41,400 nt of DNA, taken from Acidobacteriota bacterium (lineage in GTDB: Bacteria; Acidobacteriota; Terriglobia; Bryobacterales; Bryobacteraceae). Positions 1 through 41,400 of the stretch are shown here, piece after piece (positions within the stretch are counted from its first letter, which is position 1; every line of letters begins with the position of its first letter). The stretch spans positions 1 through 41,400 of the forward strand of contig VFZX01000025.1 in assembly GCA_016871015.1 (NCBI GenBank). Reading direction: 5' to 3'. A program made the translations under genes and the position numbers. The notes beneath the pieces are model-generated. The model had not been told where the DNA came from and did not search any database. It was given only the letters and a program-made list of their open reading frames with translations.

Positions 1-251
1 TGCTGCATCCGCAGTTCGATCAACTCCTCACGCGTGCCCTCCTCCATGGCGGCCGGACTGTGGTGGGGGGCACGGCTCCGCTCTTGCAGGCCATCCCAGC
101 CCTCCACACGGAACCGGTCCACCAGCGTATACCCGGTCTGCCTCGATATCCCGTGTTTCCGGCACAATTCTGAAAATGACAGGTCGTTTGCCTGCCAATC
201 TTCGATAAACTCGACCTTGCTGTCCATGCGGCTCACCTCTCGCCAGGGCAT
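1..251 (-). CDS. IS481-family transposase, N-terminal part
   Basis: About 83 residues are visible, starting MPWREVSRMDSKVEF at the ATG at 251-249 and running off the left edge. The first 60 residues form a helix-turn-helix of the Hin/homeodomain-like kind, with the signature LCRKHGISRQTGY (residues about 29-41), followed by a region ending RSRAPHHSP. This N-terminal pattern (MPW..., ELCR..GISR.TGY, RSR.PHHSP) is characteristic of IS481-family transposases, whose DDE integrase core would follow to the left. A second ATG nine codons in (MDSKVEF) is an alternative start. I am sure of the family. Whether the element is intact cannot be judged from this window. Confidence 0.85.
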   Translation of the reverse strand, partial: MPWREVSRMDSKVEFIEDWQANDLSFSELCRKHGISRQTGYTLVDRFRVEGWDGLQERSRAPHHSPAAMEEGTREELIELRMQ

Positions 252-340
252 CCCCCAGCTTAACCGCTGTCCCCCGGTTACCCTTCGTTTGTGTCAACCG
301 CCCACCGGCACACTTGTCAAGGATGTCTCCGGTTCGCACA
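1..340 (-). mobile_element. IS481-type insertion sequence, partial (cut by window edge)
   Basis: The element holds the start of an IS481-like transposase reading leftward out of the window. Its outer end is placed near 340, where the minus strand reads TGTGCGAACCGGAGACATCC and then CTTGACA. That TGT-starting end is typical of the ends I know for IS481-group elements. To the right of 340 the sequence becomes the signal-peptide end of another gene. The other terminal repeat and any target duplication lie outside the window, so the boundary is an inference good to a few bases. Confidence 0.7.
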
Positions 341-410
341 AAGTCGCTGGTTGGGCGTAGCTGACGGCAGCCGGAAGGATGGCTGCCAAAGTAACGGCAA
401 TAGTGCGCAT
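341..410 (-). pseudogene. 5' end of a secreted-protein gene disrupted by the IS481 element
   Basis: On the minus strand an ATG at 410 opens MRTIAVTLAAILPAAVSYAQ, a textbook Sec signal peptide (one Arg, hydrophobic stretch, AXA/Q-like cleavage region), then P-A-T. It then runs straight into the IS481 end at about 340. Read through the IS end, the frame stops at 294 after 38 codons. The rest of the protein, if kept, would lie beyond the IS to the left, so the product cannot be named. The reading as an interrupted gene is inferred from the signal peptide ending exactly at the IS boundary. Confidence 0.6.
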
Positions 411-962
411 AGGAATCACTGAATCACCTCAAAGTGCTAATTTGTTTGAGTGTACCTCATGATAGGGCTAGCCGGACTTTCGCCCGGTGGCCAGCGAGCA
501 TCGAGTGACCGTTGAGAAAGCTTATTAACGGATCGATCAAGGCCGGCGAGCGCGGCTCTGATCCTGCCGATGGGCATCGCGACGGATCTCGCCGGAGCTT
601 CTATCTCGCTGGAGCATTTGACGGCGCGGGTGCGCCGCGTGGACTCGATACGCACCGTCACGTCCACCGCCGGCAACGGCGGACTCCTAACGGTTCCCGA
701 TGGGTCGCCCGATGGAGGCCGGCCTCTGGCTGCCGTGGGGCGTTTCGACCCGGAGCGAGGGGCCGTTCCCGTCGGCAAACGCGCGGGTGCCCGCATCCAA
801 CCTATCAGCGCCGGCGGAAAGGTAAAGCACGGTGGCCGGTACCGGCCGACCTCGTGCGGACCGAATCGCCTCGCCGTTTCGTGGGTTGGCGCCGCGTCCT
901 GATGATAGAGATCGCCCGGCGACACAACCTTCACTGTCGGCGACGAGGTCCTCGGCCTGTTT
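411..962. other. Stretch without a supported gene
   Basis: Several open frames exist on both strands, which is expected at this G+C content. None starts with a convincing ribosome site or shows a recognisable motif. The plus-strand frame from 570 to 902 is the most protein-like but matches nothing I know. The stretch could be a decayed gene. The bases just right of 410 would hold the promoter of the interrupted secreted-protein gene. Confidence 0.4.
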
Positions 963-1484
963 CTACTTGCCGAGCGCCTTCTCAATCGCACGGGCGACCG
1001 AGCCCGAATCCGGCGAAGTCATTGAGCTGAACCGGTCGATCACCTTGCCGTCCGGACCCACCAGGAACTTCGTGAAATTCCAGCCAATCTCACCACCCTT
1101 GGCTCCCGTCAGGAAACCGTAGAGCGGCACCTTTGACGAACCCTTCACCGGCACCTTGGCGAACATCGGAAACGTGACGTCATAGGTGCGCTTACAAAAC
1201 GTCTTGATCTCCTCGTTCGAGCCTGGCTCCTGCCCACCGAAATCGTTCGACGGGAAGCCGAGCACTACGAATCCGCGATCCTTGTACTTTCTGTAGATTG
1301 ACTCCAGACCGGAGTACTGTCCTGTGAACCCTCAATTGCTGGCGACGTTGACGATCAACGCCACCTTGCCCTTGTAGGCGCTCAGGGACTGTTCAGCTCC
1401 GTCAATGGTCTTGACAGTGAATTCGTGGATCGAGTCGGCGGCGGAAAGCGACATGGTGGTTGCCAGAAGAATAGCAAATCTCAT
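963..1484 (-). CDS. Secreted glutathione peroxidase with in-frame UGA (selenocysteine)
   Basis: Read from the ATG at 1484, the 173-residue product begins with a signal peptide (MRFAILLATTMSLSAA, then DSIHEF). It continues with the glutathione peroxidase fold: KGKVALIVNVASN (39-50), then codon 51 = UGA at 1334-1332, then GFTGQYSGL, GFVVLGFPSNDFGGQEPG (71-88), VTFPMFAK (103-110) and GWNFTKFLV (134-142). In this family the residue after NVAS(N/K) is the catalytic Cys or Sec, so the UGA sits exactly on the active site. A hairpin with a GGUCU loop follows it (separate entry). Trp135 and Asn136 of the catalytic tetrad are kept, while the usual Gln is Asp81. Cys97 might act as resolving cysteine. 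The enzyme would reduce peroxides in the periplasm. The ATG lies 9 bases behind the receptor gene upstream, suggesting co-transcription. An ordinary gene caller would keep only the C-terminal part. A plain nonsense mutation is the alternative, but the exact position plus the hairpin make it unlikely. Confidence 0.88.
1301..1334 (-). promoter_or_regulatory. Bacterial SECIS element with its UGA codon
   Basis: The UGA codon occupies 1334-1332. Twenty-one bases after it the minus strand reads ACTCC-GGTCT-GGAGT (1315-1301), a perfect 5-bp stem with a GGUCU loop. The SelB-binding SECIS of Escherichia coli fdhF has the same GGUCU-type apical loop about 18 bases after its UGA. Loop sequence, stem and distance therefore all fit a selenocysteine insertion signal lying inside the coding region. 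The lower part of the stem is poorly paired, as is common for SECIS elements outside enterics. Confidence 0.85.
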
Positions 1485-1493
1485 AGTTCCATT

Positions 1494-4400
1494 TTAGAAG
1501 AACAGGCGGAGTCCGAACTGGACCTGCAGCGGCGTGCCGGACTGGGAATTGTTGCGGTCATAGCTGCCATTGGCGAGCTTCAGGCGCAGGAACCGGGGAT
1601 CCACCGGAACGGCGCGGCCCGCGGTGTCGATCCCAACTCCGTACACACCGCCTGTCGAGATGCTGCCGTTGGCGCCGCTGAAGATCACGTTGTCGATGTC
1701 GAGCAGGTTAAAGAACTCGGTCGAGAACTGGAGCTTGGTCCGCTCATTGATGCGGAAACTCTTCATCACGCGCAGATCGTTATTGACCACCGCGCGGTTG
1801 CGGAACGAATTGCGCTTCAGGGCCACGCCCGGCGCGATGAACGGACGGTCATTGTTGCCGAACTCCTCGTTCTGGTCGCCACCGGTGACCGGATTCACCA
1901 CCTGGCCGCTGCGCGCGCGGACCGAGACTCCTATCTCAAAGCCCAGCGGAAGCGAAGCCGTACCGAACCCGATGAACTGGTGGCGCAGGTCGAGCCGCGA
2001 GAACCCGTAGTCGTCCTGGAAGGCGAAGGGATTGGAATAGTTGAAACCGGTGGCATCGCGCTCGGTGTCGTCGTCAGAGAAGTTGGCGGCGAGCGTGTAG
2101 TGCGATCCGAACTGGTAGCGCTTCCCGCGATACTGCGCCGAATAGGTTACTGCGCGGTAGAGCGACCGCGCCGAGCTCTCGCGGACGGTGATCGAGCCGA
2201 GGTTGCGGAGCGGCCGCAAGGTCCCCGTGCGAAGCCCGAAGAACGGACGCCGCGAAACATCCGTTGGCCGGATCACCGGCGCCGGAAGATTGTAGTCACG
2301 GTTGCGGCCCAAGTAGACCGTGTTCACCAGGTTGAACTGTGCGCCCGCGACGAAATTCCGGAACAATTCGAATTCATAACCGATGCCGGTCTGGAACGCG
2401 CGCGGATTGTTGAAGTCGGTGGGAGTGGTGATCAGCGACGCGCCAATGAAGGGGTCGCGCGCGGTTCCACCAGCGGCGATCGCAGCGGCGCGCTGCACGT
2501 TCTCGAGCGGGATTACCGGGAGCTTGTCAAGCGTCGACGAGTTGAGATCCACACCGGCCGCACGCAGCAGCGTGTACACCGTTTGGTTGGCTGTGGAGGT
2601 CAGCCGGATCGAGACGTCGCCCGGAGGGGTCCGGAAATTGTTCGCCGCACCGGCGAACCACAACAACGGCGTCGAGGCGTAGAACAGCCCGGCGTGGCCA
2701 CGGATCACTCCGCGCGATCCTCCAAACGGCGTGTAGGCAAATCCAAACCGGGGAGCGAACTGCTTGGTGGAATCACGGATCTGCGTGGGCTCCAAAGCGG
2801 CTCCGTTCGGGAAGCGGAATCCTTTCACCTGATCGATCAGTGCGGAGTTGTTCGACTCCGCGGCTGGATTGAACTGGCCTTCCCAGCGCAGCCCGAAGTC
2901 GAGCGTCAACTGGCTGTTGAGGCGGAAGCTGTCCTGAACGAAAACCCCGGCCTGCGTCATGGTCATGGTCGCGAGCAGGTTGCCCAACTGGCGGTCGTAG
3001 GTCACCAGCGGACTGTCGAACCGGTTCTGTCCCGGGCGCGCGGTCATGATCTGCAGGATCTGGTCGATGTTCGAGCTGGCGATGGTGAACGCGCCGAACT
3101 GGTTGAAGCCGAAGCTCTGGCCCGCGGTAACGCGGCTATAGTCGACACCCACCTTCATCGTGTGTTTGCCGCGGATGATCGACAGGCTGTCGGTGATCTG
3201 CAGCCGCTTGTCGTCCTGCGTTGTGGGCAGGAAGTTGCGCGCGCCGAAGAGTCCGATCGGACGGGCGTCAACCTGGGGCGTGGCCGAATTGGCCAAGCGT
3301 GGACGGAGTTCCGAGGTCACGCCGAACTTGAGATCGTTCACCAGGCTCGGCGAGAAGAGGTGCGTGTACTGCATCGTGCCGCTGTGGGTGCGGTCCTTTT
3401 CCTGCCCGTCGTTGCTGAACGCCCGGTTGGTGAAGGGGTCGAGCGACGCTCCGACAGAAACCGCGTTGTTCGCCACGGCATCGCTGAAGTTGTACCGGAG
3501 CGTCAGCCGGTGGCCCGCCTGGCGTTGCATGTCCATACGTCCGGTAAGAGCTGTCGCGTCGTTGGACTGCTGGAACGGCCGCTCCTCGCCCTTCAGGAAA
3601 TTGAAGGCCTCGGCGCCAGCGGGCTGGGGCGTCCGGCCGAGAAGCTGGGCGAACAGCACGCTGCGGCGCTGGGCTGCGTCCTGGCGCTCGAAGGCTCCGA
3701 ACCAGAAAACCGAATTCTCGCGGATTGCGCCGCCGGCTCCCCCGCCCCATTGATGCTGGGTCTCGAGCGAAGCGATCCGCTGGACCGAGTCCTTGAGCCC
3801 CATCTCCTTATGCCGGATCTGGTAGAACGCCTCGCCGTGAAGCTGATTTGCACCGGACTTGGTGATCGTGTTCAGCACTCCGCCGGTCGACCGTCCATAC
3901 TCGGCCGAGTATCCGGTAGTGACCACCTGGAACTCCTGGATCGCGGTCTGGGGAATCGTGAAAATATTGTTGGACCGCTCGCCGCCGCGAATCCCGCCGA
4001 AGAACGGCTGGTTGTAGTCGGCGCCATCGAGCATCACGTTGGTGTTGACACCGCGCTGTCCGGCGAAGCTCAACTGCCCGCGCACGGGATCCACCTGCAC
4101 GGTTGGCGTCAGGACGGCGAAGTCCTGGAACCGCCTGCCGTTGATCGGCAGGTTGGTGATGGTGAGACTGTCGATCGTAGCCGAAGGGGCGGGCAGTGCA
4201 ACGTTGATCGCCGAAGTGCCAACTTCGATCACCGTCGACGTGCCTGCCACCTGCAGAGTCAGATCCAGGCCCACGGCTGCTCCAACCGTCACGCGGACAC
4301 CCTCGGCCTTCGCAGGCGAAAATCCGGAAGTCTCGGCGGTGACGTCATAGCTGCCCGGGTCCAACTGGACCACGCGGTATTGTCCGGACTCGTTGGTCTG

Positions 4401-4577
4401 CACTTCGCGCACCAAGCCGGTCGACGGGTTGCGCGCCGTGATCTTCGAGTTCGCGACAACAGCTCCGTTGGCGTCGTATACTGTGCCGGTGATCTGGCCC
4501 TTGTTGCCGTCGGCTTGCGCGAACAGCGAAAGCGACGCAAACAGCACGAGTGCCATCCGTGAGAGCATGCGAATCAT
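1494..4577 (-). CDS. TonB-dependent receptor with N-terminal carboxypeptidase-regulatory domain (Oar-like)
   Basis: This 1027-residue outer-membrane protein starts with a signal peptide (MIRMLSRMALVLFASLSLFA, cleavage near AQA-DG). Residues about 28-110 are a carboxypeptidase-regulatory-like beta sandwich (GQITGTVYDANGAVV, then TNESGQYRVVQLDPGSY). A plug follows (LPINGRRFQDFAVL, DGADYNQPFF, GYSAEYGRSTGGVLN, ITKSGANQLHGEAF). The remainder is a beta-barrel ending in Phe (GLRLFF), the usual outer-membrane assembly signal. A strong Shine-Dalgarno AGGAG at 4590-4586 lies 8 bases before the ATG and fixes the start. These Oar-like receptors are greatly expanded in Acidobacteria and are thought to import large or complex nutrients; the substrate cannot be told here. 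The selenoprotein peroxidase follows after 9 bases. Confidence 0.93.
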   Translation of the reverse strand: MIRMLSRMALVLFASLSLFAQADGNKGQITGTVYDANGAVVANSKITARNPSTGLVREVQTNESGQYRVVQLDPGSYDVTAETSGFSPAKAEGVRVTVGAAVGLDLTLQVAGTSTVIEVGTSAINVALPAPSATIDSLTITNLPINGRRFQDFAVLTPTVQVDPVRGQLSFAGQRGVNTNVMLDGADYNQPFFGGIRGGERSNNIFTIPQTAIQEFQVVTTGYSAEYGRSTGGVLNTITKSGANQLHGEAFYQIRHKEMGLKDSVQRIASLETQHQWGGGAGGAIRENSVFWFGAFERQDAAQRRSVLFAQLLGRTPQPAGAEAFNFLKGEERPFQQSNDATALTGRMDMQRQAGHRLTLRYNFSDAVANNAVSVGASLDPFTNRAFSNDGQEKDRTHSGTMQYTHLFSPSLVNDLKFGVTSELRPRLANSATPQVDARPIGLFGARNFLPTTQDDKRLQITDSLSIIRGKHTMKVGVDYSRVTAGQSFGFNQFGAFTIASSNIDQILQIMTARPGQNRFDSPLVTYDRQLGNLLATMTMTQAGVFVQDSFRLNSQLTLDFGLRWEGQFNPAAESNNSALIDQVKGFRFPNGAALEPTQIRDSTKQFAPRFGFAYTPFGGSRGVIRGHAGLFYASTPLLWFAGAANNFRTPPGDVSIRLTSTANQTVYTLLRAAGVDLNSSTLDKLPVIPLENVQRAAAIAAGGTARDPFIGASLITTPTDFNNPRAFQTGIGYEFELFRNFVAGAQFNLVNTVYLGRNRDYNLPAPVIRPTDVSRRPFFGLRTGTLRPLRNLGSITVRESSARSLYRAVTYSAQYRGKRYQFGSHYTLAANFSDDDTERDATGFNYSNPFAFQDDYGFSRLDLRHQFIGFGTASLPLGFEIGVSVRARSGQVVNPVTGGDQNEEFGNNDRPFIAPGVALKRNSFRNRAVVNNDLRVMKSFRINERTKLQFSTEFFNLLDIDNVIFSGANGSISTGGVYGVGIDTAGRAVPVDPRFLRLKLANGSYDRNNSQSGTPLQVQFGLRLFF

Positions 4578-4650
4578 TGCGTAGACTCCTGAATTGAAGA
4601 TTGCGTAACTACTAGCATAAACCCCTCGAATGAAAGGTTGATGACAGCCC

Positions 4651-5496
4651 GTGATCGTTGACGTCCACAGCCACCTTTTCCGTTATACGGACCACTTCTC
4701 AAAACAGATTCGCGAACAGGTCAAGCGCGCGCGGAAAGGCGTCGAAGTCGACCTGACGGTTCGATGGGAAGACTACCACAAAACCGCGATGCAAGCCACC
4801 CGGACAGTCGTGTTCGGGGGCAAGGCGCGCCTGGCCGGGATCTGGGTGCCGGACCGCGATGTCGCGGAGTATGCGGCCGCCCATCCCGAGCACCTGATTC
4901 CCTTCCTGTCCGTGGATCCGACCCAGGAGGGCTGGCAGGACGAACTGATCGAAGGCCATCAGGACCTCAAGATGCAGGGCATCAAGCTTCTGCCCATGTA
5001 CGCCGGATTCATGCCGCAAGATCCCAAGCTCGACTACCTGTGGTGGTACGCCACCAAGCACAACCTGCCCGTACTGCTGCACACGGGAACGACCTTCGTC
5101 GCCCAGGCTCCGCTCGAGTGCACACTGCCCCGCAATGTCGACGCGGTCGCCTGCCGCTGGCCGGACGTCAAGCTGATCTGCGCCCACATCGGACATCCGT
5201 ACGAAGGCGAGTGCGTGGTGACGATCCGCAAGCATCCCAACGTTTACGCCGACTGTTCAGCGCTGCACTACCGTCCCTTCCAGCTCTACCACTCGTTGAT
5301 GCTCCTGCAGGAGTACGGCGTCTGGGACAAGCTCCTGTTCGGCAGCGACTACCCTTTCACCACCGTGGACGCATCCCTCAAGGGCATGCGCGAACTGAAC
5401 AACATGCTCGAAGGCACCGCGCTGCCCCGGCTTGACATGGACGAGATGGAAGCGATGTTCCATCGCGACACGCTCAGCATTCTGGGGCTCCGATGA
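4651..5496 (+). CDS. Amidohydrolase-family TIM-barrel hydrolase/decarboxylase
   Basis: The 281-residue product begins at GTG 4651 (the nearby ATG at 4641 runs into a stop), with GAAAGG upstream as a possible ribosome site. It has the metal-binding DVHSH motif (residues 4-8), a His-rich strand KLICAHIGHPY in the middle, and LLFGSDYPFTT near the C-terminus carrying the catalytic Asp. This order is that of the amidohydrolase-2 family (PF04909), which includes metal-dependent hydrolases and decarboxylases such as ACMSD-like and hydroxybenzoate-type enzymes. It is cytoplasmic, with no signal peptide. The gene ends in an ATGA overlap with an MFS transporter gene, so it probably acts on a compound brought in by that transporter. 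The substrate is unknown. Confidence 0.88.
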   Translation: MIVDVHSHLFRYTDHFSKQIREQVKRARKGVEVDLTVRWEDYHKTAMQATRTVVFGGKARLAGIWVPDRDVAEYAAAHPEHLIPFLSVDPTQEGWQDELIEGHQDLKMQGIKLLPMYAGFMPQDPKLDYLWWYATKHNLPVLLHTGTTFVAQAPLECTLPRNVDAVACRWPDVKLICAHIGHPYEGECVVTIRKHPNVYADCSALHYRPFQLYHSLMLLQEYGVWDKLLFGSDYPFTTVDASLKGMRELNNMLEGTALPRLDMDEMEAMFHRDTLSILGLR

Positions 5497-6713
5497 CGTT
5501 CGCCTGGAATAACGCCTGGCGCGCGGTGGTCTTCCTGTGGGCCGCGTTCTTTCTGGCCTACATGTCGCGCCAGGCCGTGTCGTCGACCTTCGCCGGATTG
5601 CGCGCGGACCTCGGCTTCACCGAGGCACAACTGGGGCTGGTCGGAGCAGTGTTCCTGTGGACCTACGCCGTGATCAATCCGCTGGCAGGATTGATGGGCG
5701 ACCGGATGCACAAGCCCACGTTGCTCTCGGCAAGCCTGGTCCTGTGGGCGGGCGCGGTGGCGCTGATGGGGGCTGCCTGGTCGCCGGTGGCGCTGCTGGC
5801 GGGGCGCGCCGCGTTGGCGTTGGCGCAGGGACTGTACGCACCGACTGCAGTGGCGTTCATCTCGCAGATCCATGGTCCGGCATCGCGGGCGACGGCGATT
5901 ACAGCCCATGCGACGGCGCAGTACGCCGGTGTGATCGCGGGTGGCTGGTACGGCGGGGCGGGATCGGAGTCCTTCGGATGGCGCTGGATGTTCTTCTCGC
6001 TGGCCATGGTGACGGTCTTGTATGCCGGCGTGTTGCGGTTCGCGCTTCGAGGTTACGCGGCAGGATCCGCGGCAGCCACGGGCCCGCGCGACCGGTCTCC
6101 CATGTCAGCAATTTTTCGCACGGTGTCGTACCTGGCCATCTGCGTTGCGTTCATCGCGGTATGCGCGATTCTCTGGATCGTCTACACATGGCTGCCCGAC
6201 CTGGTCCGGGAGCGGTTCCGGCTGTCGGCTGGCGCGGCCGGATTCAGCGGCACGGCGTTCGTGCAGATCTCGATGATCTTCGGCCTGCTGATCGGAGCGC
6301 CGCTGGGAGACTGGGCATCGCGCAAGTCACCGTCCGGGCGCGTGTGGGTGATGGCGGCGGGACTGCTGCTCAGCTCGCCGTTCGTCTATCTCATCGTCGC
6401 GGCGGACGGACTCACAGGCATGAAGCTCGCCTCCGCGGGATACGGGTTGTTCAAGGGCCTGTTCTCAGCCAACATGTGGGCGGCACTGCTCGCCGTGTGC
6501 GCCAAGGATCGCAGCACGTTCGCGGTTGGATTCTGTAACAGTCTGGGTGCGGTGTTCGGCGGAGTGTCGTCGTACATGGTGGGCGCGCTGAAGACCCAGT
6601 ACCCCGTGGCCACGCTGTTCGGCGCGACAGCCGTGCTCGGCGTGGTGGCGGCAGGTGTGCTGGCTGTCGCGGCGTGGCGGTATTATCCGCGGGACCTCAA
6701 GCATGAGGATTGA
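5493..6713 (+). CDS. MFS transporter
   Basis: This 406-residue membrane protein shows about 12 hydrophobic segments. It has a canonical MFS loop motif after the second helix (GLMGDRMHKPTLL, near residue 67) and a related one in the second half (GAPLGDWASRKSPSGR). The first helix carries FFLAYMSRQAVSS, a pattern seen in organic-anion/sugar-phosphate type MFS carriers such as the ACS family. It starts inside the stop of the amidohydrolase gene (ATGA), and the next gene starts 11 bases before its own stop, so the three are translationally coupled. Role inferred: uptake of the compound handled by the neighbouring amidohydrolase. The exact substrate is not readable. Confidence 0.9.
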   Translation: MTFAWNNAWRAVVFLWAAFFLAYMSRQAVSSTFAGLRADLGFTEAQLGLVGAVFLWTYAVINPLAGLMGDRMHKPTLLSASLVLWAGAVALMGAAWSPVALLAGRAALALAQGLYAPTAVAFISQIHGPASRATAITAHATAQYAGVIAGGWYGGAGSESFGWRWMFFSLAMVTVLYAGVLRFALRGYAAGSAAATGPRDRSPMSAIFRTVSYLAICVAFIAVCAILWIVYTWLPDLVRERFRLSAGAAGFSGTAFVQISMIFGLLIGAPLGDWASRKSPSGRVWVMAAGLLLSSPFVYLIVAADGLTGMKLASAGYGLFKGLFSANMWAALLAVCAKDRSTFAVGFCNSLGAVFGGVSSYMVGALKTQYPVATLFGATAVLGVVAAGVLAVAAWRYYPRDLKHED

Positions 6714-7803
6714 CGCGATTGCCGCGCGTGCCGCGGAGTTCCAGGCGCGGCTCGATCAGGTGAAGACCGGACTGGGCGATCCCGGTTTCGACTGGTATCC
6801 CTACGACTCGCTCGGGAACTTCTTCACCCTGGATGCGATGCTCACCGGCGGGCGGCGCGATTTCCTGAATCTCACCGGCGGGTCCCCGGTGCTCGACATC
6901 GGGTGCGCCGACGGCGGGATGGCACTGTTCCTCGATTCGCTCGGATGCGAGGTGCATGCGATCGACAATCCGGAGACGAATCACAACGGGATGGCCGGGG
7001 TCCGCCGGCTGGCTCAGGCGATGGGCGCGCGGATTTCGGTGTATGAACGCGATATCGACCAGGACTTGCAGATCCCGGCGGCCAAGTACAGCTTGACGCT
7101 GCTGTTGGGAGTCCTGTATCACTTGAAGAATCCGTTCCGGATCTTGGAAGCCTTGTCGCGCCATTCCCGGTACCTGGTTCTCAGCACGCGCGTGGCCCGC
7201 CGGGGTCCGGAGGGTACGGTGCTGGAAGGGCTGCCGGTGGCCTATCTTGTCGGCCGGGGCGAGACCAACAACGACGCGACCAACTATTGGGTGTTCACGC
7301 ACCGCGGACTCGACCGCCTGCTCGAACGGACGGGATGGCGGGTGCTGGATGCGGTCTCCGTGGGTGCCACCGATTCCGATCCGGCGTCGGAGGCGGGCGA
7401 CGAGCGAAGGTTCGTGTTCGCGGAGAACGCGCGCCAGCCGGTCACAGGCGGACGGATGACCGGCGGCTGGTATGAGCAGGAGGGATGGGAGACATGGCGC
7501 TGGACGGCGCCTCGGTTCTCGGTTGAATTCGCCGCGCCGGGACGCAACCTGGCGATCGCGCTGTACGTGCCGGAATCGCTGATCGCCGCGCGGGGCGGAG
7601 TGACGCTGGCGGCGTCGGTGGACGGCATCCCGCTTCCGCCGGCACGCTACGATCGCGCGGACCATTACGTGTACACGGCGGCGCTGCGGGGTCCGGCGGG
7701 TGCGGGTCCGGTGCGCGTGGACGTGGTCCTCGACGGCGGATTCACACCGGTGGGGGATGAGCGGGAGTTGGGGGTGGTAGTCTCGGAGGTGACGTTGAGG
7801 TAG
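6703..7803 (+). CDS. CmoB-like SAM-dependent methyltransferase with C-terminal beta domain
   Basis: The start is set at ATG 6703, inside the end of the MFS gene; an upstream start at 6655 would give a non-conserved basic extension. Of 366 residues, about 15-225 form a class I methyltransferase: FDWYPYDSLGNF, the SAM-binding loop VLDIGCADGGMALFLD, the acidic EVHAIDN strand, and LLGVLYHLKNPFRILEAL. The FxWYPYD opening and GVLYHxxxP motif resemble CmoB and related tRNA-wobble or small-molecule methyl/carboxymethyltransferases. The remaining 130 residues (GGWYEQEGWETWRW onward) look like a beta-rich jelly-roll of unknown role. Its place behind an amidohydrolase and a transporter argues for a small-molecule or glycan substrate rather than tRNA, but that is inference. 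Confidence 0.8.
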   Translation: MRIDAIAARAAEFQARLDQVKTGLGDPGFDWYPYDSLGNFFTLDAMLTGGRRDFLNLTGGSPVLDIGCADGGMALFLDSLGCEVHAIDNPETNHNGMAGVRRLAQAMGARISVYERDIDQDLQIPAAKYSLTLLLGVLYHLKNPFRILEALSRHSRYLVLSTRVARRGPEGTVLEGLPVAYLVGRGETNNDATNYWVFTHRGLDRLLERTGWRVLDAVSVGATDSDPASEAGDERRFVFAENARQPVTGGRMTGGWYEQEGWETWRWTAPRFSVEFAAPGRNLAIALYVPESLIAARGGVTLAASVDGIPLPPARYDRADHYVYTAALRGPAGAGPVRVDVVLDGGFTPVGDERELGVVVSEVTLR

Positions 7804-7812
7804 TTGAACACC

Positions 7813-8487
7813 ATGTCCAGGACAGCACTGGCGATTCCTCCTCCCCTCCGACAAGGGGACCGGCTCAACAGCGCGGAGTTCATCCGGCGTTGGGAGGCGA
7901 TGCCGGATCTCAAGCGTGCCGAGCTGCTCGGAGGAGTGGTCCATATGCCATCACCGGTCTCCAATGCCCACAGCGACATTCAGAGTGTGGCGAACGCGTG
8001 GTTGGCTTTCTACGCGGCCCGCACTCCGGGATGCCGCACGGGCCTGGAAGGAACGTGGATCATGGGCGAGGACGACACGCCGCAACCGGATGCCACGCTT
8101 CGAATCCTGCCGGAGAGGGGCGGCCAGTCACGGGTCGTGGGACTCTATGCTCAGGGCGCTCCGGAACTGGCTCTGGAAGTCGCCTGGTCCAGTCAAAACC
8201 GCGATCTCCGCCGGAAGACTCCTTTGTACGAGAAGGCAGGAGTGCAGGAATACATCACGATCCTCGTGGGGCAGAAAAAGATCATCTGGCGGGTGCGGAT
8301 TGGGGGGAAGTTCGAGATCGTGCAGCCGGCCGGCGGACTGTACCGTTCCCGCGTTTTCCCCGGCCTCTGGCTGGACCCATCCGCGCTATTCGACCTGGAT
8401 CTCGCCGCGCTGCACACCGCCGTCGAAAAGGGAACATCGACGGCCGGTCACGCCAGCTTCGCCGCCCGCCTAGCTACGCCTAGCTAA
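7813..8487 (+). CDS. Uma2-family (DUF820) putative PD-(D/E)XK nuclease
   Basis: The start is taken at ATG 7813 (MSRTALAIPPPL), 9 bases after the methyltransferase stop; a TTG at 7804 is possible. The 224-residue product has the Uma2 layout: a short strand with KRAELLGGVVHMPSP, then PQPDATLRILPERGG, the catalytic-type strand GAPELALEVAWSSQNRDLRRKTPLYEKAGVQEYITI, and a C-terminal beta part (RSRVFPGLWLDPSALF). In the family the Asp of PD and the Glu/Lys of the LEV...K segment form a restriction-endonuclease-like site; here D, E and K are all present. Uma2 proteins are very abundant in cyanobacteria and Acidobacteria and their biological role is unsettled. Position behind the three-gene operon may be incidental. 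Confidence 0.87.
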   Translation: MSRTALAIPPPLRQGDRLNSAEFIRRWEAMPDLKRAELLGGVVHMPSPVSNAHSDIQSVANAWLAFYAARTPGCRTGLEGTWIMGEDDTPQPDATLRILPERGGQSRVVGLYAQGAPELALEVAWSSQNRDLRRKTPLYEKAGVQEYITILVGQKKIIWRVRIGGKFEIVQPAGGLYRSRVFPGLWLDPSALFDLDLAALHTAVEKGTSTAGHASFAARLATPS

Positions 8488-8496
8488 GCCCAACGG

Positions 8497-9723
8497 CTAA
8501 CGAGGCGTAATCAGTCCCCCGAGCTTGTCACCGTCACCCGGCGCGATCCGCGGGAACTTGGTCGAATAGGCTTCCAGGTACTTCAACCCTGCTCCCGTGT
8601 TGTAGATGACCATCCGTTCCTCGGGCTTCAGGAATCCGCTGTCGAGCAGCTTCTTGAGCGCCGCGACGCAGGCCGCTCCCTCCGGTGCAACGAACATCCC
8701 TTCCTGGGTAGCGAGGCCGATCCCGGCATCGAGCATCTCGTCATCGGAAACGGCGATCGCAGTTCCGCCGCTCTCGCGGACGGATTCGAGAATCAGAAAA
8801 TCGCCCAGAGGCTTGGGCACCCGGAGTCCGGCGGCTACGGTCGAAGCGTTCTGCCAGAACTCGCTGCGCTGCTTGCCTTCGTTGTAGGCGCGGACCACCG
8901 GCTGGCAGCCCTCCACCTGCACCGCGATCATCTTCGGCCGGCGCGGGCCGATCCAGCCGAGGGCCTCCATCTCGTGGAACGCCTTCCACATGCCGATGAT
9001 GCCCACTCCGCCGCCGGTAGGGTAGAAGATCACGTCCGGCAGATTCCAGTGGAACTGCTCGGCCACTTCGTACCCCATGGTCTTCTTGCCCTCGATGCGG
9101 TACGGCTCCTTGAGTGTGCTCACCTCGAACCAGCCCTCGGCCTGCTTGCGCTCACCGACAATCCGGCCGCAATCACTGATCAGACCGTCGACCAGCGTCA
9201 CCTGGGCGCCAAAGGCTTTGCACTCGATGAAGTTCGATTGCGGGACGTCCTGGGGCATGAAGATGTGGCATTCGATTCCGGCCGCCGCCGCGTACGCCGC
9301 TGAGGCGCTGGCCGCATTTCCGGCCGATGGAATCGCGATCTTGCGGATCCCCAGTTCCGCGCACATGGAGACCGCGCAGGACAACCCGCGCGCCTTGAAC
9401 GATCCGGTGGGGTTGAGGCCCTCGTCCTTCACCCACAGGTTCGGAGCGCCGAGGCTCGCTCCCAATCGCTTGGCGCGGATGAGCGGAGTGTAGCCCTCGC
9501 CCAGCGACACGATGTTTTCGGGCTTCGCTGCCGGGAGCACCGGCGCGTACCGCCACATGGTCGAAGGGGCCCGCATGAGCCACTCCCGGCTCCAGTTCTG
9601 ACGGGCTTTTTCGAGGTCGTAGCGGACCAGCAGGGGTCCGCCGCACTCACACAGATTGTGGGCCAGGCCAGCTTCGTGGCGCTTCTTGCAAAGGCTGCAC
9701 TCGAGGTGCGACAGGGTCGTCAT
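8497..9723 (-). CDS. thrC: Threonine synthase
   Basis: This PLP enzyme converts O-phospho-L-homoserine to threonine in the cytoplasm. The 408-residue product opens with a zinc-ribbon (Cys9, Cys12, Cys25, Cys27 in LECSLC...LCECGG), typical of the shorter, archaeal/actinobacterial-type threonine synthases. It then has SLGEGYTPL, the PLP lysine in LNPTGSFKARG (Lys110), the Asn-containing loop IPSAGNAASASAAYAAAAG, and the phosphate-binding PTGGGVGI loop. The start at ATG 9723 places the ribbon at residue 6; ATGs at 9738 and 9768 would add 5 or 15 residues without conserved content. It ends 9 bases from the convergent Uma2 gene and is divergent from the transglycosylase gene, 77 bases apart. A related threonine dehydratase or diaminopropionate lyase is unlikely given the ribbon and length. 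Confidence 0.92.
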   Translation of the reverse strand: MTTLSHLECSLCKKRHEAGLAHNLCECGGPLLVRYDLEKARQNWSREWLMRAPSTMWRYAPVLPAAKPENIVSLGEGYTPLIRAKRLGASLGAPNLWVKDEGLNPTGSFKARGLSCAVSMCAELGIRKIAIPSAGNAASASAAYAAAAGIECHIFMPQDVPQSNFIECKAFGAQVTLVDGLISDCGRIVGERKQAEGWFEVSTLKEPYRIEGKKTMGYEVAEQFHWNLPDVIFYPTGGGVGIIGMWKAFHEMEALGWIGPRRPKMIAVQVEGCQPVVRAYNEGKQRSEFWQNASTVAAGLRVPKPLGDFLILESVRESGGTAIAVSDDEMLDAGIGLATQEGMFVAPEGAACVAALKKLLDSGFLKPEERMVIYNTGAGLKYLEAYSTKFPRIAPGDGDKLGGLITPR

Positions 9724-9800
9724 TGGCGAATTTCCCATGATATCCCGGACTGTCCACATTCCGCTCAACGGAATCGGGCGCGGGTGCGTCTCAATGAATA

Positions 9801-10457
9801 GTGAAGCTGGCGTGTCTTTTGGCGGCGGCGTGGTGTGCCCATGGGGCGGAGTCAGTACTTCTGACTACAGGGGCACGCATCACCGCGACAGGCCACACAC
9901 GAGAAGGCGGGATCGTGCGGATCTTCTCCGGTGGCGGCGAAATCCAGATTCCCGCGGCGCTTGTGGCATCGGTCGAAGTGCTGCCCGATCCCCCCTCAGC
10001 GGCTCCCCAACCGGAAAATCCTCTGCCCGCCCCCGGGCGGGCGGCACCGGCTCCTGTCCAGCGCGATGCGAGAAAGCTGATCGATGAGGCGGCCGCCAAG
10101 CACGGTCTTCCCGCGGCATTTCTACACAGCGTGGCCCAAGCGGAGTCCGCGTACCAGATCCACGCACTTTCGCCGAAAGGGGCGATCGGAGTGATGCAAC
10201 TGATGCCTGCCACGGCGGCCAGCCTGGGCGTGGATCCTCATGATCCGGCACAGAATATCGACGCTGGCGCCCGGCATTTGGCGGATCTCCTGGTCCAATA
10301 TAACGGCTCATCCGCCAAGGCTCTGGCGGCCTACAACGCGGGGGCTGGGGCAGTGGCGCGGTACGGAGGGGTCCCTCCGTATCCGGAGACCCGCAATTAT
10401 GTACAAACAATAATTAACAACTTTCGCAGGAGTTCGCCCCCCAATTCGGCGAAATAG
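9801..10457 (+). CDS. Secreted lytic transglycosylase (SLT domain)
   Basis: The 218-residue product starts at GTG 9801 with a signal peptide (MKLACLLAAAWCAHGA, then ESV). Residues 19-60 form a small beta domain (VLLTTGARITATGH), followed by a proline/alanine linker. The C-terminal 125 residues are a Slt-type lysozyme fold: HGLPAAFLHSVAQAESAY with the catalytic Glu115, SPKGAIGVMQLMPATA, NIDAGARHLADLL and the closing AYNAGAGAVARYGGVPPYPETRNYV. It would cleave peptidoglycan glycan strands in the periplasm, forming 1,6-anhydromuramoyl ends. It has its own divergent promoter region with threonine synthase, and the histidine kinase follows after 62 bases. Confidence 0.9.
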   Translation: MKLACLLAAAWCAHGAESVLLTTGARITATGHTREGGIVRIFSGGGEIQIPAALVASVEVLPDPPSAAPQPENPLPAPGRAAPAPVQRDARKLIDEAAAKHGLPAAFLHSVAQAESAYQIHALSPKGAIGVMQLMPATAASLGVDPHDPAQNIDAGARHLADLLVQYNGSSAKALAAYNAGAGAVARYGGVPPYPETRNYVQTIINNFRRSSPPNSAK

Positions 10458-10519
10458 GCCCCGGCGGTGTGGTACCCTGTCTGCTGAACTTAACCCCCAT
10501 ATAAGGGTCGCAGCCGGTA

Positions 10520-12544
10520 GTGGTCAAGCACACTCAGAACGCAACATATCGCCACGCGCATGGCGTCGATATCGCATACACGACAGACGCCCAGGGGAAT
10601 TTTGCGTCCTACACCAGTGCGGTCGGGCGGGTGCTCGGTTACAAGCCGGGAGAGGTGATTGGCCGCCACTTCACCGAGTTGGTGCGGGAGGATCACCGCG
10701 AGTCTCTCCGCCGGTTCTACGGGCGCCAGTTCCTGAGGCAGATCGAAGTCACCTACCGGGAGTTCCCGGCGGTCGCGAAAGACGGGTCCACGGTGTGGCT
10801 CGGTCAAAACGTGTGCCTGATCACGCAAGGGGGCAAGGTCACCGGATTCCAGGCGATCGCCCGCGACGTCACGAAGAGCCACAGGCGGGAGGCGATCTGT
10901 AAAGCGCACCGCAATGTCCTGGAGCTCGTCGCCAACAAGGCGCCGCTCTCGGTGGTGCTGGACCGGCTATGCCGAGACGCGGAACAGATCATGGAATTGC
11001 GTTGCTCGATCCTGCTCGTGAAGGACGGAAAGCTCCGCCCCGGCGCGTCACCGTCGCTTCCCGAGGATTGGGTGAAGTTCTCCGATGGGGTTCCGATCGG
11101 ACCCACAGTCGGCTCCTGCGGCGCCGCGGCCTTTTTAGGCAAGCGGGTTATAACGCGAGAGATCCGGACGGATCCGAACTGGGCACCGTTTGCCGACAGG
11201 GTCCCCCCCGCTCTGGCGGCGTGCTGGTCCAGCCCGATTTTCTCGGCGAACGGTGAGGTAACCGGAACTTTCGCCGTCTATCATCACGAACCGGGAGAGC
11301 CGGGAGAAGAGGAGATCGAGTTGATCGAACTCTCCACGGACCTGGCCCGGATCGCAATCGACCGCGCGCGCGAAGAGGAAGAGCTGCGGAAACTTCACGA
11401 GGATCTTGAACAACGGGTGAAGGAACGGACCACGCAACTGGAGGCGGCCAACGCCCAGTTGATCCGCGCCCAACGCCTGGAAACCGCCAGCCGGCTGGCG
11501 ACAGGCCTGGCGCACGAGTTCAATAACTGGCTCACGGTGATCCAGCTTTACTCCCAGAATCTCGGCAAGGCCGACTGCACGGCGGATCGCAACCCCGCCG
11601 CGGGGATCCGTCAAGCCGCGGAACGGGCCGCGGTGTTGACCCGGCAACTGCTCGCGTTCGGCCGCAGCCAGGCTCTGCATCCGGAGATGACGGATCTGAG
11701 TTCTCTTGTTTCCAGTTCCGCCGGGATCATCAATGCCCTGGCAGGAGCCTCGATCAAGGTCACTCTCAACCTCGATCCGAAGCCTTGGGCTGTACACGTA
11801 GATCAGCTTCAACTGCAGCAGGCCCTTCTGAACCTGGTGATCAATGCCCGTGACGCCATGGATCGCACCGGAATCCTGACTGTATCGACCGCGAACGTAA
11901 GCCAGGACGGAGCCGAGTGGGTGGAACTGCGCGTCGCCGACACCGGTCACGGCATGGACGCCGCGACGCAAGAAAAAATCTTCGAGCCGTTTTTTACCAC
12001 CAAGGAGCCTGGCAACGGAATCGGCCTTGGACTGGCAACCGTCTACGGGATGGTCAAGCAAAGCGGCGGAGAGGTGTCCGTCTCAAGCCAGCCGGGCAAG
12101 GGCGCTGAGTTCCGGATCCTGCTGCCTCGTGCCGGCGGCGGCCCGGCTGACGATCCGGCTACCCGGATGCCGCGTGGGAACGGAGAAACGGTGCTGGTGG
12201 TCGACGGCGACTCCAGTATCCGGCGGCTGGCCGGCGCGGTTCTCCGGCGCCTGAATTACACGGTATTGGAGGCCTCGTCTCCGGCTGAGGCACGCCGCCG
12301 CGCGACCGCCTACGGGCCCGTGCGCGTGCTGCTCACCGACCTGTCCATGCCCGGCGGAAGCGGCTGGGAGCTGGTGGATGAATTGTGCTCTCATGGGTCC
12401 GCGCGGGCGATCATCATGTCCGGCGACGGCCCGGCGAAAGCGCGGCTCAGCGGCAATCACGCGTCATACCTGGCCAAGCCTTTCAATGCGCAGGGGCTGG
12501 CATCGGCTGTGCACGACGCGTTGTCGATTCACGCACCGAAATAG
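10520..12544 (+). CDS. Hybrid sensor histidine kinase (PAS-GAF-HisKA-HATPase-REC)
   Basis: This soluble 674-residue kinase has no membrane segments. Domains in order: PAS (about 15-118, with [16 protein letters not shown]), GAF (about 130-285, with the FAVYHH strand), coiled coil (285-320, [19 protein letters not shown]), HisKA with phospho-acceptor His332 in [13 protein letters not shown], and the ATPase domain with N-box [10 protein letters not shown] (438-447), G1 DTGHGM (474-479) and G2 [11 protein letters not shown] (500-510). It ends in a receiver with the acidic pair at VVDGDS, the phospho-acceptor Asp607 in [10 protein letters not shown] and Lys in YLAKPF. It likely senses a cytoplasmic small molecule or redox cue and passes phosphate to its own receiver and on to an unlinked partner; no response regulator gene is nearby. 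Start is GTG 10520. Its last 16 bases overlap the convergent symporter gene. Confidence 0.93.
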
Positions 12545-14064
12545 CGGGCGATCGTCGTCTGGGCTGGTTTCGGCGTGAGGACGGAGACCACGCCCATGAG
12601 CAGGGCTGAGACCAGGGTCATCGCCACGGCGGGGAGCATCCCGAACACCGAGGTCCCAGCGGTCCCACGGGCAATGAGGACGCTTTCGCCCACGGTCCAC
12701 ACCGGGACCGGAGGGGATCCGGGCGGCGGCGCCGGGATCGCCGATTGCAGCCAGGCCACGCCGAAGACAGCAGATGCAATCCAGAGCGTGCTCGCCAGCG
12801 CGCCCCATTTCGTGCTGCCGCGCCACAACAGCGCCGCTGCCACTACCGGGGACATCGCGGCGAATCCGGAAAATGCATATTGAGACGCAATTTCGAAAAT
12901 GCTCGCGGGAGCCCGTTGCGCCACCGCATAGCTGATGGCGGTCACCAGCACGACGAACATCCGGCCGGTGAACACCTGGGCCGCCTCGCCGAACCGTTCC
13001 TTGTGGCCGTAGTAGGCGAACACGTCCTCGGTGAACATGGTGGACAGCGCGAGGATTTGCGAGTCGCTCGCCATCACCGCCGCCATGATGCCCGCGCCGA
13101 GAATCCCGGCGAGCCACTCCGGCGAGTAGAGACTGAGCAGATGCAGCAGGACGGCGTCGCGCGCCGTTTGCGGAACCTCGGGGACAGCATTGGCGGCCAC
13201 ACCCAGAAACACACACGGCAGCCAGATCGCGAGCAGGCAGACCGGGTACAGGATCACCGTCCGGCGGAACTGCGACATCTTGTTCGCGGTGAGGCAGAAG
13301 ATGCCGATGTGCGGAAAGGCGATCGCCGACAGTGGAATGAACGTGTAGCTCAAAAAGTAGAGCGGGGGGATACGCTCTCGCGAGAGGAGGTGCGCCTTGG
13401 CGGGATCCGCCAGGAGCTGCTCCATCGCCGCCGGAAATCCGCCCATTCCGTAACCGATCACCACGATCGCAATCGTGCCAAAGGAGAGGAATAGCAGCGT
13501 CTGGAACGTGTTGACCCACGCCGTTCCGCGCATGCCGCCGAAGAAGACGTAGCTCATGACCACCAGGGCCACCACCAGCCCGCCGAGCCAATAGGGCACG
13601 AATCCACCACTGATCGCCCGGATCGCGGTGCCGCCGCCCATCACGCCAATGATGATGTAGGGGATCAGCAGGACCGCCTGGACGGCGAAGATCACGGTTC
13701 CGATGTGGCCGCACTCCCAGCGGTCGCGGAAAATCTGGACTGGCGTCATGAATCCGTGCTTCTTGCCGAGGGCCCAGATGCGGGTACCAAGGAACAGGTA
13801 TAGGAGCGGGACCACCAGCGCCGAGGAGGACGCCATCAATCCATAGGTGACAATCCCGTTCTGGAATGCGTGGCCCGAAGCACCCAGGATTGCGAACGCG
13901 GTCATATGCGTTCCGAACAACGAGAACAGGAAGACGAACCCGCCCAACGACCGGCCGGCGAGGAAGAAATCCTCCGCGCCCGAACCCCGGCGGCCGCGGA
14001 ATGCGAAAATACCGATGTAGAGCACCGCCGCCAGGTAGACGGCGACAAACACTGTGGCGGTCAA
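12529..14064 (-). CDS. Sodium:solute symporter (SSS family)
   Basis: This membrane protein of about 511 residues has some 13 hydrophobic segments. SSS features include [15 protein letters not shown] in the first helix, a [14 protein letters not shown] loop, [19 protein letters not shown] (sodium-site helix) and [27 protein letters not shown] choose the TTG at 14064: it sits in a 4-base overlap (TTGA) with the stop of the DUF3311 gene and has a strong GGGGAGGA ribosome site 9 bases before it. A far upstream start would read through DUF3311 in another frame. The solute is unknown (acid, sugar or vitamin). Its stop overlaps the convergent histidine-kinase gene by 16 bases. Confidence 0.9.
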
Positions 14065-14282
14065 GCCCGGGGATCCTCCCCGCTGTCGAGGTGTCCGGGC
14101 CACGCCACCCGGCAGAGCAACCAGAGCAGGGCTGAGGCCGCCAAAGTATAGAGAGCGTGATAGAACAAGCCGAAGGGCAGGAATCCAAACACCAGGGGAC
14201 GCGGTTCCCGCCAATTCCAGGAGTCTTGATGCAGCCAGTAGACAACCGCCACCAACACGACGAGCGAGAATCGTTTCAGCAA
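14061..14282 (-). CDS. DUF3311 family small membrane protein, symporter partner
   Basis: The 73-residue protein has two membrane segments ([13 protein letters not shown] and [19 protein letters not shown]). It carries the DUF3311 signatures [25 protein letters not shown] and WP.HLD near the end. DUF3311 genes are commonly found directly before SSS-type permease genes and are assumed to be a small accessory subunit. Here the stop overlaps the symporter start by 4 bases, which fits. The start is TTG 14282, the first usable codon. Its 5' part lies opposite the probable start of the divergent TonB-dependent receptor, so the two share a very short control region. Confidence 0.82.
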
Positions 14283-17200
14283 CCCATCAACGTATCACAC
14301 TTGCCCGCGTGGCTGGCCGTGATGGCGGTGGCCTGCTGTCCCGCGGCGTGGGGACAAACGGCGGCGTTGCTGTCCGGACGGGTAGAGGCCTCCAACGGCC
14401 AGCCGCTCCCGGCCGCGGCCGTGACTGCGCGCAATACGGAGACGAACTTCTCGCGGACGGCGATCTCCGGCGAAACCGGTCTGTACGTGTTCCCCCAACT
14501 CCCCGCGGGCCCCTACGAAGTCCGAGTGAGCCTGGCGGGATTCAAGCCGCTGGTGCGGACCGGAATCCAGTTGACGGTGGCCCAAGCGGTGGCGATCAAC
14601 CTGGTGCTGGAACTCGGCACTGTGGAACAAACCATCACGGTCGAGGCCGCGCCGCCACTGGTGAACACCAGCACCGCCGAGCTGAGCTACCTGGTGAATG
14701 AAGGCGCGATAGCCGTGCTTCCGCTCAACGGCCGCAACTACACCGATCTCGCGCTGCTGCAGCCCGGTGTGACCGCCTATCCGCACCGCGACGGCGGATC
14801 CGTGGTGGCGCACGGCCTGGGGATGAGCGTCAACGGACAGGATCCACGGTCGAACGTCTACCTGCTCGACGGCACGCCGTTGAACGACTTCACCAATGGA
14901 CCCGCGGGAAGCGCCGCCTCGACCGCCCTCGGCATGGAGACCATCCGCGAGTTCCGGGTGGAGACCAACAGCTACAGCGCTGAGTTCGGACGCAATTCCG
15001 GGGGCCAGATCAACGCGCTGACCAAGTCCGGCTCAAACCGGCTGCATGGCAGCCTGTACTATCTGCACCGCAACGACAATCTCGACGCGCGCAACTTCTT
15101 CGACCCCGGCGTGCAGCCCGAGTTCCGAAGGAATCAGTACGGCGGGAGCATTGGCGGTCCCGTGCGGCGCAACCGTACGTTCTTCTTTGCCGGCTACGAA
15201 GCGTTGCGCGAGGGCATGGGCCGGTCGCTCTCCGCCGTGGTACCCGATGCGAATGCACGCCAGGGACTGATTCCGAATCCGGCGGCTCCGGGCCAGTTGC
15301 TCAACGTGGGCGTGAGCGCCGCGGTGCGGCCTTACCTCGACGAGTACCCATTGCCGAACGGCGGGGTCCGGGGTGACAGCCTGGGCATCCACAACTTCCT
15401 GTTCAACCAGAATCTGCGGCAGGACTTCGGCCAACTGCGTATCGACCAGAATTTCGCCAACGGGAGCCAGTTGTTTGTCCGCTACACGGCCGACGACGCA
15501 TCCCAGTACCTGCCGACAGACTTCCCGCAGTTCCCGCGCTCGTTCCTTTCGCGGAACCAGTTCATCACCACCGAGTTCACGCATGCAATTACGCCGCGCA
15601 CGCTGGTGACGGCACGCGGCGGATTCAGCCGTACGCGCATCGGCCAGGATGTCGAGGCAAACACCTCCCGGCCGCTCGCACCGTTCGTCGCCGGACGCCG
15701 GTTCATGGGCAACATCGACATCGGGGGCGCGAGCCGCTTCGGTCCGCAATCCTCGGTGGACGTAAAGCTGACCCAGAATATCTACAGCTTTGAGTACGGT
15801 GTCTCACACGTATCAGGACGGCACACACTCAAGCTCGGCAGCCTGTTCGAGCGCTACCAGGACAACATGCTGAACCCCACGTTCTCGCTCGGGACCTACG
15901 CGTTCACCGACCTGCGCGCGTTCCTCGAAAACCGCCCGGCGCGCTACATCGGACTTGGACCCACGGGACAATACGACCGCTACTGGCGCTTCACGCTCTT
16001 CGCCTATTATCTGCAGGACAACTTCCAGGTGAGCCGGCGGCTGACCGTGAATCTCGGCCTGCGCTACGAGACCACCACCATGCCGGTGGACCTCTACGGA
16101 CGCGACTCGGCGATGATCAACCTCACCGATCCGGCGCCGGTGCCGGGCCGCCTGTTCCGGAACCCGGGGCGCCGGAACGTTTCGCCGCGGTTCGGATTTT
16201 CATGGGATCCGGCAGGCAACGGCAAGACGGCGGTGCGCGGCGGGTACGGCTGGTTCTTCAACACGAACAACCAGCAGAACCTGATCGTCACGGTGACGAA
16301 CCCGCCGGCGACACCGAGGTTCATCATTACGACGGGGCTGGGATTTCCGAACCCCGACTTCGCGCGCGGCGTCGGGAACTCGATCCGGCCGGTGGAGTGG
16401 AACATCAAGAATCCGAACGTGCATGTGTGGAACCTGAACGTCCAGCGCGAGATTCCCGGCGCGGTGTTGGTGACCTTGGGCTACGCGGGTTCGCGCGGGA
16501 TCCACCTGTGGCGCTCGGCCGACGTGAACCTGCCAGCGGCACAGCGGTTGGCCGACGGCACGGTCTTCTTCCCGGCCGGCGCGCCACGCCTCAATCCGCG
16601 ATTCTCGACGATTGAGCTGAAGAAGAGCGATGGCAACTCCTGGTACAACGCGGCGGTCTTCGAGATCCGCAAGCGGTGGGGGAAGGGCTTCAACCTGCAG
16701 TCCTCCTACACGTTCTCGCGCAACATCGACACCACGCAGGCATCGACCTTCTTCTCCGACGCGACCAACGGAACCACGTCGGCGATGCCTGAATTCCCCG
16801 GCTTCCAGTACAACAAGGGACTCGCCGACTACCACGCCAAGCACAACTGGGTAACGAATTTCGCCTGGCAGCTTCCGGGGCGGGGCGTGATGAAGGGCTG
16901 GCAGATCGCCGGGATTTCGAATGTGCGGAGCGGGAGTCCGCTGACGGTGTTCGTGCAGGGAAACCGTTCGCGGTCGCAATGGAATCCATCTCTTGGTCCG
17001 GGGCTGGGGCAAGACCGTGTGTCGATGGCTCCGGGCTACACGCACCAAAGCGCGGTGCGGGGCGGCCCGAGACAGTATTTCGATCCTGCCGCGTTCGCGC
17101 TTCCGGCGGCGGGGACGCTGGGGAATCTGGGACGGGGCGCGTTGATTGGTCCGAACCTGCGGACATTTGACGGGTCGCTGATGAAGGACTTCCGGTGGGC

Positions 17201-17399
17201 CAAGCTCGGAGAGTCCGGCGTTGTGCAGTTCCGGGCCGAGGCGTTCAATCTGTTCAACCGGGCCAACTTCGGGGTGCCCAGCTTGACGGCCTTCGCCGGG
17301 GCGCGGGATGGTGAGCTGCCGTTCAGCACGCTGGGCCTGGTGCGGCAGACAGTGACGTCGAGCCGGCAGATTCAGTTGGGACTGCGGGTGGCGTTCTAG
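14229..17399 (+). CDS. TonB-dependent receptor with N-terminal carboxypeptidase-regulatory domain (Oar-like), second copy
   Basis: This is an outer-membrane receptor of about 1056 residues. A hydrophobic signal segment ([19 protein letters not shown]) is followed by the carboxypeptidase-regulatory domain ([19 protein letters not shown], then [18 protein letters not shown]). The plug has [50 protein letters not shown] and [20 protein letters not shown]. The barrel ends in GLRVAF. The start is uncertain: ATG 14229 has AGGAG 5 bases ahead but gives a long N-region before the signal helix and lies opposite DUF3311; TTG 14301 would start right at the helix with no clear ribosome site. The ligand is unknown. 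The last 36 or so bases of its gene recur at 20566-20601. Confidence 0.9.
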
Positions 17400-17678
17400 G
17401 CTTACCGCCACTTCAAGCCGTTATCGCCCTCGTCCGATCGTGTCCCGGCCACGAACATTCCTGTCACTTTGCAAATTATCTGACGTAGAACTTTGCACGC
17501 TATTGGGCGTACAGGCGACCACACGATAGCCGTGCGTGGTGCAGACCGGGCATCGCGCCCTTTGCGTTGCGAAAACGTTCCCTTTCTCCCACACGCCTGA
17601 AGGCCAACTTCCGAGTGGCCGACGAACTGGACACTGTGCTGTCCAAGTCCTGACATCTCCTCGAAAGAAGGTCCGTTC
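17400..17678. other. Intergenic stretch with a repeated ACTTTGCA motif
   Basis: No supported gene is present. The motif ACTTTGCA occurs at 17466-17473 and again at 17490-17497, 24 bases apart, in a patch (TGTCACTTTGCAAATTATCT) that is visibly richer in A and T than its surroundings. Closely spaced short repeats next to a TGT are seen at the ends of some insertion sequences, so this may be the scar of an element; that is inference. The minus-strand frame through here continues the decayed kinase start and ends at 17421, with no recognisable domain. Confidence 0.4.
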
Positions 17679-17770
17679 AACGCGGGTGTGGTACACCTCC
17701 CCCATGCCGCCAGCGCCCAGCGGCGCAACGATTTCGTAGGGGCCGAGCTTGTCGCCGGGGGCCGGGGGAA
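17679..17770 (-). pseudogene. Remnant of a Ser/Thr protein kinase N-terminus
   Basis: The minus strand encodes GDKLGPYEIVAPLGAGGMGE then VYHTR, the glycine-rich ATP loop of a Hanks-type kinase. It is nearly the same as the start of the full kinase next door (GDKLGPYEITALLGEGGMGE then VYKAR). After VYHTRVE the similarity ends abruptly: no catalytic lysine, HRD or DFG follows. At DNA level the stretch also resembles 20290-20345, the start of the intact kinase. It is therefore a broken duplicate of a kinase gene, with the rest lost or replaced. Confidence 0.75.
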
Positions 17771-17799
17771 TTGAGGACTTTGGATCGCGCCCCCCTCGC

Positions 17800-20349
17800 C
17801 TAAGGAGTCGGCACCGTCCAGTTCAATGTAATCAACAGTTGAGGCAGCGAGGCACCGCCGGTTTCCGACTGCGTCACGTAATAAAACTTCTGACCATCGC
17901 CGGACGCCGTGAACCGCATCTGCGAGTTTCTCCGCGAGCGATAAGCCATTTTGAAAAGCTCCCGAGGAGACCCGGCTTTGGCGGAATCTCCCAGCGAGAT
18001 GTCGACGGCCATCATCTTCTCAGAATCCGGCTCAGCATAGTAGATTTCTCGGCCATCGGCGCGGAAACGCGGCACCACGCCCCCCGCGGCAGAGACGCGC
18101 AATTTGCCACGCCCCGGAGGGAAGCTCTGTATATAGACTTCCTGTTTGCCGGTCTCGTCCGAATCATAGGCAAACCACTTTCCGTCGGGAGAAAACTGAG
18201 GATCCCATTGCGCGCGGTCGCCGGCAAGGATCGAAGTGATTTTTCCGTCGCCGTCGACCGCCAATGCCGAGATCCCCATGCGCTGCGGGTTCATCGCCGT
18301 CGCATTGGGATCCGGGTTTATCTCAAACAGCACGGTTTTGCCGTCTGGAGCGACGTGCTGATGATGAGTCATTCCCTTGTACAACTGTTTCAATTCTCCG
18401 TTCGCCGCCAACAGCGCAATTCCGTTGCGGTTCAGGAAGATCGACTTGCCGTCCGGCGAAGGCACAGGAATACCCAGCTCATCATCGACAAGCGTGGTTC
18501 GAGTGGGCACGCCGCGCTTGAGGTCAATGAACCACGGCTGTGGCTTGCCAAGCGGCGGATTGGTTAGGTCGAAGTGGATCTGGGTTCCGTCGGCCGACAG
18601 TTCTGGATGTCCGATGTCGCCCTGGTGGAGCCGGCGGAGAATGTTGCCGCGGCGGTCCACTTCCACGAGTTCGTCGTTCACCGTACTTGATCGGGTCTCT
18701 CGAACCATCGTGCCCGTGCTGGAGAGCGACGGTGCACCAGCCTGAGAGAAACCCTGCAGGGGAATTGGATCGCCAACCAGCAATAGTTTGGACTCATCCA
18801 CCCGAGCGGCAAACCAGGAGTCCTGCCGCCGGAAGAACAGAAATCCGTTCTGGTATCGAAACACTGTAATCTGTCCGAGGCTGTTATTCGAGCCGGACGA
18901 TCGCAGTTCTCCGACGACTTTCCCGGTCTTCAGCGAACCGGCGAAGATTCCACGGTGAGGGATCCCGGCGGCTACGGAACGAAATAGAAACCGGTCACCG
19001 TCGGCGAGCAGTTGGGGCGTGCGCTGTGAAGTCTCTTGAGCCGCCGAGTCAAGGGTGAGGAGCGGTGTTTCTTTTCCTCCTCCCGCCGGCAGCCCTCGCA
19101 CCGGGCCTGTTACGCCGCTAAGAAGAAGCGTACCGTCCCGAGCCCAAGCCTCCACGCGAGTCGCGGAGGTATTCCCAATCGGCACAGGCGCTGAACCATC
19201 TAACTTCGAGCGCATGACCTGGCCGTTGACGATAAACGCGATCTGCTTGCTGTCTGGCGCCCAAAGAGGTGTCCCAGGGCGTTCCGTTCCTGGAATTCGA
19301 ACCTGTTGCCCGTCGGAAAGCGAGTGGACCCAAAGGCTCCAGTCGTTCGTGTTTTTGCGCGTCGAAAATGTAACGTATTCCCCATTCGGGCTTACGGTCG
19401 GAGTCCCCAATAATCGATGCCCATCCGCCGGGGCGATGTGGAAAGAGACTGGTTTGGGAATCACCGGTGCGGGTTTCGGCCAAAACACGACGGCGGCAGC
19501 AACTAGCACTGCGACTGCTGCGATTCCCCAGGGCCAGCGGGAGTTGGCGACGGGCGGTGCGGTCCTGGATTCCGTCGCCCACTGCAGTGCGCGCTTGCAG
19601 TCGGCGGCGGATTGGAAGCGCGAATCGGGGTCTTTTGCGAGGCAGGTTTTGATGACGCGATCGATGGCGCCGGGAGTGGCGCGCGGTTCGGGTTCGTCCT
19701 TGAGGATAGAGGCGATGATCGCGGCGACACTTGCGCCGTTGAACGCGCGCTTGCCGGTGATCAACTCATGAAAGACGCAGCCGAAGGCGAAGATGTCGCT
19801 GCGGGCGTCGGCGTTCTGCCCTTGCGCCTGCTCGGGCGACATGTACTGCAACGTGCCGAGAAGTTGGCCTTCGCTGGTTAGGGCTTTCGTCAACGTCGCA
19901 TCGGTCGGCGCGAGTTGCACCTTCTGCTTGGCGAGGCCGAAGTCGAGCAGCTTGATGCCTTGCTTGGCGATCAGCACGTTGGCGGGTTTCAAGTCGCGAT
20001 GGGTGATGCCGCGCTTATGGGCGGCGTCGAGGGCGTCGAGAATTTGATAGCTGACTTCGAGGGCCTTATCTAGCGGCAGCGGGCCTTTCAACTCCGCGCC
20101 TTCGACGAACTCCATCACGAGATAATTCGGGCCGACGTCGTAGAGTTGGCAGATATTCGGATGATTCAACGCGGCGACGGCGCGAGCTTCGCGTTCGAAG
20201 CGGTCGGTGAATTGGCCTTTCGCGACTTTCAGCGCGACGGTGCGATCGAGGCGCGTGTCGCGGGCTTTGTAGACTTCGCCCATGCCACCTTCGCCGAGCA
20301 GCGCGGTGATTTCGTAGGGGCCAAGCTTGTCGCCGGCGGCCAGGGGCAT
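17800..20349 (-). CDS. Membrane Ser/Thr protein kinase with C-terminal TolB/PD40-type beta-propeller
   Basis: The 849-residue protein has a cytoplasmic Hanks-type kinase at residues 10-265: glycine loop LGEGGMGEVY, catalytic Lys41 in VALKVAK, ITHRDLKPANVL (HRD 117-119), LLDFGLAKQ (DFG 136-138), QYMSPEQAQG and SDIFAFGCVFHELITGK. One membrane helix (about 273-290, WGIAAVAVLVAAAVVFW) follows. The outer 550 residues carry repeated PD40/TolB-like blades such as TVSPNGEYVTFSTRK, WAPDSKQIAFIV, PSPDGKSIFLNRNG and FSPDGKWFAYDSDETGKQEVY. This fusion is typical of Acidobacteria. The propeller presumably senses a ligand outside the membrane and sets kinase activity; the target proteins are unknown. It starts at ATG 20349 and ends 30 bases from a decayed copy of its own start. 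Confidence 0.93.
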   Translation of the reverse strand: MPLAAGDKLGPYEITALLGEGGMGEVYKARDTRLDRTVALKVAKGQFTDRFEREARAVAALNHPNICQLYDVGPNYLVMEFVEGAELKGPLPLDKALEVSYQILDALDAAHKRGITHRDLKPANVLIAKQGIKLLDFGLAKQKVQLAPTDATLTKALTSEGQLLGTLQYMSPEQAQGQNADARSDIFAFGCVFHELITGKRAFNGASVAAIIASILKDEPEPRATPGAIDRVIKTCLAKDPDSRFQSAADCKRALQWATESRTAPPVANSRWPWGIAAVAVLVAAAVVFWPKPAPVIPKPVSFHIAPADGHRLLGTPTVSPNGEYVTFSTRKNTNDWSLWVHSLSDGQQVRIPGTERPGTPLWAPDSKQIAFIVNGQVMRSKLDGSAPVPIGNTSATRVEAWARDGTLLLSGVTGPVRGLPAGGGKETPLLTLDSAAQETSQRTPQLLADGDRFLFRSVAAGIPHRGIFAGSLKTGKVVGELRSSGSNNSLGQITVFRYQNGFLFFRRQDSWFAARVDESKLLLVGDPIPLQGFSQAGAPSLSSTGTMVRETRSSTVNDELVEVDRRGNILRRLHQGDIGHPELSADGTQIHFDLTNPPLGKPQPWFIDLKRGVPTRTTLVDDELGIPVPSPDGKSIFLNRNGIALLAANGELKQLYKGMTHHQHVAPDGKTVLFEINPDPNATAMNPQRMGISALAVDGDGKITSILAGDRAQWDPQFSPDGKWFAYDSDETGKQEVYIQSFPPGRGKLRVSAAGGVVPRFRADGREIYYAEPDSEKMMAVDISLGDSAKAGSPRELFKMAYRSRRNSQMRFTASGDGQKFYYVTQSETGGASLPQLLITLNWTVPTP

Positions 20350-20565
20350 GGCAATAGTCTATCCGATCAGGAGCTGTTCAAGGCCTGGGTTACGCGCTAC
20401 TCGGAAGTTGGCGTTGAGGATCGGACAAAGAGGGTGCCTTTCGCCCACCCAACCGCCAGCTCGCAACCCCCTGATTCGCAAGGGCCCAAATCGGGCGAAA
20501 GGGTATGGGCGAAACGTCGGACTCAGGCTGGAGCGAAGGTGCGCAAACGAGATGTTTTGCAACGA
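20350..20565. other. Upstream region of the kinase, no gene
   Basis: No coding signal is seen. The stretch must hold the promoter of the divergent-facing kinase. It contains complementary patches TTTCGCCCA (about 20437) and TGGGCGAAA (about 20505), which could pair across some 60 bases, but the spacing is too long for a clear hairpin claim. Confidence 0.35.
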
Positions 20566-20624
20566 TGGTGCGGCAGACAGTGACGTCGAGCCGGCAGATT
20601 CGGGGTCTGCGTGTGACGTTTTAG
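20566..20624 (+). pseudogene. Remnant of a TonB-dependent receptor C-terminus
   Basis: Thirty-six bases at 20566-20601 are identical to 17338-17373, the end of the intact receptor gene. The frame continues to a stop at 20624 and would encode [18 protein letters not shown], against [19 protein letters not shown] in the intact gene. No receptor-like sequence lies before it. It is the tail of a lost receptor copy, or a short duplicated piece. Confidence 0.8.
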
Positions 20625-20653
20625 AACACCCTGATCCGCTATCATCAAGCTGA

Positions 20654-21397
20654 GTGCCACGCACCACCGCCGGGCACCGGCCGTTCCTTTCCCACGTCTC
20701 CCTCGACCCCGGCCGGATTGTCCCGTCCAAGTTCCCTTTCAATCTCCCGCTGTTCTCGAAGCCCTTCAGCCTCGAGTTTGACTCCATGGTCACGATGTTC
20801 GTTGGCGAGAACGGATCCGGCAAGTCAACGCTGCTCGAAGCGCTCGCCCAGCGTGCCGGATTCGGAATCGAGGGCGGCAGCCGGCAGCACCAACAGGACC
20901 ACGAGAGCGAGCCGGTCTCCGCGCTGGTTCCCGCGCTCGTGTTGTCCTGGCGCTACCAGGGAGTCCGCGGATTCTTCCTGCGCGCGGAGAGCTTCTACAA
21001 GTTCGCCGAGCATCTGGTCCGGCTGGGATCGACGCACCGGGCCTATGGTGGCAAACCACTGCTCGAACAGTCGCACGGCGAATCGTTCATGGCGCTTTTT
21101 GAGAACAACTTCGAGGACGGGCTGTACGTCCTCGACGAGCCTGAGTCCGCGCTGTCACCGGGCAGGCAGCTATCGTTCCTGTCGATCCTGGACAGGCTGA
21201 CGCGCAACGGCAACGCGCAGTTCCTGATCGCGACACACTCTCCGATCCTGCTTGCGTTCCCCCGGGCCACGGTGTTGAGCCTCGATTCCGGCCGCTTCCA
21301 AAAGACCGACTTCCGCGACACGGAGCACTACCGCATCACACGCGGATTCCTTGAGGCGCCAGAGCGGTATTTCCGCCACCTGTTCGTGGAAGAATAA
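20654..21397 (+). CDS. Small ABC-type ATPase (AAA, ATP-binding protein)
   Basis: The 247-residue soluble protein has a complete ABC-ATPase motif set: Walker A GENGSGKST (51-59), a signature-like SHGES (140-144), Walker B LYVLDEPESALSP (157-169) with the catalytic Glu in DEPES, and the switch His195 in ATHSPILL. The layout matches the compact predicted AAA ATPases related to RecF/SMC-like and OLD-like proteins, not transporter ATPases, since there is no permease next to it. The N-terminus starts at GTG 20654. In other genomes such stand-alone ATPases are found with or without nuclease partners; none is visible here. Its exact job is unknown. Confidence 0.85.
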   Translation: MPRTTAGHRPFLSHVSLDPGRIVPSKFPFNLPLFSKPFSLEFDSMVTMFVGENGSGKSTLLEALAQRAGFGIEGGSRQHQQDHESEPVSALVPALVLSWRYQGVRGFFLRAESFYKFAEHLVRLGSTHRAYGGKPLLEQSHGESFMALFENNFEDGLYVLDEPESALSPGRQLSFLSILDRLTRNGNAQFLIATHSPILLAFPRATVLSLDSGRFQKTDFRDTEHYRITRGFLEAPERYFRHLFVEE

Positions 21398-21418
21398 TCC
21401 GCTATCTTAGTGGAAGCG

Positions 21419-22051
21419 ATGAAGCCGCTGTTGCCTTTGCTCCTTTCCGGGCTGTGCCTGGCCGCCGATGCGCCCTCGGCCCGTGTCTCCGGACGCGTGG
21501 CGATCGGCATGGACCAGACGGTCGAGATGATCGGATACTACACGCATATCGCAGGATTCCAAGCCCCGCTGTTTGCCTCGGGAACCGCCGAGAAGACCGC
21601 CTACTTCAGCTTCCGCACCGAACGCGCCCCCGTGCAGACCACCAACGACGGGACCGGATTCAAGCTCAAGCAGAGCGGCGAGGAGCTGCTTCACGTCTAC
21701 TACCATCCGCTGCCGGACCGCGATTTCGCCAAGCCGGACACGTTCGCCGAAGTCCAAATGATTGCCTCCTACAAGACGCGCGGCGGCGAAGCCAGTGTCA
21801 CGCCGGGCGGCCAGTTCAGCTACTCGGGAGACATCAGCCTGCATGCGTCGTCCGACTTTGTCGTCGAGGGGAAGAAGTACAACCTGCGCGATCTGGGATT
21901 GGAGTTCACACTGAAGGCCTCGGGGACCAGCCCGTCGATCGAGGAGCTGGGACGGCAGGCGAGCACCGGCAAATTCACGGTGAACTTCACCGGCTCGGCC
22001 GTGGCCAAGCCAGCGCAACCGCCACCACCGCCAGACACCCGATCACGTTAA
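21419..22051 (+). CDS. Secreted protein of unknown function
   Basis: The ATG at 21419 opens a signal peptide (MKPLLPLLLSGLCLAA, then DAPSARV); a GTG at 21410 would add three residues. The 210-residue product is rich in beta-type sequence (ARVSGRVAIGMDQTVEMIGY, FASGTAEKTAYFSFRTE, TPGGQFSYSGDISLHASSD) and ends in a proline tail (PAQPPPPPDTRSR). I do not recognise the family. It follows the small ATPase gene after 21 bases on the same strand and may share its transcript. Its last 65 bases overlap the convergent symporter gene. Periplasmic or cell-surface location is inferred from the signal peptide. Confidence 0.7.
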   Translation: MKPLLPLLLSGLCLAADAPSARVSGRVAIGMDQTVEMIGYYTHIAGFQAPLFASGTAEKTAYFSFRTERAPVQTTNDGTGFKLKQSGEELLHVYYHPLPDRDFAKPDTFAEVQMIASYKTRGGEASVTPGGQFSYSGDISLHASSDFVVEGKKYNLRDLGLEFTLKASGTSPSIEELGRQASTGKFTVNFTGSAVAKPAQPPPPPDTRSR

Positions 22052-23612
22052 ACCAAAGGAACGAGATCGAGGTGAACTTGGCGGCGGCAAAGATCACCGC
22101 CTGCCCCACGAGCATACCCGCGAACGCCGCGGTGCCGCCCACGCGCTTGAACAGGAAGGCCACCACGAACACGCCCAGCATGCTGCCGTAGAACAGCGAT
22201 CCGAGCTGGTTCACGGCTTCGATCAGCGATCCGAGTCCGCGGCCCAGACGCGCGGTGGCGACGGCGTAGATGCCCCAGAACAGCGTGAACCATCGGGACG
22301 CGGACAGGTAGTGGCGGTCGGGCGCATCGCGGGCAAGGAACCGCCGGTAGATGTCGATCACCGACACGGTGGCGAGCGAGTTGATCTCAGCGGAGATTGT
22401 GGACATGGCCGCCGCGAAGATCGCGGCCATGATGAGCCCAACCACGCCCGCCGGCAGGTACGTCGTCACGAAGGTCAGGAAGACGTAGTTGGTGTCGTTG
22501 ACCGTTTCACCGGTGAGACGGGCGGCGTCACGGCGTGCCTCGTCAATCGCCCGCTGGCCCCGCGTGAATCCTCCGGAGTCCTTGCCCGCAAGCAGATCAC
22601 GCGCCCCGGTGCGCCGCAGCTCGAATCCGCGGTCGAAGCGCTCGGACACTTGCGCATACCCGGCGTGTTTTTGCGCCGCCTCCAGCTCCCGCGCGTGGAA
22701 CAGGAGCGGCGGCTTTTCGAACGTGTAGAAGACGAACACCACCGCGCCTGTCAGCAGGATCAGGAATTGCATCGGGATCTTGGCGACCGCGTTGAACAGC
22801 AGGCTCAAACGGCTCTGCGCGATACTGCGCCCGGTCAGGTACCGCTGCACCTGTGACTGGTCGCAACCGAAGTAGGCGAGCGCCAGGAACATTCCGCCGA
22901 GCAGCCCGTTCCACACGTTGTAGCGGTCGTTCCAATCAAAGCTCGTCACCACCGCGTTCAGGCGTCCCGCGGCGCCGGCCACGGTCAGCGCGCCCGTGAA
23001 GGATACATCGGAGGGCAGCATCCACACGGCCATGATGAGCGCCGTGCAGAGTCCGGCCATCATGATGAGCATCTGCTGGAAGTCGGTCCAAGTGACCGCC
23101 TTCACGCCGCCGGCCGCGGTGTAGAACACCGTCAGGACTCCCATGATGACCGTGGTCCATTCCTCCGGCCAGCCGAAGATCACGGCCAGCACGATCGCCG
23201 GAGCATAGAGCGCGACACCCACGGCAAGTCCGCGCTGGATGAGGAAGATCACGCTGACGAGCGCGCGGGTCTTGGCGTCGAATCTCTGTTCCAGGTATTC
23301 GTATGCCGTGTAGACGCCGGACCCGTGAAACGCCGGCACGACGAAGGCGGAGATCAGGATCATCGCCAGCGGCAGTCCGAAGTAGAACTGCACAAAGCGC
23401 ATGCCGTCCATGTAGGCCTGGCCGGTGGTCGAGATGAAGGTGATGGCGCTCGCCTGCGTCGCCATGATCGATAGGGCCATCGCGTACCAGGGCATCTGCC
23501 TGCCGGCCAGCAGGTAGTCTGAGGTGGTCGACGTGCGGCGCGACTTCCAGAGTCCGTAGGCGATGATGAACGCCAGGGACGCGGCGAGCACGGCCCAGTC
23601 GAGCGGCCTCAT
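21987..23612 (-). CDS. Sodium:solute symporter (SSS family), second copy
   Basis: This 541-residue membrane protein begins MRPLDWAVLAASLAFIIAYGLW. SSS motifs include TTSDYLLAGRQMPWYAMALSI and MATQASAITF (sodium-site helix 1), YTAAGGVKAVTWTDFQQML, FGCDQSQVQRYL and GLIMAAIFAAAMSTISAEIN. An unusually long hydrophilic insertion of about 90 residues (from FEKPPLLFHARELEAA to TGETVNDTNYVF) sits between two helices in the second half. It is translated after a 38-residue membrane protein, joined by an ATGA overlap, behind a PIG-L deacetylase gene. Such symporters beside sugar-degrading genes often carry sugars or sialic acid, but the substrate here is unproven. Its 3' end overlaps the convergent secreted-protein gene. 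Confidence 0.92.
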   Translation of the reverse strand: MRPLDWAVLAASLAFIIAYGLWKSRRTSTTSDYLLAGRQMPWYAMALSIMATQASAITFISTTGQAYMDGMRFVQFYFGLPLAMILISAFVVPAFHGSGVYTAYEYLEQRFDAKTRALVSVIFLIQRGLAVGVALYAPAIVLAVIFGWPEEWTTVIMGVLTVFYTAAGGVKAVTWTDFQQMLIMMAGLCTALIMAVWMLPSDVSFTGALTVAGAAGRLNAVVTSFDWNDRYNVWNGLLGGMFLALAYFGCDQSQVQRYLTGRSIAQSRLSLLFNAVAKIPMQFLILLTGAVVFVFYTFEKPPLLFHARELEAAQKHAGYAQVSERFDRGFELRRTGARDLLAGKDSGGFTRGQRAIDEARRDAARLTGETVNDTNYVFLTFVTTYLPAGVVGLIMAAIFAAAMSTISAEINSLATVSVIDIYRRFLARDAPDRHYLSASRWFTLFWGIYAVATARLGRGLGSLIEAVNQLGSLFYGSMLGVFVVAFLFKRVGGTAAFAGMLVGQAVIFAAAKFTSISFLWFNVIGCLAVVAVALAWPRPSR

Positions 23613-23725
23613 CGATTGAAGGCTCGCGTGAACAGGGAGAACAGCACGATCACTACGGCCAGGTAGAGCGCGACAGCAGTGTAGAGCCGCTTCCAGGTGC
23701 CCAGGACCGGCGGCGGTTCATTCAT
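23609..23725 (-). CDS. Tiny single-span membrane protein, probable symporter accessory subunit
   Basis: The 38-residue protein has a short polar start (MNEPPPVLGTWKRLY) and one membrane helix (TAVALYLAVVIVLFSLFTRAF), ending NR. It starts inside the stop of the PIG-L deacetylase gene (ATGA) and ends inside the start of the symporter gene (ATGA), so all three are tightly coupled. Small one-helix proteins with a W(K/R)RLY...LFTRAF pattern directly before SSS genes are frequent in Acidobacteria and are treated as symporter small accessory proteins. The function is inferred from position only. Its size makes it easy to miss. Confidence 0.75.
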   Translation of the reverse strand: MNEPPPVLGTWKRLYTAVALYLAVVIVLFSLFTRAFNR

Positions 23726-26217
23726 CGCACTTGTCCGGCGCTGAGGAGATTGGCGAACAAGCGGTAGGCGCCTGGGACTCCGGCCGGCAATTGCCGGAAC
23801 CAGGAGACCGGCGTGAAGATGTAGACGCCCTTGCCATGGCGTGCGAACAGCGTGCCGCCCTGAAGGGGCTTCTCGCCGGGGTCGGCGATCTCCCACAGGG
23901 GCGTGTACCGCGGGTCCCATTCGGATGCGAAGTAGAGTCCGCGCTCCTGGACCCAGCCGCTATAGTCGGCGGCGGTGATGCGGTTCGGCGCCTGCAGCAG
24001 GGGATGGTCCTGATTCAGCGCCCGCACTGGGGCGTCCTCGACCGTGATGCGGCCCAATCCGAGTTTAATCGGATAGGGACCGATGCGGTCGAGCGAGGCT
24101 TGATCGCGTCCGCTGAAGAAACCCGACGGCGCGACATTGTACTGGACGATGAGAGTGCCGCCCGCGGCCGCGTAGTCGAGCAGACGCTGCTGATTGGCGT
24201 GTAGCGCGGGACGGACATTGTAGGCGCGGACGCCAGTGACAATCGCGTCGAACTTCGAGAGGTCAGCGCCGGCGAGATCGGAATCCTCCAGAAGCGCCAC
24301 CTCGCAACCGAGCTGGCGGACGGCCTGCGGTACGTCGTCGCCCGCGCCCATCACGTATCCGACACGGCGCGCCAGGACCTTCGCATCGGTGCGCACGACA
24401 GGCGCTTCGGCGGCCGGGAACACCGTCCGCGGCGGGATGTGGCCGTAGGAGACCACGCGCATACCGTGCCGGATCTCCGTGCCGCCGGTCCGTGCCACAG
24501 CGCGGAGCTTTTCAACGAACGGCAATGCCGGAGGCGTGACGGTGAACACAGCGGCCGCGGTCTCGCCATCGGAGGTGAGCGAGAAGGGAGCCGAGGCTGG
24601 CTCAGCCTTCCAGCCCGCGGGCGCTTCGATGCTGACGGTACCGGAAACTCCGGCGCGGTTCGACTTCAAGCGTAGCGTCACCTGGCGGCTGTGGGCCGAG
24701 GTGAACATCAGGGGACGCTCGGCAAACTCGACGGCGACAGCAGGCGCAACCACTGGGCTCCGGGTCAGTTCCCCGAGTGCCGGATCGACGGTGCGGTAAA
24801 CGACCGGCCGCGTGAATACGAGTTCCTGTCCCTGGATCTCAACCCGGAACGTGCCTTCCAAGAACGGATCCGTGTCTGGAGGGCCAACGCGCGCACGGCT
24901 GCCGGTCCGGTAGATGGTCCCATCGGGCGGCTGCTCGATCCAGAACGGCTGGCTGTAGGGGCGTTGCGCATCGAGCCGGATGTTGAGCGAACGTGTGACC
25001 GGCTTGTTGTAGGCAAGCGGCCCGGGAGATGGTTCCGGCCGCTGATCCTCCACCGACACCCCAAGGAGACGGGCTTGAATTCCATGCGCGCGCAGGATCG
25101 CGGTGGCCTGCACGGGCACCGTGTCGCCCGGAGAATAGACAGCGCGGCTGGCGGCTGCGTCGAGCCAGAGTCCCGCGGCCTGGGCGATGAGCGCGTCCGT
25201 CTCGCCGAGCTTGATCCGCGGCCAGGGTCCATCGAGTTTGGCGATTGCGGCGCGGACGGCAAGCAGCGGACCCACGATGCTTTCCGGCTTGCGCGGATCG
25301 AACGCGCGCCGCGCGGATTCCAGTTGAACGGCTACCGCGGCCCCGCCGGGAACGCGTGCCCACGAGGTGTCGATGCCGTCGAACAGGTCCGATTGGGCGG
25401 GCTCGCCTCCGGTGACACGCAAGAAGTCGCGTACCGATCCCTTTCGCTCAGGCCATCCCATCGCCTGGCTCCGGTGGAGCGAACGGCTCATGCCGGCGAT
25501 TTCGCTGTAGGAGTAGCCGGAGAGCGGGTCATATTCGCCGAGGTCGATTTCGATCTTGCCTGGAGTGGCCTCAGCCGCTTTGATCATCTCCGGCGTGAAT
25601 GCGGGCAGGTTGTGCAGGATCCGCTTGGGGCGCCACGGCTTGACTTCGGTCAACTGATCGGGGAAACGGGCCGGATCCGCCGCGGCGTCGTAGGCTTCGC
25701 GTCCGAGCATGGCCGATGCCTGATGCTGGCCGTGGCCATCGCGGGGTGTGCCACTGAAGCGCAGGACAATGACGTCGGGCTGGAAGCGCCGGATATTCCA
25801 GACGACATCGCCAAGGATCGCCTCGCGTCCCCACTTGGCGAGCGTCTCGTCCGCCGTCTTCGAGAATCCGAAATCGATTGCGCGGGTGAACAACTGGCTC
25901 GCGCCGTCGATGCGGCGGGCCATGAGCAGCTCCTGCGTGCGGATCAGACCCATCAGCTCGCCCTGTTCGGGTCCGATGAGGTTTTGTCCGCCTTCACCGC
26001 GAGTGAGTGACAGGTAGGCAGTGCGGTAGTTGCGTCCCTTGGCGCACCAGGCGAGCAGCGCGGTATTCTCGTCGTCCGGATGCGCGGCGATCATGAGCAC
26101 GCTGCCGAGGACGGGCAGCCGGTCCAGAGCCCGGTTGATCTCCGCGGATCCGGCGGGGATGCGGGGCTCGGCCCAGACAGTGGCGGCGAGGAGAAGGGGC
26201 AGGGTTCGGCGCATCAA
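23722..26217 (-). CDS. Secreted PIG-L/LmbE-family deacetylase, large form
   Basis: The 831-residue protein starts with a signal peptide (MMRRTLPLLLAATVWA, then EPRIP). The LmbE/PIG-L domain covers about 35-260, with the zinc motif AAHPDDE (44-50), SLTRGEGGQNLIG, the RRFQPDVIVLRF strand and the second zinc site GHGQHQASAML. The long remainder holds beta-sandwich segments (for example SNRAGVSGTVSIEAPAGWKA) and a C-terminal flavodoxin-like/glutamine-amidotransferase-like part (FDAIVTGVRAYNVRPALHAN, GGTLIVQYN). PIG-L enzymes remove N-acetyl groups from GlcNAc-containing molecules. Being secreted and coupled to a symporter, it probably works on N-acetylated sugars or glycans outside the inner membrane. 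First of a three-gene minus-strand operon. Confidence 0.9.
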   Translation of the reverse strand: MMRRTLPLLLAATVWAEPRIPAGSAEINRALDRLPVLGSVLMIAAHPDDENTALLAWCAKGRNYRTAYLSLTRGEGGQNLIGPEQGELMGLIRTQELLMARRIDGASQLFTRAIDFGFSKTADETLAKWGREAILGDVVWNIRRFQPDVIVLRFSGTPRDGHGQHQASAMLGREAYDAAADPARFPDQLTEVKPWRPKRILHNLPAFTPEMIKAAEATPGKIEIDLGEYDPLSGYSYSEIAGMSRSLHRSQAMGWPERKGSVRDFLRVTGGEPAQSDLFDGIDTSWARVPGGAAVAVQLESARRAFDPRKPESIVGPLLAVRAAIAKLDGPWPRIKLGETDALIAQAAGLWLDAAASRAVYSPGDTVPVQATAILRAHGIQARLLGVSVEDQRPEPSPGPLAYNKPVTRSLNIRLDAQRPYSQPFWIEQPPDGTIYRTGSRARVGPPDTDPFLEGTFRVEIQGQELVFTRPVVYRTVDPALGELTRSPVVAPAVAVEFAERPLMFTSAHSRQVTLRLKSNRAGVSGTVSIEAPAGWKAEPASAPFSLTSDGETAAAVFTVTPPALPFVEKLRAVARTGGTEIRHGMRVVSYGHIPPRTVFPAAEAPVVRTDAKVLARRVGYVMGAGDDVPQAVRQLGCEVALLEDSDLAGADLSKFDAIVTGVRAYNVRPALHANQQRLLDYAAAGGTLIVQYNVAPSGFFSGRDQASLDRIGPYPIKLGLGRITVEDAPVRALNQDHPLLQAPNRITAADYSGWVQERGLYFASEWDPRYTPLWEIADPGEKPLQGGTLFARHGKGVYIFTPVSWFRQLPAGVPGAYRLFANLLSAGQVR

Positions 26218-26506
26218 CCGAATAGTGTAGCGTCGGTCCTAGAGGATCGTGTGATGTGCTACGGTGCATTACCTGGCCGGGCACACAATCACAGTGCGCA
26301 TTGAGGATAGCACCCAAGTCGAGCACATCAAGCGTGGACTGGATGAAGCCAACGCCGGTCGTTGTTCCTCAGGAAAAGGTGGACCTCCAACGCGCTCCGT
26401 GATCTGGCGTCCATCAGCGACTAAGCGCCGTTTCCGGAAATGGCCCGAGTCATTTCCAGAGCCGGATTGAGCTTCACGTGTTGCCCGAGACGGTACACTC
26501 AGAGAA
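26218..26506. other. Divergent intergenic region with a possible transposase relic
   Basis: This must contain promoters for the leftward PIG-L operon and the rightward SIS-aldolase-PLP operon. From about 26264 the plus strand reads HYLAGHTITVRIEDSTQV. That recalls the C-terminal beta part of IS481-type integrases (LAGHTVTVRIED-like), but it is cut off after about 20 residues and nothing else of a transposase is visible. The relic call is weak. Confidence 0.35.
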
Positions 26507-27550
26507 ATGTCCCTCATGTTGGACGAGATCCGCCAGCAGCCGGCGGCTCTCGAACGGACCCTTCAATCCGAGCTCGCCGCCGCACAGAAGCTGCGCCAGG
26601 TAATCGAGAAACGCCGTCCCCGTTGCATCGTGCTTGCCGCCCGCGGCACATCTGACAACGCCGCGCTGTTCGGACGCTACCTGCTCGAGCTCAAGACGGG
26701 CATTCCCGTGTCACTGGCGGCGCCGTCCATCATCACGTTATACGGGCGTGAAATGGACTACCGCGATTGCCTGGTGGTGGCCGTGTCGCAATCGGGCGAG
26801 TCCACCGACACCAACCTCGTGCTCGAGTCGGCCAAGCGGCAGGGCGCGATCACCGTGGGTGTGACCAACCAGCTCGACAGCGCGCTGGCGACGATTCCGG
26901 ATCACTTGATCCACGTCCAGGCGGGACGCGAGTTGAGCATCGCGGCGACCAAGACCTACACCGGACAGCTCCTCACGATGTACCTGCTGGCCTGGGCCCT
27001 CGGCGGCGGCATCGACATCGAGGACCTCAAGGGAATCCCCGCCCAGGCCGCCGACGCGTTGGAGATCGAGCACCAGATCCAGGAGTGCGCCGACCGCTAC
27101 CGCTTCATGGAAAGCACCGTCGTCATTGGCCGGGGCCTGAACTACGCCAACGCGTTCGAGTTCGCGCTGAAGCTGATGGAGACCTGCGCGGTGGTGGCGG
27201 AGCGATTCTCCTCGGCCGATTTCCTTCACGGCCCGATCGCGCTGGTGGAGCATCAGTTTCCGGTGTTCGCGTTCGTGCCCGGCGGCGCCACCTGGCACAC
27301 CATGCGCGAGATGATCGCCAAGCTGCGGGAGACGACGTACGAGATCCTGCTGATCACCGACAAGTCTAATGCCGAGGCGCGGGAGCTGTCGCGACGTTGC
27401 ATTACGTTGCCGTTCGCCGTCCAGCGGGAAGAGCTCACGCCGATCCCGTATATCATTCCCGCCCAGTTGTTCGCAGTCTATCTGGCCACCGAGAAGGGAC
27501 TCGATCCCGACCAGCCGCGTGGCCTTACGAAAGTCACGAGAACCCTTTAG
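26507..27550 (+). CDS. SIS-domain protein, GlmS-like sugar isomerase/deaminase
   Basis: The 347-residue cytoplasmic protein has two SIS domains and no glutamine-amidotransferase part. Domain 1 (about 35-165) shows CIVLAARGTSDNAALFGRYL, VVAVSQSGESTDTNLVLE and SIAATKTYTGQLLTMYLLA. Domain 2 (about 195-330) shows STVVIGRGLNYANAFEFALK, LMETCAVVAERFSSADFLHG and LLITDKSN. The C-terminus DPDQPRGLTKVTRTL is the classic GlmS/AgaS tail. Such amidotransferase-less relatives act as glucosamine-6-phosphate deaminases or related amino-sugar isomerases. The aldolase gene follows after 2 bases and a PLP enzyme after that, which supports amino-sugar catabolism; the exact substrate is inferred. Confidence 0.88.
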   Translation: MSLMLDEIRQQPAALERTLQSELAAAQKLRQVIEKRRPRCIVLAARGTSDNAALFGRYLLELKTGIPVSLAAPSIITLYGREMDYRDCLVVAVSQSGESTDTNLVLESAKRQGAITVGVTNQLDSALATIPDHLIHVQAGRELSIAATKTYTGQLLTMYLLAWALGGGIDIEDLKGIPAQAADALEIEHQIQECADRYRFMESTVVIGRGLNYANAFEFALKLMETCAVVAERFSSADFLHGPIALVEHQFPVFAFVPGGATWHTMREMIAKLRETTYEILLITDKSNAEARELSRRCITLPFAVQREELTPIPYIIPAQLFAVYLATEKGLDPDQPRGLTKVTRTL

Positions 27551-27552
27551 CC

Positions 27553-28446
27553 ATGCCCATGCCGATCCCGATCCGGGGAATTGTCACCCCGCTGCTTACA
27601 CCCTTGCGTCCGTCCGGAGCTCCCGACGAGGAAGCACTCGAGCGCCTCATCAACCATGTGATCCGGGGCGGCGTAAGCGGGATTTTCCTGCTGGGCACCA
27701 CGGGCGAGGGTCCGGCGCTCAGCACCAGGGTGCAGCAGGATGTGATCCGGCTCGCGGCCAAGCACACGGAGGGACGCGTGCCGCTGCTTGCGGGCATCGC
27801 GGATACCTCGTTCGACGAAGCTGTTGCGTTGGCGCGCTTCGCCGCCGCGGCAGGCTTGGACGCCGTGGTGACCACGGGTCCGCTGTACTTCGCCGTGTCG
27901 CCCGCGGACCTGGCTGACTACGTCGCAAAGCTTGCGCGCGAGTCGCCAATTCCAGTGTTCCTGTACAACATCCCCGGTTGCTCGCATGTCCGGTTCCCGG
28001 TCGATGTGGTCGCGCGATGCGCGGAGATGGCCAATGTGCTCGGCTTCAAGGACAGCTCGGGCGAAATCCACTATTTGCACAAGGTGCGGACGGCGCTCGC
28101 CGGCCGCCCCGATTTTTCGCTGTTGATTGGCCCGGAAGAGCTGATGGGAGAAGCCGTCCTGTTCGGCGCGCATGGCGGTGTGAACGGTGGATCGAACCTG
28201 TTCCCGGAGTTGTACGTGGCGATGTACGAAGCGGCGGTACGCGCGGACACCGTCGAAATGGGACGGCTGCAGTCGAAGATCCTGGCGCTGAGCGAAGCGG
28301 TGTATGAGCCCACCTACCTGCCGGGGATCAAGTGCGCGGCGGCAGCTCTCGGGCTGTGCGACGAGGTGTTCGCGGCGCCGTACACGCCGGTCGGCGAGCC
28401 GCGGCGGAGGGCCATCGCGGGCTTCCTCGAAAGTTGTACAATTTGA
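27553..28446 (+). CDS. DHDPS/NAL-family class I aldolase
   Basis: The 297-residue TIM-barrel enzyme starts at ATG 27553 (MPMPIPIRGIVTPLLTPL). Family motifs: GTTGEGPAL (48-56) binding the keto-acid carboxylate, catalytic Tyr138 in FLYNIPG and Schiff-base Lys166 in GFKDSSG, plus LLIGPEELM and GGVNGGSNLFPELY. The family includes dihydrodipicolinate synthase, N-acetylneuraminate lyase and 2-keto-3-deoxy sugar-acid aldolases. A biosynthetic DapA role is less likely because the gene is sandwiched in a sugar-type operon (SIS protein 2 bases before, PLP enzyme 14 bases after). I therefore favour cleavage of a keto-deoxy sugar acid or sialic-acid-like compound to pyruvate and an aldehyde. Confidence 0.87.
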   Translation: MPMPIPIRGIVTPLLTPLRPSGAPDEEALERLINHVIRGGVSGIFLLGTTGEGPALSTRVQQDVIRLAAKHTEGRVPLLAGIADTSFDEAVALARFAAAAGLDAVVTTGPLYFAVSPADLADYVAKLARESPIPVFLYNIPGCSHVRFPVDVVARCAEMANVLGFKDSSGEIHYLHKVRTALAGRPDFSLLIGPEELMGEAVLFGAHGGVNGGSNLFPELYVAMYEAAVRADTVEMGRLQSKILALSEAVYEPTYLPGIKCAAAALGLCDEVFAAPYTPVGEPRRRAIAGFLESCTI

Positions 28447-28460
28447 GCCGGAGGTTTCGA

Positions 28461-29636
28461 ATGTCCAAGTTTTCACGTCGATCGCTCATGCAGGGAGGCG
28501 CGGCGCTTCCGGCGCTTGCCGCCACCAAGGGATCCAATGGATCCACGATTTATTCGAAGGTCGGCATGAAGCCGGTGATCAACGGCATGGGCACGGTCAC
28601 TGTACTCGGCGGGTCGATCATGGCGCCTGAGGTGGTCCGGGCGATGGAAGAGGCTTCGCGCCACTTCGTCCGCATGCCCGAACTCAAGGAGAACGTCGGC
28701 AAGCGGCTGGCGGAGCTCTTGAATGTCCCCGCCGCGATGGTGACTACCGGCGCCGCGGGCGCGATCAGCGTGGCGACGGCTGCGTGCATGGCCAGTGGCG
28801 ACTTGGGCAAGGTGGGCAGGCTTCCGGACACGCAAGGCGCGAAAACGGTCGTGATCCAGCAGAAGACCCACCGCAGCGGATACGAGGCTCAGATCGAGCT
28901 GTGCGGCGCGCGCGTCGTGGCGGTGGAGACTCGCGAGGAGCTTGACCGGGCGATCAATGCCGACACGGCGATGCTGTTCTTCCTCAACAAGGACGAGTCC
29001 AAGGGCAAGATCAAGCGCGAAGAGTGGATCCGTGTGGGCAAGGAACGCGGCGTGCCAACGTTCAATGACGCCGCGGCCGATGTTCCTCCGTCGTCGCGGC
29101 TGACCGATGTCGTGAAGCAGGGCTTCGACCTGGTCTGCTTCTCCGGCGGCAAGGGACTGCGCGGACCGCAATCGACCGGGCTGCTGCTTGGGCGCGAGGA
29201 CCTGATCGCGGCGGGGCAGCGGGCACTGAGTCCGAATGGCGGCGTGGGGCGCGGCATGAAGGTCGGCAAGGAAGAGATGATGGGGCTGCTCGCCGCGGTG
29301 GAGCGGTTCCTGCGCGTGGACCATGCAGCCGAGGCGCGGATGCTCGACAAGCGGGTGGCTGAGATGTCTTCGGCGCTCGACGGACTGGCGGGCCTGAAGT
29401 GCTCCCGCGAGATTCCGTCGATCGCCAATGAAGTTCCGCACCTGGTGGTCCAGTGGGACGAGGCGGCCGCCAAGGTCACCGCGCGCGATCTCATGAAGAA
29501 GCTTGAAGAGGGCGAGCCGTCGATTTCGATCCTCGGACAGGGGCCCGGCAAGGTGATGGTTTCGGTGTGGATGATGCAGGGCAACGAGCACCGGATTGTC
29601 GCGCGCCGGATGCGCGAGATCTTCAGCGGCGCGTGA
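28461..29636 (+). CDS. Tat-signalled SelA/DgaE-like PLP-dependent enzyme
   Basis: The 391-residue protein starts at ATG 28461 with GGAGG seven bases ahead. Its N-terminus MSKFSRRSLMQGGAALPALA is a twin-arginine signal (SRRSLMQ). The rest is a fold-type I PLP enzyme of the selenocysteine synthase/D-glucosaminate-6-phosphate ammonia-lyase group: VINGMGTVTVLGGSIMAPEVV, VTTGAAGAISVATAACMASGD, FNDAAADVPP with the ring-binding Asp203, and CFSGGKGLRGPQSTGLLLG with the PLP lysine Lys231. It lacks the N-terminal tRNA-binding domain of true SelA. DgaE-type enzymes turn D-glucosaminate-6-phosphate into keto-deoxy-gluconate-6-phosphate and ammonia, which would feed the aldolase encoded just before. Export of such an enzyme is unusual. 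Its last 14 bases overlap the convergent cytochrome gene. Confidence 0.85.
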   Translation: MSKFSRRSLMQGGAALPALAATKGSNGSTIYSKVGMKPVINGMGTVTVLGGSIMAPEVVRAMEEASRHFVRMPELKENVGKRLAELLNVPAAMVTTGAAGAISVATAACMASGDLGKVGRLPDTQGAKTVVIQQKTHRSGYEAQIELCGARVVAVETREELDRAINADTAMLFFLNKDESKGKIKREEWIRVGKERGVPTFNDAAADVPPSSRLTDVVKQGFDLVCFSGGKGLRGPQSTGLLLGREDLIAAGQRALSPNGGVGRGMKVGKEEMMGLLAAVERFLRVDHAAEARMLDKRVAEMSSALDGLAGLKCSREIPSIANEVPHLVVQWDEAAAKVTARDLMKKLEEGEPSISILGQGPGKVMVSVWMMQGNEHRIVARRMREIFSGA

Positions 29637-30890
29637 GCCAGCGGCGCAGCGACCAGGGCTCGAGCAGGTCGCGCGCCTGGATGCTGGCGGGCACGGCGAC
29701 TTCAAAGTATCCGATCATCATCTCTTCCCAGCTTTGACGTCCCCAGCGGACGGTGGCCTTGGGGTCGGGATTGTATTTGTTGTTCGGCGAGTTGTCGAAC
29801 ACGCCGCGGGCATGGATGGTGGTACCCCTGGGCAAAGTCCTGGGGACAGTGGGCTCGTACTTGATCTGCCAGTTGAAGTCATAGCGCGGGACGTTGACGA
29901 GCAGTTCGCGCCGCCCGTCCGGATACTCGGCGCTGATTTCCATCGCCTTGCCGCGCAGATGCATGTGGGGATAGAGCGCAGCTAGCTCGGAGTCGGCGTG
30001 CAGCGTGACGGAGCCGTTCACGGGATGCGCGGGCGTCATCGGCGGGATCTCCATACGCGTGCGGGGGAACGCGCCCAGTGTCAGTACCTTGCGCGACGGC
30101 TTCTGCCTGGCGAACACCATGCCGAGCCGGAAACGGCTCTCCGCGGGCTTTCCGTTGGTGATGTGATGGAGCTCGATCCAGAGGTCCGATCCAGCGGGGA
30201 TGAGGCGGCCGAGGCCGGGGGGCAGGATTTCGGCTGGCGTTCCCGGCACGTAGCCGGCAATGCGGGCGCCAATGCGCGGGCTGAAGTCACGCGGGTCCCG
30301 CTTTTCCATGTGGAAGAACTTGTTTACCGGATATTCGCGGAGCCACTCCGAGCCCGCCTCCCGAACGTGGATGCCAGCGTGGTGCATGACGGCGCGGTTC
30401 GAGGCCGGATCTCCATCTTCTCGATCCACTTGTCCTCAGTGAAGCCGGTGGGGACGAGGATGTAGATGTACTTGACGTCCCCAGTCGCCGGGATCGGGAC
30501 CGCGTCAGGGATCTCGATCGTGTGGTCGGGCTGCCCGATCGACCAGCCATCGGTCCAGCGGACCGGAGCCGGTGCAAGCTTGGGGTCGCCCCGCGGAGCG
30601 CCCTGCTCGGCCCAGGTGCGGATTGCAGTGACCTCGGAGTCAGTGAGCGTCGCGTCGTTGCGGAACTTCACTGGGCCCGGATCGGCGAACCACGGAGGCA
30701 TCTTCCGCTGCAGCACCGCTTGCCGGATTGCCTTGGCCCAGGGGCGGACCTGCTGGTAAGTCAAGAGGGGCATCGGGCCCACCTCACCAGGACGGTGGCA
30801 GCTCTGGCAGCGCTTCTGCAGGATCGGCTCGATATCAGCGTGGAAGGTTACCGCGGCAAAAGATAGTACTAGCGGTACCATTTTGCACAA
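29623..30890 (-). pseudogene. Cytochrome c / copper monooxygenase-type secreted protein, broken by a frameshift
   Basis: Two minus-strand frames encode one protein. The first (from ATG 30890) has a signal-like start MCKMVPLVLSFAAVTFHADI, a haem-binding CQSCH (28-32), MPPWFADPGP and EDKWIEKMEIRP. The second, from about 30405 down to 29623, continues NRAVMHHAGIHVREAG, ELHHITNGKP, LYPHMHLRGKAMEI and YDFNWQIKYEP, whose His pairs are like those of type II copper, ascorbate-dependent monooxygenases. The join needs one extra base near 30401-30407: the second frame is offset by two bases, equal to a one-base deletion. Intact relatives carry both parts in one chain. The rest of the reading frame is clean, so this is either a very recent mutation or a sequencing error. 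If intact, it would be a periplasmic redox protein. Confidence 0.8.
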
Positions 30891-30896
30891 AGGATA

Positions 30897-32567
30897 TCAC
30901 ATTAGCTTTTCGAGCCGCTCCAGGTCCAGCGGGGTGACAAGGCGGAACCGGGGCGGCCGGGCAAAGTGTCCTAGGTATCGGGAAATGTCGGACTCTGCCG
31001 GGATCTCCGAGGTGGCGATCTCGACTGCCCCGCTTGTCAGCTCGACCGGAATCCAGTGCTTCTCCCGCATCAGCCACGCCGGAAGCAGCCGCAGCCGCCG
31101 GCCCGGCACTGCCCGCGGATCCAGGGGCGCGAATGGCAGACTGTGCTGGATGCCGAGGGCCCGGTAGACCGCGTCCCAGCCGGCCACTCCGGTCCGGACC
31201 AGATACTCGCCGAGCCGGGTGCCGGGCGGGCAGGTCCGGACGGCTTCCATGACGGCGGCAGAGTCCACCAAGCCTTCCGCGGCCAGAATCTCGCCGATCA
31301 GGCGCCGGTGTCCGGCGATCGCTACGTGCGCGGGATAGGCGTGCTCGGTCTTGACCCAACTGAGCGGGGTCCCTAGGATCCGGCAGCGGGCGTAGCGCCA
31401 GACAGCGGAGGCGCTGGCGGCGGTGTTCAACACGTTCGCCAGCATCGAGCGGAGCGGAGCGAGCAGTCCAAACGCGAGCCCGTAGATCCGTGCGGACGCC
31501 CAGATCTTCAGGATCGTCTGCGCGACTGCCAATCCGCCCGTGGAAGCGAGCAGGAGTGGAGATATGCCCGTGGCGCAACCACAAACAAACAGCAGGTTGG
31601 CCAGGAGGGACACGGGGTTGCCCAGCAGCCCCTTGCGGTCGCGCCAGAACCAATACCACTGGCCTCCGCCCCAGCCGTGCCGTTCCCAACCCTGGAACAC
31701 GATGCCTGTGACCCACCGCGACCTCTGCCTCCAGGCCGTGCGGAAGGTGCGCGGGAAATACTCGCGGGTCGCGGCTCCACCGAGCACCGGGGCAAACGTC
31801 TGTTTGACACCCAGCTCGCGGAGGCGGATCCCGGTCTCGTAGTCCTCGGTCAGACACGCGGGGTCGAATGGATGTCCGGTGGCGGCAAGGAGGTCGAGAG
31901 CGTCGCGGCGGATCGCGGTCCCGACGCCTGCCGACGGGACGAAGCCGCCCAGACGGGCGCGGACCGGAAGGTCCACCGTGTGCATGTACGCGAAGTCGTC
32001 GCAGTAGATCCCGTGGACGAACTCCCACCAGGGAGTTGGCAGCGCGAGCACCGGAGTCTGAACCATTCCGAATTCGCGGCAGAGTCCGGCCACGCGGCCG
32101 AGGGAGTCCGGATGGATCAGGTCCTCTGCGTCATGGATCAGGACCACCTCGAAGCGGATCCCTTCCCTGCCTTCGACACCGGCCATGTGCTGGTGGATCC
32201 AGTTGAGGCAGTCGGCTTTCGACGTCGGACCGGAGTGGGGGCAGACGCACACGTGTACATTGACGGCGTCCTGGGCGCCCGCACGGACCTCGCGCGCGGT
32301 GTCCGGATCATTGGGATAAGTGCCTGCAAAGATGTGGTAGTTCGTGTAGCGGATCGCGGACAGGTTGTGCGCAATCATCTTGGCCGCGACACCGGCCTCT
32401 TTCCAGAGCGGGACCCAGATGGCGATAGCGGGCGAGCGTCCGGCGGCGTCGGCGCTGGTTTCGATCGAACGCCGGCGGGCGAAGTATACAAATGCTATCG
32501 CGATGTCATCGGTGGCGCTGATGAGGATCCAGACGGCCACCGCGGCGACGAGGTAATCGAAGTCCAC
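30897..32567 (-). CDS. NfrB-like membrane glycosyltransferase with C-terminal MshEN domain
   Basis: The 556-residue protein has an N-terminal membrane helix (YLVAAVAVWILISATDDIAI) and a GT2 domain: WVPLWKEAGVAAKMI, HDAEDLIHPDSL (metal-binding acidic motif at 145-149), CLTEDYETGIRL (acceptor-site ED 241-242) and the QRSRW motif (281-285) of processive synthases. Further membrane helices lie at about 315-395. Residues about 419-556 (HRRLIGEILAAEGLVDSAAV, TRLGEYLVRTGVAGWDAVYR) form an MshEN domain, which in NfrB of E. coli binds cyclic di-GMP. It probably makes or exports a surface polysaccharide under cyclic di-GMP control. No NfrA-type outer-membrane gene lies beside it. It follows the alkylation-repair gene after a 64-base gap that holds a hairpin. 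Confidence 0.88.
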   Translation of the reverse strand: MDFDYLVAAVAVWILISATDDIAIAFVYFARRRSIETSADAAGRSPAIAIWVPLWKEAGVAAKMIAHNLSAIRYTNYHIFAGTYPNDPDTAREVRAGAQDAVNVHVCVCPHSGPTSKADCLNWIHQHMAGVEGREGIRFEVVLIHDAEDLIHPDSLGRVAGLCREFGMVQTPVLALPTPWWEFVHGIYCDDFAYMHTVDLPVRARLGGFVPSAGVGTAIRRDALDLLAATGHPFDPACLTEDYETGIRLRELGVKQTFAPVLGGAATREYFPRTFRTAWRQRSRWVTGIVFQGWERHGWGGGQWYWFWRDRKGLLGNPVSLLANLLFVCGCATGISPLLLASTGGLAVAQTILKIWASARIYGLAFGLLAPLRSMLANVLNTAASASAVWRYARCRILGTPLSWVKTEHAYPAHVAIAGHRRLIGEILAAEGLVDSAAVMEAVRTCPPGTRLGEYLVRTGVAGWDAVYRALGIQHSLPFAPLDPRAVPGRRLRLLPAWLMREKHWIPVELTSGAVEIATSEIPAESDISRYLGHFARPPRFRLVTPLDLERLEKLM

Positions 32568-32586
32568 TCATAATAGTTGCGGATTT

Positions 32587-32608
32587 CGAGTGGGAAAAAT
32601 CTCACTCG
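32587..32608. repeat. Perfect-fit hairpin in the gap before the NfrB-like gene
   Basis: CGAGTGGGA-AAAA-TCTCACTCG forms a 9-bp stem with one G-U pair and an AAAA loop. It lies 20 bases before the start of the glycosyltransferase gene and 24 bases after the stop of the alkylation-repair gene. No T-run follows on the minus strand, so it is not a standard terminator. It could be a processing or 5'-leader structure. Confidence 0.6.
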
Positions 32609-32631
32609 CCACGCAAAGAAATGCGAAAAAA

Positions 32632-33318
32632 TTATCGCGGACGCTGGCGCCGGCGCTTGGACTCCTCGGCCTTGTCGATATAGGCGATCGCGTCTGGCGT
32701 GACGCAGCCGGTCTCGCCGTGGTCGACGACAACCTTTCCGATGCGGCGGGCGGCAGCGACCGCGAGCTTTTTCAGAGACTCGTTCCGCATGCCGATGGCG
32801 ATGAGGGCGCCGTTCATGGCGTGGCGGGTCCGGTTCTTTGCCGAATGGATCTTTGACTCAATCTCCGCGATCCGCGCTGCAAAGTATGCGTCGTCGAGGG
32901 ATGTGTCCTGCATGGCGGCAAAGCCCACCAGGTTCCAGCCGGTCTGTGCCTTGAGATCTTCCTTGCCCTGGGTCCACTGCTCGCGTTTCTTGGCGGCGTG
33001 CGGAGTCTTGGCGACAAATCCGGCGAGCAGGTCCGCCAGCATGTAGTAACTGAGGTCGCGCAGCCAGCCGTCGAGTTCAACCGCTGTTACGGAAGACGGA
33101 TCCGCGACCATCGTGGCGAGAGTCATGGCGTCTGTATTTCCGCTGGCCCAGAGCTCGCGGGCCAGGGAATGGTCCGTGCGGATCTGCTTCTTGAGTTTCC
33201 CCAGGTTGGCGAACGAAACGCCGAAGGTATTGGGTCCCGCGCCGTGGCGCGCGTAGACTTTCCTGTTCTGTTCCGTGCCCATCTCGCGAAGAGCCTGCAT
33301 TGTTTCGTCAAGAGTCAT
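32632..33318 (-). CDS. DNA alkylation repair protein (AlkD-like HEAT-repeat family)
   Basis: The 228-residue soluble, all-helical protein matches the PF08713 family: YARHGAGPNTFGVSFANLGKLKKQI near the start, HSLARELWASGNTDAMTLATMVADP and LDGWLRDLSYYMLADLLAGF in the middle, then KTGWNLVGF-like and NRTRHAMNGALIAIGMRNE. Members are base-excision glycosylases for alkylated purines, or close relatives without proven activity. The Trp and Asp of the AlkD active site are plausible in GWLRDLS and ELWASGNTDA, but I cannot align them with certainty. It ends with a basic tail KRRRQRPR. The gene lies in a minus-strand series, 24 bases after the amidohydrolase gene. Confidence 0.85.
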   Translation of the reverse strand: MTLDETMQALREMGTEQNRKVYARHGAGPNTFGVSFANLGKLKKQIRTDHSLARELWASGNTDAMTLATMVADPSSVTAVELDGWLRDLSYYMLADLLAGFVAKTPHAAKKREQWTQGKEDLKAQTGWNLVGFAAMQDTSLDDAYFAARIAEIESKIHSAKNRTRHAMNGALIAIGMRNESLKKLAVAAARRIGKVVVDHGETGCVTPDAIAYIDKAEESKRRRQRPR

Positions 33319-33342
33319 TGAGGAGCTACCATTCTATTCCGG

Positions 33343-34131
33343 TCAGAAGAATACTTGCGCGGCGGTCCTCGAGAGGATCCATTCGCGGTCGCCGGAGTTC
33401 AAGAAAGGAAGTTTGGATTTGACCAGGTCGACGGAAGCGGCGTAGGTGTGGCCGTTGATCACCTGGAACGGGGCGTCGGAAGCCCACATGAGCCGGCACG
33501 GACCATAGTCCTCCACCAGGCGCTGGATCATGGGAACGAGGTCAAGATAGGGCGGCCGTTTGCTACCGAGAGCGTAGAAGGCGGACACCTTGACGTAGAC
33601 GTTGCGGTGCTTGGCCAGGCCGCACAGGAGGCGGATGTCGGAGTCGCGGATCTCGCCCGTGGCGCCGATCCGGGCCATGTGGTCGATGACGACTTTGGTG
33701 GTAGGGAAGCGGGTGCACCATTGGTCGATCACCGGGAGCGCATCCGGATTGATAAGCGGACACATGGCGATCCCGGCGGCGGTGGCAAGCTTCCAGAGCC
33801 GCTCCATTCCAGGCGAGTCGAAACCGCGCGCGTTGATGCGGAACCCGCGGGTGCCCTGTCTGGCCAGGTCCGCCACCGCGGCGTCGAGATCCGGACGGTC
33901 ATGGTCGACGACGGAGACGGCGGAGACGGCGGAGAACATTCCAGGATGGTCCTTGAGCGCGCGCAGCATGTAGGAGTTGTCGAACTTGTAGTGGCTGATC
34001 TGGATCAGCACGACGCGTGAGACACCGGCGGGCTTGGCATGCGACAGCAGGTCCTCGACCGTGAATCGCGGCGGCTGTGGGGCGCCGCCTCCGGGTGCGT
34101 AGACGTGGACGTGGGCGTCGGCGTAGTTCAT
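33343..34131 (-). CDS. Amidohydrolase-family metal-dependent hydrolase
   Basis: The start is chosen at ATG 34131, where TGATG links it to the DinB gene stop; a start nine codons earlier would read into that gene. The 262-residue TIM barrel opens NYADAHVHVY (metal-binding HxH), continues with RGFRINARGFDSPGMERLW, KVVIDHMARIGA (His on a central strand) and CRLMWASDAPFQVI (catalytic Asp), and ends AAQVFF. It belongs to the PF04909 amidohydrolase-2 group, like the gene at 4651 but only distantly. It is cytoplasmic with unknown substrate. Its coupling to an exported DinB-type protein is only positional. Confidence 0.85.
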   Translation of the reverse strand: MNYADAHVHVYAPGGGAPQPPRFTVEDLLSHAKPAGVSRVVLIQISHYKFDNSYMLRALKDHPGMFSAVSAVSVVDHDRPDLDAAVADLARQGTRGFRINARGFDSPGMERLWKLATAAGIAMCPLINPDALPVIDQWCTRFPTTKVVIDHMARIGATGEIRDSDIRLLCGLAKHRNVYVKVSAFYALGSKRPPYLDLVPMIQRLVEDYGPCRLMWASDAPFQVINGHTYAASVDLVKSKLPFLNSGDREWILSRTAAQVFF

Positions 34132-34688
34132 CAGGCCCCCGTGGGCTCGAACTTCCACGTGGGCGGGACGATCCCTTTGACGCGCAGGTAGACAACGGCT
34201 TGTCCGCGGTGATGGGCGGTGTGCATGTAGGCGCGCATGAACAGGTCCGTGCCGCTGTGAGGAGGAAGACGGGGACTGAACTTGTAGTCGCCGCGGAGAA
34301 GCTGCTTCTCCTCCATCTTGTGGAGCACTTCGGTCACGTAGTCAAAGCTCGCGGTGAGGAACTGGCGGCAGGCTTGCTTGGTGCTGGCCTCGGGCGGCGT
34401 GGGCGCTTTGCCGATCCCGAACGCCGTCATGTAGGCGTTGTTGGCGCGGGCGATGTGGATGAACTGCTCGCCGAAGCCACGCTGCGCGGGGTCGGGCTTC
34501 GAGGCGAAGCCGTCATCTGGCATCGCTTCCATCATGGCCAAGGTGTAGGTCTTGGTATCGGCCCAGTGGCTCAAGAAGCTATCGCGCCAGGACTTGGCAA
34601 AGGGGTTCGACCATTGGGTATCGGCGGCGGCCGCCCCGGCGGGGACAGCAGAGGCGGCAAGGCTCTTCAAAACGTTTCGGCGTTTCAT
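34131..34688 (-). CDS. Exported DinB-family protein
   Basis: The 185-residue protein has a twin-arginine-like start (MKRRNVLKSLAASAVPAGAA) and a four-helix DinB-type domain. Metal-binding His residues of this superfamily fall in FGEQFIHIARANNAYM and YMHTAHHRGQAVVYLRVKG, followed by the usual closing PPTW. DinB relatives include thiol-dependent transferases (bacillithiol/mycothiol-type) and many of unknown role; those with export signals are common in Acidobacteria. Its start overlaps the stop of the DUF418 gene by 4 bases (ATGA), and its stop overlaps the amidohydrolase start by one base. Confidence 0.85.
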   Translation of the reverse strand: MKRRNVLKSLAASAVPAGAAAADTQWSNPFAKSWRDSFLSHWADTKTYTLAMMEAMPDDGFASKPDPAQRGFGEQFIHIARANNAYMTAFGIGKAPTPPEASTKQACRQFLTASFDYVTEVLHKMEEKQLLRGDYKFSPRLPPHSGTDLFMRAYMHTAHHRGQAVVYLRVKGIVPPTWKFEPTGA

Positions 34689-35986
34689 GATTTGACATCA
34701 TAGCCCATCGGCTGCCTCTTCCAATAGGTGAGCGACCGCCAGGCCCACTCGGCCGGACCATAGCGGAAGTAGCGCAGCCAGATGGGGCTGATGATCAGGT
34801 TGATGGCCCACATCACGAGCACCACCCAGTAGAGCTTCGCGCGTTCGATCTTGGCGAAGTTGCCGAGCCCCCATCCGTCGAAATAGATCGTCAGCAGGAT
34901 CGAGGTGAGCAGGTAGTTCGACAGCGCGGTGCGTCCAACAGCAGCGAGAGGAGCGGTGATCCAGCGATAGTGGCTGGACTTGCAGATCATCATGATCAGT
35001 CCGATGTAGCCGCCGGCGACGAGGAACCGGCCAGGATCGGCCGTGGATCCGAGGTAGGTGAAGAACGCCGGAATGTCGAACCCGCTGGCTGCCCACTGGC
35101 GCGAGGCCCAGTAGTTGAGTGGCGCGCCCACGAGGAATCCGATGACAGCAGAGGTGGCATAGAAGCGGTAGCTGAGCTGGGCGCTGAAGACTCCTGCCTT
35201 GGCCAGACCCATGCCGAGAATCAGCATCGCGAACACGTCGAGGAACATGAACTGGAAGAACATCGTGAACTGGAATGCCACGGCGATTCCGGAGCGCTGC
35301 TTCAAGTTGTCCACCCAGCCGCCGCGATGGGCCTTGATTTCCTCGTCCACCTTTTCCTTGGTGGGGGCGAACATGTCCCTGACGTCGTTCCATTCCTTGC
35401 GCACCTTCTTCTGCTCGGAGGTGAGGGCCTTGCCTGATGCTTCAAGCTTCTCCGCCTCGGCCGCCTTTTCGCTCATCTCCTTGATGCCGATCCCGGCGCC
35501 GACGTTCTGCAACGAATGCAGCACGATCAGTGCGGCGCCCAGGAGGATGAGGGTCTTCGCGCGCAGCGTGCGGAAGGGGAACAGAAAGAGTCCCACCATG
35601 CCATAGGCGTAGAGGATGTCGCCGTACCAGATCAGGTGCGCGTGCAGGAGTCCGAACAAGATGAGCCACAGTGTCCGGCGGTAGTAGATGTCGGCGGCGT
35701 GGATCCCCGCGCCACGCGCCTCCGCGCGGCTGAGCAGGATGATCGCGCTGGTTCCGAACAGCATCGAAAAGATGGCGCGCATCTTGCCTTCCCAGAAGGT
35801 CATCGCGACTGTCCAGATTCCCAGGTTGTCTCCAGTCTGGCCGCCGTAAGCGGAAGGATTCAGGTAGGCGGCGAAGGGGAGGCCGAAGCTGACGATATTG
35901 AGCAACAGGATTCCCAAAAGGGAAAATCCGCGGAGAACGTCGACCGATTCGATCCGCTCGGTTTGCTGAACCGGTTCCAGGTTCAT
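34685..35986 (-). CDS. DUF418-domain multi-pass membrane protein
   Basis: I place the start at ATG 35986 (MNLEPVQQTERIESVDVLRG), which matches the usual opening ...R...DVLRGFSLLGILLLN of this family; an earlier ATG at 36034 adds 16 non-conserved residues. The 433-residue protein has about ten membrane helices, a charged cytoplasmic or periplasmic loop (KEMSEKAAEAEKLEASGKAL to KEKVDEEIKAHRGG), and the C-terminal DUF418 region (GRTALSNYLLTSILLTIYFDG, WLRYFRYGPAEWAWRSLTYW). DUF418/DUF1624-like proteins are related to acyltransferase-3-type membrane enzymes and are thought to modify envelope molecules or carry small solutes. First gene of a DUF418-DinB-amidohydrolase set. Confidence 0.88.
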   Translation of the reverse strand: MNLEPVQQTERIESVDVLRGFSLLGILLLNIVSFGLPFAAYLNPSAYGGQTGDNLGIWTVAMTFWEGKMRAIFSMLFGTSAIILLSRAEARGAGIHAADIYYRRTLWLILFGLLHAHLIWYGDILYAYGMVGLFLFPFRTLRAKTLILLGAALIVLHSLQNVGAGIGIKEMSEKAAEAEKLEASGKALTSEQKKVRKEWNDVRDMFAPTKEKVDEEIKAHRGGWVDNLKQRSGIAVAFQFTMFFQFMFLDVFAMLILGMGLAKAGVFSAQLSYRFYATSAVIGFLVGAPLNYWASRQWAASGFDIPAFFTYLGSTADPGRFLVAGGYIGLIMMICKSSHYRWITAPLAAVGRTALSNYLLTSILLTIYFDGWGLGNFAKIERAKLYWVVLVMWAINLIISPIWLRYFRYGPAEWAWRSLTYWKRQPMGYDVKS

Positions 35987-36005
35987 AATTGATACAGGAT
36001 AACCT

Positions 36006-37220
36006 GTGACCGAGTACGCGCGAGCCGCAGCCACATTGCTGGAACATTGCCGGACGGGCGGCGGATATCCGGTGCATCTGTTGCAGGCGCTGGCGGAGGC
36101 GGCCTGGCAAGGAGAAGACGGCGCGGCGCAAGCGCTGTTCCGCGGCCTGGTGGAGCCGCTGTGCGACGCCTTCGAGCCGGAGTTGTGTGATCAGTATGCT
36201 TTGCTGTTCAGCGCCGTGATCGCGCAACTGCTGCCGCACTGGAGCGAGCGCGAATTGCGATCTCGCTATCAACGTGTCCGGCGGCCGGCACGCGTGGAGC
36301 GGGACTACGATCGCGTGCTCGTGTTGTCGCGTGTCACGCTCGGGGCCGATGTCGCGGTGACCAGCGTGGTGCTCGATGCTGTCAAGAAGCGGTTCCCGTC
36401 CGCACGGGTTGGATTCGTGGGACCGGGAAAATCGTGGGAGCTGTTTGACCGCGATCCCAGGCTTGATCACGTCGAGGCGCCGTACTCGCGGACAGGAACG
36501 TTACGCGGCCGGCTGGAGGCAGGCATCGAGCTTCGCGGGATGCTCTCCAGTTCCGGAGCGCTGGTTGTGGATCCGGACTCGCGGCTGACGCAGTTGGGAT
36601 TGATCCCCGTGTGTCCCGAGCAGGACTACGTGTACTTCGAGAGCAGGGCCTTCGGAGGCGCGGGACACGAATCACTGACGGAACTCGCCGCCCGCTGGGC
36701 GGCACAAACGTTCGGAGTCGAAGGGGCGCGGCCGTATGTAGCACCGTCAGCCGCGCCGGCGGTGGATGAGCCGGGCCTGACGTCGATGAGCCTGGGCGTG
36801 GGTGAAAATCCGGCCAAGCGGATCCATGGTGCGTTCGAGGAGCAGCTCACGGGCTACTTGCTCGGCCGGGGACACCGGCTGCTGATCGATCAGGGTGCGG
36901 GCGGAGAGGAGACGGAGCGGGTGCGGCGGCTGCTCGATCTGTTCCCCGGGCAGATCCGCACCTGGTCTGGCGCGTTCGCGCCGTTCGCCGCTTCCATCGC
37001 GCGAAGCTCCCTCTACGTCGGGTACGACTCGGCGGGGCAGCATGTCGCGGCTGCATGTGGAACGCCGCTGGTCACGGTCTTCGCGGGGCATCCATCGCGG
37101 CGGATGCTCGAACGCTGGACTCCGTACGGCGCAGGCAGACGGACGCTCGTGGCCGCCGAAGAGACCGATTGGAGGCGCGTGCTCGAACGCGCGATCCATG
37201 CCATCGATCAGTCCACTTGA
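36006..37220 (+). CDS. GT9-like (heptosyltransferase-type) glycosyltransferase
   Basis: The 404-residue soluble protein starts at GTG 36006, 19 bases from the divergent DUF418 gene. After a helical N-terminus of about 95 residues come two Rossmann-like halves of a GT-B fold: RVLVLSRVTLGADVAVTSVV then FPSARVGFVGPGKSWELF, and SMSLGVGENPAKRIHGAFEE, HRLLIDQGAGGEETERVRRL, ARSSLYVGYDSAGQHVAAACGTPLVTVFAGHP. The last motif (GxDSAGxHxAAAxGTPxVxxFxGxP) is the nucleotide-sugar site of family 9 heptosyltransferases. It may transfer a sugar to LPS core or another envelope glycan; the residues usual at the catalytic Asp near the N-terminus are not clear. No other LPS gene is adjacent. Confidence 0.8.
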   Translation: MTEYARAAATLLEHCRTGGGYPVHLLQALAEAAWQGEDGAAQALFRGLVEPLCDAFEPELCDQYALLFSAVIAQLLPHWSERELRSRYQRVRRPARVERDYDRVLVLSRVTLGADVAVTSVVLDAVKKRFPSARVGFVGPGKSWELFDRDPRLDHVEAPYSRTGTLRGRLEAGIELRGMLSSSGALVVDPDSRLTQLGLIPVCPEQDYVYFESRAFGGAGHESLTELAARWAAQTFGVEGARPYVAPSAAPAVDEPGLTSMSLGVGENPAKRIHGAFEEQLTGYLLGRGHRLLIDQGAGGEETERVRRLLDLFPGQIRTWSGAFAPFAASIARSSLYVGYDSAGQHVAAACGTPLVTVFAGHPSRRMLERWTPYGAGRRTLVAAEETDWRRVLERAIHAIDQST

Positions 37221-38032
37221 AACACGTGCTTTGATTCCGCGGTCTGTTTGCCGGCGGTGTCCCGCAGCTTCAGCACGATCGTATAGGAGCCCTTGGGAAT
37301 GTCCTTCTGCAGATTGAGGCTGAGCGCGCCCTGGACGTAACGCTTCGGGTAATACGCCGACTCCTTCTCCGCGGCAGCGTTGGGCTCGGCGAACAGCCGT
37401 GATCCATCGGCGCGGAGCACTTCGAGTCCATAGGCGACGTCGAAGCTGTTCTTCGGTCCGAATTTGTATCCGGTGATTTCGAAGCGCGCCCACAGGGTGT
37501 CGCCCGGCCGGTAGGACGGGGGAGTGAGCGGGCGTGTGTCGTCCTCGGTGCGGAGGAACCGGAAATTGCGCTGGACGAGTTCGGTGCTGGCCTCGACTGT
37601 GTACGGGCTGCGGACGGGCAGGCGGATGTCGCGCGTAACGGTCTTCCCGGCAAGTTCGTCGCGGACCGTGATGGTGACCTTGTAGTCTCCGGTGTCGGCC
37701 AGCGGCGGGATGAAAAACTCGTGGCGTTTTTTGGGCTTCCAGTCCTTGTCCTGGGCGGCGAGGGGGGCGTCGATCACCTCGGACTTCGGCTCGGCCAGGC
37801 GCACTCCCTTGGGATCGAACGCATCAATGGTCCAAGTGATCTTGACGCGCGGCGTCTCCTCGCCGGTCTTCGTATAGGCGGCGATAAGGAAGCTGACATG
37901 CACGGGATCGCCAGGGGAGAATGCCTGAGCAGCGGGAACAGACGGGCCGTCCTCGTACTGATGCAGCGACGCTTCGGGTATCGTTACCGCACCCAAAGCG
38001 TACGTAGCCGCGAGGAGCAGCCCAGGTCTCAT
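37208..38032 (-). CDS. Secreted Ig-like beta-sandwich protein, unknown function
   Basis: The 274-residue protein has a short signal peptide (MRPGLLLAATYALGAVT) and two beta-sandwich parts. The first includes VHVSFLIAAYTKTGEETPRV and ends ADTGDYKVTITVRDELAG; the second includes YRPGDTLWARFEITGYKFG and ends KGSYTIVLKLRDTAGKQTAE. The PxGxYxVxxxxRD pattern repeated at the end of each half points to an internal duplication. I do not recognise a named family. It is coupled (ATGA) to the preceding small Tat/lipoprotein-like gene, and the two may act together in the periplasm. Its end overlaps the convergent glycosyltransferase gene by 13 bases. Confidence 0.78.
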   Translation of the reverse strand: MRPGLLLAATYALGAVTIPEASLHQYEDGPSVPAAQAFSPGDPVHVSFLIAAYTKTGEETPRVKITWTIDAFDPKGVRLAEPKSEVIDAPLAAQDKDWKPKKRHEFFIPPLADTGDYKVTITVRDELAGKTVTRDIRLPVRSPYTVEASTELVQRNFRFLRTEDDTRPLTPPSYRPGDTLWARFEITGYKFGPKNSFDVAYGLEVLRADGSRLFAEPNAAAEKESAYYPKRYVQGALSLNLQKDIPKGSYTIVLKLRDTAGKQTAESKHVFQVD

Positions 38033-38538
38033 TGCTTGGTTCCTGTGGGAGCCTGCACGGGCTCGCCCACCTCGAGCCGCATGGGGATCGCGATGAGGGC
38101 CATCTTATCGGTGCCGGAATCGCTCGCGTCCACCACTTCGAGCAGCAGGTTGCGGGTGGGAGCTTCGAAGTAGATACGGCCGTTGATGAACTCGCCGGGT
38201 GCAATGGTGCGGATCAGACCGAGCCACTCGGGGACGTCCCGCAGGTCACTGACCTCCGGGTATACGGCTCCTGAATCGTCCTTCAGGCGAAGCAGCGGAG
38301 CGTTCAACTCCCGGTTGGAAGCGTTGGCGACTTGGACGCGCAATACGACGAACCGCTCCTTCGGGATGCGGTCCATTCCGCCGGACTGAATTTGCTGGAC
38401 CCAGTCGGCCTCGATCACCGTGTAGACCAGCCCTCCGGTTTGTACGTTTTCCCCCATTCGCTTGGGGGCCTCCTGGGTTGGCCCGGAGCAAGACGCGAGC
38501 GCACCCGCCGCGCAACCGAGCCATTGGCGCCTGTTCAT
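38029..38538 (-). CDS. Exported DUF4352-like protein, possible lipoprotein
   Basis: The 169-residue protein begins MNRRQWLGCAAGALASCSGP, which has a twin-arginine-like pair and a possible lipobox (LASC). A beta-sandwich follows: GGLVYTVIEADWVQQI, RFVVLRVQVANASNRELNAP, LLRLKDDSGAVYPEVSDL and the closing GEFINGRIYFEAPTRNLLLEV. The layout of (Y.V.....VVL.V...N...........L.D..G..Y) is that of DUF4352/TELR-type immunoglobulin-like domains. Role unknown. It is first in a two-gene minus-strand unit with the secreted Ig-like protein (ATGA overlap), and divergent from the methyltransferase gene with a 36-base gap. Confidence 0.78.
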   Translation of the reverse strand: MNRRQWLGCAAGALASCSGPTQEAPKRMGENVQTGGLVYTVIEADWVQQIQSGGMDRIPKERFVVLRVQVANASNRELNAPLLRLKDDSGAVYPEVSDLRDVPEWLGLIRTIAPGEFINGRIYFEAPTRNLLLEVVDASDSGTDKMALIAIPMRLEVGEPVQAPTGTKQ

Positions 38539-38574
38539 ATCGTGTCTCCCTCTAGCTATAAACTAGGACAAAGC

Positions 38575-39237
38575 ATGAGCTGCAAGCAAATCATTTTACT
38601 GATTCTCACCACCGTTTGGCTGTTGGCACAAGGCACGCACCCGGTGAGTGGCCGGAAGATCGCGCCCGTGATGGGGGTGGGCGGGGCGGACTGGCTGGTC
38701 CGGCCCGAGCGCGAGCTGGAGGAAAATCCCGATCTGGCGCTGAAGCTGCTCGACATTCCAAAGGGCGCGGTGGTGGCGGACCTCGGCGCGGGTGTGGGCT
38801 ACTACTCGCTAAAGATCGCCCGGATCGTGGGGAGCGGGGGCAAGGTGTATGCGACCGACATCCAGCCGGAGATGCTGCGGCTGCTCCGAAAGCGCGCGGA
38901 GAAGGAGGGAGTGCGGAACGTCGAGACAGTCCTCGGGGGAGCCAGCGCCACCAACCTTCCGGACAACAGCATTGACATCATTCTGCTGGTGGACGTCTAC
39001 CACGAGTTCTCCGAGCCACAGAAGATGCTTGCCAGCATCGCCGCGGCGATGAAGGACAATGGGCGGCTGGTGCTGCTCGAGTTCCGCGAGGAAGACCCAC
39101 GCGTACCCATCCGCCCGGAGCACAAGATGAGCCAGGCCACGGTGACCCGGGAACTGGAAGCCGAGGGCTATGAAATGGAGAAGTCAATCCCCGGCTTGCC
39201 CTGGCAGCACATCCTGGTTTTCAGGAAGCGGCGATGA
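38575..39237 (+). CDS. Class I SAM methyltransferase with an N-terminal signal peptide
   Basis: The ATG at 38575 gives a 220-residue protein that starts MSCKQIILLILTTVWLLAQG, a clear hydrophobic export signal, then HPVSGRKIAPVMGVGGADWL. The body is a UbiE/class I methyltransferase: VVADLGAGVGYYSLKIARI (SAM loop), VYATDIQPEMLRLLRK, LPDNSIDIILLVDVYHEFSEP and NGRLVLLEFREEDPRVP. Similar proteins with a signal peptide and the GAxWLxRxxRxxEExP pattern are widespread in Acidobacteria and Planctomycetes. SAM is a cytoplasmic cofactor, so the export or membrane-anchoring is puzzling. The helix could instead be a membrane anchor facing the cytoplasm. Substrate unknown. Confidence 0.83.
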   Translation: MSCKQIILLILTTVWLLAQGTHPVSGRKIAPVMGVGGADWLVRPERELEENPDLALKLLDIPKGAVVADLGAGVGYYSLKIARIVGSGGKVYATDIQPEMLRLLRKRAEKEGVRNVETVLGGASATNLPDNSIDIILLVDVYHEFSEPQKMLASIAAAMKDNGRLVLLEFREEDPRVPIRPEHKMSQATVTRELEAEGYEMEKSIPGLPWQHILVFRKRR

Positions 39238-39564
39238 TCAGGCGCTGAACGAGCTGCCGCAGCCGCAGGTGGACTTCACGTTCGGGTTGGAGAACTTGAA
39301 GCCCGAGCCTTCGAGGGTCTCGACGTAGTCGACTTCGGCGCCTTCGAGGTAAAGCAGGCTGGCCTGGTCGACGAAGACCTTGAGTCCTTCGTAGTTGTAG
39401 GTCTTGTCGAGCATATTGGGGGCGTTCTCGAAGGCCATCGAATAGCTGAAGCCCGAGCATCCGCCGCCCACGACGGCAATCCGGAGTCCGGCTGGGGCCG
39501 GTTCCTGGGTGGACAGGATCTCTCTCACCTTGTCGACGGCGCGGGGGGTCAAATTCACGTTCAT
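39238..39564 (-). CDS. IscA/ErpA/HesB-type iron-sulfur carrier
   Basis: The 108-residue A-type carrier has the three conserved cysteines: Cys36 in VVGGGCSGFSY and Cys100 and Cys102 in STCGCGSSFSA. It holds an iron-sulfur cluster, or iron, and delivers it to apoproteins. Length and the SGF...CGCGSSF pattern fit ErpA/IscA; the exact sub-family cannot be settled, and no isc or suf genes are adjacent. The start at ATG 39564 has a GAGGAG ribosome site 9 bases ahead. Its stop codon abuts that of the convergent methyltransferase gene. Confidence 0.93.
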   Translation of the reverse strand: MNVNLTPRAVDKVREILSTQEPAPAGLRIAVVGGGCSGFSYSMAFENAPNMLDKTYNYEGLKVFVDQASLLYLEGAEVDYVETLEGSGFKFSNPNVKSTCGCGSSFSA

Positions 39565-39657
39565 TTGGAAAAGCTCCTCAAATGAAAGGATACCTGGAAG
39601 TACGGATTGGATGCAAGAATCCGAGGGGGGATGAATCCGGCGTCCAGATGCGCTAAG

Positions 39658-40347
39658 ATGCGGGCGAGGAGATTCGCGAACATGCTGCTTGTGGTGCTTG
39701 CTTTGAGTGCGGCAGTGGTGATGGCTCAGATTGCCCAGCCAATCCCGCCGGTGCGCCATCCGGGTCTGGGTCCAGTGGGGCACGGATTCGGCAGCGTGGT
39801 ATTTCCGGGGACCGGTGTCCCGCGCGGGAATCCGGTGCCGCAGGGCCACATTCAAGCTTTGGGTGCGACGGTTCGCGGCGTACCGCAAGCGCCGTATCCG
39901 GGGCACTACGCGGCAACCGCGCCCTACATTTACCCGGTCGCGATTCCGTACGGATACGGGATGGCGCCCGCACCCGCGCCGGCTCCGAACGTGACCGTAA
40001 TCAATGCTCCGGCGCCGCCCCCGACGGTGATCATCAACCAGGGCTACGTTCCGGAGCGGGGGAAACCGGTGGCGGAGACTCCCACCGTGCACAGCTACCA
40101 GGCGCCGATTCCGAACAATCCGGAAGGCCAGAGGATCCGGCGGGAGACCGACGACAGGCCAACGGTCTACCTGCTGGCGCTCCACGATGGCACGGTGTAT
40201 TCGTGCTATGCGTTTTGGCTCGAAGGCGAGATGGTGTACTACGTGACCACCAAGCAGGTCCACGAGAAGATCCCAAAGTCGAGCGTGGATATCCGGCTGA
40301 GCGAGCAGTTGAACCGGGAGCGGAACGTCGAGTTCGAGTTGAACTGA
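39658..40347 (+). CDS. Proline-rich secreted protein, unknown function
   Basis: Starting at ATG 39658 (earlier ATGs at 39607 and 39631 lack a better signal), the 229-residue protein opens with basic residues and a hydrophobic core (MRARRFANMLLVVLALSAAV), with cleavage near VMA-QI. Residues about 25-130 are low-complexity and rich in Pro, Gly, Ala and Tyr (GHGFGSVVFPGTGVPRGN, YGYGMAPAPAPAPNVTVI). The C-terminal 70 residues are more ordered (TDDRPTVYLLALHDGTVYSC, WLEGEMVYYVTTKQVHEKIP) and resemble the small C-terminal beta-unit often seen after such linkers in Acidobacteria. I do not recognise a family. It may be a surface or periplasmic protein. Confidence 0.72.
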   Translation: MRARRFANMLLVVLALSAAVVMAQIAQPIPPVRHPGLGPVGHGFGSVVFPGTGVPRGNPVPQGHIQALGATVRGVPQAPYPGHYAATAPYIYPVAIPYGYGMAPAPAPAPNVTVINAPAPPPTVIINQGYVPERGKPVAETPTVHSYQAPIPNNPEGQRIRRETDDRPTVYLLALHDGTVYSCYAFWLEGEMVYYVTTKQVHEKIPKSSVDIRLSEQLNRERNVEFELN

Positions 40348-40422
40348 GCGGGCGCGGAGTCTCCCGCTGTCGCGCCGCGCCGCTGGTATACTCGGGACAT
40401 TCCAGCTATCAGGAGAACTCTT

Positions 40423-41275
40423 ATGAGACCAATCTCCCTCGCACTGACCCTCGCGGGCGTGTGCGCCGCGCAATCGCCTACTGGGCAAATTCTCGGCACA
40501 GTGACTGACGCCTCCGGACTAGCAGTGACCGGGGCGGCCGTCACCCTCAGCAATGACGCCACCGGACAGCGCGTGACGCTGCAATCAAACGCATCGGGCG
40601 ACTATGCCGCTGTCGCACTGAATCCTGGCACATACACAATGACGGTGGAGCGGGATGGCTTCAAGAAGTTCGTCCGCTCAGGCGTCTCCGTGACCTCGTT
40701 CCAGAATGTCCGCGTCGATGCCGCCCTTGAGGTGGGAGCAGTATCGCAGTCGATTGTCGTCGAAGGCGACGCGCCGCTCGTCGACACCAGGACTGCGGCC
40801 GTCGGCACGCTGATCGATGACAAGCGGATCGTGGACCTGCCCCTCAACGGCCGGAACGTTCTCTCATTCACCAACCTCATTCCTGGCGTGACGCGAACCG
40901 CTGTGACCGGAGGGTCCGACGTCTCCTTCTCCCAGCAGCGCGTCAACATCAACGGCAACCGGGCCTATTCGACGAACATGCAGCTCGACGGAGGCTCCAT
41001 GTTCTACGCACATCGCGGCCAATCGATGAACTTTCCCCCGCCGGACTCGGTGCAGGAAATCAAGGTCGTCTCGGCGGGCGTGACCGCCGAGTATGGACGC
41101 GGCACGGCTGTCGTCGCCGCGGTGACCAAGTCCGGCACGAATCAGATGCATGGCTCGGCCTGGAACTTCTTCCGCAATGACGATCTGGACGCCCGCCGGT
41201 TCTTCGATCCCTCAAAGGCCAAGCTCCGCTACAACCAGTTCGGCGGCACCGTCGGCGGGCCGGTCTTCCGCAATA
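40423..41275 (+). pseudogene. TonB-dependent receptor truncated by an IS630 element
   Basis: A strong AGGAG lies 7 bases before ATG 40423. The surviving 284 residues hold a signal peptide (MRPISLALTLAGVCAA, then QS), a carboxypeptidase-regulatory domain (GQILGTVTDASGLAVTGAAV, NASGDYAAVALNPGTYTM), and the start of the plug and barrel (LPLNGRNVLSFTNLIPGV, MQLDGGSMFYAH, GVTAEYGRGTAVVAAVTKSG, GSAWNFFRNDDLDARRFFD, YNQFGGTVGGPVFRN). Normal relatives continue (R/K)TFFF and hundreds of barrel residues. Here the frame enters the IS at about 41275 and ends at 41304 with a foreign tail. Without its barrel the product cannot be a working receptor, unless the rest is restored by loss of the element. Confidence 0.88.
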
Positions 41276-41400
41276 GAGCATTTTCACATTTTATGTACAT
41301 CTAGCTATGTCCGATATCCGCAACTCCGGCAATAGGCGCGGACTTGTTCTGGGGTGAGATGCTGGAGGGCCTCAGAAAGTGCATGTTCGAGCGCGGCGGC
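41276..41400 (-). mobile_element. IS630-family insertion sequence, partial (cut by window edge)
   Basis: The element interrupts the third TonB-dependent receptor at a TA (41274-41275), the dinucleotide that IS630/Tc1-type elements target and duplicate. Its end begins GAGCATTTTCACATTTTATG on the plus strand, noticeably richer in A and T than its surroundings. The transposase gene reads inward from the right, and its C-terminus lies next to this end. The other end is outside the window. Confidence 0.72.
41305..41400 (-). CDS. IS630-family transposase, C-terminal end
   Basis: Thirty-one residues are visible: AAALEHALSEALQHLTPEQV then RAYCRSCGYRT and a TAG at 41307-41305. The pattern ALE.AL.EAL..(I/L)T.E....(W/Y)....CGY is the usual C-terminus of IS630-family transposases. 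The rest of the protein, with the DDE catalytic core, lies beyond the right edge. Confidence 0.72.
   Translation of the reverse strand, partial: AAALEHALSEALQHLTPEQVRAYCRSCGYRT

Follow-up and report, generated by a model that had tools for sequence, protein, structure and literature searches.

An acidobacterial glutathione peroxidase gene with an in-frame UGA at its catalytic codon, predicted to encode selenocysteine

The 41,400-nt stretch of acidobacterial DNA analysed here (the window) carries a glutathione peroxidase (GPx) gene in which the apparent stop at codon 51 is almost certainly read as selenocysteine (Sec). The evidence supports well the view that this is a real, well-conserved and easily missed selenoprotein gene (Table 1). 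An earlier note on this DNA had expected standard annotation to split or lose the gene, and standard translation does split it, yielding merely a 100-aa ORF downstream of the UGA; with the UGA read as Sec, the gene is recovered. Taken together as one explanation, a Sec GPx whose decoding depends on SelA, SelB and SelD, which is exported and which works through Se-S chemistry, appears to us very probable.

Table 1. Features of the GPx locus, in window coordinates
Feature	Position	Strand	Basis
Selenoprotein glutathione peroxidase gene (predicted)	963..1484	-	frame of 173 residues ending in TAG when the UGA is taken as Sec; Pfam GSHPx 1.2e-39; AlphaFold2 model with GPx fold
Signal-peptide-like N-terminus, residues 1-16, plausible cleavage between SAA and DS	1437..1484	-	read by eye
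UGA at codon 51, in frame, predicted Sec; motif UGFT (UxxT type)	1332..1334	-	frame, codon alignment, conserved block
20-nt block over codons 56-62, shared letter for letter by the family's six UGA genes	1300..1319	-	six-gene alignment
Predicted bSECIS hairpin ACUCC-GGUCU-GGAGU, loop 1310-1306	1301..1315	-	geometry, rarity, folding
Codon 85, Gln of catalytic site	1230..1232	-	Gln in 100/100 aligned rows
Codon 97, predicted resolving Cys	1194..1196	-	Cys in 100/100 aligned rows
Codons 135-136, Trp-Asn of catalytic site	1077..1082	-	each in 100/100 aligned rows
TonB-dependent receptor-like outer membrane protein, upstream neighbour	1494..4577	-	stop 9 nt ahead of the GPx ATG

A single in-frame UGA shared by relatives

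As the earlier note had claimed, the reverse-strand frame from 1484 to 963 is continuous save for one UGA: the TGA at 1334-1332 (codon 51) is its sole internal stop before the terminal TAG, 173 residues in all. The UGA was also said to lie where glutathione peroxidases carry their catalytic Cys or Sec, and this held at 116 of 116 homologous loci (duplicates included), where the codon aligned to 51 is TGC in 103 cases, TGT in five and TGA in eight. One of the TGT rows is a distant paralogue (L030); once it and the duplicates are removed, 90 TGC, 4 TGT and 6 TGA genes remain (n=100).

It could be argued that the locus is a pseudogene, an ordinary Cys gene in which a recent nonsense mutation or a sequencing error has produced the UGA, given that a single base change turns TGC into TGA, that 94 of the 100 distinct homologues encode Cys, and that so short an ORF is left by the standard code. 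However, the frame is otherwise undamaged, and the UGA is not confined to this genome. Some GPx match at E<=0.001 was found in 242 of the 257 genomes of the order, and among the matches listed six genomes have a gene with one TGA: that of the window, G218 from the same genus, and G236, G055, G057 and G234 from the same family. The five others have their UGA at codon 51 as well, so a lone recent mutation in this strain does not describe the data. With the UGA common to six genomes of the family and present at the same codon in one further family (see below), we ruled out a recent nonsense mutation or assembly error, a reading that the conserved block described in the next section also contradicts and that we regard as scarcely credible.

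Of the two other genomes of the genus, G218 alone shows the UGA gene among the matches listed; G217 (77% complete) has a weaker match, 6.9e-36. The best 80 of 440 loci from the genome collection contain one TGA locus, L067 from a Candidatus Solibacter usitatus isolate, which apparently duplicates the G055 gene. In a sample of 399 genomes of the class, 168 match at 1e-50, and the two TGA genes among the matches listed were both already known; in a sample of 396 genomes of the phylum, 149 match at 1e-20, and the matches listed contain one further TGA gene, in G408, a member of another family. The G408 gene (L183) has ACTCC-AGTTT-GGAGT downstream of its UGA, that is, the same stem with a changed loop after 24 nt and one extra codon; when this hairpin is folded alone, the A pairs with the last U and a GUU loop is left.

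A predicted SECIS hairpin inside an invariant block

The earlier note had described a perfect hairpin, ACTCC-GGTCT-GGAGT, 21 bases after the UGA. The hairpin is indeed perfect; the distance needs correction, as the gap from the UGA is 16 nt to the hairpin and 21 nt to the loop. The loop had been likened to that of known bacterial SECIS elements, and the letters GGTCT do also stand downstream of the UGA of Escherichia coli fdhF, although there they follow after 18 nt rather than 21 and the flanking stem differs. The bSECIS model, as given in PMC13188914, has a loop of 3-9 nt, a stem of 4-16 bp, a G in the first two loop positions, a UGA-loop distance of 16-37 nt and a minimum free energy of -7.5 kcal/mol or lower. 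With a loop of 5 nt (GGUCU), a stem of 5 bp and a distance of 21 nt, the hairpin fits that model in loop, stem, G position and distance. On energy the picture is mixed: a 31-nt cut of the window folds at -7.7 kcal/mol, just below -7.5, and the corresponding cuts give -5.9 in G218, short of -7.5, and -8.3 in G408.

Hairpins of this kind are rare. The window contains 1056 TGAs on its two strands, 103 of which are followed at 16-37 nt by a 5-bp Watson-Crick hairpin with G in the first two loop positions, and just one precedes such a hairpin with the loop GGTCT. Among 22,463 TGAs in 183 fetched loci (843 kb counting overlaps, without the E. coli locus) there are nine such GGTCT hairpins at 16-37 nt, one per locus in nine loci; these nine loci hold the six UGA genes, three of the loci being duplicates. 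Across the window and the 183 loci, a UGA followed by a GGUCU hairpin was therefore found nowhere outside the six UGA GPx genes. A looser DNA pattern, TGA-N19-CCGGTCTGG, matched 133 of the 257 genomes of the order and its reversed control matched in many too, which made it unusable. An Rfam scan of 900-1600 returned three matches, all far under their gathering scores and none relevant.

Conservation points in the same direction. The six UGA genes encode proteins with pairwise identities of 60-77%, and the sequence CAGTACTCCGGTCTGGAGTC is unchanged in all of them over codons 56-62, the next longest invariant run being 8 nt. In 1000 six-gene sets of Cys homologues, drawn from 93 genes whose pairwise identities stay at or below 78%, the longest invariant run had a median of 6, a 95th percentile of 11 and a maximum of 18, and none of the sets reached 20. 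Third codon positions are invariant at six successive codons (56-61), as against 22 of 149 overall in the six UGA genes, which is hard to reconcile with a decaying Cys gene. The block itself is absent from all 94 Cys genes, the best of which matches 17 of its 20 positions. One Cys gene (L122, in G165) has a perfect hairpin, ATTCC-GGCCT-GGAAT, at the exact SECIS distance, with one C-G pair now T-A; this hairpin may be left over from a Sec ancestor or have arisen by chance.

Folding energy carries less information. Alone, the hairpin 15-mer folds at -5.3 kcal/mol, and 13 of 200 shuffles fold as well; the value of the 31-nt window cut is equalled by 37 of 200 shuffles, and a 53-nt window cut starting from the UGA prefers a different fold (z 0.48). 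The hairpin lies within the minimum-energy fold of four of the six UGA genes with the 53-nt cut, the window's gene not being among the four, and of five of the six with a 42-nt cut. Some hairpin of -5 kcal/mol or better occurs at the right distance in 5 of the 94 Cys genes, so stability alone cannot separate Sec from Cys genes. Given the shuffles and the alternative folds, we dropped folding energy as a standalone proof of a SECIS, for which it is weak evidence, and relied on rarity and conservation, which are real evidence.

Sec machinery in the genome and its relatives

The genome from which the window derives (8.66 Mb in 720 contigs, 99.74% complete, with the window as contig C25) encodes the components that Sec incorporation would need. 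Genes selA, selB, selC and selD are all present, among them the two, selB and selC, whose absence would have counted against a selenoprotein in the earlier note. Profile searches of the genome gave 345.6 bits for selB, 492.7 for selA and 361.8 for selD, all above curated cut-offs that were passed in 14 control genomes by 2, 1 and 2 genomes, respectively. At 73.8 bits the tRNA-Sec exceeds its gathering score of 47, and ARAGORN calls it tRNA-SeC (tca); as the family cut-off is also passed in 5 of the 14 control genomes, the tRNA-Sec family score alone is not specific. The genes for GPx, SelA, SelB, SelD and tRNA-Sec lie on five different contigs. These components are present in the genome, and we infer that they act on this gene. 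Within the window, 29010-29330 on the forward strand shows a weak selA-profile match (30 bits) that is most likely a different PLP-dependent enzyme.

The selD gene of this genome (L017; contig C61, 16525-17448) has its own in-frame TGA, followed after 19 nt by the loop of a SECIS-like hairpin, GTCCAA-AGGTA-TTGGAC, with a slightly stabler hairpin further downstream; its sequence makes it a candidate second selenoprotein. Machinery is also found in relatives. In the order, selB is above cut-off in 204 of 257 genomes, so Sec use is common in the group in which a Sec peroxidase, probably exported, is now placed. In eight of eight genomes tested, five being the remaining UGA genomes of the family and three carrying Cys genes, tRNA-Sec is above cut-off and ARAGORN calls tRNA-SeC (tca). 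A selA gene is present in seven of seven genomes tested (those five UGA genomes, G066 with a Cys gene, and G408). Four of these five UGA genomes also give a selB match at E<=1e-60; G055, 79% complete, has none at that threshold.

Since Sec at codon 51 is a prediction from sequence, the UGA might instead allow low-level read-through, or specify some other amino acid, independently of SelB, with the block conserved for another reason. We consider this highly improbable, since the genome encodes a complete Sec machinery and carries another gene with an in-frame UGA, selD, and since the block has the five letters of fdhF at nearly the same distance. Under Sec insertion, SelD would make selenophosphate, SelA would make Sec-tRNA-Sec, and SelB would bind the hairpin at 1315-1301 and deliver Sec at the UGA.

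Protein family, fold and proposed chemistry

The protein matches the Pfam family GSHPx (PF00255) with 134.7 bits against a curated cut-off of 27 (1.2e-39). Three NCBIfam models match below their cut-offs, two of them glutathione peroxidases, with PRK10606.1 and gpx7 among the narrower models. A PDB search returned 41 distinct sequences at E<=0.001, which are glutathione peroxidases by name except for yeast HYR1 and seven designed proteins. An AlphaFold2 model, built with residue 51 as Cys from an alignment of 27 sequences, has a mean pLDDT of 90.5 and a GPx fold, and its best PDB fold matches are poplar GPX5, Staphylococcus aureus GPx, Schistosoma GPx and human GPX4, 7 and 8. Codons 51, 85, 135 and 136 specify Cys/Sec, Gln, Trp and Asn in every one of the 100 aligned rows when Sec is scored as Cys, a set of residues which together we take to be the GPx catalytic site.

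The gene product would be expected to behave as a thioredoxin-fold glutathione peroxidase with selenocysteine as its peroxidatic residue. Sec51, together with Gln85, Trp135 and Asn136, would reduce a hydroperoxide, after which Cys97 would form a Se-S bond with the oxidised Sec. Because the resolving Cys is retained, we propose that the Se-S form is probably reduced by a thioredoxin-like protein and not by glutathione. Bacterial GPx contain both cysteines, and thioredoxin or GSH can serve as their donor, according to PMC8614756.

The Cys homologues of the order, which are bacterial two-Cys GPx, share up to 73% identity with the protein and have the same Gln, Trp, Asn and resolving Cys97. They differ in having a peroxidatic Cys, encoded by TGC or TGT, and in lacking the 20-nt block. 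Mammalian GPX4 is alike in fold (5h5r_A, TM 0.81 and 44% identity; 6elw, the Sec form, TM 0.79). The SECIS of mammalian GPX4 is located in the 3' UTR. The resolving Cys that is kept here has been lost in animal Sec-GPx, as described in PMC8614756, and the combination of Sec with a resolving Cys corresponds to the transitional state that the model of that paper implies for animal GPx.

Export and genomic neighbourhood

The GPx is probably exported, judging by its N-terminal sequence, read by eye. The chain would leave the cytoplasm by means of this N-terminal signal and work outside it. It could also be that the protein is a real selenoprotein that is not exported, its N-terminus being a membrane anchor or the start codon wrongly placed, the more so as both the signal-like character and the starts were judged by eye. 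However, all six UGA proteins can begin, from start codons chosen in that way, with a short hydrophobic segment whose last residues are small, and we regard non-export as unlikely. On the preferred reading of an exported enzyme, insertion of Sec before export, an implication drawn in the earlier note, would be unsurprising; exported bacterial selenoproteins are known, for example formate dehydrogenase N.

The upstream receptor gene stops 9 nt short of the GPx ATG, and the two genes may be co-transcribed. An operon logic linking the GPx to the TonB receptor was considered and dropped, since the genes directly flanking the five other UGA genes, ten in all, include no such receptor. On the opposite strand, a 1045-aa ORF at 1425-4562 of the window, antisense to the receptor gene, looks like a mechanical shadow of it.

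Known selenoproteins and the evolution of Sec and Cys forms

GPX-like selenoproteins with the motif UxxT are listed in section 7 of PMC13188914 as predicted with high confidence, and Gpx was listed in 2006 among the selenoproteins of Treponema denticola (PMC1794560). The same paper lists four selenoproteins of three families for Acidobacteria. The protein described here resembles the T. denticola selenoprotein, as listed, in its PF00255 match and its UxxT motif (here UGFT), and differs in belonging to an acidobacterial order and in having a signal-like N-terminus. In the open-access literature we found no report of a Sec GPx in acidobacteria, and the terms GPX and glutathione peroxidase are absent from the main text of the deep-Sep paper, which tests one acidobacterium (PMC12013277). 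As a GPX-like UxxT selenoprotein, the protein is well supported and belongs to a kind that bacterial catalogues already include.

On a tree of 100 proteins, the six Sec rows fall in two clusters, and three changes between Sec and Cys are needed, two of them forced by starred branches. When G408 is included (101 rows, 47 of them hand-chosen), four changes are needed and three are forced; bootstrap values are unsettled in this tree and G408 sits on a long branch. A single clade of the six Sec genes gave p-AU 0.040, the group having been tested after the tree was seen, and the four-gene Sec cluster gave p-AU 0.352. The interleaving of Sec and Cys forms hints at Sec-to-Cys losses, and two Cys genes that are nested among Sec genes on the trees, L091 and L108, are candidate cases of such a change.

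The 20-nt block does not differ between the two clusters, so a single Sec ancestor followed by conversions to Cys seems simpler than two separate gains of that block; transfer of the Sec gene is also possible. In bacteria, Sec-to-Cys change is rare and documented mainly for FdhA and SelD, according to section 10 of PMC13188914. We offer only tentatively, and at somewhat less than even odds, the wider idea that much of the acidobacterial GPx family descends from a Sec form with a fixed SECIS block that was repeatedly converted to Cys, leaving scattered survivors that combine Sec with the resolving Cys. In any case, these genes offer Sec and Cys homologues side by side, as a natural series with a recoding signal fixed to the base, which should be useful for questions of Sec gain and loss. 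Two further loci, L039 and L061, come from contigs titled Arcobacter sp. and Betaproteobacteria and contain acidobacterial-like GPx genes (67% and 55% identity), for which mislabelled bins or transfer are candidate readings.
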